DNA from: Ensifer sp. IC4062
GTDB lineage: Bacteria; Pseudomonadota; Alphaproteobacteria; Rhizobiales; Rhizobiaceae
Direction of reading: 5' to 3'
DNA: 64,000 nucleotides
Assembly: GCF_020193575.1 (NCBI RefSeq)
Contig: NZ_JADYVD010000011.1
Span: 62,001-126,000 of the forward strand
The notes beneath the pieces were generated by a model. The model saw only the letters and a list, made by a program, of their open reading frames with translations. It was not told where the DNA came from and ran no database searches. This document shows positions 1 through 64,000 of this stretch, in pieces; the stretch's first letter is position 1, and each line of letters begins with the position of its first letter. The position numbers and the translations under genes are program-made.

Positions 1-226
1 AACCCTGGCGGGCACCGGCCATGCCGCAAATGATGATCGGGAGATGGCCGGGAGCATCCGTCGCGGCCAGATGAGTGTCGAGAACTGCGTGGAAACCGAC
101 CTTCGCCGCCGTCGTCATGCCTTCAGCACTGCGGCGTTCCGCAAGGACCGCTCCGTCCTCCCCGACGAGCCACAACCGGAAACTCGTGGTTCCCCAATCG
201 ACCGCGGCATAATAGCCTGCCGTCAT
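1..226 (-). CDS. dgoK: 2-dehydro-3-deoxygalactonokinase (partial, 3' end outside window)
   Basis: Only the first 75 codons are present. The N-terminus reads MTAGYYAAVDWGTTSFRLW, and a CGMAGARQG motif falls near residues 68-76. Both are typical of DgoK, which phosphorylates 2-dehydro-3-deoxy-galactonate in the De Ley-Doudoroff galactose pathway in the cytoplasm. The start codon shares one base with the stop of the upstream dehydrogenase (TGATG), so the two are probably translationally coupled. The neighbouring dehydrogenase and IclR regulator fit sugar-acid catabolism. The family is assigned from the N-terminal phosphate-binding motifs only; another sugar kinase of this fold is possible but less likely. 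Confidence 0.8.
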   Translation of the reverse strand, partial: MTAGYYAAVDWGTTSFRLWLVGEDGAVLAERRSAEGMTTAAKVGFHAVLDTHLAATDAPGHLPIIICGMAGARQG

Positions 227-996
227 CAAAATACGCCTCCATCGATGATCATGGTCTGAGCCGTCATCGCCGCCGAGCAGTCCGATGCTAGGTAGAGGCA
301 TGGCCCCACAAGGTCGTCGGCTGTCAGCATGCGTTTCAGGCACTGTCTCTCTTGCATCCGTGCAATCGCGTCGTCGTCCAGCCACAGCCGCTTCTGTCGT
401 TCGGTGACGATCATGCCGGGCAGGATCGCGTTGACGCGAATATTGTCTGGCCCCAGTTTGCCGGCCACCGACTTTGTGAGCCCGATAATACCGGCTTTCG
501 CCGTCGCATAGGCAGGTACATCCGGCATATTGAGCATGAAGGCGATCGACGAAAAGTTGATGATCGACCCGCCGCCGGCGCGCTGCATATGGGGTGCCGC
601 TGACTGGCACATGAAGAACAGGTGCCTGAGATTGACGGACAGGCTTTCGTCCCAGCTTTCTTCCGAGACCGCTTCCAGTTGCTGCCGGTCATCACGCGCG
701 GCATTGTTGATGAGCACGCGGATCGAGCCGAGCGTGCCGGCGGCGGTTTCGACGGCCGCTTTCAAATCCGGGACCTGCCTTAGATCGGCGTGAATGAATT
801 GCGGTCTTCTTCCCGTTTCGACGACGAGCCTCTCGCAAAGCGCAAGGCTTTCTTCCTTAGCGATGTCAATGAAGGCCACGCGCGCATCTTGCCGCAAGAA
901 GGCCTCCACCAGGGCCGCGCCTATGCCCGAGCCACCGCCGGTTATAAGCACACCCTTGTTTTGCAGGTCGGGAAACTGACCGCTCGGCAATGGCAT
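226..996 (-). CDS. SDR-family oxidoreductase, probable galactose dehydrogenase
   Basis: This is a classical short-chain dehydrogenase of 256 residues. It has a TGGGSGIG nucleotide-binding motif at 19-26, NNA at 96-98, and the catalytic set Ser149, Tyr162 and Lys166 (YATAK). It ends INDGG-like with IIDGGVF. SDRs of this type oxidise sugars or sugar alcohols with NAD(P)+. Its coupling to dgoK suggests D-galactose 1-dehydrogenase activity, the first step of the De Ley-Doudoroff route; this substrate is inferred from context. The start at 996 has an AGGGAG sequence just upstream. A palindromic operator lies about 25 bp before the start, and an IclR gene is divergent, so repression relieved by sugar is likely. 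Confidence 0.85.
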   Translation of the reverse strand: MPLPSGQFPDLQNKGVLITGGGSGIGAALVEAFLRQDARVAFIDIAKEESLALCERLVVETGRRPQFIHADLRQVPDLKAAVETAAGTLGSIRVLINNAARDDRQQLEAVSEESWDESLSVNLRHLFFMCQSAAPHMQRAGGGSIINFSSIAFMLNMPDVPAYATAKAGIIGLTKSVAGKLGPDNIRVNAILPGMIVTERQKRLWLDDDAIARMQERQCLKRMLTADDLVGPCLYLASDCSAAMTAQTMIIDGGVF

Positions 997-1021
997 GGCT
1001 CCCTCTGTGCTTGTATTGGGG

Positions 1022-1038
1022 GTTCCATTATGTGGAAC
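1022..1038. promoter_or_regulatory. candidate IclR operator (17-bp palindrome)
   Basis: A perfect dyad GTTCCA-N5-TGGAAC lies in the 119-bp gap between the divergent dehydrogenase and IclR genes. A further TGGAA half-site lies at 1053-1057. TTCCA/TGGAA dyads are common targets of IclR-family regulators. The binding protein is inferred from proximity. Confidence 0.55.
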
Positions 1039-1115
1039 ATTGTTTTACTATCTGGAATTATCGCGCCATTGCTTTAGTCCTGTCAAGGCACGACGCCGCT
1101 GATCGAGCCAGTGAT

Positions 1116-1928
1116 ATGAGCGAAACCAAGACGACCGACGCAGAGATTGAAATCGCCGGAACCGGTACGCTCGGCAAGGCCATGGCGGTTCTCGAGGCGG
1201 TGGTGACGGCCGGCGGACCGCAGCGGTTCACGGATATTGTTCAGTCCGTCGGGCAGCCGCGCGGTACGGTGCATCGGCTGCTTAGTCACCTGGTCGAGGA
1301 AGGCTTGCTCGTTCAGAGCCGTGACCTGTCTTACGAGCCGGGCCTGCGCCTGTTGAAGCTCGCCCACCGTTCCTGGTCCGGCAACCGCTTCCGTGACATC
1401 GCTGAACCGCACCTGTTGCGCTTGCACGAAATGACCGGCGAGACGGTTCATCTCGGTGTCCTGCAGGAGACGGAGATCATCTATGTCGACAAAGTCGAGA
1501 GCCGTCAGACGGTGCGGATGAGCTCGCAGATCGGCAAAGCCTCACCGGCCTATTGCACAGGCATCGGCAAGGCCGCGCTATCGTCACTGCCGCAGCCCGA
1601 ATTGATGCGCATTGCCGCAAAAATGAAATTCCATCCGTTCACGGCCCATACGCATCGCTCTGCGGCCGGACTGCTCGCCGAAATCGATGAAATTCGCCGT
1701 GATGGACACGCATTTGACCGGGAGGAACACGAGGCGGAAATCTGCTGCGTCGCAGCGCCAATCTTCATTCCGGAACACGATCTGGTTGCGGGCGTGTCAG
1801 TCACCGGGCCCGCCTATCGTGTCAACATGGCGCAGTTGGCGGCCTGGGCGGAGGTCGTACGGGAGACAGCAGCAAAGATCGAGGAGGAGGTCCGAATGCG
1901 TCTTGGCCCCGGGCGCAATGGACGTTAA
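1116..1928 (+). CDS. IclR-family transcriptional regulator
   Basis: The protein has 270 residues from this ATG; upstream in-frame codons would run into the divergent promoter, so the later start is preferred. An N-terminal winged helix (about 20-75, with PRGTVHRLLSHLVEEGLL) is followed by the IclR effector-binding domain (about 90-260, including AYCTGIGKAALSSLP and CCVAAPIF). It is divergent from the dehydrogenase-dgoK operon and probably controls it by binding the palindrome at 1022-1038. The ligand is probably a galactose- or galactonate-derived metabolite; this is inference from the neighbours. Confidence 0.88.
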   Translation: MSETKTTDAEIEIAGTGTLGKAMAVLEAVVTAGGPQRFTDIVQSVGQPRGTVHRLLSHLVEEGLLVQSRDLSYEPGLRLLKLAHRSWSGNRFRDIAEPHLLRLHEMTGETVHLGVLQETEIIYVDKVESRQTVRMSSQIGKASPAYCTGIGKAALSSLPQPELMRIAAKMKFHPFTAHTHRSAAGLLAEIDEIRRDGHAFDREEHEAEICCVAAPIFIPEHDLVAGVSVTGPAYRVNMAQLAAWAEVVRETAAKIEEEVRMRLGPGRNGR

Positions 1929-2126
1929 CTCCGCTTTACGGTAAATTAGGGACTTCGACTGGACGAGGTGTTTCGAGATCACTAGCTTGCGAGATATCAG
2001 GCACGCCGCTACGGCCGGTTGCAAGTATCTGAAGTGAAATCTGGTTTTTGGCGGAAGTTTTGACGTAGTTTTATCACGGCGAAAGCGGCCTCGCTCGATC
2101 GGGCGCGGGATGTTGGAGACGAGCGG

Positions 2127-2867
2127 GTGGTAGATTTCAGCGCAGAAATATCCTCATTGATTCTCCCGGGCGGGCGCTCGGTCGCGGGAGCGCTGAGCGA
2201 TGAAGACGACATCAAGCGGGTTCTCGGTCAGATAGCGGACGCCTACGGCTTTCGGGGATTCCTGGTTTTGTCGGTCCCGGATGTCGGATGTCACAGCCTG
2301 GCCGCGCAGGCGCTGATGACGACCTGGCCATCGGAGTTCCTCAGGAGCTACGACAGCGCTCGTCTTATCGATGGCAGCCCAGTCATCCAGCGACTGCGCC
2401 GAAGCACGATTCCGTTCACCTACGATGCCCATCAGCTTGCGCGCAGGCGGCTTGACGGTAAGGGTGATGCCGCGGTTTGCGTCTTCGAAGCGGCCGGTCT
2501 GCCGCGTGGTCTCTATTTGCCGGTTCATGATGCATCCGGGCGCCGCGCCGCTGTCGCCTTTGGTGGCAGCAGAGAACTGGTGTCTAGCGACGAGATGCAG
2601 GCGCTCAACCTTTGGGCGGGCCTGCTCTATAGTCGGCTGAGCGAGGTGCGAGGACGCGATAGGCGGGGGCCCGGCAGCCTTTCCCGTCGTGAGATTGAGT
2701 GCCTGCGCTGGGCCGCCGCGGGTAAGACGACCGTGGAGATGGCCAGAATCATGGCGCTTTCCGAATACACGGTGAACCATTATCTCAATCGCGCTACACG
2801 TAAATTGGATTCCGTCAACCGTGTTCAGACCGTTGCCAAGGCCATGCGTGCAGGCCTGATCAACTGA
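2127..2867 (+). CDS. LuxR-family transcriptional regulator (first of tandem pair)
   Basis: The protein has 246 residues and begins with GTG. The N-terminal 170 residues look like a diverged autoinducer-binding fold (LRSYDSARLIDGSPVIQRL, where LuxR proteins carry a Y-x-D-P-type ligand pocket). The C-terminus (about 178-245) is a LuxR helix-turn-helix: LSRREIECLRWAAAGKT and LSEYTVNHYL. No LuxI-type synthase is nearby, so it is a LuxR solo. It is followed by a paralogue 139 bp downstream in the same direction. The ligand and targets are unknown. Confidence 0.82.
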   Translation: MVDFSAEISSLILPGGRSVAGALSDEDDIKRVLGQIADAYGFRGFLVLSVPDVGCHSLAAQALMTTWPSEFLRSYDSARLIDGSPVIQRLRRSTIPFTYDAHQLARRRLDGKGDAAVCVFEAAGLPRGLYLPVHDASGRRAAVAFGGSRELVSSDEMQALNLWAGLLYSRLSEVRGRDRRGPGSLSRREIECLRWAAAGKTTVEMARIMALSEYTVNHYLNRATRKLDSVNRVQTVAKAMRAGLIN

Positions 2868-3006
2868 GTTTCATTTTTCGGAGAGGCTGGACGGAATATG
2901 CGGCTCGCAAAGCGGGGGAAATACACAGCCTTTTGCGCATGATTAGCGCCGAACGTCGATCATCTGTTGGCTTGGTCGACGGCTCGGGCTATTTGATAAT
3001 CGATGA

Positions 3007-3780
3007 ATGCCATGGAACGCGCGAATGCAAGATACGATGACGGCCGGGATGACTGACACCGATCTGCCCCGGGGCGGTGATTTTGCGTCTGAAATCGCAA
3101 GGCTTGAGACCCAATTCGATATCATCCGCTACATGCGGAGGATCACGCAGCTCTTTGGTTTCAAGGTCTTTCTCATCTGTTCGATTCCCGCGATCGAAGT
3201 GGAGAGGCTGGCGGCGACGACCGTCATATCCAACATGCCGGCCGAGCTCCTCAACAAGTATGATAGCCTGTCGATGCTGCGCTTTAGCACGGGCGTGCGT
3301 CGCTTGAGGGAGACCACGACGCCGTTCCAAATCACGCTCGAAGGCTGGGAAAACGAGGGCGGCAAGCCGGCATCGGCTGCAGATTACATCGCCATGTTGC
3401 GCGAGAACGGTCTGCTGCAGGCAAACTACTTCCCGGTCCACGACGCCGAAGGCGGTCGTGGTGCAGTCATTCTCATGGGACCGGAGGCGGATCTGCCGAT
3501 GACGGCGGCGATGGAATTGCAGATGATCGCGATCCACGTCTACAACCGATTGGCGGAGATCGGCGCTGTCTGGAAGAACAACAATACCATCCTGTCCGAG
3601 CGCGAAATCCAGTGCCTGAGCTGGACGGCGGCCGGCAAGACCAGCGCCGAAATCGCCGGTATCCTTGGCCTCTCCGAGCACACCGTCAATCACTATCTCA
3701 ATCACGTTACCAAGAAACTCGACGCCGTAAACCGCACGCAGGCGGTCGTGAAGGCGATGAAGAAGGGCTACATCAGCTGA
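3007..3780 (+). CDS. LuxR-family transcriptional regulator (second of tandem pair)
   Basis: The protein has 257 residues and is paralogous to the preceding regulator. Shared features are the GFxxFLxxSxP segment, a YFPVHDAEG core and the C-terminal LSEREIQCLSWTAAGKT / LSEHTVNHYL helix-turn-helix. Alternative in-frame ATGs exist at 3025, 3037 and 3049, and the start is uncertain within these. The N-terminal half resembles a LuxR autoinducer-binding domain, but the usual Asp-Pro pair is replaced (MLRFSTGVRRL). A RIME-like repeat begins about 12 bp after the stop. Confidence 0.82.
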   Translation: MPWNARMQDTMTAGMTDTDLPRGGDFASEIARLETQFDIIRYMRRITQLFGFKVFLICSIPAIEVERLAATTVISNMPAELLNKYDSLSMLRFSTGVRRLRETTTPFQITLEGWENEGGKPASAADYIAMLRENGLLQANYFPVHDAEGGRGAVILMGPEADLPMTAAMELQMIAIHVYNRLAEIGAVWKNNNTILSEREIQCLSWTAAGKTSAEIAGILGLSEHTVNHYLNHVTKKLDAVNRTQAVVKAMKKGYIS

Positions 3781-3792
3781 TCGCCGGCGCTG

Positions 3793-3895
3793 CAGCACCG
3801 CGCGTCCCTTCAGGCGCGCAAACGGCGCTGTGGTACTTTGAATTGCTGCATGTTTTTATCGGGTATGATTCAAGGAGACATGCAGCTTAGCAGCG
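3793..3895 (+). repeat. RIME1-like intergenic mosaic element, copy 1
   Basis: This is a copy of a roughly 100-bp element seen seven times in the window. It consists of a GC-rich dyad (CACCGCGCGTC ... GCGCTGTGG), then ACTTTGAATTGCTGCATG, then a second dyad ending in ACATGCAG. The second dyad is damaged here (TATCGGGTATGATTCAAGG in place of the usual paired AAATCG arms). Its size and two-palindrome structure match what I recall of the rhizobial element RIME1; the name is inferred. Confidence 0.75.
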
Positions 3896-4055
3896 TGCCT
3901 CCCGCACGCGTACAGAATTTGTTGTCTGCGCGCCTCGCCTTTGTGCGAAAATAGTTTGCTTGCTCAGAAATAGTGCAGTCACCGCTGACCGCATTTCTGA
4001 TGTACATAAGTCTCTCCCAATTGAAATGACTGGATTTTTCCAATTGGCGCGAATC

Positions 4056-4071
4056 TGGCACGCATCATGCA
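4056..4071 (+). promoter_or_regulatory. sigma-54 type -24/-12 promoter
   Basis: TGGCACG-N4-ATGCA matches the RpoN consensus (TGGCACG-N4-TTGCA) at 11 of 12 defined positions, with the essential GG and GC exactly 10 bp apart. It faces rightwards. Transcription would begin near 4082 and meet the terminator at 4135-4204, well before the mrp start at 4357. Confidence 0.55.
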
Positions 4072-4081
4072 TGTATCTTGT

Positions 4082-4204
4082 TGTGTCCAGAGGGGACTAC
4101 AATAAAAACAGCGCCCACGAAGGTTGCGAGGAAGCAGGGCCGCCGCCCGTCGTTTGTGATCCCGGATGTACGGACACGAAGATCGGCTGGCGGCCCTGTT
4201 TTTC
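4082..4204 (+). ncRNA. candidate sigma-54-dependent small RNA
   Basis: A transcript of about 120 nt is predicted between the sigma-54 type promoter at 4056-4071 and a strong intrinsic terminator. No convincing reading frame lies within it. The 3' part is a long hairpin, with a 10-bp perfect outer stem (CAGGGCCGCC / GGCGGCCCTG) and partly paired interior, followed by TTTTT. The existence of the RNA is inferred from promoter plus terminator; I do not recognise its family. The alternative is that the promoter serves mrp and the hairpin is an attenuator. Confidence 0.4.
4135..4204 (+). terminator. intrinsic terminator of candidate small RNA
   Basis: The perfect 10-bp stem (4135-4144 with 4189-4198) has a structured 44-nt loop and is followed directly by a T5 run. 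No protein gene ends nearby (the LuxR gene stops 355 bp earlier and a repeat intervenes). Confidence 0.6.
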
Positions 4205-4245
4205 CTAATCTGTCGCATTGGCGAACCGCTCCGCCTCAATTATCT

Positions 4246-4329
4246 ACTGCATAATTCCTTAAATCGGGTCAGATTTGGGGTTAAATATCCAGTGGCTCAA
4301 AGTGTTACCGCCTGAACGACTCGGGCGCC
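4246..4329 (-). repeat. degenerate RIME1-like element, copy 2
   Basis: A decayed reverse-oriented copy: ACTGCATAATTCCTTAAATCG and CTCAAAGTGTTACCGC align with the ACTGCATGATTC...AAATCG and TTCAAAGTGCTACAGCG parts of the element. The inner palindrome has lost its symmetry. It lies immediately upstream of mrp. Confidence 0.55.
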
Positions 4330-4356
4330 GTAACGAAGACAGATGAAGAGGGCGGC

Positions 4357-5514
4357 ATGCCGGACGTAACCAGGGAAACGGTTCTTGAAAAGCTGCGGAG
4401 CGTGCGCGGTCCGGACATGGAGGGCAATATCGTCGACCTCGGCCTTGTCTCCGACGTCTTCATTTCCGACGGCAAGGCCTATTTTTCGATCACCGTGCCG
4501 GCCGATCGGGCGAAGGAGCTTGAACCGATGCGCGCCGCGGCGGAGAGGGTCGTGCGCGAAATTCCCGGCATCAAGGCGGCAATGGTTGCACTGACGGCGG
4601 ATCGCAAGGCGGCGCCGCAGGCGGCGCCGGTCCAGACACCGCGGCAGGTTCCGCCTGCAGCCCACGGGCACGGTCAGCGTCCCGCCGGTGGCGCACCGGC
4701 AAAGGCGGGGATCCCGGGCGTCGGCGCGATTATCGCCGTTGCTTCCGGCAAGGGCGGTGTCGGCAAATCGACGACATCGGTGAACCTGGCGCTCGCACTG
4801 CAGGCAAACGGCTTGAAGGTCGGTCTGCTTGACGCCGATATCTACGGCCCTTCCATGCCGCGTCTTTTGAAAATCAGCGGCCGGCCGCAACAGATCGAAG
4901 GGCGGCTCATTCGCCCGATGGAAAACTACGGGTTGACGGTCATGTCGATGGGATTCCTCGTTGACGAGGAAGTTGCCATGATATGGCGTGGTCCGATGAT
5001 CCAGTCGGCTCTGCTGCAGATGCTGCGCGAGGTGGCCTGGGGCGACCTCGACATTCTCGTCGTGGATATGCCGCCCGGCACGGGTGACGCGCAACTGACC
5101 ATGGCCCAGCAGGTGCCGCTGGCCGGCGCCGTCATCGTCTCGACGCCGCAGGACCTCGCACTCGTCGATGCGCGCAAGGGCCTCACGATGTTCCGAAAGG
5201 TGGAAGTCCCGGTTCTCGGCATCGTCGAGAACATGAGTTACTTCGTGGCGCCCGACACGGGCAAGCGTTACGACATCTTTGGTCATGGTGGCGCGCGCAA
5301 GGAAGCCGAGCGCATCGGTGTGCCGTTTCTCGGCGAGGTGCCTTTGACGATGGGCATTCGCGAAACCTCCGACGCGGGAACGCCGATGGTGGTTTCCGAA
5401 CCCGACGGCGAGATCGCGCGCATCTACCGGGATATCGCAGCAAGGGTCTGGGAACAGGTTTCGGCGGCTCGCCAGAGCAAGAGCAGAACGATGCCCGATA
5501 TCGTCTTCGAATAG
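4357..5514 (+). CDS. apbC: Mrp/ApbC-family P-loop iron-sulfur carrier
   Basis: The protein has 385 residues. An N-terminal MIP18/DUF59 domain (about 5-80) and a Pro/Ala-rich linker (about 84-120) precede the Mrp ATPase. The ATPase has a deviant Walker A GKGGVGKS at 131-138 and the DMPPGTGD motif near 237-244. Members load or carry [4Fe-4S] clusters onto target apoproteins in the cytoplasm. The usual CxxC pair in the ENMS...C..C segment is absent: residues 291-302 read ENMSYFVAPDTG. I recall that rhizobial homologues share this loss, which would affect the classical dimer-bridging cluster site. The gene stands alone, downstream of a repeat and the candidate small RNA. Confidence 0.92.
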   Translation: MPDVTRETVLEKLRSVRGPDMEGNIVDLGLVSDVFISDGKAYFSITVPADRAKELEPMRAAAERVVREIPGIKAAMVALTADRKAAPQAAPVQTPRQVPPAAHGHGQRPAGGAPAKAGIPGVGAIIAVASGKGGVGKSTTSVNLALALQANGLKVGLLDADIYGPSMPRLLKISGRPQQIEGRLIRPMENYGLTVMSMGFLVDEEVAMIWRGPMIQSALLQMLREVAWGDLDILVVDMPPGTGDAQLTMAQQVPLAGAVIVSTPQDLALVDARKGLTMFRKVEVPVLGIVENMSYFVAPDTGKRYDIFGHGGARKEAERIGVPFLGEVPLTMGIRETSDAGTPMVVSEPDGEIARIYRDIAARVWEQVSAARQSKSRTMPDIVFE

Positions 5515-5816
5515 ATTTGCGTCGCTCGTCCGAGCAGGCTAGGTTGCGCTGAAATGAAAACCTGTGGGGACAGGCATGCGCAAATGGCGATTGATTTTGC
5601 GTGCATGTTGCGCCATATGCCTTGCCGCGCCTGCGCAAGGTGATCGGCTTAATGCCTCTCGCCGGAGACTATCGCCTCCCGCGACAAACGATTGAGGATT
5701 TGTCGTGCAGGGCGGACGCTTCATCTGATGAATCTGCATTTTGGAAATCGTGTGGCGGTTGATCGCTTCAGAGCTTCGTCGATTGCCCTTGTTGGCTGCA
5801 TCAAAAGGGCAGCGGC
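5515..5816. other. intergenic region with no recognised gene
   Basis: About 300 bp between apbC and the CorA gene. Reading frames here are short and overlap one another without a convincing ribosome binding site. No terminator with a T-run is evident. A promoter for the CorA-Kup pair is expected here but I cannot place it. Confidence 0.5.
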
Positions 5817-6794
5817 ATGATCACGGGGTACTGCAAGAACGGTTACGCCGTTGCCTTGTCGGCGGCAGAGCCGCCGGCGTCCCTGCGTCCCGATATCGTC
5901 TGGATTGATCTCGTCGAGCCAAGCAAGGCGGAAGATCTGATGATGGAGCAATTGCTGGGGATCCCCATCCCGACGCGGGACGACCTGAAGGATATCGAGC
6001 CGTCAAGCCGCCTTTATACCGAGAACGACACCGTGTTCATGACGGCGTCGTTGGTCTATCGCAGCGACACGGAGATTCCGGGCCTGACCGATGTCGGCTT
6101 CATTCTTTCGGGCGGCCGGCTGGTGACGATCCGTTATGCGGAACCCAGGGCGTTCGGGTTGTTCAAAGCAGGTATGCATCGGATTCCCGGAGGCTGCCGC
6201 AACGGCGCCGTGCTTCTCACCCGGCTGCTCGAGACGATTGCCGACCGGACGGCGGAAATCCTGGAGCAGGCCGTGGACAAAATAGACGGCCTGTCGATCG
6301 AGGTCTTCGGCGACAAAGCGGTCGGCAGACGCCGGCCGCCGCATCTGCTCGAGGCACGGCTGCGCGATGTCGCGGGTCACCACAGGCTGGTCGCAAAAAC
6401 GCGTGACAGCCTAGCTTCGCTTTCTAGGCTCTTGACCTTCGTCTACACTGTTCCCGCCATACAGGAAGACAAGGACAGTCGCGAACTCTGCCGCTCGATA
6501 TCTCGGGACATCCAATCGCTCTCCGAGCACGCGGCGTTCATCTCGGGAAACATCACCTTTCTGCTGGATGCCTCACTTGGCCTTATCAATGTCGAGCAGA
6601 ATGCGATTATCAAGATCTTCTCGATCGCATCCGTAGTTCTCTTACCGCCGACCCTCGTCGCTTCCATTTACGGCATGAATTTCCGTGTGATGCCGGAGCT
6701 GGAATGGCAGCTCGGCTATCCGTGGGCGCTGGCGGCCATGGTGATTTCGGCCGTGATACCCTTCTTCTTCTTCCGTTGGAAAGGCTGGCTCTAA
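5817..6794 (+). CDS. CorA-family divalent cation transporter
   Basis: The protein has 325 residues. The cytoplasmic N-terminal domain is followed by two C-terminal membrane helices (about 265-284 and 301-318). The signature YGMNF lies at 285-289 between them, and the tail is basic (RWKGWL). CorA channels form inner-membrane pentamers that import Mg2+ or move Co2+/Ni2+. The loop after GMN (RVMPELEW) keeps the acidic 'MPE' pattern of Mg2+-type CorA, unlike the second CorA-like protein at 54165-55154. The stop is 18 bp before the start of kup, suggesting co-transcription of two cation transporters. Confidence 0.9.
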
Positions 6795-6811
6795 GAGCCA
6801 GTTGGACACGT

Positions 6812-8713
6812 ATGTCTCAATTGTCTGCCCCTGCTGTACACGGGTCCGAGAATATGCGCCGCCTGCTCGTCCTCGGGCTTGGATCGATCGGCGTCGTCTA
6901 CGGCGATATCGGCACCAGCCCGCTCTATGCATTTCGCGAGGCTCTGCGGCCGGTTTCACATGACGGCGTAACGGACGTCGAGATCATCGGATTGATCTCG
7001 TTGATGATCTGGGCACTGACGATCATCGTCACGATCAAATACGTGCTCTTCCTGTTGCGGGCCGATAACCAGGGCGAAGGCGGCACGCTTTCGTTGCTTG
7101 CTCTTTTGATGAAGACCGCGAACGGCCACACGGCGATTCTCTTCTTCATGGGGATTGCCGGAGCAGCCTTGTTCATCGGCGACGCGATGATAACGCCGGC
7201 ACTGTCGGTTCTCTCGGCGGTCGAGGGGCTGAAGCTGGTGACGCCGGACCTTTCCGATTACGTTGTGCCGATCGCCGTCATCATTCTGTTGCTGCTCTTC
7301 GCCGTGCAATCGAAGGGTACCGCTGCAGTCTCCAATTTCTTCGGGCCGATCACCCTTGTCTGGTTCTTGGTGATGGGCGCTGTCGGTCTGCTACACATCG
7401 CCGACGATCTGTCGATCTTCGCTGCGTTCAATCCGCTGTACGCCGCCACGTTCATGCTCAATGAAGGCTTCGTCGGCATCATTGTGCTCGGCGCGGTCTT
7501 CCTGACCGTTACCGGCGCGGAGGCGCTCTATGCCGACCTCGGCCATTTTGGTCGGCGGCCGATCCAATGGGCATGGTTCACTGTCGTGTTCCCGGCACTC
7601 ACGCTGAATTATCTCGGCCAGGGTGCGTTCGTGCTCAAGAACCCGCAGGCGATGTCCGATCCTTTCTTCCTGATGTTTCCGAAATGGGCGCTGCTTCCCG
7701 CTGTCATCCTCGCGACGGCGGCGACGATCATCGCCAGTCAGGCCGTGATTACCGGCGCCTTTTCCCTGACGCGTCAGGCAATCCATCTCGGGTTCCTGCC
7801 GCGCATGGCGATATTCCACACATCCGAGACCCATACGGGCCAGATCTATCTGCCGAACGTCAACACGCTGCTCATGTTCGGCGTCATGGCCCTGGTCTTC
7901 ATGTTCGGTTCCTCCGAGGCCTTGGCGACCGCCTACGGTATCTCCGTCACGGGTGCCATGGTCGTGACTACGATTCTGTCCTTCGAGTTCCTACGCGCCC
8001 GCTGGAACTGGTCGGCCTGGTGGGCGGCCAGCGCATTGTTGCCGCTGTTCGTGCTGGAATTCGTCTTCCTCGGCGCCAACATGCTGAAAATCCATGATGG
8101 CGGCTACGTGCCGATATTGATCGCGGCGACCTTCATCATAATCATGTGGACCTGGAAGCGCGGCACGGAACTGCTGCACGCCAAGACGCGGCACATCGAC
8201 ATTCCGCTGGCAAGCTTCATCAAGTCGATCGAACGCAAGAGCGAGCATGCGCCGGCGGCGGTACCCGGCACGGCGATCTTCCTGACAAGCGATCCGGAGT
8301 CGACACCAGCGGCCCTCCTTCACAACATCAAGCACAATCACGTGCTGCACATGCAGAACTTCATCCTGACGATCCGTACGGCCAACATACCGAAAGTACC
8401 GAAGGAGGAGCGGGTCAGCGTAAAGCCACTGTCCGAACGCTTCACGCTGCTCGAGATGAAGTTCGGTTTCATGGAGACCCAGAACGTCTCCCAGGCGCTT
8501 GGTCTTTTCCGCAAGTCGGGGCTGAAATTCGACATCATGTCGACGTCTTTCTATCTCGGACGCCGCAAGCTTGTGCCCGACGCGCAGTCCGGCATGCCGC
8601 CCTGGCAGGATCGTCTGTTTATTGCGCTCGCCAGCGCGGCGATCGATCCCTCTGACTATTTCCGTCTGCCGACCAACCGCGTGGTCGAACTCGGCTCTCA
8701 CGTGATCATCTGA
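6812..8713 (+). CDS. kup: Kup-family potassium uptake protein
   Basis: The protein has 633 residues from this ATG, matching the usual Kup length; a longer in-frame extension overlaps the CorA gene and is not favoured. The conserved start [19 protein letters not shown] is followed by about twelve hydrophobic helices to residue 440 or so, with [18 protein letters not shown] within. A soluble C-terminal domain follows (about 450-633). Kup proteins are proton-coupled low-affinity K+ importers of the inner membrane. It is adjacent to the CorA gene in the same direction and probably in one transcript. Confidence 0.95.
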
Positions 8714-8771
8714 GCGGCTTTCCGAAGACTGCTGTCCTACACGTCAAGGGTCGCTGGTACGCGTGATGCTG

Positions 8772-8796
8772 CATTAACCAAACATCAAGGTTAATG
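8772..8796. promoter_or_regulatory. dyad CATTAACC-N9-GGTTAATG
   Basis: Perfect 8-bp arms flank a 9-nt spacer in the 5' region of the cell wall hydrolase gene. TTAACC-type half-sites recall CtrA recognition in alphaproteobacteria, but the spacing is not the canonical TTAA-N7-TTAA. The regulator is unknown. Confidence 0.35.
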
Positions 8797-8941
8797 CTTC
8801 ATTTTCTAGGCTCGAACGAAGCGGTTCCGGTGCGCAGTCCGACCGCTTCCAAATCTTAGCTTCCTGCACGGAATCTTGGGGCTGGCCCTTCGCCCGCTTG
8901 TGAGAACGCGTGCCCAAGTAAGTGTTGCGTGGAGCCGGTTG

Positions 8942-10120
8942 GTGCGTAAGAGCCAGAAGTTGCGTTGCAGGTTTCGTATGTCTTTGCCGGCCTGGGCTGC
9001 GCCCGCGATGATCGGCATTGCCATTTTCCTGAGCTTCCCCTCAGCCGTCGCCTATTCCGACCTGGCGACCTTCCTCTCGGGTATCAACCGCGGCGGCGAG
9101 CGCTGGCGGATGTATCTGACGCAATCGCCAGCGGGTTCGCTGCACGAAGTCGAGATGGTGTTCGCCGACCCGATCACCACCGGCGCCTTGGATGGCGGTG
9201 CTGGCGTCACCATGCCCGATGGCAGCCACGTGGCGCTGACCGCGGAAACCAAGCACAAGGGCGCGACGCCCGACGAAGACCGCGTCACCCGCAAGTTGAA
9301 GAAGGGTCGGATCGTTGCCGTCAGCCCCGTGATGCCGCCGAAGGACTTTACCGCCGGTTCGATCCTCCAGCGTACGAGTTCGCTGATGGAACCGAGCTTC
9401 GACGGGCCCGAAAAGATGATCTTCGCTAAACCGCGCATCAAGGGCAAGGAGATCGAGATCGCCACGGCCTTCTACCGAAAGAAGCCGCCGAAGGCCGACG
9501 CCGGCGTCTCGCCGATGCTTGCCAAGCTGATTACCAACGATAAGGCCGATATTCTTGCGACCGCCTATGTCCGGCCCGAGCCGGACTATGCGCATGAGTC
9601 GCCCTTCGATTCGATCCTCCGGGAAGACAAGAACGCAGGCCGCTTCATTCCGGAAATCGCGCCCGACGACCATGCCTGGGCGGCAACCGCCTTGCCGGCC
9701 ACGGTCTTCAGCAAGGAAGAGCAGACCTGCCTCGCCGAAGGCATCTACTTCGAGGCTCGCAGCGAGCCCGTGAAGGGCCAGGCTGCCGTGGCGCAGGTAA
9801 TCCTCAATCGTGTCCGCAACCCCACCTACCCGAAGACGATTTGCGGCGTCGTCTATCAGAACAAGGCCTGGCGCAACCGCTGTCAGTTTTCCTTCGCCTG
9901 CGACATGATCCGCGACCTGATCTATTCGCGCTCGCATTGGAAGACTGCTAAGGAAGTCGCGATGGCCGTCACCGCCGGCAAGATCTGGCTGCCGGAAGTG
10001 GGGTCGGCGACGCATTATCACGCCACCTATGTGAAGCCGGCCTGGGCGAAAACCATGAAGCGGGTCGGTAAGATCGGATTGCACATCTTCTATCGCACCT
10101 ATGGTGGCGGCTGGAGCTGA
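8942..10120 (+). CDS. SleB-type cell wall hydrolase, membrane-anchored
   Basis: A hydrophobic segment near the N-terminus (AAPAMIGIAIFLSFPSAVAYS) is a signal or anchor that directs the protein to the periplasm. The C-terminal ~130 residues form the SleB/Hydrolase_2 domain: CLAEGIYFEARSEP with the catalytic Glu, then AVAQVILNRVRNP, CGVVYQN and SATHYHATYVKPAW. The family cleaves peptidoglycan glycan strands. The central ~200 residues have no domain I recognise. The start is uncertain: GTG at 8942 has TGGAG seven bases upstream; TTG 8876 and ATG 8978 are alternatives. Confidence 0.85.
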   Translation: MRKSQKLRCRFRMSLPAWAAPAMIGIAIFLSFPSAVAYSDLATFLSGINRGGERWRMYLTQSPAGSLHEVEMVFADPITTGALDGGAGVTMPDGSHVALTAETKHKGATPDEDRVTRKLKKGRIVAVSPVMPPKDFTAGSILQRTSSLMEPSFDGPEKMIFAKPRIKGKEIEIATAFYRKKPPKADAGVSPMLAKLITNDKADILATAYVRPEPDYAHESPFDSILREDKNAGRFIPEIAPDDHAWAATALPATVFSKEEQTCLAEGIYFEARSEPVKGQAAVAQVILNRVRNPTYPKTICGVVYQNKAWRNRCQFSFACDMIRDLIYSRSHWKTAKEVAMAVTAGKIWLPEVGSATHYHATYVKPAWAKTMKRVGKIGLHIFYRTYGGGWS

Positions 10121-10412
10121 TCGACAGCCTCGATTCCGCCGGATGACTTGGCGCCGAACGATCAGCTTAGAGCGTTCGGTTGCCGCCGATTCCGGCTGCA
10201 GCTTTGTCGCAGCTGGCCAAATTATCGCTAAGTCTTTGAAATTACGAGGAAATATTGTCCACGTTGAAGGGGCCAGCATGCCTTGACTATGCGGGTGCCT
10301 AAAACTATGTTGCGCGCGACTTCAAATGGGGCCGAAGCGTGGCTTGAACACCGGCCGTTTGTATGACCGAGATCGCGTTTAAGACCGCGTGGGGACTGCA
10401 AAGGGGAGCCAT
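10121..10412. other. intergenic region before the F0 operon
   Basis: About 290 bp with no supported gene. A hairpin CCGAACG...CGTTCGG (10154-10160 with 10173-10179) lies downstream of the hydrolase and may help end its transcript, but it lacks a T-run. The promoter of the atp operon should lie in the second half. Confidence 0.4.
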
Positions 10413-10772
10413 GTGACGGAGAAACCGGAAGAAAGTCTGGAAGCGCGGCTGAAGCGCCTTGGCGACGACATCGCGTCCAAGCGGACGGACAAGTCGGACG
10501 ACGTCGAGACGCGCGCTGCGGAAAGCCGGCAAGGTTATGCGGCGGCGATGAAGCTCTCGAGCGAGTTCATTGCCGGCATCGTTGTCGGGGCGTTTCTGGG
10601 CTATCTTTTGGACCACTTTGCGGGTACAGGGCCGTGGGGCATGATCGTCTTGCTGCTTCTCGGGTTCTGTGCCGGCGTCTTGAATGTGCTGCGGTCGGCC
10701 GGACTGGTGGCGACGCCGGATCAGGGAAGACGCAGCCCTGGAAATGACAAGAAGGACGGGGATGGCGCCTGA
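10413..10772 (+). CDS. atpI: ATP synthase protein I
   Basis: The protein has 119 residues. A charged N-terminal stretch (about 1-45) precedes two membrane helices (FIAGIVVGAFLGYLLDHF and WGMIVLLLLGFCAGVLNVL), as in the AtpI family. AtpI assists assembly of the c-ring and may aid cation supply. The start is GTG at 10413, with GGGGAG ideally placed. An ATG two bases earlier is in another frame and is followed at once by a stop (ATGTGA), so it cannot be the start. First gene of the F0 operon. Confidence 0.85.
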   Translation: MTEKPEESLEARLKRLGDDIASKRTDKSDDVETRAAESRQGYAAAMKLSSEFIAGIVVGAFLGYLLDHFAGTGPWGMIVLLLLGFCAGVLNVLRSAGLVATPDQGRRSPGNDKKDGDGA

Positions 10773-10832
10773 GGCGTTGCCCGAAAGAACACGGTTTCCG
10801 CTTGCGGGCGGGCAAAATGAAAGAGAAGCGCG

Positions 10833-11585
10833 GTGTCAAACGATCCGACCCACCAGTTCCTGGTCAACAAGATTGTCCCGATCGAAATTGGCGGAATTGA
10901 CTTTTCCTTCACCAATGCGTCGCTGTTCATGGTCGCGACTGTCGGCGTGGCCGCTGGCTTTCTTTATCTGACCACGTCGCAGCGCGGGCTAATCCCGACG
11001 CGGTTGCAGTCGGTTTCGGAAATGTCCTACGAGTTCATCGCGTCGATGCTTCGTGAAGGGGCAGGCAGTCACGGGATGAAATTCTTCCCGATGGTGTTCT
11101 CGCTTTTCATGTTCATCCTGACGGCAAACCTGCTCGGCATGTTTCCGTACTTCTTCACCGTGACCAGCCAGATCATCGTTACCTTCGCTCTGGCGGTGTT
11201 CGTCATCGGTACCGTCATTCTTTATGGTTTCTACAAGCACGGGCTGGGCTTTTTGAAACTCTTCGTGCCGCACGGCGTGCCGGGGGTTTTGCTGCCGCTG
11301 GTTGTTGCGATCGAAATCATCTCGTTCCTTTCCCGTCCCATCAGCCTTTCGGTCCGTCTGTTCGCCAACATGCTGGCCGGCCACATCACGCTGAAGGTTT
11401 TCGCGGGCTTCGTCACCTCGTTGAGCGCCCTTGGCGCGCTCGGCATCGGCGGTGCGATCCTGCCTCTCATCATGACCGTCGCCATTACCGGTCTTGAGTT
11501 CCTCGTTTGCTTCCTTCAGGCCTATGTCTTTGCGGTGCTGACCTGCATGTACCTCAACGACGCCGTCCATCCGGGAAGCCACTAA
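10833..11585 (+). CDS. atpB: F0 ATP synthase subunit a
   Basis: The protein has 250 residues and starts with GTG (VSNDPTHQF). It has five to six membrane helices. The essential arginine of the proton half-channels is Arg175 in [14 protein letters not shown]. With the c-ring it forms the proton path of the inner-membrane F0 sector. It follows atpI by 60 bp and precedes atpE. Confidence 0.97.
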
Positions 11586-11669
11586 GGAATAACAGTCGCT
11601 GGCTTCCGCCCGGGTCCTCCGGCGGAGGCGCAAATCCTAGCCGCAACACCATTTCGAAGGAGTTCAATC

Positions 11670-11897
11670 ATGGAAGCGGAAGCAGCAAAGTTCATCGGTG
11701 CAGGTCTTGCATGCCTTGGTATGGCCGGCACGGCTCTCGGCCTCGGCAACATCTTCGGCAGCTACCTGTCCGGCGCGCTGCGCAACCCATCGGCTGCTGA
11801 CGGCCAGTTCGGCCGCCTCGTATTCGGCTTCGCCGTTACGGAAGCTCTGGGCATCTTCTCGCTGCTCGTAGCCCTGCTCCTCCTCTTCGCTGTCTAA
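11670..11897 (+). CDS. atpE: F0 ATP synthase subunit c
   Basis: The protein has 75 residues and two hydrophobic helices joined by the polar RNP loop at 38-40. The proton-carrying carboxylate is Glu58 ([10 protein letters not shown]). [21 protein letters not shown] is the glycine-rich first helix. A strong Shine-Dalgarno (AAGGAG) lies before the ATG. A perfect 12-bp hairpin follows the stop, which may stabilise or separate the atpE message to favour high copy of subunit c. Confidence 0.97.
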
Positions 11898-11913
11898 TTC
11901 AGACCGAAGTTTT

Positions 11914-11943
11914 GGCCGCGGCCTCAACTTAGAGGCCGCGGCC
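11914..11943 (+). promoter_or_regulatory. intercistronic hairpin after atpE
   Basis: GGCCGCGGCCTC and GAGGCCGCGGCC pair perfectly over 12 bp around a 6-nt loop, 16 bp after the atpE stop. There is no T-run, so it is more likely an mRNA 3'-protection or partial attenuation structure within the operon than a full terminator. Confidence 0.6.
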
Positions 11944-11975
11944 GCGCATATTCTTGAGTGCACCTGGAGGTGAGC

Positions 11976-12587
11976 ATGTTTGTGACCGCGGCTTATGCCC
12001 AGTCAACCACCACTGAAGGCGAAGCACACGAACCCGCTGCGGCCGGCGAGGTGCACACCGAAACGGGTGTGGCCCACGAAGGCGAACACGGCACGGGCGT
12101 GTTCCCGCCTTTTGATTCGACCCATTTCGCATCGCAGTTGCTCTGGCTCGCGATCACGTTCGGCCTCTTCTATGTTCTGATGTCGAAGGTCATCATTCCG
12201 CGTATTGGCGGTATCCTCGAGACCCGCCACGACCGGATCGCTCAGGATCTGGATGAAGCGTCCCGCCTGAAAGGCGAAGCTGACGCTGCCATCGCTTCCT
12301 ACGAGCAGGAACTGGCAAGCGCCAAGGCCAAGGGACATTCGATCGCCGACAGTGCGCGCGAAGCTGCCAAGTCGAAGGCAACCGCCGACCGGACCGCCGT
12401 CGAAGCCGATCTGGCCAAGAAGATCACCGCGGCCGAAACGCGCATTGCCGATATCAAGTCCAAGGCGCTCGCCGATGTCGGCGCAATCGCCGAGGAAACG
12501 GCAACCGCCGTCGTCACGCAGCTGATTGGTGGAACCGTCACCAAGGCCGAGATCGCTGCCGCCGTCAAGGCATCGGCAGGCAACTGA
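11976..12587 (+). CDS. atpF2: F0 ATP synthase subunit b'
   Basis: The protein has 203 residues. It has a 50-residue Ala/His/Glu-rich N-terminus, one membrane helix ([20 protein letters not shown], about 58-77) and a long charged coiled coil forming the peripheral stalk. The ATG at 11976 has GGAGGTG six bases upstream; the earlier GTG is not favoured. The extra N-terminus is typical of alphaproteobacterial b'. It pairs with the b subunit encoded next. Confidence 0.93.
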
Positions 12588-12600
12588 GGAGCAATGAACC

Positions 12601-13086
12601 ATGGCTCTTGATGCGACTTTCTATGCCCTTGTCGGCCTGATCCTCTTCTTTGCCCTCATTGCCTATCTGAAGGTTCCGGGCATGATCGCCAAGGCGCTCG
12701 ACGCACGCGCCGACAAGATCGGTAACGAACTGGCGGAAGCCAAGCGCCTGCGCGAAGAGGCCCAGAGTCTGGTCGCTGAGTATCAGCGCAAGCGCAAGGA
12801 CGCCGAGGCGGAGGCCGCCAGCATCGTTGCCGCCGCACAGCGGGAAGCCGAAATGCTGACGGCAGAAGCCAAGCAGAAGACCGAGGAATATGTCGCGCGC
12901 CGCACGGCACTTTCCGAACAGAAGATCAAGCAGGCTGAAAGCGACGCGATCAATGCGGTCCGCTCGGCAGCCGTCGATCTGGCGATCAGCGCTGCGGAAA
13001 AGGTCTTGTCGGCCAAGACCGATGCCGGTGCGCAGGATACGCTGTTCAAGAAGGCACTCGGCGAGGTCAAGACTCGACTCAACTGA
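12601..13086 (+). CDS. atpF: F0 ATP synthase subunit b
   Basis: The protein has 161 residues. An N-terminal membrane helix (FYALVGLILFFALIAYL) is followed by a charged coiled coil rich in Ala, Glu and Lys. It forms the peripheral stalk with b', holding F1 against F0. It lies 13 bp after atpF2 and is the last gene of the F0 operon, closed by an intrinsic terminator. F1 genes are not in the window, as usual for alphaproteobacteria. Confidence 0.95.
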   Translation: MALDATFYALVGLILFFALIAYLKVPGMIAKALDARADKIGNELAEAKRLREEAQSLVAEYQRKRKDAEAEAASIVAAAQREAEMLTAEAKQKTEEYVARRTALSEQKIKQAESDAINAVRSAAVDLAISAAEKVLSAKTDAGAQDTLFKKALGEVKTRLN

Positions 13087-13113
13087 GGCGGCCAAGTCTG
13101 AAAAATTCGAAGG

Positions 13114-13141
13114 AAGCCCCGCTTCGGCGGGGGCTTTTTTG
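13114..13141 (+). terminator. intrinsic terminator of the F0 operon
   Basis: AGCCCCGC-TTCG-GCGGGGGCT is followed by a T6 run, 28 bp after the atpF stop. Confidence 0.9.
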
Positions 13142-13173
13142 TTGGCTGTACCAGTGTTTCAGCTTTTGTCGGC

Positions 13174-13272
13174 TACTGCATGATTCTCTTAAATCGGAAT
13201 CGATTTAAGAGAATCATGCAGCGCTTCAAAGTGCTACAGCGATCTTTGCGCGTCCGATTCGACGCCGCGCTG
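13174..13272 (-). repeat. RIME1-like element, copy 3, with a perfect 21-bp inverted repeat
   Basis: This copy is in reverse orientation. Its first dyad is flawless: 21-bp arms at 13176-13196 and 13201-13221 (CTGCATGATTC...AAATCG) around a 4-nt GAAT loop. It continues with CTTCAAAGTGCTACAGCG and the GCGCGTC...GACGCCGCGCTGT part. It sits between the F0 terminator and the 3' end of rnhB. Confidence 0.85.
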
Positions 13273-13369
13273 TTTCAGGCTCCAGCTTGGCATAGCGGCC
13301 GCGCGTCATCGGGCGTCTACGCGCGCTACCAACCTGCCCCCCTCCCGCTGGCAGGCCCAATGCTCGGCA

Positions 13370-14020
13370 TCAAACCTGACGAAAGGGACGGAAACTCATT
13401 CGATGCAGCGAGCAGGGGCCGTGGCTGTCGATGGCGGTTCGATGCATTTCGGTAGCATAGCCGGCATGAGCGGCGAAGCCATAGGCGGGGAAAGTGAGGT
13501 CGGCGCGGGCCATCATTCGATCGCGAGTCACTTTGGCGACAATCGATGCGGCGGCGATCGACATCGATCGGGAGTCGCCCTTGACGATCGCTTTGGCGTG
13601 GCAGGAGAGTCCCGGCGGAACATCACGGCCGTCGACGAGCACGAAACGCGCGGTCGTGGAAAGACCATCGACGGCCCGTCGCATCGCGTGGAGGCTCGCC
13701 TTGAGGATATCTGTGGCGTCGATGCGTGTCGCTGAAGACGAGGCGATCGATACCGTCGCCGTCGCAAGAATTTGCTCGAACAGTGCTTCGCGCTGCTCCG
13801 GGCTCAAGAGTTTGCTGTCGTTGAGACCGTCCGGAATGGCGTCCGGATCGAGGATGACTGCGGCAGCAACGACCGGACCGGCCAACGGACCGCGTCCCGC
13901 CTCGTCCGCGCCTGCGACAGGCCAAAAGCCATCCCGGCGGGCGGCAAGCTCGAAGCCGAAATCGGGGACGGGCAGCTCGATGGGAAAAAGTGGGGAATCG
14001 GGCGATTTGCGACGTGACAT
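13370..14020 (-). CDS. rnhB: ribonuclease HII
   Basis: The protein has 216 residues. The active-site motif [14 protein letters not shown] lies at 37-50 (Asp39, Glu40), followed by [20 protein letters not shown] with a further acidic residue, and [13 protein letters not shown]. The C-terminus has [13 protein letters not shown]. RNase HII removes ribonucleotides misincorporated in DNA. An N-terminal extension of about 35 residues precedes the core, as in other rhizobial forms. It is convergent with the F0 operon across a repeat. Confidence 0.95.
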
Positions 14021-14222
14021 GCGGGGGACCCTCGCATATTCGCCCGATTCCCTTCAAGCCCCCCGGTGCGAGTGCGGCGGTGACCGGGAGGAAAGCCAGC
14101 GCCATCACGAGGCAGAGGAGGGCGCCGGAACCGAAATTTTGCATGGACAATGCCATCGAACTCCTGTCGGGAGAGGAGATCGGCTTGTATTTGGCGGGAA
14201 GTCGCGGGGGGTATCCGCTGAC

Positions 14223-15380
14223 CTAAAGCAGTGACAGTTGGACTCCCATTCCGAGCGGCGGCACGAAGACATCGTTCCGCAATTGCCGTCGCGTCAGGTT
14301 GAGCCCCAGGCGCTTGGCAGCAAGCTCGAAGCGCCGGCCGATCTGCCAGGCATAAGGACCGGCCCCTTTCATGCGCTTGCCGAACTCGGCGTCATAATCC
14401 TTGCCGCCGCGCATGGAGCGGATCAGCGACATGACGTGGCGGTAGCGGTCCGGATAGTTCCGCAGCAGCCAATCGCGGAAGAGCGGGCTCACTTCGAGCG
14501 GCAGCCGCAACAGCACGTAGCTCGCTTCCGAAGCGCCCGCCGTCTTTGCTGAATCGAGCACGCGTTCGATCTCATGGTCGTTCAGCGCCGGGATGATTGG
14601 TGCAACGAGCACGCCGGTCGGAATGCCCGCTTCCGAGATGGTACGGATCGCATCGAGCCGCCTTGTCGGCGTCGATGCCCGTGGCTCCATCGTGCGCGCC
14701 AGTTTTCGATCGAGCGTGGTAACCGAAATGCCGACCCGTGCGAGACCCATTTCCGCCATCGGGGCAAGCAGATCAATGTCGCGTGTCACCATTGCCGACT
14801 TGGTGACGATCATCACTGGATGGTTTGCCGCCTTCAACACTTCGAGAATCTGGCGCATGATCCGCCATTCCTTCTCGATCGGCTGATAGGGGTCGGTATT
14901 GGTGCCGATCGCGATTGGGCGAACCTTGTAGTCAGGTCTTGCCAACTCGCGTTCCAGCAAACGCGGCGCGTCCGGTTTCGCGAACAGCTTGGCCTCGAAG
15001 TCGAGGCCGGCCGAAAGGCCCATATAGGCGTGCGTCGGCCGCGCAAAACAATAGATGCAGCCGTGCTCGCAGCCGCGATACGGATTGATCGAGCGGTCAA
15101 AGGAGATATCAGGAGACTCGTTGCGCGTGATAACCGCCCGCGGCTTTTCGACCTGGACCTCTGTCTTGAAAGGCGGTAGTTCCTCGATGCTTTCCCACCC
15201 GTCGTCGAAGACTTCGCGCGATTGCGGTTCGAAGCGACCGGACATGTTGAGGCCGGCGCCGCGGCCGCGCCGGCGATCGATGTCGATCCTCAGACCCGTT
15301 CCTTTGATCATTGCTTCGGCCATGTCTGCGGTGTTAGCGGGCGCAAAGGCACCCCGCTTCAATTGAGACAGATCGCTCAT
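14223..15380 (-). CDS. PA0069-family radical SAM protein
   Basis: The protein has 385 residues. The cluster-binding motif CxxxCxxC is C104-C108-C111 in RGCEHGCIYCFARP. It is preceded by SFDRSINPYRG and followed by TNTDPYQPIEK, hallmarks of the PA0069 (Rv2578c-like) group related to spore photoproduct lyase-type enzymes. The reaction is not established. A radical SAM [4Fe-4S] enzyme acting in the cytoplasm is all the sequence supports. It lies 200 bp upstream of rnhB in the same direction. Confidence 0.85.
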   Translation of the reverse strand: MSDLSQLKRGAFAPANTADMAEAMIKGTGLRIDIDRRRGRGAGLNMSGRFEPQSREVFDDGWESIEELPPFKTEVQVEKPRAVITRNESPDISFDRSINPYRGCEHGCIYCFARPTHAYMGLSAGLDFEAKLFAKPDAPRLLERELARPDYKVRPIAIGTNTDPYQPIEKEWRIMRQILEVLKAANHPVMIVTKSAMVTRDIDLLAPMAEMGLARVGISVTTLDRKLARTMEPRASTPTRRLDAIRTISEAGIPTGVLVAPIIPALNDHEIERVLDSAKTAGASEASYVLLRLPLEVSPLFRDWLLRNYPDRYRHVMSLIRSMRGGKDYDAEFGKRMKGAGPYAWQIGRRFELAAKRLGLNLTRRQLRNDVFVPPLGMGVQLSLL

Positions 15381-15561
15381 CGAAATCTCCTCGGAAACAG
15401 AAGGGGGCTCCGTTTCGTCATGATTATTTTCCTATCGCAGAAAGCGGAACAAAGCAAGAACAAAACTTCAGGATAGAGCGAAGAGAGGTCGCACCGGAGC
15501 GCCGGAGCAGGCGGCCTCCGATGGCTGTAGCATTTGTGAGTGCGATGCGGTAGGAACGATT

Positions 15562-16092
15562 ATGCTGACGATCATCATGGAAACACACGACAACGAAGCC
15601 GAACTCGCACAGACGCTGTCGGTGCTTGTTGCCGGCGCCGTCGAGGGCCTCGTCAGCGACGTCATCATTCTCGATCGCGGGTCGAAGGACGGTTCGCTGC
15701 GGGTTGCGGATGCCGCCGGTTGCCGTTTCTGCGTCGATTGGGATTTGGGCGATATTGTCCGCTCGGCCCGCGGCGAGTGGCTTATGCTTCTCGAGCCGGG
15801 CGCACGGCCCACCGGAAGGTGGGTGGATGAGCTCCTTGAATATGTGTCGCTCAACAGAAACCCGGCGCGGTTCTCTCCCTCGCGAATGCATCGGCGTCCG
15901 CTGCTAAGCCGTCTCTCCCGCAAGGCGCCCCCCCTTGAGACCGGCTTCCTGGTGCAAAAGCGCGATGCGATCGCCGTCGCCCGCGCAAACATGCGGCTGA
16001 GCGACATGGTCAATGTTGGTGCCGTGCGCAAACTTGCAACCGAACTGGTTCCCGCTTGGGTAGCGACCGGCAATCGACCTGTTGTGGAATAG
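15562..16092 (+). CDS. short glycosyltransferase family 2-like protein
   Basis: The protein has 176 residues and opens like a GT2 enzyme: MLTIIMETHDNEAELAQTLSVL, then SDVIILDRGSKDGSLRVAD, and ARGEWLMLLEPGARPTGRW at the position of the nucleotide-sugar motif. It lacks the second half of a GT2 domain, and the DxD is replaced by LEPGARP. It may be a non-catalytic or specialised member. The gene stands alone, divergent from the radical SAM gene. Confidence 0.65.
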   Translation: MLTIIMETHDNEAELAQTLSVLVAGAVEGLVSDVIILDRGSKDGSLRVADAAGCRFCVDWDLGDIVRSARGEWLMLLEPGARPTGRWVDELLEYVSLNRNPARFSPSRMHRRPLLSRLSRKAPPLETGFLVQKRDAIAVARANMRLSDMVNVGAVRKLATELVPAWVATGNRPVVE

Positions 16093-16472
16093 TCGCTGGC
16101 TGCTGCATGTCGCATCGCATCGTGGCCCGACAGCATGCCTTGCGCGTCTAACGCATAGGTGCCGATAGCAAGAATGGGGTGCCTGTCTTGTCCGCGGCAC
16201 CCCCCGAAGCGGCTCTCAAATGACCTTGCTAGCGAAAACGGCTTTTCATGCAATCCAGAGGACGGCACGTCGTATACATGCTGCTTCCCCCGCCCATGTG
16301 GTCGGAAGGCTTGTCTTCGCTGCGCTTGAGATGGATGATCGGTCTCGCCTTCGGCCACCCCCAACGCCGGCTGACAGTGAGAATCTACCGCGGTTGATCG
16401 AGGCCCGCTGTTTCGTTGGGAACAACCGCAGATATACGAGCAAAAAACGTGAGACGGGGCTGCGGGACGCAT
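16093..16472. other. gene-free region between the GT2-like gene and moaB
   Basis: About 380 bp. A hairpin GGGGTGCC / GGCACCCC (16176-16183 with 16196-16203, 12-nt loop) lies in the first third and may act as a bidirectional end for the two convergent genes, although it has no T-run. Short reading frames exist on both strands (16220-16486 and 16246-16443) but have no family resemblance or good ribosome binding site. Confidence 0.45.
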
Positions 16473-17015
16473 TCAGCCGCGTTTGAGGTGCTCGTCCAGC
16501 CGCGGCATGATCTCAACGAAATTGCAGGGCATGTATCGATAGTCGAGCTGCTGCTTCAGGATGCCGTCCCAGGCGTCCTTACAGGCGCCTGGCGATCCAG
16601 GCAGGACGAAGATGAACGTCGCATTGGCGACACCGCCGGTGGCACGCGACTGGATCGTCGAGGTGCCGATCTTCTCGTAAGAGATCCGGTGAAACACTTC
16701 GGAAAAACCGTCCATGCGCTTTTCGAAGAGTGGCTCAAGCGCCTCCGGCGTCACGTCGCGGCCCGTGAAGCCGGTGCCTCCGGTGGTAATGACCACGTCG
16801 ATTGCATCGTTCAGCGTCCAAGCCTTCACCTGATCGTAGATCTTCTGCCGGTCGTCGCTGACGATCTCCCGTGCTTCCAGCCGATGGCCGGCCTCGCGTA
16901 TGCGCGCCTCAAGCGTGTCGCCTGACCGGTCGTCGTCGCGCGTGCGGGTGTCGGACACCGTGAGCACGGCAATGCCGACGGGAATGAAAGGGCGGCCTTC
17001 GTCGATGCCAGGCAT
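16473..17015 (-). CDS. moaB: molybdenum cofactor biosynthesis protein B
   Basis: The protein has 180 residues of the MoaB/Mog fold. SDTRTRDDDRSGDTL lies at 21-35, the molybdopterin-binding TTGGTG at 77-82, and LPGSPGACKDAW near 140. MoaB-type proteins adenylylate molybdopterin before molybdenum insertion or have a related role. It follows ispE in the same direction, with a RIME-like repeat filling the gap. Confidence 0.93.
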   Translation of the reverse strand: MPGIDEGRPFIPVGIAVLTVSDTRTRDDDRSGDTLEARIREAGHRLEAREIVSDDRQKIYDQVKAWTLNDAIDVVITTGGTGFTGRDVTPEALEPLFEKRMDGFSEVFHRISYEKIGTSTIQSRATGGVANATFIFVLPGSPGACKDAWDGILKQQLDYRYMPCNFVEIMPRLDEHLKRG

Positions 17016-17038
17016 TGGGTGCTATCCTTTCCCCCTAC

Positions 17039-17137
17039 TGATTATTCCTGAAATCGAAGTCGTCTGAAGGACAAATCACGCAGCAATGCAAAAAGCTACA
17101 GCGACCTTTGCGCCTCCGATTGGACGCGCGGCGCTGT
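17039..17137 (-). repeat. RIME1-like element, copy 4, overlapping the 3' end of ispE
   Basis: A reverse-oriented copy with a decayed AAATCG palindrome but intact GCTACAGCGACCTTTGCGCC and GGACGCGCGGCGCTGT parts. The ispE stop codon (17096-17098) and the last 14 ispE codons lie inside it. Confidence 0.8.
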
Positions 17138-18031
17138 CGTTCGTGCGGCGCAAACGTACCATTCCGGACGGCTGGCGGAAATACGCTGGGCGGCCCGGTG
17201 CGCTCTTTCGTCGCTGTCGAAAAGCCCGAAGCATGTGGCGCCAGAGCCGGACATGCGTACAAGCGCGGCGCCCGCCGTCCTCAGGATGTCTGACACCTCC
17301 TCGATCACGGGAGCGAGACCCCGCGCGGGCGTCTCCAGATCGTTGCGCATGTCAGCCATGGCCAACAACCATTCCGCCGCTGTGTTCATTCCCTTCGGCA
17401 GGTCGAGCGCTGGATTCGCCTTGTTGACGAGCATGCGGAAGATCTCCGGCGTCGAAACAGCGACCAGCGGATTGACGAGGACGATCGCGAAAGACGGGAG
17501 TTCGGGAAGGGGAGTAATCTCCTCGCCAATCCCCTTGGCGAGAAGCGGCCCGCCGTCGAGGCACATTGGCACATCCGCTCCAAGTTCGAGCGCAATGGCG
17601 TCGAGCTTCGCCGGCTCAACAGACGCGTCCCATAGCATAAGAAGACCACGAAGAGTTGCCGCCGCATCCGCCGAGCCACCGCCAATGCCGGAGGCCACGG
17701 GCAAATTCTTTTCGAGATGCAGGTGGACCGGACCGGCGGCCATGCCTCGTGACGTCAGTTCGCTTCGCAACAGGTCGCGCGCACGCAACACCAGATTGCC
17801 GCCTTTGCTTTCCGCCGAAAGCGGCAACCCGTCCGCGAAGCGCCCCGATAGGGTGAAACGGTCGGCGTCGGCCGACGCAAGACCAATCCGGTCGCCGCAA
17901 TCGGCGAAAGTTACGAGGCTTTCCAGAAGATGATGGCCGTCGGCGCGCTGGCCGACGACATGCAGCGCCAGATTGATCTTGGCTGGCGCCGCGCATGTGA
18001 GCGCGAAGCCCGGAATGCCGTCCGGATGCAT
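17096..18031 (-). CDS. ispE: 4-diphosphocytidyl-2-C-methyl-D-erythritol kinase
   Basis: The protein has 311 residues from the ATG at 18031, four bases after the stop of the upstream TPR gene. It is a GHMP kinase: APAKINLALHVVG with Lys18, the ATP loop PVASGIGGGSADAAA at 111-125, and MSGSGATCFGLF near the C-terminus. IspE phosphorylates CDP-methylerythritol in the MEP isoprenoid pathway. The final residues (TTAPRVQSEAQRSL) are read from a RIME-like repeat, so the natural C-terminus was probably replaced. The upstream in-frame extension overlaps the TPR gene and is not favoured. Confidence 0.93.
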   Translation of the reverse strand: MHPDGIPGFALTCAAPAKINLALHVVGQRADGHHLLESLVTFADCGDRIGLASADADRFTLSGRFADGLPLSAESKGGNLVLRARDLLRSELTSRGMAAGPVHLHLEKNLPVASGIGGGSADAAATLRGLLMLWDASVEPAKLDAIALELGADVPMCLDGGPLLAKGIGEEITPLPELPSFAIVLVNPLVAVSTPEIFRMLVNKANPALDLPKGMNTAAEWLLAMADMRNDLETPARGLAPVIEEVSDILRTAGAALVRMSGSGATCFGLFDSDERAHRAAQRISASRPEWYVCAARTTAPRVQSEAQRSL

Positions 18032-18035
18032 GCTC

Positions 18036-19859
18036 TCAGGATTTCTTGTCCGGGGTCGCGGGGGCTGTCTTCTTCGGCAACTCCTTGGCATCGGCCGCGG
18101 CCGGAACCTTCGGCTTGAGCGGCGGCAAGCCGTTTTCGATCTTCGCCTTGATCTTCGGAATTTCCGCTTCCTCGGGCTTCAACTCCAGCGCCTGATTCCA
18201 CTGGAATACCGCTTCGAGCTTGCGTCCGACCCGCCAGTAAGCATCGCCGAGGTGGTCGTTGATGGTGGCGTCGCCCGCCATCAGTTCGGCGGCACGCTCG
18301 AGCTCTGTTACCGCATCATCGAACCGGTTCATGCGGAAATAGGCCCATCCGAGCGAATCGACGATGTAGCCGTCATCGGGCTTGAGCTCGACCGCCTTGC
18401 GGATCATGTCGAGGCCCTCGTCGAGATTTATGTTCATGTCGACCCAGGAGTAGCCGAGATAGTTGAGCACTTGTGGCTGATCCGGATTGAGCTCCAGCGC
18501 CTTGCGGAAATTAGGCTCGGCCTTTTCCCAGATTTTCTGCCGCTCGTAGGCGATGCCGCGCTGGAAGAACACGGTCCAGTCGGATCGCTTCGGGACGGGA
18601 CCTATGGCCGCGACGGCTCGGTCGTAGAGCTCGCCCATTTCCTTGTAGTCCTTGGCGTCCGACAGAACGCTGCCATAGGCGAGATAGTTACGGATGTTCT
18701 TCGGTTCGACGTCGATCAGCGCCCTGAGGTGCTTCTTGGCCTCATCGACCTTGCCGATGCTTGCAAGGGCGAGGCCGAGCTGAAGCTCGGAGAGGCGGCG
18801 CATCGGCGATCCCTCCGGCACGCTCTTGTAAAGCGCAATCGCCTCCTCCTGTTTCTTCAGGTTCTCGGCAATCCCGCCGAGCATGACGAGAATGTCCGCA
18901 CTTTCCGGATCGAGCTGGCGCGCCGTCTGCAAGTAAAGCGAAACGACGTCTTCGGCGCCTTCGCGGTTAAGCGCACCGCCAATGGAAAAGAGTACCGCGG
19001 CGGCTCCTTGCACCGCGTTGCGAACCTGCTGCTCCTGGGGCTTGCCTTCCTCGATGTTCTTTCTCAGGGCCTCGAGCGGCGTGTAGTTGTTGACCATGCC
19101 TTCGCCGACGGCAATCGTGTCGAGTGCCTTTTGCTTATTGCCTTCGCGGGCCTCGAAGCGCGCAAGCGCCTCGACCGAACGCATGAATGTGTCCGGGGCG
19201 GCGCTGCCGCCTTCGCGGTCGAGAATGGCGTCGTTGAGCCGTGCGCGGGCCGTTGCCTTGTCGCCGGCAGCAAGCGCGATCGCGCCGGCGTGATAGTTCT
19301 TGAAGACCCGGAACCATTCCGGGCCCTGAAGCGCCTTGATCTGCGCCAGCGCTTCCTTCGGCCGGCCCTGGCCGAATTTCGCCCAAGAGGACAGAAGCGT
19401 GTTCATCAGCCGGTCGAGATCGTTCGGTCCGTCATAGGCGAGGAGCTTCTGGGCGCTGCGGTATTCGCGCTTGCGGATCGCCTCGATGGCTCGCACCACA
19501 GTCGTGATGCGCTCGACGGCGGGATCGGACTTGAGGTCTTCGGCGATCTTGACGCCCTCGTCAAGTTTGCCTGCCATAAGCAGCGTGATCATCAGCCGCT
19601 GCTTGACGTCGTTGTTGTTCGGTTCGAACTGCAGGGCAATCTTGTAGAGTTCGGTCGCTGACGCGAAGTCGCGATCCACATCGGCCGTGCGGGCAGCCAG
19701 AAATGCGCCGGAAAAGGTATCGACTGATCTGATGTCGAAAGGTTTCGCGTCTTCGACCGCCGCCTTTTCCTCCGCATAAGCTTGATAGCTGCCGGTCACC
19801 GATGCGAGGGCAAGCAGTGCTGCGCCGCTAAGAAGGCGAAGGATTGTATTTTGCCGCAT
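18036..19859 (-). CDS. exported tetratricopeptide-repeat protein
   Basis: The protein has 607 residues. A signal peptide (about 1-29, ending SYQAYAEE) is followed by about a dozen TPR units. The clearest are at 440-560: PNFRKALELNPDQPQVLNYL, IRKAVELKPDDGYIVDSLGW and VFQWNQALELKPEEAEIPKI. The tail is Pro/Lys/Ala-rich. TPR proteins of this size in rhizobia are periplasmic or membrane-associated scaffolds; no specific function is supported. The start of ispE follows after four bases, so the two are co-transcribed. Confidence 0.85.
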   Translation of the reverse strand: MRQNTILRLLSGAALLALASVTGSYQAYAEEKAAVEDAKPFDIRSVDTFSGAFLAARTADVDRDFASATELYKIALQFEPNNNDVKQRLMITLLMAGKLDEGVKIAEDLKSDPAVERITTVVRAIEAIRKREYRSAQKLLAYDGPNDLDRLMNTLLSSWAKFGQGRPKEALAQIKALQGPEWFRVFKNYHAGAIALAAGDKATARARLNDAILDREGGSAAPDTFMRSVEALARFEAREGNKQKALDTIAVGEGMVNNYTPLEALRKNIEEGKPQEQQVRNAVQGAAAVLFSIGGALNREGAEDVVSLYLQTARQLDPESADILVMLGGIAENLKKQEEAIALYKSVPEGSPMRRLSELQLGLALASIGKVDEAKKHLRALIDVEPKNIRNYLAYGSVLSDAKDYKEMGELYDRAVAAIGPVPKRSDWTVFFQRGIAYERQKIWEKAEPNFRKALELNPDQPQVLNYLGYSWVDMNINLDEGLDMIRKAVELKPDDGYIVDSLGWAYFRMNRFDDAVTELERAAELMAGDATINDHLGDAYWRVGRKLEAVFQWNQALELKPEEAEIPKIKAKIENGLPPLKPKVPAAADAKELPKKTAPATPDKKS

Positions 19860-19877
19860 ATCAAACCTTTCATTGCC

Positions 19878-19900
19878 GACGGTGCGTTTACCGCACCGTC
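19878..19900 (-). promoter_or_regulatory. 5'-leader hairpin of the TPR gene
   Basis: GACGGTGCG and CGCACCGTC form a perfect 9-bp stem with a 5-nt loop, 18 bp upstream of the TPR start and adjacent to its GAAAGG ribosome binding site. It could be a leader structure or the remnant of a terminator for the upstream prenyl synthase gene; no T-run follows. Confidence 0.4.
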
Positions 19901-20010
19901 GCTGGTTGTTCCGGATCGATCGGAGATTGCCGGAAGCAAGTCTTGAGGAACAGAATGGCTTTTTTGGCGCAACGCGGCAAGAAATTCCTAATATGGAATT
20001 GTCCGCCGGT

Positions 20011-21027
20011 CTAGCTCACTCGATCGATGCAGAAATCGATCACCTCTACTAGCGCCGATTTCCAGGGAGAAGCTGGCAACGGCGCCAAAGCGTCACGCGC
20101 GATCGTGCCGTAGTGCTGCGCGCGCGCAATCGTGTCGGTAAGCCCGCCATAGCGCCGGATCAGACCAAGCGCCTTTTCAAGGTTGGCACCGTCATTGCTT
20201 CCTCCTTCGATGGCTTCACGCCAGAAGGTGCGGTCTTCCGGGGTGCCGCGGCGATAGGAGAGGATGACCGGCAGCGTTATCTTCCCTTCGCGGAAATCAT
20301 CGCCGACGTTCTTGCCGAGATCGCTCGAAGAGCCGCCGTAGTCGAGGACGTCGTCGACCAACTGGAAGGCCAGTCCAAGGTTCATACCGTAGGACTTCAG
20401 CGCGTTGCGGTTCGCCTTGCTGGTTGCTGCAACGATCGGTCCGACTTCCGCCGCCGCGGCGAAGAGTGCCGCCGTCTTGGCGCGGATCACCTGCAGGTAG
20501 TCGTCTTCGGTCGTCTCCATATTCTTGGCGACCGAAAGCTGCAGGACCTCGCCTTCGGCAATCACCGAGGCTGCCGTCGAAAGCACGTCGAGAGCCTCGA
20601 GCGAGCCGACATCGACCATCATGCGGAACGCTTGACCGAGCAGGAAATCGCCAACGAGCACGCTTGCCTGGTTGCCCCAGATTGTGCGCGCCGTCGATTT
20701 TCCGCGCCTGAGATCGCTTTCGTCCACGACGTCGTCGTGCAACAGGGTCGCCGTATGCATGAATTCGACGCTGGTCGCGAGCTTGACGTGGGCGTCACCC
20801 TGGTAGCCGAACATCGAGGCGGCGGCGAGCGTCAGCATGGGGCGCAAGCGTTTGCCGCCGGATGAAATCAGGTGATTGGCGACCTCCGGGATCATCTGGA
20901 CGTCGGAGCCGGCTTTGGACAGGATGAGCTGGTTGACCCGTTCCATGTCGGGCACGGTCAGGTCGACGAGCGGCTTCACAGACGCCTGTTTGTTTTTATT
21001 GTCTTCCAGCGGTATCACTACGCCCAA
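20011..21027 (-). CDS. ispB: polyprenyl (octaprenyl/decaprenyl) diphosphate synthase
   Basis: The protein has 338 residues from a TTG start at 21027, chosen because AGGAG lies exactly eight bases upstream. Longer readings extend into the divergent gene. The two aspartate-rich motifs are DDVVD at 98-102 and DDVLD at 225-229. They bind Mg2+ and the allylic diphosphate. The FARM-side residues and length fit long-chain synthases that build the ubiquinone side chain. In rhizobia this is probably C50 (Q10); chain length is inferred. ubiA, the next enzyme in use of the product, is at 41681-42640. Confidence 0.93.
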   Translation of the reverse strand: MGVVIPLEDNKNKQASVKPLVDLTVPDMERVNQLILSKAGSDVQMIPEVANHLISSGGKRLRPMLTLAAASMFGYQGDAHVKLATSVEFMHTATLLHDDVVDESDLRRGKSTARTIWGNQASVLVGDFLLGQAFRMMVDVGSLEALDVLSTAASVIAEGEVLQLSVAKNMETTEDDYLQVIRAKTAALFAAAAEVGPIVAATSKANRNALKSYGMNLGLAFQLVDDVLDYGGSSSDLGKNVGDDFREGKITLPVILSYRRGTPEDRTFWREAIEGGSNDGANLEKALGLIRRYGGLTDTIARAQHYGTIARDALAPLPASPWKSALVEVIDFCIDRVS

Positions 21028-21136
21028 CGCCCGGACTCCTGTTTCATCGTCGGTTTCGACAATAGAAAGTGGGCTTTCAGGCGGCAAGAGGCGAATTGCC
21101 TCGCTTGCTTGAAATAAGACAGGAAAACCGAGCCGA

Positions 21137-21358
21137 ATGAAGGAACTGATCCGCACGAACGACGCCGTACTCCTCTCCTTCGCGGAAAGCCTGATGAAGG
21201 ACGCCGGCATCGGCTGCTTTATCGCCGATCAGGGCATGAGCATACTGGAGGGTTCGCTTGGACTTTTGCCGCGCCGTTTCCTGGTTGCGGACGATGATGC
21301 CGAGAGGGCACGGCGGATCCTGATCGATGCGGGTCTGGAAAGGGAATTGCGGCAGTGA
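21137..21358 (+). CDS. DUF2007-family small protein
   Basis: The protein has 73 residues: MKELIRTNDAVLLSFAESLMKDAGIGCF...RRFLVADDDAERARRILIDAGL. It resembles the DUF2007 'putative signal transducing protein' group, a single small alpha/beta domain of unknown role. It is divergent from ispB and followed 52 bp downstream by a methyltransferase gene, probably in one transcript. Confidence 0.85.
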   Translation: MKELIRTNDAVLLSFAESLMKDAGIGCFIADQGMSILEGSLGLLPRRFLVADDDAERARRILIDAGLERELRQ

Positions 21359-21410
21359 ATTTGGCTTTTCCGCGAACCACTTGCGGCCTTGCTTTCGGTG
21401 GGACGACGCG

Positions 21411-22184
21411 ATGACGATTGTGCCGGAAACCGTGGACGCCTTCCACCGGGGAAGGTTTCATTTGATTCAACCGCTGGGCCAGGGGCATCGCTCCGGCATG
21501 GACGCGATGCTCCTCGCTTCGCTCGTTTCCTGCCGCGATCGCTGCAGCGTGGCCGATCTCGGCGCCGGTGCGGGTGCCGCCGGCATGGCGGTTGCCTCCA
21601 GGCTCGAGGAGGCGGACGTGCTCCTGGTGGAGCGTTCGGCCATCATGGCCGGCTTCGCTCGCCGCAGCCTCGCACTGCCGCAGAACGCATATTTCGCTTC
21701 TCGGGTCTCTGTGCTCGAGGCGGACGTGTCGCTGAACGGCAAGGCACGCACCGCCGCGGGCCTGCCGGATGATGCCTTCGATCATGTGATCATGAACCCG
21801 CCGTTCAACGACGCCGCGGACCGGAAGACCCCGGACAGCCTCAAGGCCGAGGCTCACGCGATGACCGACGATCTTTTCGAGACTTGGATCAAGACCGCGG
21901 GGGCGATCATGAAGCCGGGCGGGCAGCTGTCTCTCATTGCCCGGCCGGAGTCGATCGCCGAGATCATCGCGGCATGCGGTCGGCGTTTCGGCGGCATCGA
22001 GATCACGCCGCTTCTTCCACGCGCGGGCGAGAATGCCGTGCGCATCCTCGTGACCGCGATCAAGCAGAGCCGCAAGCGATTGGCTCTGCGCGCGCCGCTC
22101 ATCATGCACGACGAGGGAACGCACCAGTTTTCTCCGGACGTGGATGACCTCAACAATGGGCGGGCCGCGTACCGCCGTCGGTGA
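21411..22184 (+). CDS. TrmN6-like tRNA/DNA N6-adenine methyltransferase
   Basis: The protein has 257 residues from the ATG at 21411. GRFHLIQPLGQGHRSGMDAMLLA is followed by the SAM-binding ADLGAGAGAAG at 48-58 and the catalytic NPPF at 129-132. The NPPF/NPPY motif with a small-MTase fold is typical of TrmN6/YfiC enzymes that methylate A37 of tRNA-Val. Other small N6 or HemK-like methyltransferases are possible. It is downstream of the DUF2007 gene and upstream of an S49 peptidase gene. Confidence 0.85.
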   Translation: MTIVPETVDAFHRGRFHLIQPLGQGHRSGMDAMLLASLVSCRDRCSVADLGAGAGAAGMAVASRLEEADVLLVERSAIMAGFARRSLALPQNAYFASRVSVLEADVSLNGKARTAAGLPDDAFDHVIMNPPFNDAADRKTPDSLKAEAHAMTDDLFETWIKTAGAIMKPGGQLSLIARPESIAEIIAACGRRFGGIEITPLLPRAGENAVRILVTAIKQSRKRLALRAPLIMHDEGTHQFSPDVDDLNNGRAAYRRR

Positions 22185-22270
22185 TAAAGCGTTTAGCGCA
22201 GAAACGGGGCATTGCGTTTGCGACGGCAGTGCATACATGCAAAGCAGGTTTGTGACGGGCAGGAGTTGAA

Positions 22271-23137
22271 ATGGCCGGATTCTTGAAAAGGCTAATGCCG
22301 AAACGGTTCCGCGGGGAGGGATTGACGATCCCGGCGATCCGGCTTCACGGTGCGATCATGGCCGGAGGCGGCCAGTTCCGCCCGGTTCTTAATCTTACGA
22401 CCGTGGCCCCGCTTCTGGACAAGGCCTTTTCGGTCAAGGATGCGCCGGCGGTTGCCATCTCCATCAATTCGCCGGGCGGCTCACCGGTGCAGTCGCGCCT
22501 GATTTACCAGCGTATTCGCGATCTCGCGGAAGAAAAGAAGAAGCGCGTCCTCATCTTCGTCGAGGACGTCGCTGCGTCCGGAGGTTATATGATCGCGCTT
22601 GCCGGCGACGAGATCATCGCCGATCCGACCTCGATCGTCGGCTCGATCGGCGTCGTTTCCGGTGGCTTCGGCTTCCCCGAGCTCCTGAAGAAGATCGGTG
22701 TCGAGCGGCGGGTCTACACGGCCGGCGAAAACAAAGTGGTTCTCGATCCGTTCCAGCCGGAAAAGGAGCGCGATGTCGAGTTCCTCAAGAGCTTGCAACT
22801 CGAGATCCACGACACGTTCATTCAGATGGTCAAGACGCGCCGGGGAAGCCTTCTGGCCGACCACCCCGATATCTTCTCCGGTCTTTTCTGGACCGGTCGG
22901 CGCGGGCAGGAACTCGGCCTTGTCGACGCTCTTGGCGATATGCGCGGAGAGGTGAAGAGACGTTATGGCGCGAAAACGCGGCTCGAATTGATCCAGCCGG
23001 CACGCAGCCTCTTCGGCCGCCGCCAACCGGGCGCGGCCGCTGCCGCTGCGATTGCAGCACCCCTGGCTGCGTCGGCGGCCGCTGGGCTTGCCGAAGCGCT
23101 CGAGGAAAGGGCGCTGTGGGCGCGGTACGGGCTCTAG
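22271..23137 (+). CDS. S49-family serine peptidase (SppA/SohB-like)
   Basis: The protein has 288 residues. The Ser-Lys dyad is visible: Ser103 in VAASGGYMIAL and Lys155 in YTAGENKVVLDPF. Between them lies DPTSIVGSIGVV, the substrate-groove segment. There is no strong N-terminal signal sequence or membrane helix, so a cytoplasmic or peripherally membrane-bound form is likely. A low-complexity Ala-rich stretch (about 255-278) lies near the C-terminus. The family degrades signal peptides or membrane protein fragments. Confidence 0.9.
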   Translation: MAGFLKRLMPKRFRGEGLTIPAIRLHGAIMAGGGQFRPVLNLTTVAPLLDKAFSVKDAPAVAISINSPGGSPVQSRLIYQRIRDLAEEKKKRVLIFVEDVAASGGYMIALAGDEIIADPTSIVGSIGVVSGGFGFPELLKKIGVERRVYTAGENKVVLDPFQPEKERDVEFLKSLQLEIHDTFIQMVKTRRGSLLADHPDIFSGLFWTGRRGQELGLVDALGDMRGEVKRRYGAKTRLELIQPARSLFGRRQPGAAAAAAIAAPLAASAAAGLAEALEERALWARYGL

Positions 23138-23249
23138 CTGCTCCAACCTCGCGCCCTGGCCATGCGCGTAAGGTGGCTATTACAGTTTGAAAGGCTGCAT
23201 CGCTTCGCCGGGATCGGGTCGATCGGCGGAAGCGTGCAGAGGAGGAACA

Positions 23250-23441
23250 ATGCCACAACTTATCCTGCTCTTGATCATCGGTATCATCGCTTGGATCGGC
23301 TATCGGAAGTTCATTGCCGACGCTGAAAAGCTGGCGCGGCAGCGTGAGCGCCTGCGCCGCGAGCAACAGACCGGCGCCAATGGAACTCTTGTCAAGGATC
23401 CCAAGACCGGAGAATACCGCCTGAAGCGCGACGAAGAGTGA
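23250..23441 (+). CDS. small single-pass membrane protein
   Basis: The protein has 63 residues. The N-terminal helix LILLLIIGIIAWIGYRKFI is followed by a highly charged segment (ADAEKLARQRERLRREQQ) and the ending GTLVKDPKTGEYRLKRDEE. GAGGAGG lies seven bases before the ATG, the strongest ribosome binding site in the region. I do not recognise a function. The charged tail would face the cytoplasm. It lies between the S49 peptidase gene and glyQ. Confidence 0.75.
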   Translation: MPQLILLLIIGIIAWIGYRKFIADAEKLARQRERLRREQQTGANGTLVKDPKTGEYRLKRDEE

Positions 23442-23540
23442 TCGCCGCGCCTGATCCTGACGGGATCAGCAAGACGCTTGACCCCTGCCGTGCGGCGTGG
23501 CACCTGTCCGGCAAACCTTGAAGAATTCGGACGTGATCCT

Positions 23541-24503
23541 ATGACCACCGCCTCCCTCCCGGACCATATGAACCCGAAGCGCTCCTTTCAGGCCCTGATC
23601 CTGACGCTGCATAACTATTGGGCCGACAAGGGCTGCGCCGTGCTCCAGCCCTACGACATGGAGGTTGGCGCCGGAACGTTTCATCCGGCCACGACGCTGC
23701 GCGCGCTCGGACCGAAGCCGTGGCGTGCGGCTTACGTCCAGCCGTCACGCCGCCCGACCGATGGGCGCTACGGCGAGAACCCGAACCGGCTTCAGCACTA
23801 TTACCAGTACCAGGTGCTCTTGAAGCCGAACCCGTCGAACCTGCAGGAGCTCTATCTCGGTTCGCTGAGGGCGATCGGCCTCGATCCGTTGCTGCACGAC
23901 ATCCGCTTCGTCGAAGATGACTGGGAGAGCCCGACGCTCGGCGCCTGGGGTCTCGGCTGGGAATGCTGGTGCGACGGCATGGAAGTGTCGCAGTTCACCT
24001 ACTTTCAGCAGGTCTGCGGCATCGAATGCTCGCCCGTTTCCGGCGAGCTGACCTATGGTCTTGAGCGCCTCGCTATGTATGTCCAGGGTGTCGATAATGT
24101 GTACGACCTGAACTTCAACGGCCGCGAGGGCGCCGAGAAGATCAGCTATGGCGACGTTTTCCTGCAGGCCGAGCAGGAATATTCCCGACACAACTTCGAA
24201 TATGCCAACACGGCGATGCTTCATCAGCATTTCATCGATGCCGAAAAGGAGTGCCTGGCATTGCTGGCCGCCGGAGCGCCCGGTGACAGCAGCAACAATC
24301 GCCTGCATAAATGCGTCTTCCCGGCCTACGACCAGTGCATTAAGGCGAGCCACGTTTTCAATCTGCTGGATGCGCGCGGTGTGATTTCAGTGACGGAGCG
24401 CCAGAGCTATATTCTACGCGTTCGTACGCTGGCGAAGGCTTGCGGCGAGGCGTTCCTGATGACCGATGCCGGCGGCGCGAACTGGAACAGGGAAGCAGCA
24501 TAG
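23541..24503 (+). CDS. glyQ: glycine--tRNA ligase alpha subunit
   Basis: The protein has 320 residues from the ATG at 23541 (a second in-frame ATG is at 23568). The sequence is highly conserved: [49 protein letters not shown] and [22 protein letters not shown]. It forms the catalytic part of the alpha2beta2 glycyl-tRNA synthetase with glyS. Unusually, glyS is not the next gene: lemA and a DUF2207 gene lie between them. A small hairpin CTGATCC/GGATCAG precedes the gene. Confidence 0.98.
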
Positions 24504-24542
24504 TCGTCGGGGTCGGTACCCTCCGTTTCGATCTGAACATCG

Positions 24543-24746
24543 TCAGCGGCAGGGACCTCGGCCGCATCGGCGGGTGTCCGTCAACAGAAGGCCGGCGGTC
24601 GGAAACGCCTCCAGTGAAAGCTGGCCGCCATAGGTCTGCAATGCGCGGCGCACCCCGTTCGGCCTGTCGCCCTGGACTCCGCTCGCATAGGCAACGAAGA
24701 GGGCCAAGAATGCGATTGCGTTGATGTGAGTTGCGAACGTTTTCAT
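24543..24746 (-). CDS. possible small exported protein
   Basis: The protein has 67 residues and begins MKTFATHINAIAFLALFVAYASGVQGDRP, a plausible signal peptide with cleavage after residue 27 or so. The rest (RRALQTYGGQLSLEAFPTAGLLLTDTRRCGRG) has no match that I recognise. It opposes glyQ and lemA in the 480-bp gap between them. CCAGGACC precedes the ATG as a weak Shine-Dalgarno. Support is the signal-like N-terminus and the otherwise empty interval only. Confidence 0.4.
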   Translation of the reverse strand: MKTFATHINAIAFLALFVAYASGVQGDRPNGVRRALQTYGGQLSLEAFPTAGLLLTDTRRCGRGPCR

Positions 24747-24984
24747 GGTCCTGGGCTTTGCGTCTTGAGTTGTTCGATGAGACGAATTTCGCCTATCCTT
24801 AGTTTCAGCGCCGTTCCCGGCGGAACAGCTTTGTAGTTGCAGCCAGTCGTCGATTCCGGCGTCAGGAAATCGAGCTCGCACGAGCCAGGCGAGCCGCTCG
24901 CGAACATTGCTTTGATTGCAAAAAATGCCTTTCAAGCTGGAAAGCCGGTGCTAATCTCTGGCGGATTCTCAAGGAGGGGCTTTC

Positions 24985-25533
24985 ATGATCGGATTGGCAA
25001 TCGGTGTCGCGGTGATCCTTTACCTGGTTTTCGTCTACAACGGCCTCGTCAAGGCGCGGCAGGTCGCCGAAGAGGCTTGGTCCGGCATCGATGTGCAATT
25101 GAAGCGGCGCGCTGATCTGATCCCCAATCTGATCGAGACGGTGAAGGGCTATGCGGCGCACGAAAAGTCGACGCTTGAAGAAGTCGTCTCATTACGCAAC
25201 CGAGCGCAAGCCGTGCCGCAGGGCGACGTCGCCCGCAGGGCGGCCGTTGAAGGAGCGCTGTCACAGGCGCTCGGCAAGCTTTTTGCGCTCGCCGAAGCCT
25301 ATCCGGACCTCAAGGCCAACGAGAATTTCGCGGAGCTCCAGCGCACGCTGGAGACGATCGAAGGCGAGATCCAGATGTCCCGGCGCTATTACAATGGCGC
25401 TGCCCGTGACCTCAACGTCAAGGTGGAAAGCTTCCCGTCCAATCTGATCGCCAATGCCTTCCGTTTTGCCAAGGCCGGCTATTTCGAGATTGCCAACGAA
25501 GCGGACCGGGCGGTGCCATCGGTCAAGTTCTAA
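24985..25533 (+). CDS. lemA: LemA-family protein
   Basis: The protein has 182 residues. One N-terminal helix ([20 protein letters not shown]) is followed by the characteristic coiled-coil bundle: [56 protein letters not shown] and [11 protein letters not shown]. LemA proteins are inner-membrane-anchored and of unclear function, often paired with DUF2207 or repeat-phosphatase proteins. It lies 22 bp before a DUF2207 gene, a frequent partnership. Confidence 0.93.
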
Positions 25534-25555
25534 CGATGCGGAGAAGGGAATTGCG

Positions 25556-27493
25556 ATGAAGCGGTTTTCCGCAGCTCTTGCGCTTGTTCTTCTCGCCCTT
25601 GTTTGGCCGCTCACCGCAGCCGCGCAAGAGATTATCTCGTCCTTTCACTCGGTCATCGACCTTGCAAAGGACGGCACGCTTACTGTGACCGAGACGATCA
25701 CTGCCAACGTTGAGGGCAACCAGATCCGGCGCGGCATTTATCGGGATTTCCCGCTGACCTTCGCCGACGCGCACGGTCGGCGCAGCAAGGTGGACTTCAA
25801 TCTCGTTTCCGTGGAACGCGACGGCGAGGAGGAGAGCTACCGCACCGAATCGATCAACGGCGGTATCCGCATCCTTACCGGCGAGGCCGACGTGTTCCTG
25901 CCCCGCGGGGAGCACACGTTCCAGATCACCTATGAGACTAGCCGACAGATACGTTTCTTCGACGATCACGAGGAACTTTATTGGAACGTGACCGGAACGG
26001 AGTGGCCCTTCCCGATCGAGGAGGCGAGCGCCACCGTCACGTTACCAGAAGGCGTGAAGTCCGAAGCGCTCGACGTATTTACCGGCGGTTATGGCGCCAC
26101 CGGTAAGGATGCGCGGGCGGTGGAGGAGGGGGACGAAATCTTCTTCGCCACCACGCGCCGACTCCGCCCGCAGGAGGGCCTGACGATCGCGGTCAAGCTG
26201 CCGAAGGGCAGCATCGACAGTCCAAGCACATCCCAGGAAAACGTTTGGTGGCTGCGTGACCATCTGGCTCTGGTGATTGCCGGTGCAGGCCTTGTCCTTG
26301 TCGCCCTCTACTACGGGCGCGCCTGGGTGCGCGTCGGTCGTGATCCGGCACGCGGTGTGATGGTACCGCGCTGGGATGCGCCGGATGGCATTTCGCCGGC
26401 GCTCGTCAACTATATCGACAACAAGGGGTTTGCCGGCGAGGGATGGACCGCGCTCTCGGCCGCCGCGCTCAACCTGGCGGTCAAGGGCCATGTTGTTCTC
26501 GACGACCTCAAGAAGGCGATCGTCATCACCGCAACGGGCAAGGGGGAAGCAGAAAAGCTGCCGACCGGTGAGGCGACGCTGCTGAAGGCAATCGGGGCTG
26601 CGGGCGGCAAGCTCACGATCGATCGGGCGAACGGCAAGCAGGTCGAGGCAGCGGGCTCTGCCTTCCGCAGTTCGATGGAGCGGGAACATCGCGGCAAGTA
26701 CTACCGCGCCAACACAGCTTACATCATTGGCGGGGTTTTGCTTTCGGTGCTTGCCCTGGCGGCCCTCTTTATCTTCGGCGAACTCAGCGAGGAAAGTATT
26801 CCACTTGTCATCGTGCCGGTCTTCATTGCCTTTTTCGTCTCGATCTTCGCCGTCTCCTTCGGCAAGTCGTTGCGGCGCGGATCGAGCCTCGCGCGCCGCA
26901 TCATGTCGATCGTGGTCCTGGCCTTCTTTGCATTCGTTTTTCTCACGATTTTTTCTGGAGTTCTGGCTGCGATCGTCTTCTCGGCAGCTGGGGCGGACGA
27001 CCTGCCGCTACTCTTCGCAGTCGGCGGCATCGTGCTCGTCAACGTGCTTTTCTTCTTCCTGATGGGGGCTCCGACGCCACTCGGCACACGGATGATGGAC
27101 GGGATCGACGGGCTGCGGCAATACATGACGCTTGCCGAGAAGGACCGGATGAACCTCCAGGGCGTGCCGGAAATGTCGCCCCGCCACTTCGAGACGCTGC
27201 TCCCTTATGCCGTGGCGCTCGGCGTCGAAAAACCATGGACGGAGACGTTCGACCGTTGGCTGCTTGCCGCGTCCGCGGGCGCCGCCGCTGCTGCCTATCA
27301 GCCGAGCTGGTATCACGGCGATTCCTTTGGTCCGGGTTCGTTCGGCGACAGGATCGGCGGGTTCGCCGGTTCGATGGCGGACACCATGACGTCGTCATTG
27401 CCGCCGCCGCCCAAGAGCTCGTCCTCGGGCTTTTCCTCCGGCGGAGGATTTTCCGGTGGTGGCGGCGGCGGTGGTGGCGGTGGCGGCTGGTAG
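25556..27493 (+). CDS. DUF2207-family membrane protein with glycine-rich tail
   Basis: The protein has 645 residues from this ATG. A signal peptide (about 1-22) is followed by a large extracytoplasmic DUF2207 domain ([42 protein letters not shown]). There is one membrane helix near 235-255, a cytoplasmic part, and several helices near 380-500. The C-terminus ends in a run of glycines after [15 protein letters not shown]. This architecture with lemA upstream is common across bacteria. The function is unknown; an envelope-stress or membrane-maintenance role is often suggested, but nothing here proves it. Confidence 0.88.
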
Positions 27494-27596
27494 TGCCGCC
27501 GCAACGAGCCAATTTCCTTGCCGGGCTTGGTGACTTTTTCATCGGAGCTTGCTAAGTCCGCCGCAACCGTACGGAACAGAACAAAGTCCAGAGTCC

Positions 27597-29762
27597 ATGC
27601 CTGATCTTCTTATCGAACTGCGCTCCGAAGAAATCCCCGCCCGCATGCAGCGCAAAGCGGCGGGCGACCTGAAGAAGCTCGTGACGGACGCACTGGTCGA
27701 GGCAGGCCTTACGTACGAGGGCGCGCGTGAATATTGGACGCCGCGCCGGCTGACGCTCGATGTGCGGGGCCTGAATGCGCGCTCTGCCGATATTCGCGAG
27801 GAGCGCAAGGGACCGCGCACCGACGCGAACGAGAAGGCGATCGAAGGCTTCCTGCGTGGCGCAGGCCTCTCCTCGATCCGCGATGCCCACGTCCACAGCG
27901 ATCCGAAGAAGGGGGATTTTTACGTCGCTCATATCGTCAAGCCCGGCCGGGCCGCCGAGGAGATCATCGCTGAGGTAATGCCGGGGATCATCCGCAGTTT
28001 CCCCTGGCCCAAATCCATGCGCTCCGGCGCCGCATCCGCAAAGCCCGGAAGCCTGCGTTGGGTGCGCCCGCTCCAGTCGATCGTCTGCACTTTCGGTTCG
28101 GAGACGGAGGAGACCATGGTCATTCCGTTCGAGGTCGACGGCATTGTCGCCTCCAACGTGACCTACGGCCACCGTTTCCATGCGCCCGAAGCGATTGCCG
28201 TTCGCCGGTTTGCCGATTATGCCGAGAAGCTCGAGAGAGCGAAGGTTGTGATCGATGCCGAGCGCCGCAAGCAGATCATCTCCGCCGACGCCCATAACGT
28301 CGCCTTCGCGAGCGGCCTGGAACTCGTCGAGGACGAGGGCCTGCTCGAGGAAGTGTCGGGCCTCGTCGAGTGGCCGCAGGTGCTTATGGGAAGTTTTGAG
28401 GAGAGCTATCTCGAAATTCCGTCGGAGATCATTCGTCTGACGATTAAGACCAACCAGAAGTGCTTCGTCACGCGCGAGCGGGGCGCCGAGGCGCTGTCGA
28501 ACAAATTCATCCTCGTGTCGAATATCGAAGCCAGAGACGGCGGCAAGGAAATCGTCCACGGCAACGGCAAGGTCGTGCGCGCGCGCCTCTCGGACGCGGC
28601 GCATTTCTGGAAGCGGGACCAGGGCAACCTGCCGGATCTCGAAACGCTCGTGGCGTCCGCGAAGAAATTCGGGCTCGACCTCCGGAAGCCGCTCGACCAG
28701 CGCATGGCAAAGCTCGATGCGTTGAACGTGACGTTCCATGCCAAACTGGGGACGCAGGGCGAACGCGTCGCCCGCATCCGCTGGCTGGCCGCGGAACTCG
28801 CCAAGGTAACTGGTGCGGACGTTACCCAGGTCGACCGCGCTGCCGTGCTGGCCAAGGCGGATTTGCGGACCGAGGCTGTCGGGGAGTTCCCCGAGCTTCA
28901 GGGCATCATGGGTCACAAATATGCGGCGCTGCAGGGCGAAACATCCGCCGTTGCGAATGCAATCGAGGACCACTACAAGCCCCAGGGACCTTCCGATCGC
29001 GTGCCGGCCGATCCTGTCGCCGTGACTGTCGCGCTCGCCGACAAGCTCGATACCCTCGTCGGCTTCTGGTCGATCGACGAAAAGCCGACGGGCTCGAAGG
29101 ATCCCTATGCGCTGCGCCGTGCCGCGCTCGGCGTCATCCGGCTCATCCTGGAAGGCAAGGCGCGCCTGCCGCTCCTGCCGTTTTTCGAAGTTGCGCTCGC
29201 GGGGCTCAAGCAGCAGAGGCCCGAGGTCGCCGGTGACATTTCTGCCGATCTTCTCGCCTTCTTCCACGACCGGCTGAAGGTCTATCTGCGTGACCTTGGC
29301 GCACGCTACGATCTGATCGACGCAGTGCTGGCACCGGACGCTGATGATCTGCTACTGATCGCGCGACGTGTCGAGGCGCTGACCGCCTTCATCACCGCCG
29401 AGGAAGGCAAGAACTTGCTGGCGGGCACCAAGCGCGCAACGCAGATCTTGGCGGCTGAGGAGAAGAAGGGCACGGAAGTCGCCACTTCCGTCGACGAGCG
29501 GCTCTTCAAGCTCACTGCCGAAAGGACCCTCCATGCATCGATCAAGGTCGCGACCGGCGATGCGCGCGATGCGATCGTCAAGGAGGACTTCCGCTCGGCC
29601 ATGGCGGCGTTGTCGAAACTTCGTGAGCCAGTCGATCAATTCTTCGATGATGTCTTGGTAAATGACGAGGACACAGCGATCCGTGCCAATCGCTTGGCAT
29701 TGCTGGGACTCATCCGCTCTGCAACGGGAGCGGTTGCGGATTTCTCGAAAATCGCCGGATAG
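27597..29762 (+). CDS. glyS: glycine--tRNA ligase beta subunit
   Basis: The protein has 721 residues from ATG 27597. It begins [21 protein letters not shown] and contains [23 protein letters not shown] and [14 protein letters not shown], typical of GlyS. The C-terminal DALR-like anticodon-binding region ends [22 protein letters not shown]. It completes the heterotetrameric glycyl-tRNA synthetase with GlyQ. It is separated from glyQ by 3.1 kb containing lemA and DUF2207, all in one direction, so one long transcript is possible. Confidence 0.98.
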
Positions 29763-29860
29763 CGACTGCTGTTCTCGCGCCGTCCCGGCATGTGCCCGGA
29801 CAGGACCGCGTCGAACCGCCTCGCATCGACAACCGGGAGCAATTGCCCTATCTCGTAGGC

Positions 29861-30730
29861 ATGACGAGCGACCACCCCAGTGCAGGTGAAGGCATCATCG
29901 AGCCGCTGGCCCGTAAGCGTAGTGGCGACTGGATAGCGGTCGCCGAGGACGCTGTACCGTTCGAACGCATCGAGGCCTTTTTCGCTGGACCAGCCTACGA
30001 GCCACACCGGCACGATACCTACGCCATCGGGCAGACGCTTTCGGGCGTCCAGAGCTTCCGTTATCGCGGCACCGATCGATTCAGCCTGCCCGGCAGAACG
30101 ATGGTGCTCCATCCCGACGAACTGCACGACGGCCACGCGGCCAGCGATGACGGTTTTCGCTATCGCATGATCTATATCGAACCGGCCGCCATCCAAAGCG
30201 TCCTGGGCGGGCGGCCGCTGCCCTTTATCAGCGGCGGGATTTCATCCGATCCGCGGCTCTTTGCAGCGGTTCACGCGTTGCTGCCTTCGACGGCCGCCCG
30301 GATCGAAGCGCTGGAGTTCGACGACGGCCTTTTCGAGCTTGCCCATGCGCTCGAAGCCGCTGCCGGCGGCCCTTCGCCCGGCCGTCGGGCGTTGGACTAC
30401 CGTGCTGCGGAACGCGCGCGGCTTTACCTGCACGATTTACCGGAGGGCACGGTGACGCTCGAGACGCTGGAAGCGATCAGCGGCCGAGACCGTTGGGGAC
30501 TTAGCCGCGACTTCCGGCGGTTGTACGGCACAAGTCCATATCGTTATCTCGTTCAACGCCGGCTGGAGGCGGTAAAAGCCGACCTGCGACGAGGGGTATC
30601 GCCTGCCGAGGCCGCACTGGACGCCGGTTTCGCCGACCAGGCGCATATGAACCGCCATTTCAAGAGGGCCTTCGGTCTTTCACCCGGACGCTGGCTGCGA
30701 ATAGCGGGCGGTTTGATCGCCACTGAATAG
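29861..30730 (+). CDS. AraC-family transcriptional regulator
   Basis: The protein has 289 residues from the ATG at 29861. The N-terminal AraC-type cupin (YEPHRHDTYAIGQTLSGVQSFRYRG, LHPDELHDG) is followed by two helix-turn-helix units (about 195-285) with LEAISGRDRWGLSRDFRRLYGTSPYRYL and GFADQAHMNRHFKRAFGLSPGRW. It precedes a cupin gene and a LysE exporter gene in the same direction. AraC regulators next to LysE exporters usually sense the exported metabolite; this is inferred. Confidence 0.88.
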   Translation: MTSDHPSAGEGIIEPLARKRSGDWIAVAEDAVPFERIEAFFAGPAYEPHRHDTYAIGQTLSGVQSFRYRGTDRFSLPGRTMVLHPDELHDGHAASDDGFRYRMIYIEPAAIQSVLGGRPLPFISGGISSDPRLFAAVHALLPSTAARIEALEFDDGLFELAHALEAAAGGPSPGRRALDYRAAERARLYLHDLPEGTVTLETLEAISGRDRWGLSRDFRRLYGTSPYRYLVQRRLEAVKADLRRGVSPAEAALDAGFADQAHMNRHFKRAFGLSPGRWLRIAGGLIATE

Positions 30731-30733
30731 GCG

Positions 30734-30838
30734 CGCCCCTCACCCCGTTGCCGCTACCTCTCCCCGACGGGAGAAGGGGCGATGCCGCGCCGGTGCCAGT
30801 CCTCTCTCCCCCGCCTGCGGGAGGGTGAGGGCATCACA
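30734..30838. repeat. rhizobial C/G-rich intergenic repeat
   Basis: The run CGCCCCTCACCCCG...CCTCTCCCCGACGGGAGAAGG...CTCTCCCCCGCCTGCGGGAG holds two small dyads (TCTCCCCG/CGGGAGA and CTCCCCC/GCGGGAG). Similar 'CCTCTCCCCG...GGGAGAAGG' stretches recur between genes in many rhizobia. It may also serve to end the araC transcript. Confidence 0.5.
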
Positions 30839-30908
30839 CTGCACAATCGTTCAAGACCGATCGCTGGAAGAGACTTAGCCTCGGCCAAAATAGCTCGAGG
30901 AGACGGCG

Positions 30909-31289
30909 ATGGATGCGATCCGACGGACCTACGCTCCAATCAATTTCGTTGAGAAGCTCGCGCGGTTTTCCGACCAGTGGCAGCCGCGCGTGATCGCGGA
31001 AATCAACGACTATCAGGTGAAGATCGTTCGCATCGAGGGCGACTTCGTCTGGCATGATCACCCGGAAACGGACGAGGCTTTCATCGTGCTGGACGGCACG
31101 CTTCGGATCGATTTTCGCGACGGTTCAGTCATCGTCGGACCGGGCGAGATGTACGTCGTGCCGAAGGGCGTCGAGCACAAGCCGTTTGCTCAAGGTGAGG
31201 TGAAGATGCTGCTGATCGAACCGCGCGGCATCCTGAACACCGGTCACGAGGGCGGCGAGCGCACGGCTGAAAACGATCGCTGGATCTGA
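30909..31289 (+). CDS. single-domain cupin protein
   Basis: The protein has 126 residues. The metal-binding cupin motifs are complete: His49, His51 and Glu56 in WHDHPETDEAFIVLDG, and His90 in VPKGVEHKP. It is a compact RmlC-like beta barrel, cytoplasmic, that probably binds a divalent metal. The substrate is unknown. It lies 16 bp before a LysE exporter gene, so the two are an operon; a role in handling the exported compound is inferred. Confidence 0.88.
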   Translation: MDAIRRTYAPINFVEKLARFSDQWQPRVIAEINDYQVKIVRIEGDFVWHDHPETDEAFIVLDGTLRIDFRDGSVIVGPGEMYVVPKGVEHKPFAQGEVKMLLIEPRGILNTGHEGGERTAENDRWI

Positions 31290-31305
31290 GATCGGGGATG
31301 CGGCC

Positions 31306-31893
31306 ATGGGCGGCGATCTCGCTCTCCTGATCCTTGCAGCGCTGCCGCTGATGGGCAGTCCAGGCCCGGCGACGCTCAGCCTCGCCGGCATGGGCGCGGC
31401 CCATGGCATGCGCCTGAGCGCGCACTACGCCGCTGGCGTCAATATAGGTACCATTGTCGTCGTGCTGGCGATCGCGGCGGGCGTAACCGCGATCGTTCTA
31501 GAACTGCCAGGCATGAAGCCGGCGCTCATGGTTCTCGCCGGCGCGTATATCGTCTATCTCGCGTGGCACATCGCCACCGCGCCGCCTGTTGCCGCTCAAG
31601 AACAGGACTCGGAAGCTCCTTCCTTTCTCAGCGGCTTGGTGCTCGCGGTCGCCAACCCCAAAGCTTATGCAGCGATCGGCGCCGTTTATGCGGGTAGTGC
31701 TACCGACGCGGACGAGGGCGCCATTGCGAAGGTTATCGCTCTCAGCGTCCTCGCGATCGCCGTCAATACGACATGGCTCTGGTTCGGTGCCGCTATCGCG
31801 GCGATCCTCCATGACCCGCGAAAGGCGCGCCTCGCCAACTTGATTTTCGCTTTCCTTTTGCTGGCCTCCGCCGCCTTGCCCTTGCTTTGGTAG
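31306..31893 (+). CDS. LysE-family amino acid or metabolite exporter
   Basis: The protein has 195 residues and about six membrane helices. The family signature near the N-terminus reads MGSPGPATLSLAGMGAAHGMR, where SPGP is the conserved element, and LAVANPKAYAAIGAVYAG is the second. LysE/RhtB proteins export amino acids or related small molecules across the inner membrane. The AraC-cupin-LysE arrangement suggests induction by the substrate. Confidence 0.9.
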   Translation: MGGDLALLILAALPLMGSPGPATLSLAGMGAAHGMRLSAHYAAGVNIGTIVVVLAIAAGVTAIVLELPGMKPALMVLAGAYIVYLAWHIATAPPVAAQEQDSEAPSFLSGLVLAVANPKAYAAIGAVYAGSATDADEGAIAKVIALSVLAIAVNTTWLWFGAAIAAILHDPRKARLANLIFAFLLLASAALPLLW

Positions 31894-31937
31894 ATTCGCC
31901 CCTTGAAAGGACACGTGGCGACTGTTTATGAAGCGGC

Positions 31938-32435
31938 ATGACCGCCAAAATTCTCGTCAGTGCCTGTCTTATGGGCCATGCGGTGCGCTATGACGGTGCA
32001 TCGAAGCCGCTTTCTCACCCGGCGATCGATCGCTGGCGCGACGAGGGTCGGCTTGTGACGATCTGTCCCGAGATGTCGGCCGGCATGCCGGTTCCACGTC
32101 CGCCGGCGGAGATCGCCGACGGACAGGCGGGATCCGACGTGCTCTCAGGGGAGGCTCGGGTGGTCGAAAACACCGGCCGCGACGTGACGGACGAGTTTGT
32201 TCGAGCAGCCGAAAATGCGCTGGCGCTCGCGCTCGAAACGGGCTGTCGCTTCGCGCTGCTGATCGACGGGAGCCCGTCCTGCGGATCAGGCTTCATCTAC
32301 GACGGCAGCTTCACCGGCGCTCGGCATTCGGGCATGGGCGTGACCGCCGCATTGCTGCGGCAGAACGGCATTGAGGTTTATTCCGACGGCGAAATAGATG
32401 AACTCGTCGCTGCTGCAGGTTTCCTCAAATCGTAG
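31938..32435 (+). CDS. DUF523-family protein
   Basis: The protein has 165 residues. Conserved cysteines sit in ILVSACLMGHAVRYDG, LVTICPEMSAGMPVPRPPAEI and LIDGSPSCGSGFIYDGSF, the pattern of DUF523 proteins, which may bind a metal or cluster. The function is unknown. The last codons (GFLKS-stop) lie in the left arm of a RIME-like repeat, so the original C-terminus may have been cut or replaced. Confidence 0.85.
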   Translation: MTAKILVSACLMGHAVRYDGASKPLSHPAIDRWRDEGRLVTICPEMSAGMPVPRPPAEIADGQAGSDVLSGEARVVENTGRDVTDEFVRAAENALALALETGCRFALLIDGSPSCGSGFIYDGSFTGARHSGMGVTAALLRQNGIEVYSDGEIDELVAAAGFLKS

Positions 32436-32514
32436 CCGATTTAAGGATGAAAACACGCCGTCATTCAAAGCGCTACAGCGTCCCTTGCGCGTCTGATAGG
32501 AGGCGCGGCGCTGT
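32413..32514 (-). repeat. RIME1-like element, copy 5, overlapping the 3' end of the DUF523 gene
   Basis: A reverse-oriented copy beginning CTGCAGGTTTCCTCAAATCG, then GATTTAAGGATGAAAAC, CATTCAAAGCGCTACAGCG and GCGTCTGATAGGAGGCGCGG. The stop codon of the DUF523 gene (32433-32435) falls in the loop of its first palindrome. Confidence 0.8.
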
Positions 32515-32547
32515 GGGGCAGGTGAAGATCGAGCTGTCCGCACCCAC

Positions 32548-32588
32548 CAAAAGATTGCGCCCCTGCTTCTCTCAGGGGCGCAATCTCT
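32548..32588 (-). terminator. intrinsic terminator of the HPE1-like gene (possibly bidirectional)
   Basis: AGATTGCGCCCCTG and CAGGGGCGCAATCT pair perfectly over 14 bp with a 7-nt loop. On the minus strand the stem is followed by a T4 run, and the gene ending at 32664 is upstream in that direction. Confidence 0.75.
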
Positions 32589-32663
32589 CGCCATTGCAGC
32601 GAAGACCCGTCAGCCGTGAATCAGGGTCGGCTGGACGGGGCAGGGAACTGTGTTTATATGGTT

Positions 32664-33182
32664 TTAGTCTAGCCGAAGTTCGAATCCAGCCGGATCAAAT
32701 TCCTGTGAGTTGCCCGCCATTGCGGCTGCAACCGGTTTAGCGCGCGAGATCGGATGAACGGAGGCGGTTTTCGCCGTCTCATCGATCTCGGCGGAAACAA
32801 CTTTATGCGTGCCGGGCTGGCTGAGATCGACGCTTACGGAGGCACTCGCCGTTGCCGGTTCGACCTTCATCGCCGCGGCTCTCACGACTTCCTCGGGTGC
32901 CTTGCTGACGAATACGACCGGTGATCCGCCGAGCCAAGCCTCGGTGCGTACCAGCTTCACCTCACCGCCTACTTCCTTGAGCTCGACCTTGTCGGTGCCG
33001 GGAGCGATCTCGGGGACGACATAGGAGGACTTCTTCTTCGGCTGCAGCGGCGGGCAGTTCGCGCAGGAAACCGTAGCGACACTGGAGTTTACCGCCTTGC
33101 CGGAGACGACGTCCTCGATCGACGATGCGGCGGCTGTACCGGCGAGAAGCGCGAAAGCGGCGGAGATAAGCAGGGCACGCAT
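32664..33182 (-). CDS. exported protein, HPE1-like domain
   Basis: The protein has 172 residues. A signal peptide (MRALLISAAFALLAGTAAASS) is followed by VSCANCPPLQPKKKSSYVVP and RTEAWLGGSPVVFVSKAPEEVV. I recall this pattern in rhizobial proteins labelled 'plant virulence effector HPE1-like'. The CxxC pair may form a disulfide or bind metal in the periplasm. No virulence role follows from the sequence; the label is a family name only. It is convergent with the DUF523 gene and ended by a strong terminator. Confidence 0.7.
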   Translation of the reverse strand: MRALLISAAFALLAGTAAASSIEDVVSGKAVNSSVATVSCANCPPLQPKKKSSYVVPEIAPGTDKVELKEVGGEVKLVRTEAWLGGSPVVFVSKAPEEVVRAAAMKVEPATASASVSVDLSQPGTHKVVSAEIDETAKTASVHPISRAKPVAAAMAGNSQEFDPAGFELRLD

Positions 33183-33279
33183 TGGATTTTCCTCGAAACT
33201 ATCAAGGTGACGATATGCGTTTTTCCCTTACCTTCCCGTCATGAGGATTGGTAAAAATTGAATGATGCCGTCTTTTTCG

Positions 33280-33389
33280 CTCAATGCACGTCGCCCAAAA
33301 GTTTACAGCCGTTTTGGACAACGACATGCATAAATGTAGAGACCTAAGCGCGTCGCATGGGTCCGCTTGAACGCGACGCGCTTTAGGCG
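33280..33389. repeat. second-type rhizobial mosaic repeat next to purD
   Basis: TCAATGCACGTCGCCCAAAAG...CGTTTTGGACAACGACATGCAT forms a long imperfect dyad, followed by AGCGCGTCGCATGG...GAACGCGACGCGCTT. The unit recurs in part at 48605-48658. It reaches the purD stop codon. It resembles repeats widespread between genes in Rhizobiaceae, perhaps RIME2; the name is a guess. Confidence 0.6.
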
Positions 33390-34654
33390 GTTTCCCGCGC
33401 GACGGCGCGCCAGCCGATGTCGTGACGATAGAACCCGTTTTCCCAGGAGACGTCGCGCAGGGCCGCGTAAGCGGCGTCCTTGGCCTCATTGACGCTTTTG
33501 CCCATCGCCGTGACGTTGAGCACGCGGCCGCCAGTCGCGACCAACTGGTCGTCCTTCATCGCCGTGCCGGCATGAAACACCTTGGTTGTTGCGGATTCGC
33601 TGGGCAGGGCAGTGATCGGCGTGTTCTTCTCGTAGGCGCCCGGATATCCCCGCGAGGCCATGACGACCGTCAGCGCCGCCTCATCCCGCCAATCAACGCT
33701 CATCGCGCCGAGTGTTCCGGTCGCAGCGGCGTAGAGCAGCGGCAACAGATCACTCTTCATGCGCATCATCAGCACCTGGCACTCGGGGTCGCCGAAGCGG
33801 ACATTGTATTCGATGAGTTCCGGGCCATTTTTGGTGATCATCAGCCCGGCGAAAAAGACACCGGTGAAGGGATGGCCACTTTCGGCCATGCCACGCATCG
33901 TCGGCTCGATAATCTCCTTCATCGTACGCTCGACCATTTCCGCCGTCATTACTGGCGCCGGCGAATAGGCGCCCATGCCGCCGGTGTTGGGCCCCGTGTC
34001 GCCGTCGCCGACGCGCTTGTGATCCTGTGCCGAGGCGAGCGGCAAAGCGTTCTTGCCGTCGCACAGACAGAAGAAGCTCGCTTCTTCGCCATCGAGATAG
34101 GCCTCGACGACAACTTCCGCGCCGGCGGACCCGAAGGCGCCAGCGAAGCACTCGTCGACGGCGGCGAGGGCCTCGTCAAGCGTCATCGCGACGGTCACGC
34201 CCTTGCCGGCGGCGAGCCCGTCGGCCTTGATGACGATCGGAGAACCTTGCTCCCGCACATAGGTCTTTGCCGCTTCCGCCTCGGTGAACCGTTTGTAGGC
34301 GCCGGTCGGAATGCCGTATTTCGCGCAGACATCCTTGGTAAAGCCCTTGGAGCCTTCGAGTTGGGCAGCGGCGGCGGACGGACCGAAGACCGCAATGCCT
34401 GCGGCGCGGAGCGTGTCCGCGAGTCCCGCGACGAGTGGCGCCTCGGGGCCGACGACGACGAAATCGATCGCCGTCCGCCGGCAGAAATCGACCACAGCCT
34501 GTTGGTTGTCGACATCAAGGGCGACGATCGTCGCTTCTTCGGCGATGCCTGGATTTCCCGGTGCGGCGTAAAGCGCTGTCAGTTTCGGCGATTGTGCGAT
34601 TTTCCACGCAAGCGCATGTTCGCGTCCGCCCGATCCGATCAGAAGAACTTTCAT
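33383..34654 (-). CDS. purD: phosphoribosylamine--glycine ligase
   Basis: The protein has 423 residues from the second ATG ([17 protein letters not shown]); an ATG two codons earlier is also usable. The ATP-grasp enzyme shows [50 protein letters not shown] and [12 protein letters not shown]. It makes glycinamide ribonucleotide in purine synthesis. Its stop codon touches a mosaic repeat. It stands alone downstream of the GGDEF-EAL gene, with about 90 bp between their ends and starts. Confidence 0.97.
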
Positions 34655-34742
34655 TGCCATCCTCGCCGTCAGGTAATTGCTGCGCTGCGGTTAGGACGGC
34701 AAGCGGGGTAAGGTCAAGGGAAAAGCGGTGTCCGCAGTGGAT

Positions 34743-37133
34743 TCAAACGGGCACCGGGGTCGAGCGGCCGTCCGTCCGCCAGTCCTCGGCATTTTCAGCA
34801 ATGACTTCGGTCGTGGATTGCGCCGTTCGGGTCAGCGCCCAGATTCCGAGATCGTCGAGCGAAAGCGGCTTGCTGATCAGATAGCCCTGGAACCGATCGC
34901 AGCCGGCTGCGGTCAGCATCGCAAGCTTTTCCGGCGTATCCACGCCTTCGCCGACCACGGCCATATCCTTCGCGTGGCAGAGAGCGACGACGGCCTTGAG
35001 AACAGGCAGGGACTGTGACGCCGTCAGGTTGGAGACGAGCGCTCTGTCGAGTTTGATCGTGTCCGCGGCATAGTCGATGATTTGCTGAACCGAAGTGTAG
35101 CCGGCGCCAAAATCGTCGATCGAGAGCCGGAAGCCTTTCTGGCGCAGGTCTTCGATGTTCCGGCGTAAGTGATCGCTCACTTTGACGGCGAAGGTTTCCG
35201 TCAGTTCGATATCGATCGACTCCGGCTGAAGTCCATGGCGTTCGACACAATCGGAAAAATAGTCACTGATCGAGCGCGAGTGCAGCTCGGCGGAAGAAAT
35301 GTTGATCGCCAGCACGGTGTCGGGTCCGAAGAGCGCTTTCAATTGGCGGCAATCGGACATCGCCTTGTTGATGACCCACCAGTCGATCTTCGAAAACAGG
35401 CCGGAGCTTTCCGCGATCGGCACGAATTCGTCCGGAGTGACGTTGCCGAGAATGGGGGAGTGCCAGCGCAGCAGGGCCTCGCAGCCAGTGACGCGGCCTC
35501 TCGCGTCCACGATCGGCATGTAGACGAGGTGAAACTGCTCGTCCGGATCGAGAGAGCGCATTTCCTCCTGTATCTGGCGCAACCGCGTGCGTCTGTCATG
35601 GAGCGCACGGGAGAAACGGGTGGAGCGGTTCTTGCCAGCGCTCTTGGCCTGATACATGGCGGCGTCGGCATTGGATATCAGTTCGGCGACATTGCTCGCG
35701 TCGTCCGGACAGATCGCCGCGCCGATGCTCGCCGTTACCGGATAGCGCTTGCCGGACACCTCGAAGCCGTCGTCGAACAGCGCGAGAATTGTGGCAGCGA
35801 TTTCCCGGACGGTGCCGTCACCCGGTCTTGAGCGCACCAGCACGGCAAACTCGTCGCCGGATAGGCGGGCGAAGATCGCTGGGTTCTGGCCCCGCCTTCG
35901 GGTGATGGCGTCGACATGGTCTGCAAGTCGGGTTGCAAGCGTCTTCAGGAGTTCGTCGCCGACTTCGTGGCCATGCTTGTCGTTGACAAATTTGAAATTG
36001 TCGATGTCGATGAAGAGCAAGCTGCATTTTTCGCCTGACGAGATGGCTTCCTCAACGACACCGGTAGCAAGCATGTTGAAATGTGCGCGATTGCTAATGC
36101 CGGTAAGCGTGTCCGTCCAGGAGCTTTTCTGCACCAGCTCCAGCGAATGCACCGACTGGCGATGCAATTCGCGGATGTTTTGGGTCAGGCGGCCGATTTC
36201 GCCCACCTCGTCGTGCTCCACGATTCCATCGCGTGCTCCGACCATGACCGCCATGACGTTGGCGTCGAGCGTGGCGATCGGCCCTGTAATGAAGCGCCGA
36301 ATCAGGAAGACGATAAGCCAGATCGAAAAAAGGCTCATCGCTACTGCACCAAGGGCAAGCAACGTCTTCTGGCGCAGCATTTGGCTGTCGAAATGCGCGT
36401 CCGAAATGGTCAGCGTCGCGTAGAGCGCCGGTCCGAGTGGCGCGCTGGCCGAAAGGTAATCGGTGACGGCGAGCGGCCAGGGTTGGAGAACAATGTCGGC
36501 CTCGTATTCCTTCTTCAGCGCGGCCTGCATTTGAAGGAAACGATCGGGCTGCACGGCTACCTGCATCAGCAGCGCATTCGCCTTGTTGCTGGGCAGAGGG
36601 CGGGCAAGGGTGATTGGATCGATGAACTGGGAGTAGACGATTCTGGGTCGCCCGCCGACGTCATGAAGATAGGTCCAATCCGTAAGCTTGGTGCCCTTGA
36701 CGAGTCTCCTGGCCAGTTCAACCTGTGCCCCGTCGACGTCTGCAAACGGATCCCAGCTGTTTTCGAAATAATATTCCGTTTCCAGCTTAGAGCTCAGGAT
36801 GACCAGCGACACGAAGCCCATAGGGTCGTCCGAGAGCGACTTTACGCTTTCCTGCAGACGCGCGCCGAGCGCGGTGGCGCGGTAGGTCTTATCCGTTTCG
36901 GATACGAACTGGCGCAGCGCATTGCTGTTCAGCAGAGCGTTGAGGAAACTCTTGCTCCGTCGGACCTCGCTCTGAAAGACTGCGGCCGCGTGCTCGAGTC
37001 TTTGCGACAGTTTGGCGTGTTCAAGCGCCCGGATCGAGCGGCTTTGGGCGACGTGAACCGAAAAGGCAGCGAGGAGGTAGCCGGCAAGCACCACAGGGAA
37101 GATGAGGAGGAGCGCGCGCTTGTCGAGTGTCAC
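34743..37133 (-). CDS. mbaA: MbaA-like membrane GGDEF-EAL protein
   Basis: The protein has 796 residues from a GTG start. Membrane helices near 7-25 and 257-279 flank a periplasmic domain of about 230 residues, then a HAMP-like linker. The GGDEF domain (about 338-505) carries SGDEF at 425-429 and no RxxD inhibitory site. The EAL domain (about 525-775) has EALLRW at 552-557, Asn611, DDFG at 673-676 and Lys694. Two EAL positions deviate: YMP for YQP near 539 and GEGVDT at 728-733 for AEGVET. It could make or break c-di-GMP. The start overlaps the stop of a PotD-like gene (GTGA), the same arrangement as nspS-mbaA of Vibrio, where the binding protein controls the enzyme from the periplasm. Confidence 0.85.
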   Translation of the reverse strand: MTLDKRALLLIFPVVLAGYLLAAFSVHVAQSRSIRALEHAKLSQRLEHAAAVFQSEVRRSKSFLNALLNSNALRQFVSETDKTYRATALGARLQESVKSLSDDPMGFVSLVILSSKLETEYYFENSWDPFADVDGAQVELARRLVKGTKLTDWTYLHDVGGRPRIVYSQFIDPITLARPLPSNKANALLMQVAVQPDRFLQMQAALKKEYEADIVLQPWPLAVTDYLSASAPLGPALYATLTISDAHFDSQMLRQKTLLALGAVAMSLFSIWLIVFLIRRFITGPIATLDANVMAVMVGARDGIVEHDEVGEIGRLTQNIRELHRQSVHSLELVQKSSWTDTLTGISNRAHFNMLATGVVEEAISSGEKCSLLFIDIDNFKFVNDKHGHEVGDELLKTLATRLADHVDAITRRRGQNPAIFARLSGDEFAVLVRSRPGDGTVREIAATILALFDDGFEVSGKRYPVTASIGAAICPDDASNVAELISNADAAMYQAKSAGKNRSTRFSRALHDRRTRLRQIQEEMRSLDPDEQFHLVYMPIVDARGRVTGCEALLRWHSPILGNVTPDEFVPIAESSGLFSKIDWWVINKAMSDCRQLKALFGPDTVLAINISSAELHSRSISDYFSDCVERHGLQPESIDIELTETFAVKVSDHLRRNIEDLRQKGFRLSIDDFGAGYTSVQQIIDYAADTIKLDRALVSNLTASQSLPVLKAVVALCHAKDMAVVGEGVDTPEKLAMLTAAGCDRFQGYLISKPLSLDDLGIWALTRTAQSTTEVIAENAEDWRTDGRSTPVPV

Positions 37134-38170
37134 TGGAAATTCGCCAATGTACTGATGATGCGTCGGCGCGCTTGCACCGACTCGATGGAAAGTTCTTGCT
37201 GAAACTGGCTCTTCGCCAGTATTTCCGGAGGAGGATAAATCGCCGGGTCAGAGCGCATCATTGCGGGCAGGAGCTTGAGCGCCGCGCTGCTTGCTGTCGG
37301 CATGGTCAACGCCATCGCGTTTGCGGCAGCACTTTCCGCGGAACCGACGAAATCGAGAAACTCCAGCGCCCGCCGCTTGTTCGGTGAGCTTGCCGTCGCG
37401 GCCATACAATCGAGCCAGGAAAGGGTGCCTTCGTTCGGGACCGAATAGTGCCAGAGACCGGGGACACCAACCTTGTCGTTGAGCACATGCTGGTCACCGC
37501 TGTAGCCGAGCGCCATGTGAATGTTTCCTCCGATCGCGGGGTTCTGGACGGAGGTGATCACATAATCGTAGGTCAGCACGGACGGTGCTTGTTCCCTCAT
37601 GAGGTCGAAGGCCGCCTTCAGCGTCTCGTTGTCGTTGGCGTTGATGGACGCACCGAGTAGCATCAATGGGGCCACGAAGGCCTCGTTGTGGTCGTCGAAC
37701 ATCGCGATGTGCTTCTTCAGCTCCAGCCTCGGGCGCATTAGATTCTGCCAGGAGGTCGGGCGCTCCTTCACGACATCGGAACGGTAGAGAATGCCCATGG
37801 TGCCCCAAAGATAGGGCAGGCCGTGTCCGGCGCAGCGCTTGCGCCATTCGGGCGCATAGTCTTTGAGAGAAGGGACATTGGCGTCGGTGAGCGGTTCGAG
37901 AACACCCTTCCTGCCGAAAAGCGCCGCACCGTTTTCTCCGACGACGACGATATCGATGTTGCTGCCCGGATCCGCCAGGATCTCGTCGCGGGCATCGCCG
38001 CTGTCATAGTTGACCTGATGGATCTTGACGCCCGTCTTCGCCGTCCAGCGGTCGACGATTCTCTGATCGATGTAGGATTCCCAGATGAGCAGGTTGAGCG
38101 TTTCGGCGCGGGCAGCGGACGCGTATGCCAGCGTCGCCAGGAAGACGGAAAAGACCGCGCGCCCTCTCAT
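37130..38170 (-). CDS. nspS: PotD/NspS-like periplasmic polyamine-binding protein
   Basis: The protein has 346 residues. A signal peptide (MRGRAVFSVFLATLAYASAARAE) precedes ETLNLLIWESYIDQRIVDRW, the start of PotD-type substrate-binding proteins. Further family features are DIVVVGENGAALF, PYLWGTMGILYRSDVV and GTLSWLDCMAATA. No ATPase or permease gene adjoins it. Instead its stop overlaps the start of a GGDEF-EAL gene, so it is probably a sensor subunit rather than a transport subunit. The ligand (a polyamine such as norspermidine, spermidine or putrescine) is inferred from family. The ATG at 38170 is preferred over longer readings since the signal peptide begins there. Confidence 0.85.
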   Translation of the reverse strand: MRGRAVFSVFLATLAYASAARAETLNLLIWESYIDQRIVDRWTAKTGVKIHQVNYDSGDARDEILADPGSNIDIVVVGENGAALFGRKGVLEPLTDANVPSLKDYAPEWRKRCAGHGLPYLWGTMGILYRSDVVKERPTSWQNLMRPRLELKKHIAMFDDHNEAFVAPLMLLGASINANDNETLKAAFDLMREQAPSVLTYDYVITSVQNPAIGGNIHMALGYSGDQHVLNDKVGVPGLWHYSVPNEGTLSWLDCMAATASSPNKRRALEFLDFVGSAESAAANAMALTMPTASSAALKLLPAMMRSDPAIYPPPEILAKSQFQQELSIESVQARRRIISTLANFQ

Positions 38171-38317
38171 TTCATGCCCCTGCCCAAGCTCCCATCGGAA
38201 AACGGTAACGCGCAATAATTTATGAATGATTACAGAGGGCCGCGTCGGCAGATGCGGATTTCGATGCCGCCGGATGTCCCTCGGTCGGGCCACCGGCCGG
38301 GCTGCATGGACGGCGTC

Positions 38318-39514
38318 CTATCTCGTTGGAAGCTTAGGCAGCAGCACCGTCAGGATACCGAGCAACGGCAGGTAGGAGCAGAGCTCGTAGACGAACGCGA
38401 TGCCCTGCCGGTCGGCGAAGATGCCGAGCACTGCGGCGCCCATGCCGCCGAAGCCGAAGGCAAAGCCGAAAAAGACACCGGCAATCAGCCCGACACGGCC
38501 GGGAACGAGCTCCTGCGCGAAGACGACGATGGCGGAGAAGGCGGACGAAAAGATGAGGCCGATGACTACGCTCAGCACGCCAGTCCAGAACAGGTTTGCA
38601 TAGGGCAGCATGAGTGCGAACGGGATGACGCCGAGGATCGAGAACCAGATGACGAAGCGCGCGCCGTACCGGTCGCCGATCGGGCCGCCGAGAAAGGTTC
38701 CGGCAGCCGCCGAGCCGAGAAACAGGAACAGCATCAGTTGCGCCTGCTGCACGCTCGTGCCGAACTTCTCGATGATGAAGAAGGTAAAGTAGCTGGATAT
38801 GCTGGCGAGATAGACGTTCTTCGTCGCAGTCAGCAGAACGAGGATCGCGATTGCCCACAGAACGCGCGCCTTCGGCAAGGGAAGCGTGCGGTTCGGAGCG
38901 GGCCGGCTCATGGTCATGCGGCGATGGCGCACGTACCACGTGCTGACCCAGGAAAGGATGAAGAAGCCGGTGATCGCCATAATCGAGAACCAGGCGAGAC
39001 TGCCCTGGCCGAACGGAATCACGATGAAAGCTGCAAGCAGCGGTCCCAGCGCGCTGCCGGCATTGCCGCCGACCTGGAAGAGCGATTGCGCCAGCCCGTG
39101 GCGGCCGCCCGACGCGAGCCGGGCCACCCGGGACGACTCGGGATGAAAGATCGCGGAGCCGATCCCGATCAGGCTCGCCGCCACGAGAAGGATCCAGAAG
39201 TGATCGGCGTTAGCAAGGAGAATGAGGCCCGAGCAGGTCGAAAGCATGGCCACCGGCAGGGAATAGGGTAGTGCCCATCGATCGGTGACGATGCCAACCG
39301 CCGGCTGCAGCATCGACGCAGTCACTTGAAACGTGAAGGTCAGGAGGCCGATTTGGACGAAGTCGAGTGCGTAATTCGCCTTCAGCAACGGGTAGAGTGC
39401 AGTTAGCAGCGACTGCATCACATCATTCAGCATGTGACAGAAGCTGACCGCAAGAATGACGGAGAAGGCGGTCTTCTCGGGACTGATGCTTGCTGTCGAT
39501 GTTACTGAAGCCAT
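38318..39514 (-). CDS. MFS transporter, fosmidomycin-resistance type
   Basis: The protein has 398 residues from ATG 39514 (GGAG nine bases upstream); an ATG 45 bp earlier lacks a good site. It has twelve predicted helices. Family features are the N-terminal SFCHMLNDVMQSLLTALYPLLK, PAVGIVTDRWALPYS with the MFS loop, and GSAIFHPESSRVARLASGGRHGLAQSLFQVGGNAG. The last is the Fsr hallmark. It would export a drug or toxic metabolite across the inner membrane. It is divergent from an AraC regulator gene, with a dyad between. Confidence 0.9.
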   Translation of the reverse strand: MASVTSTASISPEKTAFSVILAVSFCHMLNDVMQSLLTALYPLLKANYALDFVQIGLLTFTFQVTASMLQPAVGIVTDRWALPYSLPVAMLSTCSGLILLANADHFWILLVAASLIGIGSAIFHPESSRVARLASGGRHGLAQSLFQVGGNAGSALGPLLAAFIVIPFGQGSLAWFSIMAITGFFILSWVSTWYVRHRRMTMSRPAPNRTLPLPKARVLWAIAILVLLTATKNVYLASISSYFTFFIIEKFGTSVQQAQLMLFLFLGSAAAGTFLGGPIGDRYGARFVIWFSILGVIPFALMLPYANLFWTGVLSVVIGLIFSSAFSAIVVFAQELVPGRVGLIAGVFFGFAFGFGGMGAAVLGIFADRQGIAFVYELCSYLPLLGILTVLLPKLPTR

Positions 39515-39592
39515 GAGATGTTTCTCCGCGAACGGCTCACCTGCTGAGCTGCCGGTCATCTCTAGACGGCTTGTTGCTGGCCTGCTTTTGTG

Positions 39593-39625
39593 ATTTGGTC
39601 CATTTCTTTCGTGAGTGGGCCAAAT
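39593..39625. promoter_or_regulatory. candidate operator between MFS and AraC genes
   Basis: ATTTGGTCCA and TGGGCCAAAT (9 of 10 paired) are separated by 13 nt in the divergent interval. The right arm ends at the proposed TTG start of the araC gene, so binding could block both its transcription and translation. The regulator is inferred to be the AraC protein itself. Confidence 0.45.
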
Positions 39626-40479
39626 TGACGAAGTCGAGAAGAAATTACCTGCCGCAATTGCCGGATGCGGATCATTTCAGAAGCCTGGAATGGATTGAAA
39701 GGGCGAACGTTTCCGTCCTGGCGATTGGCAAGGACTATGCCTCCGGCTTGAAGATCCCGCCGCACAGCCATAGCCGCACGCAGTTGTGGTGGGCGCGTTG
39801 CGGAGTCGTCCTGGTGCATACGCCAGGCGGGCGCTGGATGATCCCGCCGGGCCATGCCTTGCTCGTACCCGCCGGCACGGAACACTCGGCGGAGATGGTG
39901 AGCGATGTCCGGATGCATTCGATCTACATTTCCGCTGCCGCCGGCCGCGCGGATCGGCCACTCGTGCTGGAGATCACCTCGCTCGTCGGCAGCCTTATTG
40001 ATGCGTTGGTCGGCGCGCAAGACGAAGCGTCGTCGGAGCAACGGGAGCAATTGATCATGGATCTGTTGCTGGCGGAGATACCGAGGCTTGCCGAGCGACC
40101 GTTGGGCTTGCCTTTCCCGCAGAACCAGAGGCTTGCCTCGCTGTGCCGACAGTTCCTGAAGGCACCTTCGGCGACCGCGACCATAGATCAGTGGGCCGAT
40201 CGCATGGGCATCAGCCGCCGTTCCTTTACGCGTCTTTTTCGGCAAGAAACCGGCATCAGCTTTGTCACCTGGCGGCAGCAGGCTTGCATCTTCGGCTCGC
40301 TGCCGCGCCTCGCCGACGGCGAACCGATCACCACCGTGGCGCTCGACGCGGGCTACGAGAATGTCGCGGCGTTCACGACCATGTTCCGACGCATGCTTGG
40401 CGCCCCGCCAAGCCTTTATCTGCGCGACTACAGCGCCGCGCGTCTGATCAGACGCGCAAAGGACGCTGTAGCACTTTGA
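39625..40479 (+). CDS. AraC-family transcriptional regulator
   Basis: The protein has about 284 residues from a TTG at 39625 (MTKSRRNYLPQLPDADHF); another TTG at 39571 would add 18 residues. The N-terminal cupin shows PPHSHSRTQLWWARCGVVLVHT and MIPPGHALLVPAGTEHSAEM, and the C-terminal HTH shows WADRMGISRRSFTRLFRQETGISF and GYENVAAFTTMFRRMLGAPP. It is divergent from the MFS pump and likely regulates it. The last residues (SAARLIRRAKDAVAL) come from a RIME-like repeat. Confidence 0.85.
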   Translation: MTKSRRNYLPQLPDADHFRSLEWIERANVSVLAIGKDYASGLKIPPHSHSRTQLWWARCGVVLVHTPGGRWMIPPGHALLVPAGTEHSAEMVSDVRMHSIYISAAAGRADRPLVLEITSLVGSLIDALVGAQDEASSEQREQLIMDLLLAEIPRLAERPLGLPFPQNQRLASLCRQFLKAPSATATIDQWADRMGISRRSFTRLFRQETGISFVTWRQQACIFGSLPRLADGEPITTVALDAGYENVAAFTTMFRRMLGAPPSLYLRDYSAARLIRRAKDAVAL

Positions 40480-40531
40480 ATTGCTGCATGTTTTTATCCC
40501 TAAATCGGCTGCGATTTAAGGAAACATGCAG
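40430..40531 (+). repeat. RIME1-like element, copy 6, forming the 3' end of the araC gene
   Basis: A complete forward copy. ACAGCGCCGCGCGTCTGATC...GACGCGCAAAGGACGCTGT is followed by GCACTTTGAATTGCTGCATG and the dyad CCCTAAATCG / CGATTTAAGG, ending ACATGCAG. The araC stop TGA (40477-40479) is inside the conserved ACTTTGAATTG. Confidence 0.88.
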
Positions 40532-40710
40532 TAGTCAAGCTGACCGATAAAATCTCATGGGAAACGAAAGCTGAATTGACCTGGTTAACGGAATCGTAGG
40601 AACACACCAAAGATAAAGCGGCGGCTGTATCACACACATACGAGCCTTCTCCCTAGCTCGTGCCCGGCACGATCTACCTGCCTGGCGAATGATTCACCCG
40701 GAGTTGTTCA

Positions 40711-41514
40711 TTGCGTATCCGTATTGCTTTTCTTTCTGGAACATTTTTCCTGCTGGCCGGCGCGGCCTCTGCCGAAGACGGCCGCTTTATTTGGTCGGGC
40801 GATTGGTATCTGAAGGTCGGCGCCACCGGTTTCATCGGCCCGAAATATGAAGGCGCTTCGGATCGGATGTTCCAAGCGGCGCCGCTGGTCTCGCTCGGCA
40901 AAGCCGGCAGCACCGTGCGTTTCTCGTCGCGCAACGACAATATGTCCTACGCGCTCCTCGATCAGGGAGGGTACCGGGCAGGCGTCGTGGGCAAGCTGCT
41001 CTTCGAGCGCGACGAGGATAGGTCGAGCGACCTCAAGGGTCTCGATCCGGTCAAGTTCGGCGGCGAAGTCGGCGGCTTCGCCGAAGTCTATCCGACGGAT
41101 TGGATGCGTCTGCGTGCCGAGGTCCGCCAAGGCATCCGCACCCATCACGGTGTCGTCGCGGACGTCGCGGCGGACGCTTTCGTCGATGTCAGCGACACAG
41201 TGCGGGTTTCCGGCGGTCCGCGGCTGACGGCTGCGACGAGCGATTATTTCGATACCTATTACGGTGTGAACAACAGGGAATCCGCCGCGTCTGGCCTGAG
41301 CGCCTATGATCCGGGCGGCGGCATCCAATCCGCCGGCCTCGGAGCTGCGATTACCTGGCAGGCGACCGAGACGCTGGAGACCAGCGCCTATGCAGAATAC
41401 CGGCGATTGATGGGCCCTGCCGCCGATTCGAGCCTGGTGCGCGAACGCGGCAGCCGCAACCAGGTTCTGGTCGGAGTTTCCGCGACCTATCGCTTCGACT
41501 TTACGCTCCCTTGA
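40711..41514 (+). CDS. MipA/OmpV-family outer membrane protein
   Basis: The protein has 267 residues and starts at TTG (CCGGAG lies seven bases upstream). A signal peptide (MRIRIAFLSGTFFLLAGAASAED) is followed by a beta-barrel pattern: WYLKVGATGFIGPKYEGAS near the start and VSATYRFDFTLP at the end, with alternating aromatic residues. MipA/OmpV proteins are outer-membrane barrels of uncertain role, linked to murein synthesis scaffolding or osmoregulated porin-like function. It is a lone gene between two RIME-like elements. Confidence 0.87.
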   Translation: MRIRIAFLSGTFFLLAGAASAEDGRFIWSGDWYLKVGATGFIGPKYEGASDRMFQAAPLVSLGKAGSTVRFSSRNDNMSYALLDQGGYRAGVVGKLLFERDEDRSSDLKGLDPVKFGGEVGGFAEVYPTDWMRLRAEVRQGIRTHHGVVADVAADAFVDVSDTVRVSGGPRLTAATSDYFDTYYGVNNRESAASGLSAYDPGGGIQSAGLGAAITWQATETLETSAYAEYRRLMGPAADSSLVRERGSRNQVLVGVSATYRFDFTLP

Positions 41515-41520
41515 CGGCCT

Positions 41521-41614
41521 ATAGCGCCCCGCGTCTAACCGGACACGGACGCTGTGGCACCTTGAATCACCACATGTTCTTATCCTTAAATCGGCTAGGA
41601 TTTCAGGAAACATC
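41521..41614 (+). repeat. RIME1-like element, copy 7
   Basis: A forward copy, partly decayed: ATAGCGCCCCGCGTC, GACGCTGTGGCACCTTGAATC, CCTTAAATCGGCTAGGATTTCAGGAAACAT. It begins seven bases after the stop of the mipA gene. Confidence 0.78.
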
Positions 41615-41680
41615 CTCCACCAACAGTGGAACGGAGCGCGGCCGCTTGACCGTCCGGCCCCGGAGCGCCAAACAGGAGCG

Positions 41681-42640
41681 ATGAACACTTCCTCTTTAGA
41701 TTCCGGCCGCGTCCACGACGCACCGTCCAATAACTGGGTCTACCGCGTATTGCCGCGCGCATTCTGGCCCTATGCGCAGCTCGCCCGCTGGGACCGGCCG
41801 ATCGGCTGGCAGCTTTTGTTATGGCCCTGCCTCTGGTCGGCCGCGCTGGCGTCCGCGACGGCGGCAAGCCTTGGCAGCTTCTCGGCCGGCCGTTTCCTGT
41901 ACCACGTCGTTCTGTTCACGGTCGGCGCGATCGCGATGCGCGGCGCCGGCTGCACCTACAACGACATCGTCGACCACGATATCGATATGGAAGTGGCGCG
42001 CACGCGGTCGCGTCCCCTGCCTTCAGGGCGCGTCACGCGCTTCCAGGCGAAGGCCTTCATGGTGCTGCAGGCCCTTGTGGGTCTTCTCGTCTTGCTGCAG
42101 TTCAACGGCTTCACTGTTGTGCTCGGCATTCTGTCGCTGGCGCTGGTGGCGATCTATCCCTTTGCCAAGCGCTTCACGGACTGGCCGCAATTCTTCCTCG
42201 GCCTTGCTTTCTCCTGGGGTGCGATAATGGGTTGGTCGGCGGAGTTCGGCGAGGTCTCCCTTGCCGCCATTTTGCTTTACGCGGCAGCGATCGCCTGGAC
42301 CATTGGTTACGACACCATCTACGCCTACCAGGACAGAGAGGATGACGAACTGATTGGGGTCCGTTCGACCGCGCGCCGGTTCGGTGACAATCCTCGCCCG
42401 TGGTTGATCGGCCTCTACGGATTGGCCGTTCTTCTGATGCTGCTGGCTTTTGTCGCGGCGGAGGCGGGCTTTTTCGCTTATGCGGCTCTTCTGGTCGCAG
42501 CCGTGATGCTTGGCTATCAGATCCTGGTATTGAATATCCATGACCCGCTGCAATGCCTTGCATTGTTCAAGTTCAACAGCGTCGTCGGCCTCATTGTTTT
42601 CGCGGGCCTTGTGCTGGCGCTTCTCGTCCGTCTCATATGA
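41681..42640 (+). CDS. ubiA: 4-hydroxybenzoate polyprenyltransferase
   Basis: The protein has 319 residues and about eight membrane helices. The first aspartate motif NDIVDHDIDMEVARTRSRP lies near 94-112, and the second (YDTIYAYQDREDDELIGV) about 210-228. Both bind Mg2+ and prenyl diphosphate. UbiA attaches the polyprenyl tail to 4-hydroxybenzoate in ubiquinone synthesis at the inner membrane. GWQLLLWPCLWSAAL near residue 42 is typical. It uses the type of product made by the ispB enzyme in this window. Confidence 0.95.
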   Translation: MNTSSLDSGRVHDAPSNNWVYRVLPRAFWPYAQLARWDRPIGWQLLLWPCLWSAALASATAASLGSFSAGRFLYHVVLFTVGAIAMRGAGCTYNDIVDHDIDMEVARTRSRPLPSGRVTRFQAKAFMVLQALVGLLVLLQFNGFTVVLGILSLALVAIYPFAKRFTDWPQFFLGLAFSWGAIMGWSAEFGEVSLAAILLYAAAIAWTIGYDTIYAYQDREDDELIGVRSTARRFGDNPRPWLIGLYGLAVLLMLLAFVAAEAGFFAYAALLVAAVMLGYQILVLNIHDPLQCLALFKFNSVVGLIVFAGLVLALLVRLI

Positions 42641-42720
42641 AAAAACCTCTTGCTGGATCCGGAGGACGTGTGCGCTTCAGTTCGAGCGGGCAGTTCGGTT
42701 ATGTCAACGCGGCGCGCGTC

Positions 42721-42825
42721 TCACGCCCAGCTCGGCCCGCCATCGGATTTGCGCGGCTTGACGGCCGCACGCGCGCGGAAAGCGGCCCGGATGGCGATGA
42801 GGACGGCGAGCAGATGCTTGCGCAT
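42721..42825 (-). CDS. candidate small protein (34 aa)
   Basis: A short frame beginning MRKHLLAVLIAIRAAFRARA and ending PSWA. AAGGAG lies seven bases upstream of the ATG, one of the best ribosome binding sites in the region. The first 15 residues form an amphipathic or short membrane helix with a basic start. It lies antisense-facing in the 395-bp gap after ubiA. I do not recognise it; similar MRKHLL-type short proteins occur in rhizobia, but this is from memory. Confidence 0.42.
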   Translation of the reverse strand: MRKHLLAVLIAIRAAFRARAAVKPRKSDGGPSWA

Positions 42826-42979
42826 GCGATATCTCCTTCATTCGTGCCCTTGCCTATGGAGCGCATATGGCATGATGAAGGCGAAGCCACTGTTTCTGCG
42901 GTAACATTCGGCGGCAACATGTGGAAAACCTCGTCGGCAGATTTTCACTCACGTGCGCGGCATCGCAAGCCCCAAAGAC

Positions 42980-43010
42980 GAGGACCGGCCGCAGGGTTCG
43001 GCCGGTCCTC
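42980..43010. terminator. bidirectional hairpin between ubiA side and the DUF6101 gene
   Basis: GAGGACCGGCC and GGCCGGTCCTC form a perfect 11-bp stem around 9 nt, 26 bp downstream of the DUF6101 stop. On the minus strand it is followed by GTCTTTGG, a weak T-run. Confidence 0.6.
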
Positions 43011-43035
43011 GCGCTGGAAGTCGGTGGAAAGGAGA

Positions 43036-43602
43036 TCAGGTCCGGGCGATAATCTCGCGCCCGTCGATTTTCATGTGAACGCCGAGCGCCCCGGTCGAAC
43101 GGCGCACGAGAAAACGCGGACGGCGCTCGGCGAAAAAGGAGTGGCGGCGACGCGGCTTCGCTGGAGCCGTGCGGACGTCGCCGAGGTGCTCTTCCAAGGG
43201 GCGCGCGACGCCATCGGCTTCGACCATCAGCATCGGGATGCGATAGGCTTCGGCCCAGGCCCGCCAGTCGGCGGCAATGTCCGAAAGGTCGTGGGCGACG
43301 AGCAGCGGGATGCAGAGATCCGGATCGTCGTGATGGAGTTCGAGCGTCACTGTAACCTCCCCGTCGCCATGGTCGATCGCCCTCGCTGCAACACCCTTGA
43401 ACGCTCGCGCAGGCAACGCGATCGAAAGCGGCAGGCCGCTCGATGGTAGCACCTTGCGCAAAACAGCGCCACGTTCGTCGAGGCTGATGGTGACATTGCC
43501 GGCATGGCCGCGCAAGGCGTAGGTTGCCTGCTGTGGAAAACGCTTCGGATCGAGCCTCAGTTTGTTTTCAACCCAAGCCGGCTGAGAAAGTGTGTTGCGC
43601 AT
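43036..43602 (-). CDS. DUF6101-family protein
   Basis: The protein has 188 residues from the ATG at 43602; an ATG at 43650 would add 16. The core VENKLRLDPKRFPQQATYALRGHAG, NVTISLDERGAVLRK and VTLELHHDDPDLCIPLLVAHDLSDIAADWRAWAEAYRIPMLMVEADG matches rhizobial proteins I recall as DUF6101. The C-terminal part is basic (APAKPRRRHSFFAERRPRFLVRR). There is no signal or membrane segment. Function unknown. Confidence 0.78.
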   Translation of the reverse strand: MRNTLSQPAWVENKLRLDPKRFPQQATYALRGHAGNVTISLDERGAVLRKVLPSSGLPLSIALPARAFKGVAARAIDHGDGEVTVTLELHHDDPDLCIPLLVAHDLSDIAADWRAWAEAYRIPMLMVEADGVARPLEEHLGDVRTAPAKPRRRHSFFAERRPRFLVRRSTGALGVHMKIDGREIIART

Positions 43603-43916
43603 TTTTAATCGCCCTTGTTTTTCCTTGAGAGCCGTTTCCGGTCTTCTCATCGGGACTTTTCGTCCTCTATGGGCGGGAGAATAGGCAGCCGCTCTTCCGG
43701 ACGGCTTAAAAATCGCGGTTAAAAAAACTTTGCCTGGCCCGATGGTTAGCAAAAGCCGACCCGTCAAGGTTTCTTCTTCGTCAACGAAATTGCCGGGATT
43801 TTTTGAACCGCGAGCGAGCGCCGGAAAAGCCACACACAAGTCTCCGGCGAGATGATGCGGCGTCAGAATTCTGTTTTGGCGGGCTTGGGCCCGCTGGCAA
43901 TCGACAAGGCGGCGGC
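43603..43916. other. divergent interval between DUF6101 and DUF1217 genes
   Basis: About 310 bp that should hold both promoters. Reading frames continuing from either gene cross it but lack support as coding. I see no clear operator or repeat. Confidence 0.45.
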
Positions 43917-46094
43917 ATGGTTTCGACCTATATCGACTTCAATCTCATTACCCGCGACATGAGGGCCAGTCTCAATCGCGTGTCGATCCAGCCGCTGGTC
44001 GCGCGCGAGGCCGAATACTACAAAGCGAACATCGGCAAGGTGACGTCGGTCGATGAATTTCTCGATGATTATCGCCTCTATTCCTACGCAATGAAGGCCC
44101 ACGGCCTTGAGGACATGACCTATGCGGTCGCTTTCATGCGAAAGGTTCTCGAGAGCGATCTTGCGGATGACAACAGCTTTGCCAATCGCCTGACGGACGA
44201 GCGGTATCGAAACTTCGCCGAAGCGTTCAGTTTTGGTTCATCGACTGCCGTTGCCCAGACGGACGCCCAGACCGATGCGCTGATCGGGCTTTACAGCGAG
44301 ACGATCGCGAACCAGTCGAATGTGCTCAATGCCGAGACGAATTACTACAACGCGGTGATCGATACCGTGACGGATGTCGACCAGTTCCTGGGCAATGAAC
44401 GCCTCAGGACCTATGCGATGAAGGCCTTCGAGTTCGATCCGAAATACACGTCCTATTCCCATTTGAGACAGATCCTGACCAGCGACGTCAACGATCCGAA
44501 CAGCTACGTTAACAAGCTCGGCAGCAGCTCGGCGCTGAATTTCGCAAAGGCGTTCAATTTTCAGACCGACGGTAGCTTGCCCGCCAACACGCTGCCGCAG
44601 AGCGCGGCGCAAAAGAGTGCCATCAACGAAAACTACATCCTGAACGCCAGCGACCGCGTTACGTCGGCCGAGGCGCTGCTCAACAAGAGCTACTACGAGG
44701 CGAATATCGGCAGCATCACGACGGTCGCCGCGTTGAAGGCCGACACCCGTTTGCTGAACTATGTGGTGACCGCCTTCGGATTGCCGCCGAGCACCTTGAC
44801 GACGACTGTCGAGAACATTCTGACCAGTGACCTCGACGATCCCAATAGCTACGCCAACACGATGGGTGGCGAATACAATAAGGCCTACAAGGCCATGGCG
44901 GCCGCCTTCAATTTCCAGACCGACGGCACGCTCGCTAGCGGCGACGACGCGCAGACGGCGGCGCAGATTGCCACCACATCCGATGGATATATGATCCATT
45001 ACAACGACAAGGATGATGCTGCAGACGAGGCTTTGATCTCTCGTTTCAAGATGCTGATCAACACACTGACGAGCGTCGACAATCTGCTCAACGATTCCAG
45101 CATGATGACGCTTACGCTGCGCGCCTTCGGTCTCGAAGAGGAGGGGGACAGCTTGCGCAAGCTGAGGCGGGTGCTAACCAGCGATCTCAACGACCCCGAC
45201 AGCTATGCCAATTCTCTCAAGGATGAGCGTTATGTGAAGCTCGCCAAGGCGTTCAACTTCGAGCCCGATGGCTCGCTCGGCGCGCCGAAGCTAGCGCAAT
45301 CCGAGGCCGAAATCCTCAATACTTCCAAGGCCTATGTCATCGAAAAGAGCCGCTTCGGCACAGACGAAGACAAGACCAAGGCGCAGGAAGAGGCGAAATA
45401 CTACAGTGCCGAGATGCAGAAGATCGAAACGCGCGACGACTTGCTCGCTAACCGGCGTCTGGTCGATTTCGTCCTTGTCGCCGCAGGGATCGATCCTGAG
45501 ACGGTCGAGACCAGCTACCTCAGGGAGATTTTTGCGTCCGATCTCGATGATCCGGAAAGCATTATCAACACGGTGGACGACACTCGCTATCGCGAGATCG
45601 TCGCTTCTTTCAATTTCGACGTCGAAGGAAAGCTTGCGCGCGGAGCCGCAGGCGAAATCCAAACCCGGCGCGGCATCATCGCGACGATGGATCTTTACCT
45701 CAACCAGACGCTCGAAGAAAACGCCGGCGAGGACAATGCCGGTGTCCGCCTGGCGCTCTACTTCAAGCGCATGGTCTCGGACGTCAACACAGCCTACGAC
45801 CTTCTTGCCGACAGCGCCTTGATGCAGGTCGTCCGAACCGCCTTCAGCATCCCGCAGGAGATGGCAAGCAGCGATATCGATATTCAGGCCGAATACATCA
45901 AGCGGGTGATGAATATCGAGGATCTCCACGATCCCGAGAAGCTCGAGAAACTCCTGCAGCGTTTCACCGCGCTTTATGACGTCGAGAACAACACCGATGT
46001 CTCTCCCGCCGCCACCATTCTGTCAGGCAACGGCGGTTTCGGCATTAGTGCCGATACGCTAATGCAACTGACGCAGCTCAGGATGGGCGGCTAG
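43917..46094 (+). CDS. DUF1217 (flagellar-type) protein with six repeats
   Basis: The protein has 725 residues from ATG 43917. It consists of six tandem DUF1217-like units of about 110-118 residues. Unit markers TSVDEF, TDVDQF, TTVAAL, TSVDNL, ETRDDL and DVNTAY fall near 44043, 44370, 44718, 45069, 45426 and 45780. Each is followed by a region like LTSDLNDPDSYAN and then A.AFNFQ.DG. There is no signal peptide. DUF1217 proteins occur in rhizobial flagellar gene clusters and are acidic like this one. The role here is unknown; secretion through the flagellar export path is possible, given the lack of cysteine and signal peptide. Confidence 0.82.
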   Translation: MVSTYIDFNLITRDMRASLNRVSIQPLVAREAEYYKANIGKVTSVDEFLDDYRLYSYAMKAHGLEDMTYAVAFMRKVLESDLADDNSFANRLTDERYRNFAEAFSFGSSTAVAQTDAQTDALIGLYSETIANQSNVLNAETNYYNAVIDTVTDVDQFLGNERLRTYAMKAFEFDPKYTSYSHLRQILTSDVNDPNSYVNKLGSSSALNFAKAFNFQTDGSLPANTLPQSAAQKSAINENYILNASDRVTSAEALLNKSYYEANIGSITTVAALKADTRLLNYVVTAFGLPPSTLTTTVENILTSDLDDPNSYANTMGGEYNKAYKAMAAAFNFQTDGTLASGDDAQTAAQIATTSDGYMIHYNDKDDAADEALISRFKMLINTLTSVDNLLNDSSMMTLTLRAFGLEEEGDSLRKLRRVLTSDLNDPDSYANSLKDERYVKLAKAFNFEPDGSLGAPKLAQSEAEILNTSKAYVIEKSRFGTDEDKTKAQEEAKYYSAEMQKIETRDDLLANRRLVDFVLVAAGIDPETVETSYLREIFASDLDDPESIINTVDDTRYREIVASFNFDVEGKLARGAAGEIQTRRGIIATMDLYLNQTLEENAGEDNAGVRLALYFKRMVSDVNTAYDLLADSALMQVVRTAFSIPQEMASSDIDIQAEYIKRVMNIEDLHDPEKLEKLLQRFTALYDVENNTDVSPAATILSGNGGFGISADTLMQLTQLRMGG

Positions 46095-46095
46095 A

Positions 46096-47532
46096 TCACA
46101 TAGACCTTGAGTGCAGCACCTTGTCGGGATTCATGATGCCTGCGGGGTCGAGGGCATGCTTGATCCGCTGCATCAGTTCGATCTCGATTGCCGGGCGGAT
46201 TTCCGCAAGTTCATCGCGCTTCAATTGACCGATGCCGTGCTCGGCAGAGATCGATCCGAGATGTTTCAGCACAATGCCGTGGACGATGCCGTTCATCTCG
46301 CGCCAACGGTCGAGAAACGCCTGCTTGTCGGCGCCGACTGGCTGGGAAATATTGTAATGGATGTTGCCATCGCCCATGTGGCCGAAGGCACATATACGGG
46401 CCCCGGGTATGGCTCTCATGACGGCGGCATCGGCCTCGGCCATGAAGGCGGGGATGCTCGATACGGGCACCGACACATCGTGCTTGATCGATCCGCCTTC
46501 CGGCTTCTGTGCCGGCGACATGCTTTCGCGCATGTGCCACATCGCCTTGCGCTGGGTCTCGTTCGTCGCGATGACCGCATTTTCGACAAGGCCATCGCTG
46601 ACGCCCGTTTCGAGCAGACCCTGGATCATGCGTTCCGCGCTTTCGGCGGAATCCAAGGTCGAAATATCGATCAGCGCATACCAGGAATGGACTGTCGGCA
46701 TCGGGTCGCGCACACCCGGAATATGCCGGGTGGTAAACTCTATGCCGATCCTCGGTATCAGCTCGAAACCCGTCAGCGCCGAACCGCAGAGGCTTGAAGC
46801 CCGGTCGAAAAGGGCAAGCGCATCCTCGACGCTCTTTAGGCCCGCGAACGCGACCTGATGGCCGAGCGGCTTCGGAAACAGCTTCAGGACGGCGCCGGTA
46901 ATGACGCCGAGCGTTCCTTCCGCGCCGATGAAAAGGTCGCGGAGATCATAGCCGGTGTTATCCTTCTTCAGCCGGCGTAATCCGTCCCAGATTTCGCCGG
47001 TCGGCAGCACGACCTCCAGCCCCAGGCAGAGCTGGCGCATACTGCCGTAGGCGAGCACGGCCGTGCCGCCGGCATTGGTCGAGAGATTGCCGCCGATTCG
47101 GGCGGAACCTTCAGAGCCGAGCGAGAGTGGGAAGAGTCGTCCGTTATCGTCCGCCGCCTTCTGGATATCCGCGAGGATGCAGCCGGCATCGGCCACGATG
47201 ACATTGCCGACGGGATCGACGTCGCGGATGCGGTTCAGCCGCTCGAGCGAAAGAACCATATCGGCTTTTCCCTCGCGCGGGATTTGGCCGGCCACGTGTC
47301 CGGTATTGCCGCCCTGCGGGACGATCGCGGTGCGGGTCTGGCTTGCCAGGCACATGATGCGCGAGACTTCCTCGACAGAGCCGGGCCTGAGTACGAGTGG
47401 GGTGGTGCCATGATAGAGCCCGCGTGACTCGACGAGATAAGGCGCGATCTCTGCCGGGCCGCTAAGCGCGTTTCCGCTGCCGACGATGTCGATGAAAGAG
47501 GCGATCAGTTCGGGCGAAAGTATGGTCGTCAT
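46096..47532 (-). CDS. FAD-binding oxidase, D-2-hydroxyacid dehydrogenase/GlcD type
   Basis: The protein has 478 residues. The PCMH-type FAD domain shows VPQGGNTGHVAGQIP, LSLGSEGSARIGGNLSTNAGG and IGAEGTLGVITGAVLKLFP. The C-terminal FAD-oxidase domain has AFGHMGDGNIHYNIS and ISAEHGIGQLKRDELAE. It resembles D-lactate, glycolate (GlcD) or D-2-hydroxyglutarate dehydrogenases; the substrate cannot be fixed from sequence. It lies 28 bp after the Sua5 gene, in the same direction. Confidence 0.9.
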   Translation of the reverse strand: MTTILSPELIASFIDIVGSGNALSGPAEIAPYLVESRGLYHGTTPLVLRPGSVEEVSRIMCLASQTRTAIVPQGGNTGHVAGQIPREGKADMVLSLERLNRIRDVDPVGNVIVADAGCILADIQKAADDNGRLFPLSLGSEGSARIGGNLSTNAGGTAVLAYGSMRQLCLGLEVVLPTGEIWDGLRRLKKDNTGYDLRDLFIGAEGTLGVITGAVLKLFPKPLGHQVAFAGLKSVEDALALFDRASSLCGSALTGFELIPRIGIEFTTRHIPGVRDPMPTVHSWYALIDISTLDSAESAERMIQGLLETGVSDGLVENAVIATNETQRKAMWHMRESMSPAQKPEGGSIKHDVSVPVSSIPAFMAEADAAVMRAIPGARICAFGHMGDGNIHYNISQPVGADKQAFLDRWREMNGIVHGIVLKHLGSISAEHGIGQLKRDELAEIRPAIEIELMQRIKHALDPAGIMNPDKVLHSRSM

Positions 47533-47560
47533 GATCGTTCCTCGTTTTCCTGCGAATTGT

Positions 47561-48535
47561 TCAGCCTCTGGGCGCCGCCGCGCGCTGCAGACGGTCGATG
47601 ATTGCCTCCCCGAGGCCTTCCTCCGGAACGGGGCCGAAGGCTATCGTCCGAGCGCCACTCGCATCCGCTTGCTTCATGTAGTCGAAGAGATTGGCGGCCG
47701 CCTCGCGGAGGTTGCCGCCGGGGCTCAAGTCCAGCACGATCGCCGCTTCGCCTTCGCCGGGAAGCGACCTGCCGCCGAAGCGGATCAACGCCTCTCCCGC
47801 TCGCACGTCCTCGGCGTTCAATCGTACGGCTGCGCCCGGAGCGTAATGCGACGCGAGCATGCCGGGCGCCTCGATGGTCGCGCCGGCACTTTCGGGCCGC
47901 ACGACCTCGCGCCCAGTGAGTTTCTCGATCACGCCGGCGTCCAACCCGCCGGGTCTCAGCAGCCGCAGGGTGTCGCCTTCAACCTTGATGATCGTCGACT
48001 CGAGGCCGATTTCAGCCGGGCCGGCGTCGAGGATGAGTTTCAGCTTGGAGCCGAGGTCGGCTTCGACATGGGCTGCGCTGGTCGGACTGATCTTGCCGGA
48101 CGTATTTGCACTCGGCGCTGCAAGCGGGCGCCCGAAGCGAGCGATCACCTGTCGCGAAAAGCCATCAGGCATGCGGATGCCGAGCGTATCGAGCCCGGCC
48201 GAAGCGAGTGCGTGGACGGTGCTCTCCGGCCGTTGCGGCAGGATAAGGGTAAGGGGGCCCGGCCAAAAGGCTTCCGCAAGCCGGCGCGAAATCAGATCGA
48301 ACGTCACATGCGCTTCGGCCATCGCCATATCCGAGACGTGGCAGATCAGCGGATTGAAACGGGGCCGGCCCTTCATCTCGTAAATGCGGCTGATCGCGTC
48401 GGGGTTCGTCGCGTCCGCCGCAAGGCCGTAGACCGTCTCCGTCGGGATCGCGACGGGCCCGCCCCCGGAAAGAACGGCGCAGGCTTGCTCGATCGCCAAG
48501 TCCGGCTCTGTGCGTGTATCGATGATTTCGGCCAT
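47561..48535 (-). CDS. sua5: threonylcarbamoyl-AMP synthase (Sua5/YrdC)
   Basis: The protein has 324 residues. The YrdC core (about 10-205) shows GGGPVAIPTETVYGLAADATN and KGRPRFNPLICHV, with ALASAGLDTLGIRMPDG and APSANTSGKISPT. A C-terminal Sua5 extension (about 230-320) follows ('PGMLASHYAPGAAVRL'). It makes threonylcarbamoyl-AMP for t6A37 modification of tRNAs that read ANN codons. The FAD-oxidase gene follows in the same transcript. Confidence 0.95.
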   Translation of the reverse strand: MAEIIDTRTEPDLAIEQACAVLSGGGPVAIPTETVYGLAADATNPDAISRIYEMKGRPRFNPLICHVSDMAMAEAHVTFDLISRRLAEAFWPGPLTLILPQRPESTVHALASAGLDTLGIRMPDGFSRQVIARFGRPLAAPSANTSGKISPTSAAHVEADLGSKLKLILDAGPAEIGLESTIIKVEGDTLRLLRPGGLDAGVIEKLTGREVVRPESAGATIEAPGMLASHYAPGAAVRLNAEDVRAGEALIRFGGRSLPGEGEAAIVLDLSPGGNLREAAANLFDYMKQADASGARTIAFGPVPEEGLGEAIIDRLQRAAAPRG

Positions 48536-48604
48536 GACGGTTCCGTTCGCCTTTTCCGTCGCTTCCTTAACGGACGTGCCGGAAAAACAGAACGATTTTC
48601 TTCG

Positions 48605-48658
48605 TCAATGCATCTCGTCCAAAAGTGCGCAGCGGTTTTGGGACAACGGCATGCATAC
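48605..48658. repeat. partial copy of the second-type mosaic repeat
   Basis: GTCAATGCATCTCGTCCAAAAGTGCGC...GCGGTTTTGGGACAACGGCATGCAT mirrors the first half of the repeat at 33280-33389, with arms ATGCATCTCGTCCAAAA and TTTTGGGACAACGGCATGCAT. It lies between sua5 and the next gene. Confidence 0.6.
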
Positions 48659-48679
48659 AAACGGTGCCGACCGGGTCGG

Positions 48680-49279
48680 TCAAAGGCTGCGGATGATTTT
48701 GCGTAGTGCGTCGTCCCGTGCACCCAGCATCAGGACGTTCTTCAGCGCTATCTTCGGGTCCTGCGTCCGGAAGATCAGGCCGTTGCCCCGCACATTGCGG
48801 TTTATGACCATCTGCCCATCGTCGCCGCCAGGCTCGATGGCGACGGCGAAATACATGCGCGAATAATCCCGCCGTATGCGATCGAAGAAATGCGTCTCGT
48901 CGCCGAGATCGGAGAAGAAGTTCGCGAAATAGAAGGCCCAGGTGATGTCGTGCGTACGTTCGAGATGCGTTTTCGCGGCGGTCACATGGCAGTAGCCGAG
49001 ATGCGGACTGTTCGGCAGGGTGCGGGGAAAGATCATCTTCGGGAATTGGATCGAAGAATGGAACGCGTTGATCCGCTTGTGGGTCGTCTCTCCGGCCGCC
49101 GATAGCTTCCGCCCCGTTTGCTCCGCCACCTCCTCATGCGTCAGGTAGCGCCGCTGCTCGGCTATCCAGTGCCGTCGGCGGTCGATCCGTCCGGTCCGGA
49201 GGAATTCCGCGTGGGGCGTGGCCTTTGATGCGGGGATCAAGGCTCTTGTGCCGGTGTCGTAGTATCTCAGTCTTGCCAT
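48680..49279 (-). CDS. DUF6656-like hypothetical protein
   Basis: The protein has 199 residues from ATG 49279 (MARLRYYDTGTRALIP); earlier in-frame starts read through the divergent regulatory region. Features are RRHWIAEQRRYLTHEEVAEQTGRKLS, FHSSIQFPKMIFPRTLPNSPHLGYCHVTAAKTHLERTH and DITWAFYFANFFSDL. No membrane segment or catalytic motif is visible. I recall similar Rhizobiaceae proteins under DUF6656; the name is tentative. It is divergent from the B12 riboswitch. Confidence 0.7.
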   Translation of the reverse strand: MARLRYYDTGTRALIPASKATPHAEFLRTGRIDRRRHWIAEQRRYLTHEEVAEQTGRKLSAAGETTHKRINAFHSSIQFPKMIFPRTLPNSPHLGYCHVTAAKTHLERTHDITWAFYFANFFSDLGDETHFFDRIRRDYSRMYFAVAIEPGGDDGQMVINRNVRGNGLIFRTQDPKIALKNVLMLGARDDALRKIIRSL

Positions 49280-49604
49280 CCGCGCCGGCGCCATCCTTGT
49301 CGCGAAACGAGTTGATCCGTCCCGGAACGCTAACCCTTCAGGGTTAACAGATGATTTTTCAACACAATTGGCCGATGCCAAACACTCCACAGCAGTGTCG
49401 CAAAATGGCCAGCCCGTTTCGTGCCCGGGATGACGCTGCCGAAAAAATCGCCAGTCGCTTAAATTTTCAGCTATCGCATTGTTTATAATAATTAATATCG
49501 ATCACAACGTCGGTGCTTGATGAGCGAACACCGTGTCGTCTTTCCGGAAGCGGATGTCGTCAATCGGCAAATGAAAAGACACTGTGCGCGCTTAGATATG
49601 GACA

Positions 49605-49780
49605 CTCAAGGTGCCGCTCCAAGGAAGGCGGAGAATTGGGAAGCCGGTCAGATCCCGGCGCTGCCCCCGCAACGGTGGTGGAGTGAAGCCACGGCAAAAG
49701 GCCACTGGACAGTGTGTCCGGGAAGGCGCCGGGCGGGTCCCTTTAGGGGCCGCTCCAGAGCCCGGAAACCAGCCTTGGGA
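49605..49780 (+). promoter_or_regulatory. cobalamin (AdoCbl) riboswitch
   Basis: The order of elements fits the B12 aptamer. CAAGGTGCC (P1/P2) is followed by GGAGAATTGGGAAGCCGG, then CAGATCCCGGCGCTGCCCCCGCAAC (the B12 box). GTGGAGTGAAGCCAC forms P6, GGGAAGGCGCCGGG follows, and GAGCCCGGAAACCAGCCTTGG closes the element (CAAGG pairs with CCTTG). It precedes gbcA by about 120 bp, so betaine demethylase is likely reduced when cobalamin is plentiful. Confidence 0.95.
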
Positions 49781-49833
49781 CGAAAAATCGACCGTAACTG
49801 GTTGCGGCGGGCAGCCGGATCGGAGCCTTTGAC

Positions 49834-49897
49834 AGCCGACATCATTGTCGGCGTTGGTTCCTGTCCTGCCTCTCCGAACTGCTGAACGAGGACAGGA
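49834..49897 (+). promoter_or_regulatory. riboswitch expression platform: SD-sequestering hairpins
   Basis: A hairpin GCCGAC-N6-GTCGGC (49834-49851) is followed by a perfect 9-bp pairing of TCCTGTCCT (49859-49867) with AGGACAGGA (49889-49897). The second arm is the Shine-Dalgarno region directly before the gbcA ATG at 49899. Closing the hairpin would hide the ribosome site, pointing to translational control. Confidence 0.75.
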
Positions 49898-49898
49898 C

Positions 49899-51143
49899 AT
49901 GGACATTCAGAATGATATGCTGCGCCGGCTCACAAACCGCCGCGAGGGCTATAGCCTCGACCGGGTCTTCTACACCGATCCGGACTTTTACCGGCAAGAC
50001 CTCGAGCACATCTGGTACAAGGATTGGCTCTTCATCGGCCACGACTGCGAAATTCCGAAAGCGGGCAACTACTTTACCGTTCAGGTCGGCGACTATCCGA
50101 TCGTTGTCGTCCGCGACCGGCAGGGAGCGATCCGGGCGCTCCACAATTCCTGCCGGCACCGCGGCTCGCGGGTCTGCACGCAGCACAAGGGCTCATCGGC
50201 CAAGCTCGTCTGTCCCTATCACCAGTGGACCTACGAACTGGACGGCAAGCTGCTTTTCGCCCGGCAGATGCCCGAAGGCTTCGACCCGGCTCAGCACAGC
50301 CTGAAGCCGGTCCATTGCGAAACGGTTGGCGGCTACATCTTCATCAGCCTCGCCGACAGGCCAATGGACTTCCAGCCGTTCCGCGAGACGGTCGACAGCT
50401 ATCTCGCCCCGCATCGCCTTGGCGAAACAAAGGTCGCCTACGAGAGTACGATCGTCGAGAAGGGCAATTGGAAGCTTGTCTGGGAGAACAACCGCGAGTG
50501 CTATCATTGCGCCGCCAACCATCCGGAGCTTTGCCGCACCTACCCGGAAGCCCCGACAGTAACGGGCGTCCAGGGTGCGATGAACGATCCGGAGATCGGC
50601 GCCCATTGGGAAAGGTGTGAGGCGGCGGGCCTTCCGAGCACCTTCAGGATTGCGTCGACCGGCCAGTTTCGGATGACGAGGATGCCGCTGATCAACGGCG
50701 CCGAGAGCTATACCATGTCCGGGCAGCCGGCCGTCCGCAAACAGCTGTCGGCGGGCGTCAACGAGCGCGGGATCGGCACGCTCTTGCTCTTCCACTACCC
50801 GACCACCTGGAACCATGTGCTCGGCGATCACGCAATCACCTTCCGCGTGCTGCCGCTCGGGCCAGAACTGACGCAGGTCACCACCAAATGGCTGGTCAGC
50901 AAGGATGCCGTCGAAGGGGTCGATTACACCATCGAGGATCTTACCCACGTCTGGACCGAGACCAACGACCAGGATCGCCAGATCGTCGAGGAAAACGCCT
51001 TTGGTATCCGCTCACCAGCCTATGAGCCGGGCCCCTATTCGGCCGAGCACGAGGGCGGCGTGATGCAGTTCGTCGAATGGTACTGCAATTTCATGCAGGG
51101 CCGGCTCCAGGGCGACGCCGCTCCTCTCTCGCGGGTGGCATGA
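49899..51143 (+). CDS. gbcA: glycine betaine demethylase, Rieske oxygenase subunit
   Basis: The protein has 414 residues from ATG 49899. The Rieske [2Fe-2S] motif is Cys85-x-His87 ... Cys105-x2-His108 in SCRHRGSRVC...CPYHQW. The mononuclear iron ligands include His203 and His208 in NNRECYHCAANHPELC. The catalytic domain has the WHKLVWENN-like WKLVWENNREC. It resembles GbcA, which removes one methyl group from glycine betaine to give dimethylglycine and formaldehyde; stachydrine demethylase is a related possibility. It overlaps gbcB by an ATGA and is preceded by the cobalamin riboswitch. Confidence 0.88.
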   Translation: MDIQNDMLRRLTNRREGYSLDRVFYTDPDFYRQDLEHIWYKDWLFIGHDCEIPKAGNYFTVQVGDYPIVVVRDRQGAIRALHNSCRHRGSRVCTQHKGSSAKLVCPYHQWTYELDGKLLFARQMPEGFDPAQHSLKPVHCETVGGYIFISLADRPMDFQPFRETVDSYLAPHRLGETKVAYESTIVEKGNWKLVWENNRECYHCAANHPELCRTYPEAPTVTGVQGAMNDPEIGAHWERCEAAGLPSTFRIASTGQFRMTRMPLINGAESYTMSGQPAVRKQLSAGVNERGIGTLLLFHYPTTWNHVLGDHAITFRVLPLGPELTQVTTKWLVSKDAVEGVDYTIEDLTHVWTETNDQDRQIVEENAFGIRSPAYEPGPYSAEHEGGVMQFVEWYCNFMQGRLQGDAAPLSRVA

Positions 51144-52234
51144 CCATGGAAATGGGCTCCTCCTTCCGCCATTTCGATGAGCTGCACCCATGGATCGATC
51201 GGCAGCATCTGCTCGAATGCATATCGGCCGTGGTCGAGACCGCAGACGTGATGACCTTCACCTTCCGGTCGGACAAGCCGGCCTGGTTCCGCTATCTGCC
51301 AGGGCAGTTCGTCACGCTGGAACTGCCCGTCGGCGAGGAGCCGGTGATGCGTACCTACACGCTGTCATCCTCGCCATCACGCCCGCTCTCGGTTGCCGTC
51401 ACCGTCAAGGCGCAGCCGGAAAGCATCGGCACGCGCTGGATGTTCGACAATCTGAAGCCGGGCATGAGGCTGAAGGCGCTCGGGCCGCTCGGGGATTTCA
51501 GCTTCGTTCGCCATCCGGGTGAGAAATACCTGTTTATCTCGGCCGGCTCCGGTGTCACGCCGATGATGTCGATGACGCGGTGGATGGCGGACTGCGCGCC
51601 CGATACCGACGTCACCTTCATTTCCTGCGCGCGTCGGCCGGAGGACCTCCTATTCCGTTCCGAGCTGGAGGTTCTCGCCCGCCAGATGCGGCGGTTCAAT
51701 CTCGGTTTTCTCGTCGAGGGCCATGAGGCGCGCCATGGCTGGCATGGGCTGCGCGGTCGCATCGATGCGACGAAGTTGCCTCTGCTCGCGCCGGACTTCC
51801 TGGAGCGGACGGTCTTTTGCTGCGGGCCTGAACCCTTCATGCGCGGCGTCAGGGAGATGCTGAAGGGTGCCGGCTTCGATATGGCGCGTTATCACGAGGA
51901 GAGCTTCCAGCCCGCCGCTGCACCGGCGGCCGAGGAGCTTGCGGTGCGCGCCGGTGCCGGAGCTTCGACGGAGGCGGCTCGGGTAACCTTCACCATGAGC
52001 GGCAAGGACGTGACTGTGGTGCCGGGCCAAACGATCCTGCAGGCCGCCCGCGCCAACGGCGTCAGGATCGGTGCCGCCTGCGAGGGCGGCATCTGTGGAA
52101 CGTGTCGCGTGATGAAGGTCGCCGGCGACGTCGAAATGAACCACAATGGCGGCATACTCGACGACGAGATCGAGGAGGGCTACATCCTTGCCTGCTGCTC
52201 TCGGCCGCTCGGCGACGTGCGGATCGAGGCTTGA
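51140..52234 (+). CDS. gbcB: glycine betaine demethylase, ferredoxin reductase subunit
   Basis: The protein has 364 residues from the ATG that overlaps the gbcA stop (ATGA). The FAD domain has LPGQFVTLELPVGEEPVMRTYTLSSSP; NAD binding follows (FISAGSGVTPMMSMTR, VFCCGPEPFM). The C-terminal plant-type [2Fe-2S] ferredoxin domain has Cys314, Cys319, Cys322 and a cysteine at 352/353 (CEGGICGTC...ACCSRP). It passes electrons from NAD(P)H to the Rieske oxygenase. The coupling implies equal synthesis of the two subunits under one riboswitch. Confidence 0.9.
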   Translation: MTMEMGSSFRHFDELHPWIDRQHLLECISAVVETADVMTFTFRSDKPAWFRYLPGQFVTLELPVGEEPVMRTYTLSSSPSRPLSVAVTVKAQPESIGTRWMFDNLKPGMRLKALGPLGDFSFVRHPGEKYLFISAGSGVTPMMSMTRWMADCAPDTDVTFISCARRPEDLLFRSELEVLARQMRRFNLGFLVEGHEARHGWHGLRGRIDATKLPLLAPDFLERTVFCCGPEPFMRGVREMLKGAGFDMARYHEESFQPAAAPAAEELAVRAGAGASTEAARVTFTMSGKDVTVVPGQTILQAARANGVRIGAACEGGICGTCRVMKVAGDVEMNHNGGILDDEIEEGYILACCSRPLGDVRIEA

Positions 52235-52246
52235 CGGGCGGGGGCG

Positions 52247-53311
52247 TCAGCGCCGCTCGGCCTGGTGGGGCAGGTGCACTTCGGCAGCTCTGACTGCGAT
52301 CGAGCCGGTCACGGTCATGTCGACACCGCTGCCCGACTTGCTCACCGCCGTCGCGCGGCTGACGAGCAAGGCAGGCCGCTCGAGGGAGACAACCGCCTTC
52401 GCGCTGGCCGCCGGCGCTGTCCCGTGCGTCGCCGCGGCGACAACGGTCAACACCGGCGGTTTCTCGGGCAGCAGGGCGCCTTGCGCCCAGACGGCCTTCA
52501 GCGCGGACGCCGACATCGCCGCGACATTCACGTCGATATCGTCGAGCGTGCCGGGCACGCGGTAGGGGCAGCGACGCTTGCCGCAATTGTGCGACGAGGA
52601 GAATTGCCACAGGGCATAGCTGTCCCAGTTCCCCATCGGAAAGACCTTGCGGATGTCCGGCTTGTAGCGGGCGTACCAGAGCGGAAGACGCGACAGCAGC
52701 CGGTGCTTATAGCGGTTCACGGCGATGTATTTTGCGGTGACATGATTGGTGTAGAGGATCGGATACCGGCCGGTACGGGCCTGGATATGCCCGGCGAAGA
52801 CAGCAGCGTCTTCCAGCGACATGTATTTTTCCGGATCGATCCCCTCGATATCGAGGACCATCACCTCGTCGTCGCGGGGATTGGCGTAGTCGAGGAAATG
52901 ATTGGCCTGATCGATGGGGTTGCCGGGCCGAGCCAGATGATAGGCTCCCCAGAGCAGGCCATACGAGCGGGCGATCATTCGGCGCGTCTGGTAGAGCTCG
53001 CGGCTGACGGCATACTTGCGCCACATCGTCTTGCAATGGGCGACCGTGTCGCCGCCATGGTCTCCGGTGCAGGAGAAACTTTCGGGTAGGCCGTCGGAAG
53101 CTTTCGCGATGAAGCCGGCGATGCGCTTGTCCTTCAGCAGCGCCTCCCAGTCGATGCTGTTCATCTCATAGGCATCGACGATGAGGGCGTTCTGCCGCTG
53201 TTTCCAGGGTTCGAGATCACGCGCGTGAACATTCACCGCCGCGAAGGTCAGACCCAGAAGGGTCACCAGGCGCAAGATCGTCCCCGAGATCGAGAGTCCC
53301 CGCTTTTCCAT
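52247..53311 (-). CDS. GH25-family lysozyme, exported
   Basis: The protein has 354 residues. A signal peptide (about 1-30, RLVTLLGLTFAAVNVHARD) is followed by a GH25 domain (about 38-270): IVDAYEMNSIDWEALL, FIAKASDG, SYGLLWGAYHLARPGNPIDQANHFL, VMVLDIEGID with the catalytic acids, YPILYTNHV and YALWQFSSSH. The C-terminal 80 residues are Ala/Val-rich and unlike the family. GH25 enzymes hydrolyse peptidoglycan glycan bonds. It converges with gbcB (12 bp between stops). Confidence 0.9.
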   Translation of the reverse strand: MEKRGLSISGTILRLVTLLGLTFAAVNVHARDLEPWKQRQNALIVDAYEMNSIDWEALLKDKRIAGFIAKASDGLPESFSCTGDHGGDTVAHCKTMWRKYAVSRELYQTRRMIARSYGLLWGAYHLARPGNPIDQANHFLDYANPRDDEVMVLDIEGIDPEKYMSLEDAAVFAGHIQARTGRYPILYTNHVTAKYIAVNRYKHRLLSRLPLWYARYKPDIRKVFPMGNWDSYALWQFSSSHNCGKRRCPYRVPGTLDDIDVNVAAMSASALKAVWAQGALLPEKPPVLTVVAAATHGTAPAASAKAVVSLERPALLVSRATAVSKSGSGVDMTVTGSIAVRAAEVHLPHQAERR

Positions 53312-53618
53312 TCACTGAGATTGCCGACATTAGCGTTAAAAGGTCGTAAATCTCAGCCCCGTGTCGATCCTGCGCGAGACGATCGCTCCTGTACACAGAC
53401 CTCTACAAGAAGCGTCACGCGCAAGTTCGGCTCTGGATTGTAGCGCTACCGCGCCGGGCTGATCGGAAAAATCAATGCCGATGCGGTTTTCATCCCGCCA
53501 CCCGTGCACTAAGTTTGACAAGGCACAAGTGCAATCGCCGGCTGCATGTTCCAAAAAAAGGGAACGAAACCCGGAATTTACCGCCGTTTTATTTCCGGCT
53601 CTCGGTCACGGAGGAACC
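53312..53618. other. divergent interval between lysozyme and BA14K-like genes
   Basis: About 305 bp. No repeat, RNA or clear operator is seen. Promoters for both flanking genes are expected here. Confidence 0.4.
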
Positions 53619-54059
53619 ATGAAGACAATGAGTGGCAAGTGGCTCTCGGCGGCGTTCGCCGTCTTGTTGTTGGCGACGTCGACCGCACCGACGCAGGCTT
53701 TCACACCCACGCCTCCAAAGATCGAAGCAGAGAGCGATGCCACCGAGGTCCAGTACCGGCCGCGCGGATATTATCGCTACGGCGACCGCTACTATTACAA
53801 CGGCTATCGCGGCTATCGTTACTATCGCCCCGGTTATCGCTATTACGATGGCGGGTGGTACCCGAGGGGAGCCTTCAGCGCTGGTGTGATAATCGGCGGG
53901 CCCATCGCCCGTCCACGCATCGCGCGTCCGCCAATGGCGCGCTACGGCAACAGGCATGTCGATTGGTGCTACGCCCGTTATCGCTCCTATAGGGCCTATG
54001 ACAATACCTATCAGCCCTATAGTGGCCCGCGCCGGCAGTGCTATTCGCCCTATAGCTAG
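53619..54059 (+). CDS. BA14K-family-like exported protein
   Basis: The protein has 146 residues from ATG 53619 (GAGGAACC upstream). A signal peptide (about 1-27, ending TQAFTP) is followed by a Tyr/Arg/Gly-rich region (RPRGYYRYGDRYYYNGYRGY), then GGPIARPRI and the C-terminal CYARYRSYRAYDNTYQPYSGPRRQC. The last stretch is the BA14K signature (C..R..SYR.YD.TY.PY.G.R..C). BA14K proteins of alphaproteobacteria are small periplasmic or surface proteins that bind carbohydrate or act as lectin-like immunogens. It is closed by a terminator. Confidence 0.85.
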   Translation: MKTMSGKWLSAAFAVLLLATSTAPTQAFTPTPPKIEAESDATEVQYRPRGYYRYGDRYYYNGYRGYRYYRPGYRYYDGGWYPRGAFSAGVIIGGPIARPRIARPPMARYGNRHVDWCYARYRSYRAYDNTYQPYSGPRRQCYSPYS

Positions 54060-54087
54060 ATCGGCCGGCAGGCCTAAGAAAGGCAGA

Positions 54088-54113
54088 GGCCGGAAATGAG
54101 TCCGGCTTTTTCC
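54088..54113 (+). terminator. intrinsic terminator of the BA14K-like gene
   Basis: GCCGGA-N6-TCCGGC is followed by a T5 run, 30 bp after the stop. Confidence 0.8.
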
Positions 54114-54164
54114 GTTGGATCACCGCAGGTGGAAAGCCGGTCCGCATCCTTCCGCAACAGCTTG

Positions 54165-55154
54165 CTACAGAATGCCGATGCGGCGGAGAATGAGCCAGGC
54201 GAGGCCCATGGAGAAGGCAATGATCAGCGTCGCGTATAGCGTGCCGCCACCATCGGCAAAGGGCAGAGCTCCCGTATTCATGCCGAAGAAACCCGTCACC
54301 AGCGTCGGCGGCAGAAGGAACGCTGTCATCAGCGACAGAATATAAAGATGCCGATTGGTCTCCGAGGAAATCTTGCTGTCGATCTCCTCGTGCAGAAGCC
54401 TCGCACGTTCCTGGAGTGCGAAGACATCCCGGTCTACCGCCTCCAGCCGATCGGAGAGTCGTTCGGTCGCGTCGATGAAACCCGGAGGCACCTCGTCCTC
54501 CTCCGATGCCCCGGCGCGCCGCAAGAGGGCGAGAATGGTCCGCAGATGCCGATGCAGTCGCACCACGGTTCTGCGCAGCGGTGCCAGCCCCGGCTGCTGC
54601 CTATGGCCCGCCTCTCCGTAGACATGATCCTCGATGACATTCAATTCTTCGGTCAGTTCCAGGACGAGCGTGATCAACGTTCTCTGGAACTCAACAACCA
54701 ACATCTCGAAGAGGTCGATCGGCCGGTTGCATTTGGCGCTTTTCTCGACGGCCGCCTTCACGCGGTCGAGGCTGCGCAGCGGATGCAGCCGCGTCGTGAT
54801 GATGATCTTGTCGGTGACCGCGAAATGCAGCCAGCCGATCGTCTTGGTGACCTCGTCGAACGTGCGCTCGAAATCCACTAGCGTTCCGTGGACGACATCA
54901 TCTGAAACGGTAATCGCCGCCTGTGTATCGTGGCTGGTCAGCGTGGCAATCGCGGCCGGCGGCAGGTTGCTGATGCGTTCGATCAGCGCAGGAGTGCGCG
55001 CGTCGCTGAGCGCCAGGTGCAGCCAGACCCAGCCGTCGCCTGCCGAGATGCTCTCCACCGAGGCGTCGGCAGCGATACGCTGGCACCGGCTTTCTCCCGG
55101 CATGAAGCGGTAGGCCCAGACAAGGCCCGGTATCTCCGGAGAAATCAGGTTCAT
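54165..55154 (-). CDS. CorA/ZntB-family metal ion transporter
   Basis: The protein has 329 residues. It has a cytoplasmic funnel domain (VWLHLALSDARTPALIERIS, HFAVTDKIIITTRLHPL), a long coiled helix, and two C-terminal helices with FFGMNTGALPF between. The pore loop lacks the acidic MPEL run of Mg2+-type CorA, and the N-terminal WLHL and RSLD patterns recall ZntB. Zn2+ or proton-coupled Zn transport is therefore possible. The product is an inner-membrane pentamer. The start at 55154 is preferred as it gives the usual length. Confidence 0.87.
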   Translation of the reverse strand: MNLISPEIPGLVWAYRFMPGESRCQRIAADASVESISAGDGWVWLHLALSDARTPALIERISNLPPAAIATLTSHDTQAAITVSDDVVHGTLVDFERTFDEVTKTIGWLHFAVTDKIIITTRLHPLRSLDRVKAAVEKSAKCNRPIDLFEMLVVEFQRTLITLVLELTEELNVIEDHVYGEAGHRQQPGLAPLRRTVVRLHRHLRTILALLRRAGASEEDEVPPGFIDATERLSDRLEAVDRDVFALQERARLLHEEIDSKISSETNRHLYILSLMTAFLLPPTLVTGFFGMNTGALPFADGGGTLYATLIIAFSMGLAWLILRRIGIL

Positions 55155-55182
55155 CTCAGCGCCTGGCCAAAGCGAAAGGAGG

Positions 55183-55275
55183 AAAAGTGTGAGCGGTTTC
55201 CGCCCGCATCCCGCACCAGCTATCAGAATCGATCGCGTATGATTTTGGGTCGATTCGACCCGAAATCATCGCAGT
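55183..55275. repeat. third-type rhizobial repeat with a 31-bp palindrome
   Basis: AGTGTGAGCGGTTTCCGCCCGCATCC is followed by a near-perfect palindrome at 55239-55269: ATGATTTTGGGTCGA and TCGACCCGAAATCAT (one mismatch in the arms). The combination of a 'GCGGTTTCCGCCCGCATC' block with 'AAATCAT' palindromes recurs between rhizobial genes, as I recall. It lies in the 295-bp gap between the ZntB-like and acyl-CoA dehydrogenase genes. Confidence 0.6.
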
Positions 55276-55449
55276 TCGGGTAATCCCGACTCGGCTTCTA
55301 ATCGCCCTCGATGACAGTTTTGTTACACTCCTGCACGTGCCAACTGACTGCAATTGACGTTGACGTTTACGTAAAAATCAATAGTGTTCGGTTCGAAGCA
55401 GGACGCGCAGTATGGTCGACATGGCAATGGCTGCACGGGGAGGACTAGC

Positions 55450-57231
55450 ATGTACAAAGCACCCGTTGATGAGATCGCATTCACGCTGAAGCACGTGGCC
55501 GGCATGGCCGAGGCCCTGGATGCCCGCGTTTTCGGTGAACTGGGCGAGGATCTGGTCGATGCAATCCTCGCGGAAGCCGGGCGCTTTGCGACGGAAGAGG
55601 TGGCCCCTCTCGGCGACGTCGGTGACCGGAACGGCGCGCGACTCGTCGACGGCGTGGTCAAGACGCCGGAAGGGTGGCGCGATCTCTATCACAATTGGAT
55701 CGACGGCGGTTGGAATGGACTGACGGCGCCGGAAGCCTTCGGGGGGCAAAATCTGCCGCATATACTGCATGTCGCCACGATGGAGATGTGGAATGCCGGC
55801 TCGATGGCTTTCGCGCTTGGCCCCACGCTGACCATGGGCGCCATCGAAGCCTTGGAGAAGCACGGCTCCGACGCGCTGAAGGCAACATATCTCGCGAAAA
55901 TGGTTTCAGGCGAGTGGACCGCCACGATGAACCTGACGGAGCCGCATGCCGGCTCCGATCTCAGTGTGCTCAAGACCCGGGCCGAACGTCGCGACGACGG
56001 CACTTATCGCATCTTCGGCCAAAAGATTTTCATTACCTGGGGCGAGCACGACTTCACCGACAACATCGTCCACCTCGTGCTGGCGCGGTTGCCCGACGCT
56101 CCTCCCGGCACGAAAGGTATTTCGTTGTTTCTCGTGCCGAAGTTCCTTGTCAACGCGGACGGGTCGCTCGGGGCCCGCAACGACCTCTTCTGCCATTCGC
56201 TCGAGCACAAGCTCGGTATTCACGGCTCGCCCACCTGCACGATGATCTATGGTGACGGCAAGTTCGGCGACGAAAAAGGTGCGATCGGTTATCTGGTCGG
56301 CGAGGAGAACCGCGGCCTCGCCTGCATGTTCACGATGATGAACAATGCCCGGCTGGCCGTCGGCATGCAGGGCGTCGCGATCGCCGATGCCGCCACCCAG
56401 AAGGCGATCGCCTATGCCAAGGAACGCACGCAGGGCCGGGCGCCGGGATGGAGCGGTGAGGGCATGAGCCCGATCATCGAGCATCCGGATGTCGCCCGCA
56501 TGCTCTTGACGATGAGGGCGCTGACACAAGGATCGCGGGCGATTGCCTATGGCTGCGCCCACGCAGTCGACATGGCACATGCCAGCAAGGGCGACGAAGC
56601 CCGCCATTGGCAGGAGCGGTCGAGCCTGCTGACGCCGATCGCAAAGTCCTTCGCCACCGATGCCGGCGTCGATGTCGCATCCCTGGGCGTCCAGGTGCAT
56701 GGCGGCATGGGCTTTATCGAGGAAACCGGGGCCGCCCGGTACCTCCGCGACGCGCGCATCGCGCCGATCTACGAAGGCACCAACGGCATCCAGGCGATCG
56801 ATCTCGTAACCCGCAAACTGCCATTATCCGATGGCGCCCATGTGCGCGGCTTCATTGCCGAGCTGAGCGAGATCGCCGCTGCTGTCAGGACCACGAACCG
56901 GAAGGGGTTCGGCGAGACGGCGGTGCGGCTCGAAGCTGCGATCGCCGATCTCTCCGACGCGACCGAATGGCTGCTCGCTGCGCTGGGCGGCGGAAACCTT
57001 ACCGATGCGCTGTCCGGTGCCACCGCCTATCAGCGGCTCTTCGGCCTGGTGCTGACAGGCGCCTATCTCGCCAAGGGTGGGATGGCGGACGCCGGCGACG
57101 GAAAGCAAGATGCGCGCATCGCGCTTTGCCGGTTCACTGCGGAGAACTTGCTTGCAGAAACAGGCGCTCTCAAGGATCGCGTCGTCAGCGGTGCGGTAAG
57201 CCTTGCGGCCGCGCGCGTCGCTCTCGATTGA
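55450..57231 (+). CDS. acyl-CoA dehydrogenase (long, DmdC/FadE-like)
   Basis: The protein has 593 residues from ATG 55450. The acyl-CoA dehydrogenase core (about 60-460) has GGWNGLTAPEAFGGQNLP, MNLTEPHAGSDLSVLKTRA, KIFITWGEHDFTDNIVHLVLARLP and HGSPTCTMIYG. The late motif ARIAPIYEGTNGIQAIDL lies near 435-452, and a C-terminal dehydrogenase extension follows. It oxidises acyl-CoA to enoyl-CoA with FAD in beta-oxidation or a related pathway. The enoyl-CoA hydratase gene follows 17 bp downstream. Confidence 0.93.
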   Translation: MYKAPVDEIAFTLKHVAGMAEALDARVFGELGEDLVDAILAEAGRFATEEVAPLGDVGDRNGARLVDGVVKTPEGWRDLYHNWIDGGWNGLTAPEAFGGQNLPHILHVATMEMWNAGSMAFALGPTLTMGAIEALEKHGSDALKATYLAKMVSGEWTATMNLTEPHAGSDLSVLKTRAERRDDGTYRIFGQKIFITWGEHDFTDNIVHLVLARLPDAPPGTKGISLFLVPKFLVNADGSLGARNDLFCHSLEHKLGIHGSPTCTMIYGDGKFGDEKGAIGYLVGEENRGLACMFTMMNNARLAVGMQGVAIADAATQKAIAYAKERTQGRAPGWSGEGMSPIIEHPDVARMLLTMRALTQGSRAIAYGCAHAVDMAHASKGDEARHWQERSSLLTPIAKSFATDAGVDVASLGVQVHGGMGFIEETGAARYLRDARIAPIYEGTNGIQAIDLVTRKLPLSDGAHVRGFIAELSEIAAAVRTTNRKGFGETAVRLEAAIADLSDATEWLLAALGGGNLTDALSGATAYQRLFGLVLTGAYLAKGGMADAGDGKQDARIALCRFTAENLLAETGALKDRVVSGAVSLAAARVALD

Positions 57232-57248
57232 GGCGGGAAGGGGAACTC

Positions 57249-58001
57249 ATGACCGATCACGTGCTTGTAGAACGCCCCGAGGGCTTCCCCGGCGTCCAGG
57301 TCATCCGCTTCAACCGGCCGGAAAAGAAGAACGCCATCACGCGCGAGATGTACGCGAAGATGACGAACGCGCTGACGATGGCTGGAGCCGATCCGACTAT
57401 CCGAGTCACCGCCTTCCTCGGAACGGACGGATGCTTCTCGGCCGGAAACGACATGGCCGATTTTCTCGCCTTTGCCATGGGCGGAACGATAGGAACCGAG
57501 GTACTCGATTTCCTGCGGGCGCTCGCGGGCGCGAGAAAACCGGTAATATCTGGCGTCGACGGCCTCGCGATCGGTATCGGTACGACCATCCATCTCCACT
57601 GCGACCTGACGGTCGCTTCAGCACGCTCGGCCTTCAAGACACCCTTCGTCGACCTCGCGTTGGTGCCTGAAGCCGCATCCAGCCTGATCGCGCCGCGCAT
57701 CATGGGGCACCAGCGCGCCTTCGCGCTTCTCGCCGCTGGAGAGCCGCTTGCTGCCGCCGATGCCTTGCAGGCCGGGCTGATCTGGAAGGTCGTCGGCCAG
57801 GAAGCGGTGGAGGAAGAGACGCTCTCGCTCGCGGCGCGCCTCGCCAGCAAGCCGCCGGAGGCCCTGCGCATCGCCCGTGACCTCATTCGTGGGGATCGAA
57901 GTGACGTGCTCTCGCGCATCGACGAGGAGGCTCAGCACTTTGCGGCGCAGTTGAAGAGTGCGGAAGCGCGCGGGGCCTTCGAAGCCTTCGTGCGTCGCTA
58001 G
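57249..58001 (+). CDS. enoyl-CoA hydratase/isomerase family protein
   Basis: The protein has 250 residues from ATG 57249. The crotonase features are FNRPEKKNAITREMYAKM, FSAGNDMADF (oxyanion hole), GVDGLAIGIGTTIHLHCDLTVAS, FKTPFVDLALVPEAASSLIAPRIMG with a Glu, and PPEALRIARDLIRGD. It would hydrate the enoyl-CoA made by the preceding dehydrogenase. The short spacing indicates one operon. Confidence 0.92.
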   Translation: MTDHVLVERPEGFPGVQVIRFNRPEKKNAITREMYAKMTNALTMAGADPTIRVTAFLGTDGCFSAGNDMADFLAFAMGGTIGTEVLDFLRALAGARKPVISGVDGLAIGIGTTIHLHCDLTVASARSAFKTPFVDLALVPEAASSLIAPRIMGHQRAFALLAAGEPLAAADALQAGLIWKVVGQEAVEEETLSLAARLASKPPEALRIARDLIRGDRSDVLSRIDEEAQHFAAQLKSAEARGAFEAFVRR

Positions 58002-58378
58002 TTCCGTGGCGAATTCGGGCCACTTGCCGCGGGCATCCTGAATTTGCACACATGCCAATTTTAATTTGTTCTTAAATAGCAGTCGCTAGCGTGCTGCCTC
58101 AGTAGGCCTTCCCCCGGAACATCCCGCCTTCAAGTGGAAACACGAAAAAGCGGACAAGATCTTCCGAAGTAGAGCGCCGGGCGTCCTCTCAGAAGTCGCG
58201 GGCGCCTGTCGTGCGGGCGGCCTCCGGCCGCATGAGGCATGCCGGTCTTGCCTTCGCGGCATGTCCATCAATTCCCGCAACTTCGTCCGTCGCTTGCCGC
58301 GACCGATCCGCTATGCGCGGGAAATCTCACGAGCTCATGTCCGGCGGAGGACGCCGGCCACTCCAGAGGAGCCCTTCC

Positions 58379-60481
58379 TTGTCCAAACGATCGAGTCTCA
58401 TGACGCGCATTCTCGTTGCCGCGTCCTGCGTTGTCGTCGGCGCCTTTGCAGGCTTTTCCGTCTATATCGATACGCTACAGAACAGTGCGGCGACAAAAGC
58501 CGTCGAGGAGAATATCGCCTCATCCGGAAACCAGGCGGCGACGAGCGTTGCCAACTGGCTGAACGGCCGCGTGACGCTGACGGCCATGGCGGGCGATGCC
58601 GCCGGCCGCGTCGCCGACGAAGCTGCCATTCAGGGTGTCCTGAAGAACGATGTTCTCACCGCCGAATTCATCTCCACCTATGTCGGCAACGAAAGCGGCA
58701 AGTTCATCACCTGGCCTGAGATGCCAATGCCGGAGGGCTACGATCCGCGACAGCGCCCGTGGTACCAGCAGGCCGTCAAGGCCGACGCGCGCGTGCTGAC
58801 CGAGCCCTACATCGACGCCTCCAGCGGCGATCTGATCATTAGCGCAGCGGTGCCGGTCAGGCATGATGGCAAGCTATATGGGGTGGCAGGTAGCGACTTC
58901 TCGCTGAAGACGCTCGTCTCCATGGTCAACTCGATCGACGTCGGCGGCGAGGGTTTCGCGTTCCTTGCGAACAAGGACGGTCAAATTCTCGTTCATCCGA
59001 ATGCCAAGCTCGTGACCAAGACGCTCGCGGACGCCTTTCCGGTCGGCACGCCGAAGATCGGCAGCGGCATCGTCAACACCGAACTCGACGGCAAGCCGAT
59101 GCTGGTCAGCTTTGTGCCGGTCAAGGGGCTTCCCTCGGTCGAGTGGTATGTCGGCTTCGTCGTGGACGCGGACGTCGCCTATTCGACGATCAGTGAGTTT
59201 CGCGTCGCCGCTACCGTTGCGACGATCCTGGCCGTTGGTGTCATGATCGCCTTCCTCGCAACGCTGCTCAGCCGCCTGGTCATCCGGCCGATCACCGAAA
59301 TGACCGGCACGATGGAAAAGCTCGCGGCCGGCAACATCGAGGTCGAAATTCCCTGCGAGGGTCGTCGCGATCAGATCGGTTCGATGGCCGCAGCCGTTGC
59401 CGTCTTCCGCTCCAATGCCGTCGAGCGTGTGCGGCTCGAGGACGAAGCGGACGCGAACCGGTCGCTCTCCGAGCGTGAGCGCCTGGACCGCGAGGCTCAG
59501 AAGGCGCGCGACGCGGCGGAAGTACAGTACGCCGTCGACGCGCTTGCGACCGGCCTTGGTCGCCTCGCCAACGGCGATCTCGCCTTCCGCATCGACAGCC
59601 CCTTTGCCGATCGCCTCGATCGCCTGAGGGCCGATTTCAACAATTCGGTTGCCAAGCTGCACGACACGCTCCGTGCGGTTGGGGTCAACGCCCGTGCAAT
59701 CGATGCCGGCGCCAGCGAGATCCGTTCGGCCGCCGACGATCTTGCCCGCCGCACGGAGCAACAGGCGGCCTCGGTCGAAGAGACGGCCGCGGCGCTCGAG
59801 GAGATCACCACGACGGTGAAGGACTCGGCTCACCGGGCGGAAGAGGTCGGAGCACTCGTCGCCCGCACCCGCGCCGGCGCCGAGAAGTCCGGTGAAGTCG
59901 TCCAGAACGCAGTGCAGGCGATGCATGCGATCGAGAAGTCGTCCGGCGAGATCTCCAACATCATTGGCGTCATCGACGACATCGCCTTCCAGACCAACCT
60001 CCTGGCTCTGAATGCCGGCGTCGAGGCGGCCCGGGCGGGCGAGGCCGGCAAGGGCTTTGCCGTGGTCGCGCAGGAAGTGCGCGAGCTTGCCCAGCGCTCT
60101 GCCAATGCCGCGAAGGAGATCAAGACGCTGATCACGACCTCCGGCGACCAGGTGCGCTCCGGCGTGACGCTCGTCGGCGACACCGGCCGGGCTCTGGAAG
60201 CGATCGTCGCGGAGGTCCAGGAGATCAACAAGCATGTGAGCGCGATCGTTATTGCAACGCGCGAGCAGTCGACGGGTCTTCAGGAGATCAACACCGCCGT
60301 CAACACCATGGATCAGGGCACGCAGCAGAACGCGGCGATGGTCGAGGAACAGACGGCGGCAAGCCACGGCCTTGCCCAGGAGGCGGCAGCACTCAACGCG
60401 CTGCTCGCTCAGTTCAACCTCGGCGAGACGCAGGCGGCCGCCCACACCAGCGCCACAAGGTACCGTCGCCGCGCGGCCTGA
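58379..60481 (+). CDS. mcpU: McpU-like chemoreceptor, dCACHE domain
   Basis: The protein has 700 residues from a TTG with GAGGAG seven bases upstream; ATG 58337 and ATG 58400 are alternatives. A first helix ([20 protein letters not shown]) and a second (about 280-300) enclose a periplasmic dCACHE domain. It bears the amino-acid-binding pattern [12 protein letters not shown] ... [19 protein letters not shown] follows, then the kinase-control tip [22 protein letters not shown]. The set matches S. meliloti McpU, a proline/amino acid receptor, whose neighbours I recall to be the same. The ligand is inferred. The tail ends RYRRRAA, so no CheR-tethering pentapeptide is seen. Confidence 0.88.
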
Positions 60482-60508
60482 TCAGAGGTGACTGGGAAAC
60501 ATTTGGGG

Positions 60509-60534
60509 GCCCGGCATCTTGCCGGGTCTTCCTC
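60509..60534 (+). terminator. terminator-like hairpin after the chemoreceptor gene
   Basis: CCCGGC-ATCTT-GCCGGG is followed by TCTTCCT, 29 bp after the stop and at the edge of the convergent methyltransferase gene. Confidence 0.65.
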
Positions 60535-61789
60535 ATTTCTGGGGTTTTTCCAGCATCGCCACTGCCTCGACATGCGCTGACCAAAGAAATTGGTCGATCG
60601 GCGTCACCGACGTGATCCGATATCCCGCGGCGGTCAGAATTGCGAGATCGCGCCCAAGCGTCACGGGATTGCAGGAAACGGCGGCAACCTTCTTCACGCC
60701 CGAGCGGGCGAGCTCGTGGCATTGAGCCTCGGCGCCGGCGCGCGGCGGATCGAACACGACGGCGTCGTAGGCCTTCAACTCCTGCGCCATCAACGGCCGG
60801 CGGAAAAGATCGCGTTTCTCGACGGTGACCGGCTTCAGGCCTTGCGTGTTGCGTGCGGCAAAATCCAGCGCTTTCAAAGCCTTGTCGTCACCTTCAACGG
60901 CGTGCACGCGCGCCCTTTGCGCGATCCTGAGAGCGAAGGTGCCGATGCCGGAGAAGAGATCGGCGACGTGTTTGGCCTTGCCGAGATGCTCGAGCACGAG
61001 CCTTGACATTGCCTCTTCGGCAGGCCTCGTTGCTTGGGTAAAACTTCCCGGCGGCGGTGACACGGTCACGCCGCCAAAGTCGATCGCCGGTTTTACGGGT
61101 TCGACGATGATCTCGCCGTTGAGGCTGACGCGAGCAATGCCGCGTTCTCCCAATACAGCCTCCACAGTCAGGCGCCGTTGCCGGTCGGTGACCTTGATGC
61201 CTTCAAAGGCGAGATCGAGGCCGGAGTTGGTTTCGAGCACCGTGATGCGAAACGGCTCGGCATTCGTCGCCATTGCGGCCGCGATCTTGCGTATGGTTGC
61301 GAGCCGGGAAACGATGCCCGGACTCGTGATGGGACATTCGCTGATCGATACGATGTGATGACTTTCTGCCTGGTTGTAGCCGAGCAGCATTTCTTTTTCC
61401 GTTCGCCGCGCAGTGAAGACGGCGCGTCGCCGCTCGCCCGGATGGGCGATCACCAGCGGCGCTACGTCCGGCGTCAGCCCCTTCGACTTCAACGCATCGA
61501 CAACGAGATTGCGTTTGAAGGCGTGATAAAGATCGTCGGAAGCGTGCTGGAGCGTACACCCGCCACAGGTGCCGTTGACCCCTTCAGGGCCGAAGTGACG
61601 ACACTTCGGCTCGGCCCGGTGGGGGGAATGCTCCTTCACCGAAATCAGCGTGCCGTGCGCCTTGTTGACCGCAAGCGCTACGGTTTCGCCCGGCAGCGTG
61701 AACGGCGCGTAGACCGGACCCGCTTCGGTCTGCGCGATGCCGTCGCCCCGCGCACCCAGACGGGCGATCGTGACGGTCTGCGTGCTCAT
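60533..61789 (-). CDS. TrmA/RlmD-type RNA uracil-C5 methyltransferase
   Basis: The protein has 418 residues from ATG 61789, which overlaps the tlyA stop (ATGA). It has an N-terminal TRAM-like region, an iron-sulfur cysteine set (CRHFGPEG ... GTCGGCTLQHAS with ISECPI) and the SAM fold (VADLFSGIGTFALRIAQ). The catalytic SCNPVTLGRDLAIL is followed by a final Glu in VEAVAML. The enzyme methylates U in rRNA or tRNA (RlmD, RlmC or TrmFO-independent TrmA type); which base is not fixed by sequence. It is in one operon with tlyA. Confidence 0.92.
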   Translation of the reverse strand: MSTQTVTIARLGARGDGIAQTEAGPVYAPFTLPGETVALAVNKAHGTLISVKEHSPHRAEPKCRHFGPEGVNGTCGGCTLQHASDDLYHAFKRNLVVDALKSKGLTPDVAPLVIAHPGERRRAVFTARRTEKEMLLGYNQAESHHIVSISECPITSPGIVSRLATIRKIAAAMATNAEPFRITVLETNSGLDLAFEGIKVTDRQRRLTVEAVLGERGIARVSLNGEIIVEPVKPAIDFGGVTVSPPPGSFTQATRPAEEAMSRLVLEHLGKAKHVADLFSGIGTFALRIAQRARVHAVEGDDKALKALDFAARNTQGLKPVTVEKRDLFRRPLMAQELKAYDAVVFDPPRAGAEAQCHELARSGVKKVAAVSCNPVTLGRDLAILTAAGYRITSVTPIDQFLWSAHVEAVAMLEKPQK

Positions 61790-62541
61790 GGTTTCACACC
61801 GGCAAGGAGGAATTCTGCGTTGCCATCGCCTCCGGCAATGGGGGAGGGAATGAGACCGAGGCTTCGCCAGCCCATGTCCTGCACTAGCCAGCGCTCGAGT
61901 TCGGCGGCAACGGCAGACGCGCTCTCCGGATCCTTGAGCAGCCCGGCCTTGCTGATCGCCTCGCGGCCGGCCTCGAATTGCGGCTTGACGAGCAGAACGC
62001 AATGCGCGCCGGGTTCGGCCATGCCGAGCGCGGGCGGCAGCGCCAGTTTCAAAGAAATGAAGGAGACATCGGAGACGACGAAGGTGATTGCATGATTGCC
62101 GACGTCCGCGATCGTCATCGCGCGGGCGTTCAACCCTTCGATATTGGTGACGCGCGGATCTTCCGCAATCCTGGGATGCATCTGCCCATGGCCAACGTCG
62201 ACGGCCACGACATGGTGAGCGCCGCGCGTGAGCAGTACCTCGGTGAAGCCGCCGGTCGAGGCGCCGATATCGATACAGGTCTGCCCGGATGGGTCGAAGC
62301 CGAAATGGTCGAGGGCGGCGACGAGCTTCAGCGCCGCCCGGGAAACATAGGCTTGCGCCGGATCATCGATGGTGATCGCTACATCTCCGGCGAATGTAGC
62401 GGCCGGCTTGGTGACGGTGCGGCCATCGACCTTTACGGTGCCGCGTTGGATCGCATCGCGCGCGCGGGCGCGGCTGGCGACCAGCCCCTTGTTCAGGAGC
62501 AACTGGTCGAGGCGGATCGTCATGTGTGTTTCGGTGGACAT
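61786..62541 (-). CDS. tlyA: TlyA-family 2'-O-methyltransferase/hemolysin A
   Basis: The protein has 251 residues from ATG 62541 (MSTETHMTIRLDQLL); ATG 62523 is also possible. The N-terminal S4 domain (RLDQLLLNKGLVASRARARDAIQRGTVKVDG) is followed by an FtsJ-type fold: YVSRAALKLVAALDHF, CIDIGASTGGFTEVLL, FVVSDVSFISL and LLVKPQFEAGRE (the K-D-K-E tetrad). TlyA methylates rRNA 2'-OH at the subunit interface in other bacteria. The RNA methyltransferase gene overlaps its stop, so the pair is coupled. Confidence 0.92.
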   Translation of the reverse strand: MSTETHMTIRLDQLLLNKGLVASRARARDAIQRGTVKVDGRTVTKPAATFAGDVAITIDDPAQAYVSRAALKLVAALDHFGFDPSGQTCIDIGASTGGFTEVLLTRGAHHVVAVDVGHGQMHPRIAEDPRVTNIEGLNARAMTIADVGNHAITFVVSDVSFISLKLALPPALGMAEPGAHCVLLVKPQFEAGREAISKAGLLKDPESASAVAAELERWLVQDMGWRSLGLIPSPIAGGDGNAEFLLAGVKP

Positions 62542-62785
62542 GGGCCCGTCATCGCGCGTAGCGCGCCGCAATGCAAGAGATCCGGGCGACAGGCTATGAA
62601 TTAAGCGAAATTAAATCAAAGGGTCCTATCGTCCCGGGCTGGCAAAGCCCTCCCGACGAACCATGATCGGTTCCGTTTCTCTGCCATATCCCATGTTTAT
62701 TGGCGCCATCCGAGCCAGCCGCCCTCCCACGGTACCGAAGCCGGTTGCGCGTCCGCGTCTATTCCTGAAGCAGGATCCTACTTCC
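62542..62785. other. divergent interval between tlyA and the second chemoreceptor
   Basis: About 245 bp with no repeat, RNA or operator that I can identify; it should hold both promoters. Confidence 0.4.
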
Positions 62786-64000
62786 ATGTCTCTGAAGAAC
62801 ATTTCCCTCAGCCGCAAACTCGGCCTGACCTTTGCGGGGCTGATTGCGCTCTTCCTGGTCGTGTCTGCGGTCGTCTACTCGAAAGCCGAACTCGCCAGGC
62901 AGGCATCGATCCGACAGAGTCAGTCTGCACGGCTCGTCACCTTCATCGACGAGGCTTCCCAGGCGATGCTAGAGCAGGCGGTCAATCTCCGCGGTTTCCT
63001 GCTCTTTCGCAGCGACAGCACTTACAATGATGTTTTCGCAAATCGCGAGCGGATGGAGCAGAGCATTGCGGCTGCTCGCCAGGCGGCCTCGGACGAGACG
63101 CAGCTCCTGACCCTTATCGACAATATGCAGAAGGCCGCAGACGTCTATTACAACGAACTCGCCAAGCCGCAGCTTGAGGCACGCCGGACGACGGAAATGC
63201 CGATCCTCGAGGTCGTCGAGATCGGCCGCAACGCCACCAAGGGCCAACTTGATGCGTTCCGTGACGCGGCCGCCAAGATCAAAGAGCAGGCGCGCGGTTG
63301 GTCGGCCGAGCAGGAAGCTCTGCAGGCGAATGCGACTGCAGTCCTGCTTTCAGCACTCGGTTTGGGTGCCGTCGCCGCGACCGTGGCGGCGGTTTTGATG
63401 GCTTGGGTGCTTTCGCGCGTGATCGTGCGCCCGATCGTCGGCATGACAGGGGCGATGGGCCGCCTAGCCGCCGGCAGTCATGACATCGAGGTGCCCGCCC
63501 TCGACCGAAAGGATGAGGTCGGACAGATGGCGCGCGCGGTGCTCGTCTTCCGCGAAGCGGCGGTCGAAAAGCTCAGGCTTTCCGGTGAAGCCGATAGGAT
63601 AAGGAGCGAGGCGGAAGCCGAACGGGGCCGGACGGATGCAGACAGGGCACGCGAGGCGGCCGAGATCCGCTCCGCGATGGAGGCGCTCGGTAGCGGGCTC
63701 GCCGCCCTTGCGGAAGGCAATATCGCCCACCGTATCGAAGTGCCGTTCGCCGAACGCCTCGACCCCCTGCGCATGGATTTCAACCAGTCGTTGGAAAAAC
63801 TTCAGGCGACGCTGCGCGCCGTCGGCGAGAATGCAAGCGCCATCAACGCCGGCGCCGCTGAAATCCGCGAAGCCGCAAGCGATCTCGCAAGACGCACCGA
63901 ACAGCAGGCCGCTTCCGTCGAGGAAACAGCGGCGGCGCTGGAAGAGATCACGACGACGGTGCGCGATTCGACCAAACGCGCCGAAGATGCCGGGATCCTC
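62786..64000 (+). CDS. methyl-accepting chemotaxis protein (partial, runs off the window)
   Basis: The first 405 codons are present. The start MSLKNISLSRKLGLTFAGLIALFLVVSAVVYSKAE gives a short N-terminal helix. A small CHASE3-like or four-helix periplasmic domain follows (about 40-185; AMLEQAVNLRGFLLFRSDSTYNDVF), then a second helix (AVLLSALGLGAVAATVAAVLMAW) and HAMP (VIVRPIVGMTGAMGRLAAG). It reaches the methylation helix [22 protein letters not shown]. This last stretch is nearly identical to that of the McpU-like receptor 3.1 kb upstream, though the sensor is quite different. It would sense a different signal through the same signalling tip. Confidence 0.88.
   Translation, partial: MSLKNISLSRKLGLTFAGLIALFLVVSAVVYSKAELARQASIRQSQSARLVTFIDEASQAMLEQAVNLRGFLLFRSDSTYNDVFANRERMEQSIAAARQAASDETQLLTLIDNMQKAADVYYNELAKPQLEARRTTEMPILEVVEIGRNATKGQLDAFRDAAAKIKEQARGWSAEQEALQANATAVLLSALGLGAVAATVAAVLMAWVLSRVIVRPIVGMTGAMGRLAAGSHDIEVPALDRKDEVGQMARAVLVFREAAVEKLRLSGEADRIRSEAEAERGRTDADRAREAAEIRSAMEALGSGLAALAEGNIAHRIEVPFAERLDPLRMDFNQSLEKLQATLRAVGENASAINAGAAEIREAASDLARRTEQQAASVEETAAALEEITTTVRDSTKRAEDAGIL

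Follow-up and report, generated by a model that had tools for sequence, protein, structure and literature searches.

The 64-kb window, by which we mean the whole stretch of DNA analysed here, carries an ortholog of the NspS–MbaA pair published for S. meliloti (PMC9993111), and its best explanation, to which we give a probability of roughly 0.8, is a Sinorhizobium pair in which ligand-loaded NspS steers the c-di-GMP output of MbaA. The anatomy of the two genes, the family membership of their products and the intact catalytic motifs of MbaA are read directly from the window. An earlier note on this DNA had assigned the genes to NspS and MbaA and had pointed to work on the S. meliloti pair, which indeed exists. 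Sequence, synteny, tree position and catalytic residues all support the assignment. Since the pair is published in that species, both the observation and the main idea were already known.

Arrangement and distribution of the gene pair

The coordinates of both genes and the GTGA overlap between them were all reproduced on the window sequence (Table 1), with the PotD-like gene immediately upstream of the membrane GGDEF-EAL gene. The ORF list also allows a longer nspS frame from a GTG at 38293; the ATG at 38170 was preferred because it yields a plausible signal peptide and agrees with the relatives. Start codons picked by script in these relatives were ATG in 80 of 84 for nspS (TTG in three, GTG in one) and GTG in 76 of 84 for mbaA (ATG in eight). 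A search for the gene pair across Rhizobiaceae, which the earlier note had proposed, found nspS directly upstream of mbaA in 30/30 fetched loci, the window's own included, and an arrangement shared by every locus argues for adjacency beyond chance. The overlap measures 4 nt in 20 of these loci and 14 nt in ten, two of the latter having been scored as 11 nt because the alignment started at residue 2. Across 86 rows, again with the window, it is 4 nt in 57, 14 nt in 23 and 17 nt in two, and the four irregular rows comprise a gap of 242 nt (L041) and disrupted ORFs (L113, L135 and L165). The NspS and MbaA row sets used below each hold 84 of the 86, leaving out L135 and L165 (NspS ORF above 400 aa) and L113 and L165 (MbaA ORF below 700 aa), respectively.

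Table 1. Features of the nspS–mbaA region, in window positions
Feature	Positions	Strand	Basis
mbaA, membrane GGDEF-EAL protein, 796 aa, GTG start	34743..37133	-	ORF, Pfam
MbaA EAL domain, residues 532-756, motif EALLRW, metal and catalytic residues present	34866..35540	-	
MbaA GGDEF domain, residues 339-503, motif SGDEF	35625..36119	-	Pfam, alignment
MbaA periplasmic sensor, residues ~24-275, Cache-like in model, motif Y122-x-E-x-S-x-D-P-F-A131	36309..37064	-	
GTGA, letters shared by nspS TGA stop and mbaA GTG start	37130..37133	-	
nspS, PotD/PotF-like periplasmic binding protein, 346 aa, ATG start	37130..38170	-	ORF, Pfam, model
Cys255 codon of NspS, directly after Asp254 (PotD D257 position)	37406..37408	-	invariant, 84/84 NspS rows
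Cys113 codon of NspS	37832..37834	-	invariant, 84/84 NspS rows
NspS signal peptide, residues ~1-22, ends ASAARA, no lipobox cysteine	38105..38170	-	read from sequence
Conserved block upstream of nspS, core GTAAxCATTCxTxAATTxTTGC, possible promoter/operator	38211..38235	-	
fsr, MFS exporter gene upstream of nspS, outside the sensor	38318..39559	-	MFS_1 3.3e-42

A consensus promoter scan of positions 34600-38400 returned 0 sites against a shuffle mean of 1.0, so conservation was used in its place. The block at 38211-38235 is strongly conserved across 30 aligned Sinorhizobium/Ensifer rows and occurs once in the window, which suggests that nspS–mbaA has its own promoter. The exporter gene beyond it takes the name fsr from the available text of a separate study (PMC12095868). 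Probes for E. coli PotA, PotB, PotC, PotG, PotH and PotI matched nothing in the 64 kb, so that the binding-protein gene, described earlier as having no transporter partner, indeed lacks one across the window and is no member of an ABC operon there, as transport PotD/PotF would be. The host genome, of 7.1 Mb, contains nifH and nodC matches above their cut-offs, and the description of the organism as a plant symbiont is thus well founded.

Of 297 Rhizobiaceae genomes, 35 have a match to the MbaA sensor at E ≤ 1e-5, two of them marginal and partial. Within the genus the sensor is present in 32 of the 33 genomes, the sole miss being an 85%-complete genome; nspS is present in 29/29 fetched loci of the genus, the window not counted. 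At the same threshold 17 of 398 Pseudomonadota genomes have the sensor and 12 reach ~1e-27. Eight of these 12 strong matches have nspS upstream (one across the 242-nt gap), and four do not, their neighbour being read as pheA from its translation rather than through a family search; mbaA-like genes without nspS thus also exist. In both the sensor and the NspS trees the closest neighbours of the window's sequence are Ensifer sp. IC3342, Ensifer sp. MPMI2T and S. terangae, with S. meliloti 4H41 more distant (71% identity for NspS, 81% for MbaA). Identities to the window look discordant between the S. meliloti-like L065 (sensor 78%, NspS 71%) and L075, L080, L082 and similar rows (sensor 70-71%, NspS 75-76%). 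Recombination inside the operon, suspected on this ground, was dropped because the two trees are broadly alike, small differences persisting at L114 and L133.

The two proteins and their published counterparts

NspS matches Pfam SBP_bac_8 (3.6e-29) and models with the fold of a polyamine-binding protein (pLDDT 92.7, falling to a low-confidence 56-60 over the signal peptide), its top structure matches including PotD, PotF and SpuD. We mapped onto it 12 positions that we take to be the ligand contacts of PotD. Six of them (W30, Y33, D160, E163, W252 and D254) are kept in 76/76 rhizobial NspS rows and a seventh, Q324, in 71/76, while five are changed: these rows have E/Q for T35, mainly G, D or N for S83, mainly N for Y85, Y (Y223) for W229 and M (M290) for Y293. 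Position 31 of NspS is acidic or an amide throughout, being E in 74 and Q in two of the 76 rhizobial rows and E, D or Q in the other eight. Rhizobial NspS most likely binds a polyamine, a reading that fits these part-conserved contact residues, which are themselves no binding test.

Beyond residue 35 every NspS row (n=84) has exactly two cysteines, Cys113 and Cys255; a longer reading of the L039 gene (L181) includes a third. Neither position is a cysteine in any of 22 transporter rows. The model places C113 after helix 107-112, just ahead of strand 118-130, and C255 within strand 249-259. A Cys113–Cys255 disulfide may form on the hinge side of NspS. No account of this cysteine pair was found in the open-access literature searched.

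Turning to MbaA, Pfam matches to GGDEF (1.7e-37) and EAL (1.5e-60) follow a sensor that lies between two transmembrane helices, which were read off the long helices of the model. The GGDEF motif is SGDEF in 81 and AGDEF in three of 84 rows, and the catalytic residues of both the GGDEF and the EAL domain are conserved. No HAMP domain was matched by Pfam; Prosite is reported to find one in S. meliloti MbaA (PMC9993111, available text). The sensor had no significant Pfam match, and its assignment to a known Pfam domain was dropped. Its model (pLDDT 82.2, pTM 0.65) had integrative models of Bacillus chemoreceptors as first matches, followed at modest scores (E ~1e-4, target TM 0.42-0.61) by Cache-type sensors, KinD among them, and we describe it as modelling as Cache-like. 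At each residue of its motif no more than two of the 84 rows deviate. Profile comparison with the other receptors described below gave probabilities of 89% and 95.5%, which we hold to be no more than suggestive of homology since the alignments are shallow and common transmembrane and long helices may inflate the score.

The S. meliloti pair, from another Sinorhizobium species, resembles that of the window in gene order, overlap, fsr upstream and the SGDEF and EAL motifs. According to the available text of its description (PMC9993111), the pair in strain 1021 is smc00991–smc00992, a predicted operon with those motifs, whose overlap is given as 3 bp against the 4 nt counted here and whose MbaA has 787 residues against 796. 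The same text reports that nspS mutants respond differently to polyamines in biofilm, exopolysaccharide and motility. In 1021 the drop in biofilm and exopolysaccharide driven by putrescine or spermine is absent from the nspS mutant, which nevertheless still loses 15-25% of its biofilm with putrescine, cadaverine, spermidine or spermine; the insertion used is almost certainly polar and so blocks mbaA expression as well. Polyamine effects are clear in 1021 but weaker and different in a quorum-sensing-proficient strain.

The V. cholerae system shares with the rhizobial one the gene pair, the domain order and the SGDEF motif. In the available part of the S. meliloti study (PMC9993111) the two pairs are ∼32% (NspS) and 31% (MbaA) identical, V. 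cholerae MbaA has EVL in place of EAL and the gene overlap is 16 bp. Eight predicted ligand-site residues are reported there as conserved in S. meliloti; only three of the seven residues that V. cholerae needs for its norspermidine response are conserved or similar. V. cholerae responds in opposite ways to norspermidine and spermidine, whereas in S. meliloti no reciprocal action of any polyamine is reported in that text. For V. cholerae, the portions available to us of PMC8967002 and PMC8079147 give NspS dissociation constants of 67 nM for norspermidine and 48 nM for spermidine, and describe an MbaA that is driven both ways, its synthesis and its breakdown of c-di-GMP being under ligand control.

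NspS-like proteins and transporter PotD/PotF

To judge from its sequence, NspS belongs to a sensory clade that is separate from transporter PotD/PotF. We searched 398 Pseudomonadota genomes with an NspS profile, scoring at most five candidates per genome. Among the matches listed, NspS proper accounts for at least eight (E < 1e-125), a middle tier for at least 33 places (~1e-91 to 1e-67), and PotD/PotF-like proteins form a third tier at ~1e-60 and weaker. In a 51-row tree, from which the V. cholerae NspS sequence is absent, 29 sensory rows (12 NspS, two with a second type of GGDEF partner and 15 others) split from 22 transporter rows with support of 100/99.7, and the 12 mbaA-linked NspS together with the two second-type rows split from the other 37 at 100/99. 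An earlier tree with five paralogs of the genome's own had placed L042 weakly among the paralogs and divided NspS from paralogs at a support of 67; in later trees with better controls NspS split off at 100/99.

Of 20 transporter-type control loci fetched, the ORF picker recovered a binding-protein gene in 15 (18 ORFs), and Pot-type ABC genes are present in 14 of those 15. Wide flanks were fetched for 20 of the middle-tier places, and in 18 the next gene is a co-directional receptor: a histidine kinase in 11, with clear receiver domains in four, a SpoIIE phosphatase in four and a GGDEF-EAL protein in three. The two remaining loci have a methyltransferase-like neighbour and, near a contig end, no downstream ORF; a kinase gene also comes next in three further middle-tier loci (L200, L203 and L205). 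Binding-protein and receptor genes overlap by 4 nt in eight of the 18. Pfam dCache_1 was found at E ≤ 1e-3 in 4/4 SpoIIE receptors, 9/11 kinases and 0/3 GGDEF-EAL receptors, only one SpoIIE receptor and three kinases lying above the curated cut-off. The open-access literature searched did not describe kinases or SpoIIE proteins as partners of NspS-like proteins. The earlier note had missed that NspS is a member of this broader clade.

Two residues separate the groups: R61 is present in 29/29 sensory and 0/22 transporter rows, and W109 in 29/29 and 1/22. PotD/PotF uptake proteins share with NspS the fold and part of the ligand contacts, and differ in these residues, in the two cysteines and in the ABC genes at 14 of the 15 control loci. 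Proteins beside a histidine kinase or SpoIIE phosphatase have both R61 and W109 in 15/15 rows, as NspS does, residues common to middle-tier loci being in part selected for since the loci were picked by NspS-profile score; they differ from NspS in their outputs and in the cysteines, with C113 in 0/15 and C255 in 8/15. We offer as a tentative proposal, somewhat short of an even chance as a whole, that NspS represents one branch of a sensory PotD clade which has been connected time and again, by overlapping or neighbouring genes, to varied membrane receptors, mostly with Cache-type sensors and with c-di-GMP enzymes, (hybrid) histidine kinases or SpoIIE-type phosphatases as outputs, that R61 and W109 mark sensing and plausibly form the face that docks on the receptor, and that C113 and C255 form a hinge disulfide.

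Proposed mechanism and alternative readings

At the level of the species, the function of nspS–mbaA would be as follows. NspS would be exported, and its two lobes would close on a small, positively charged ligand that is most likely a polyamine. Closed NspS would dock onto the Cache-like periplasmic sensor of MbaA, and docking would tip MbaA toward making c-di-GMP (SGDEF) or degrading it (EAL), a switch that would set exopolysaccharide, biofilm and motility. The gene overlap may keep the two proteins in step.

The same architecture could serve a ligand other than a classical polyamine, for example GABA, 5-aminovalerate or a different amine of plant or nodule origin. According to the available text of PMC11113362, orphan P. 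aeruginosa SBP_bac_8 proteins predicted to bind spermidine or putrescine preferred GABA or 5-aminovalerate (no contact with the neighbouring kinase was seen there), and Arg61 could in principle hold a carboxylate. However, rhizobial NspS retains the acidic and aromatic contacts and has E or Q at position 31, and Arg61 also occurs in all eight non-rhizobial NspS rows, three of which seem to come from relatives of Vibrio, while V. cholerae NspS binds polyamines; we consider a different ligand unlikely. It is less likely still that the Cache-like domain of MbaA binds the signal itself and NspS merely modulates. That domain has a conserved motif, and a polyamine-binding dCache domain is known in McpU, but polyamine detection in V. 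cholerae was placed in NspS (PMC8967002 and PMC8079147, available portions).

We regard as very improbable that NspS serves, as an orphan binding protein, a polyamine ABC transporter encoded elsewhere, its adjacency to mbaA being incidental. The genome does hold 46 SBP_bac_8 matches and several Pot-type ABC gene sets, yet its five other binding-protein matches each adjoin ABC-transporter genes, NspS falls outside the transporter rows in the 51-row tree, and the nspS–mbaA pairing spans distant bacteria, the exceptions being the four strong phylum matches above. Steering of MbaA by ligand-loaded NspS is the reading that we prefer.

These data suggest that NspS–MbaA is typical of the genus as a whole and no peculiarity of S. 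meliloti, and the lasting interest lies in the wider sensory clade and its marker residues. A residue signature that divides sensing from transport, together with relatives beside three kinds of output, makes docking residues and receptor swaps testable. If the tentative proposal above is true, the C113–C255 disulfide beside the hinge, in the c-di-GMP branch, would set the open–closed balance that underlies signalling. The clade bears on how a binding protein turns two similar ligands into opposite outputs, and on how it picks a receptor over a transporter.

A conserved block on the 5′ side of nspS

The conserved block that lies on the 5′ side of nspS has the core GTAAxCATTCxTxAATTxTTGC in the alignment of Sinorhizobium/Ensifer rows, and it is a possible promoter or operator. 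The dispersed-repeat copies in the window are 54-71 nt long, and their likeness to the copy at 40428 is 84-86%.

Features located in the window
Feature	Positions	Strand	Basis
Conserved block, 5′ side of nspS	38211-38235	minus	alignment, 30 Sinorhizobium/Ensifer rows
Cobalamin riboswitch	49592-49791	plus	109 bits
Dispersed repeat, four copies	3790-3860, 13212-13265, 17073-17140, 40428-40498	both orientations	
Inverted pair, 101 nt	32406-32506 + 41524-41624		72% complementary

Related receptor genes in other genomes

At four loci in other genomes (L043, L044, L047 and L048), apparently from relatives of Vibrio, the mbaA-like gene is adjoined by a gene read as pheA and by no nspS, the binding protein of this receptor having been either lost or never present. 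Three further loci (L229, L230 and L231), whose hosts also appear to be Vibrio relatives, carry a second pair, NspS-like and GGDEF-EAL, with an intergenic spacing of 2-3 nt. At L232, L233, L235 and L236, an NspS-like binding protein adjoins a dCache-SpoIIE phosphatase receptor.
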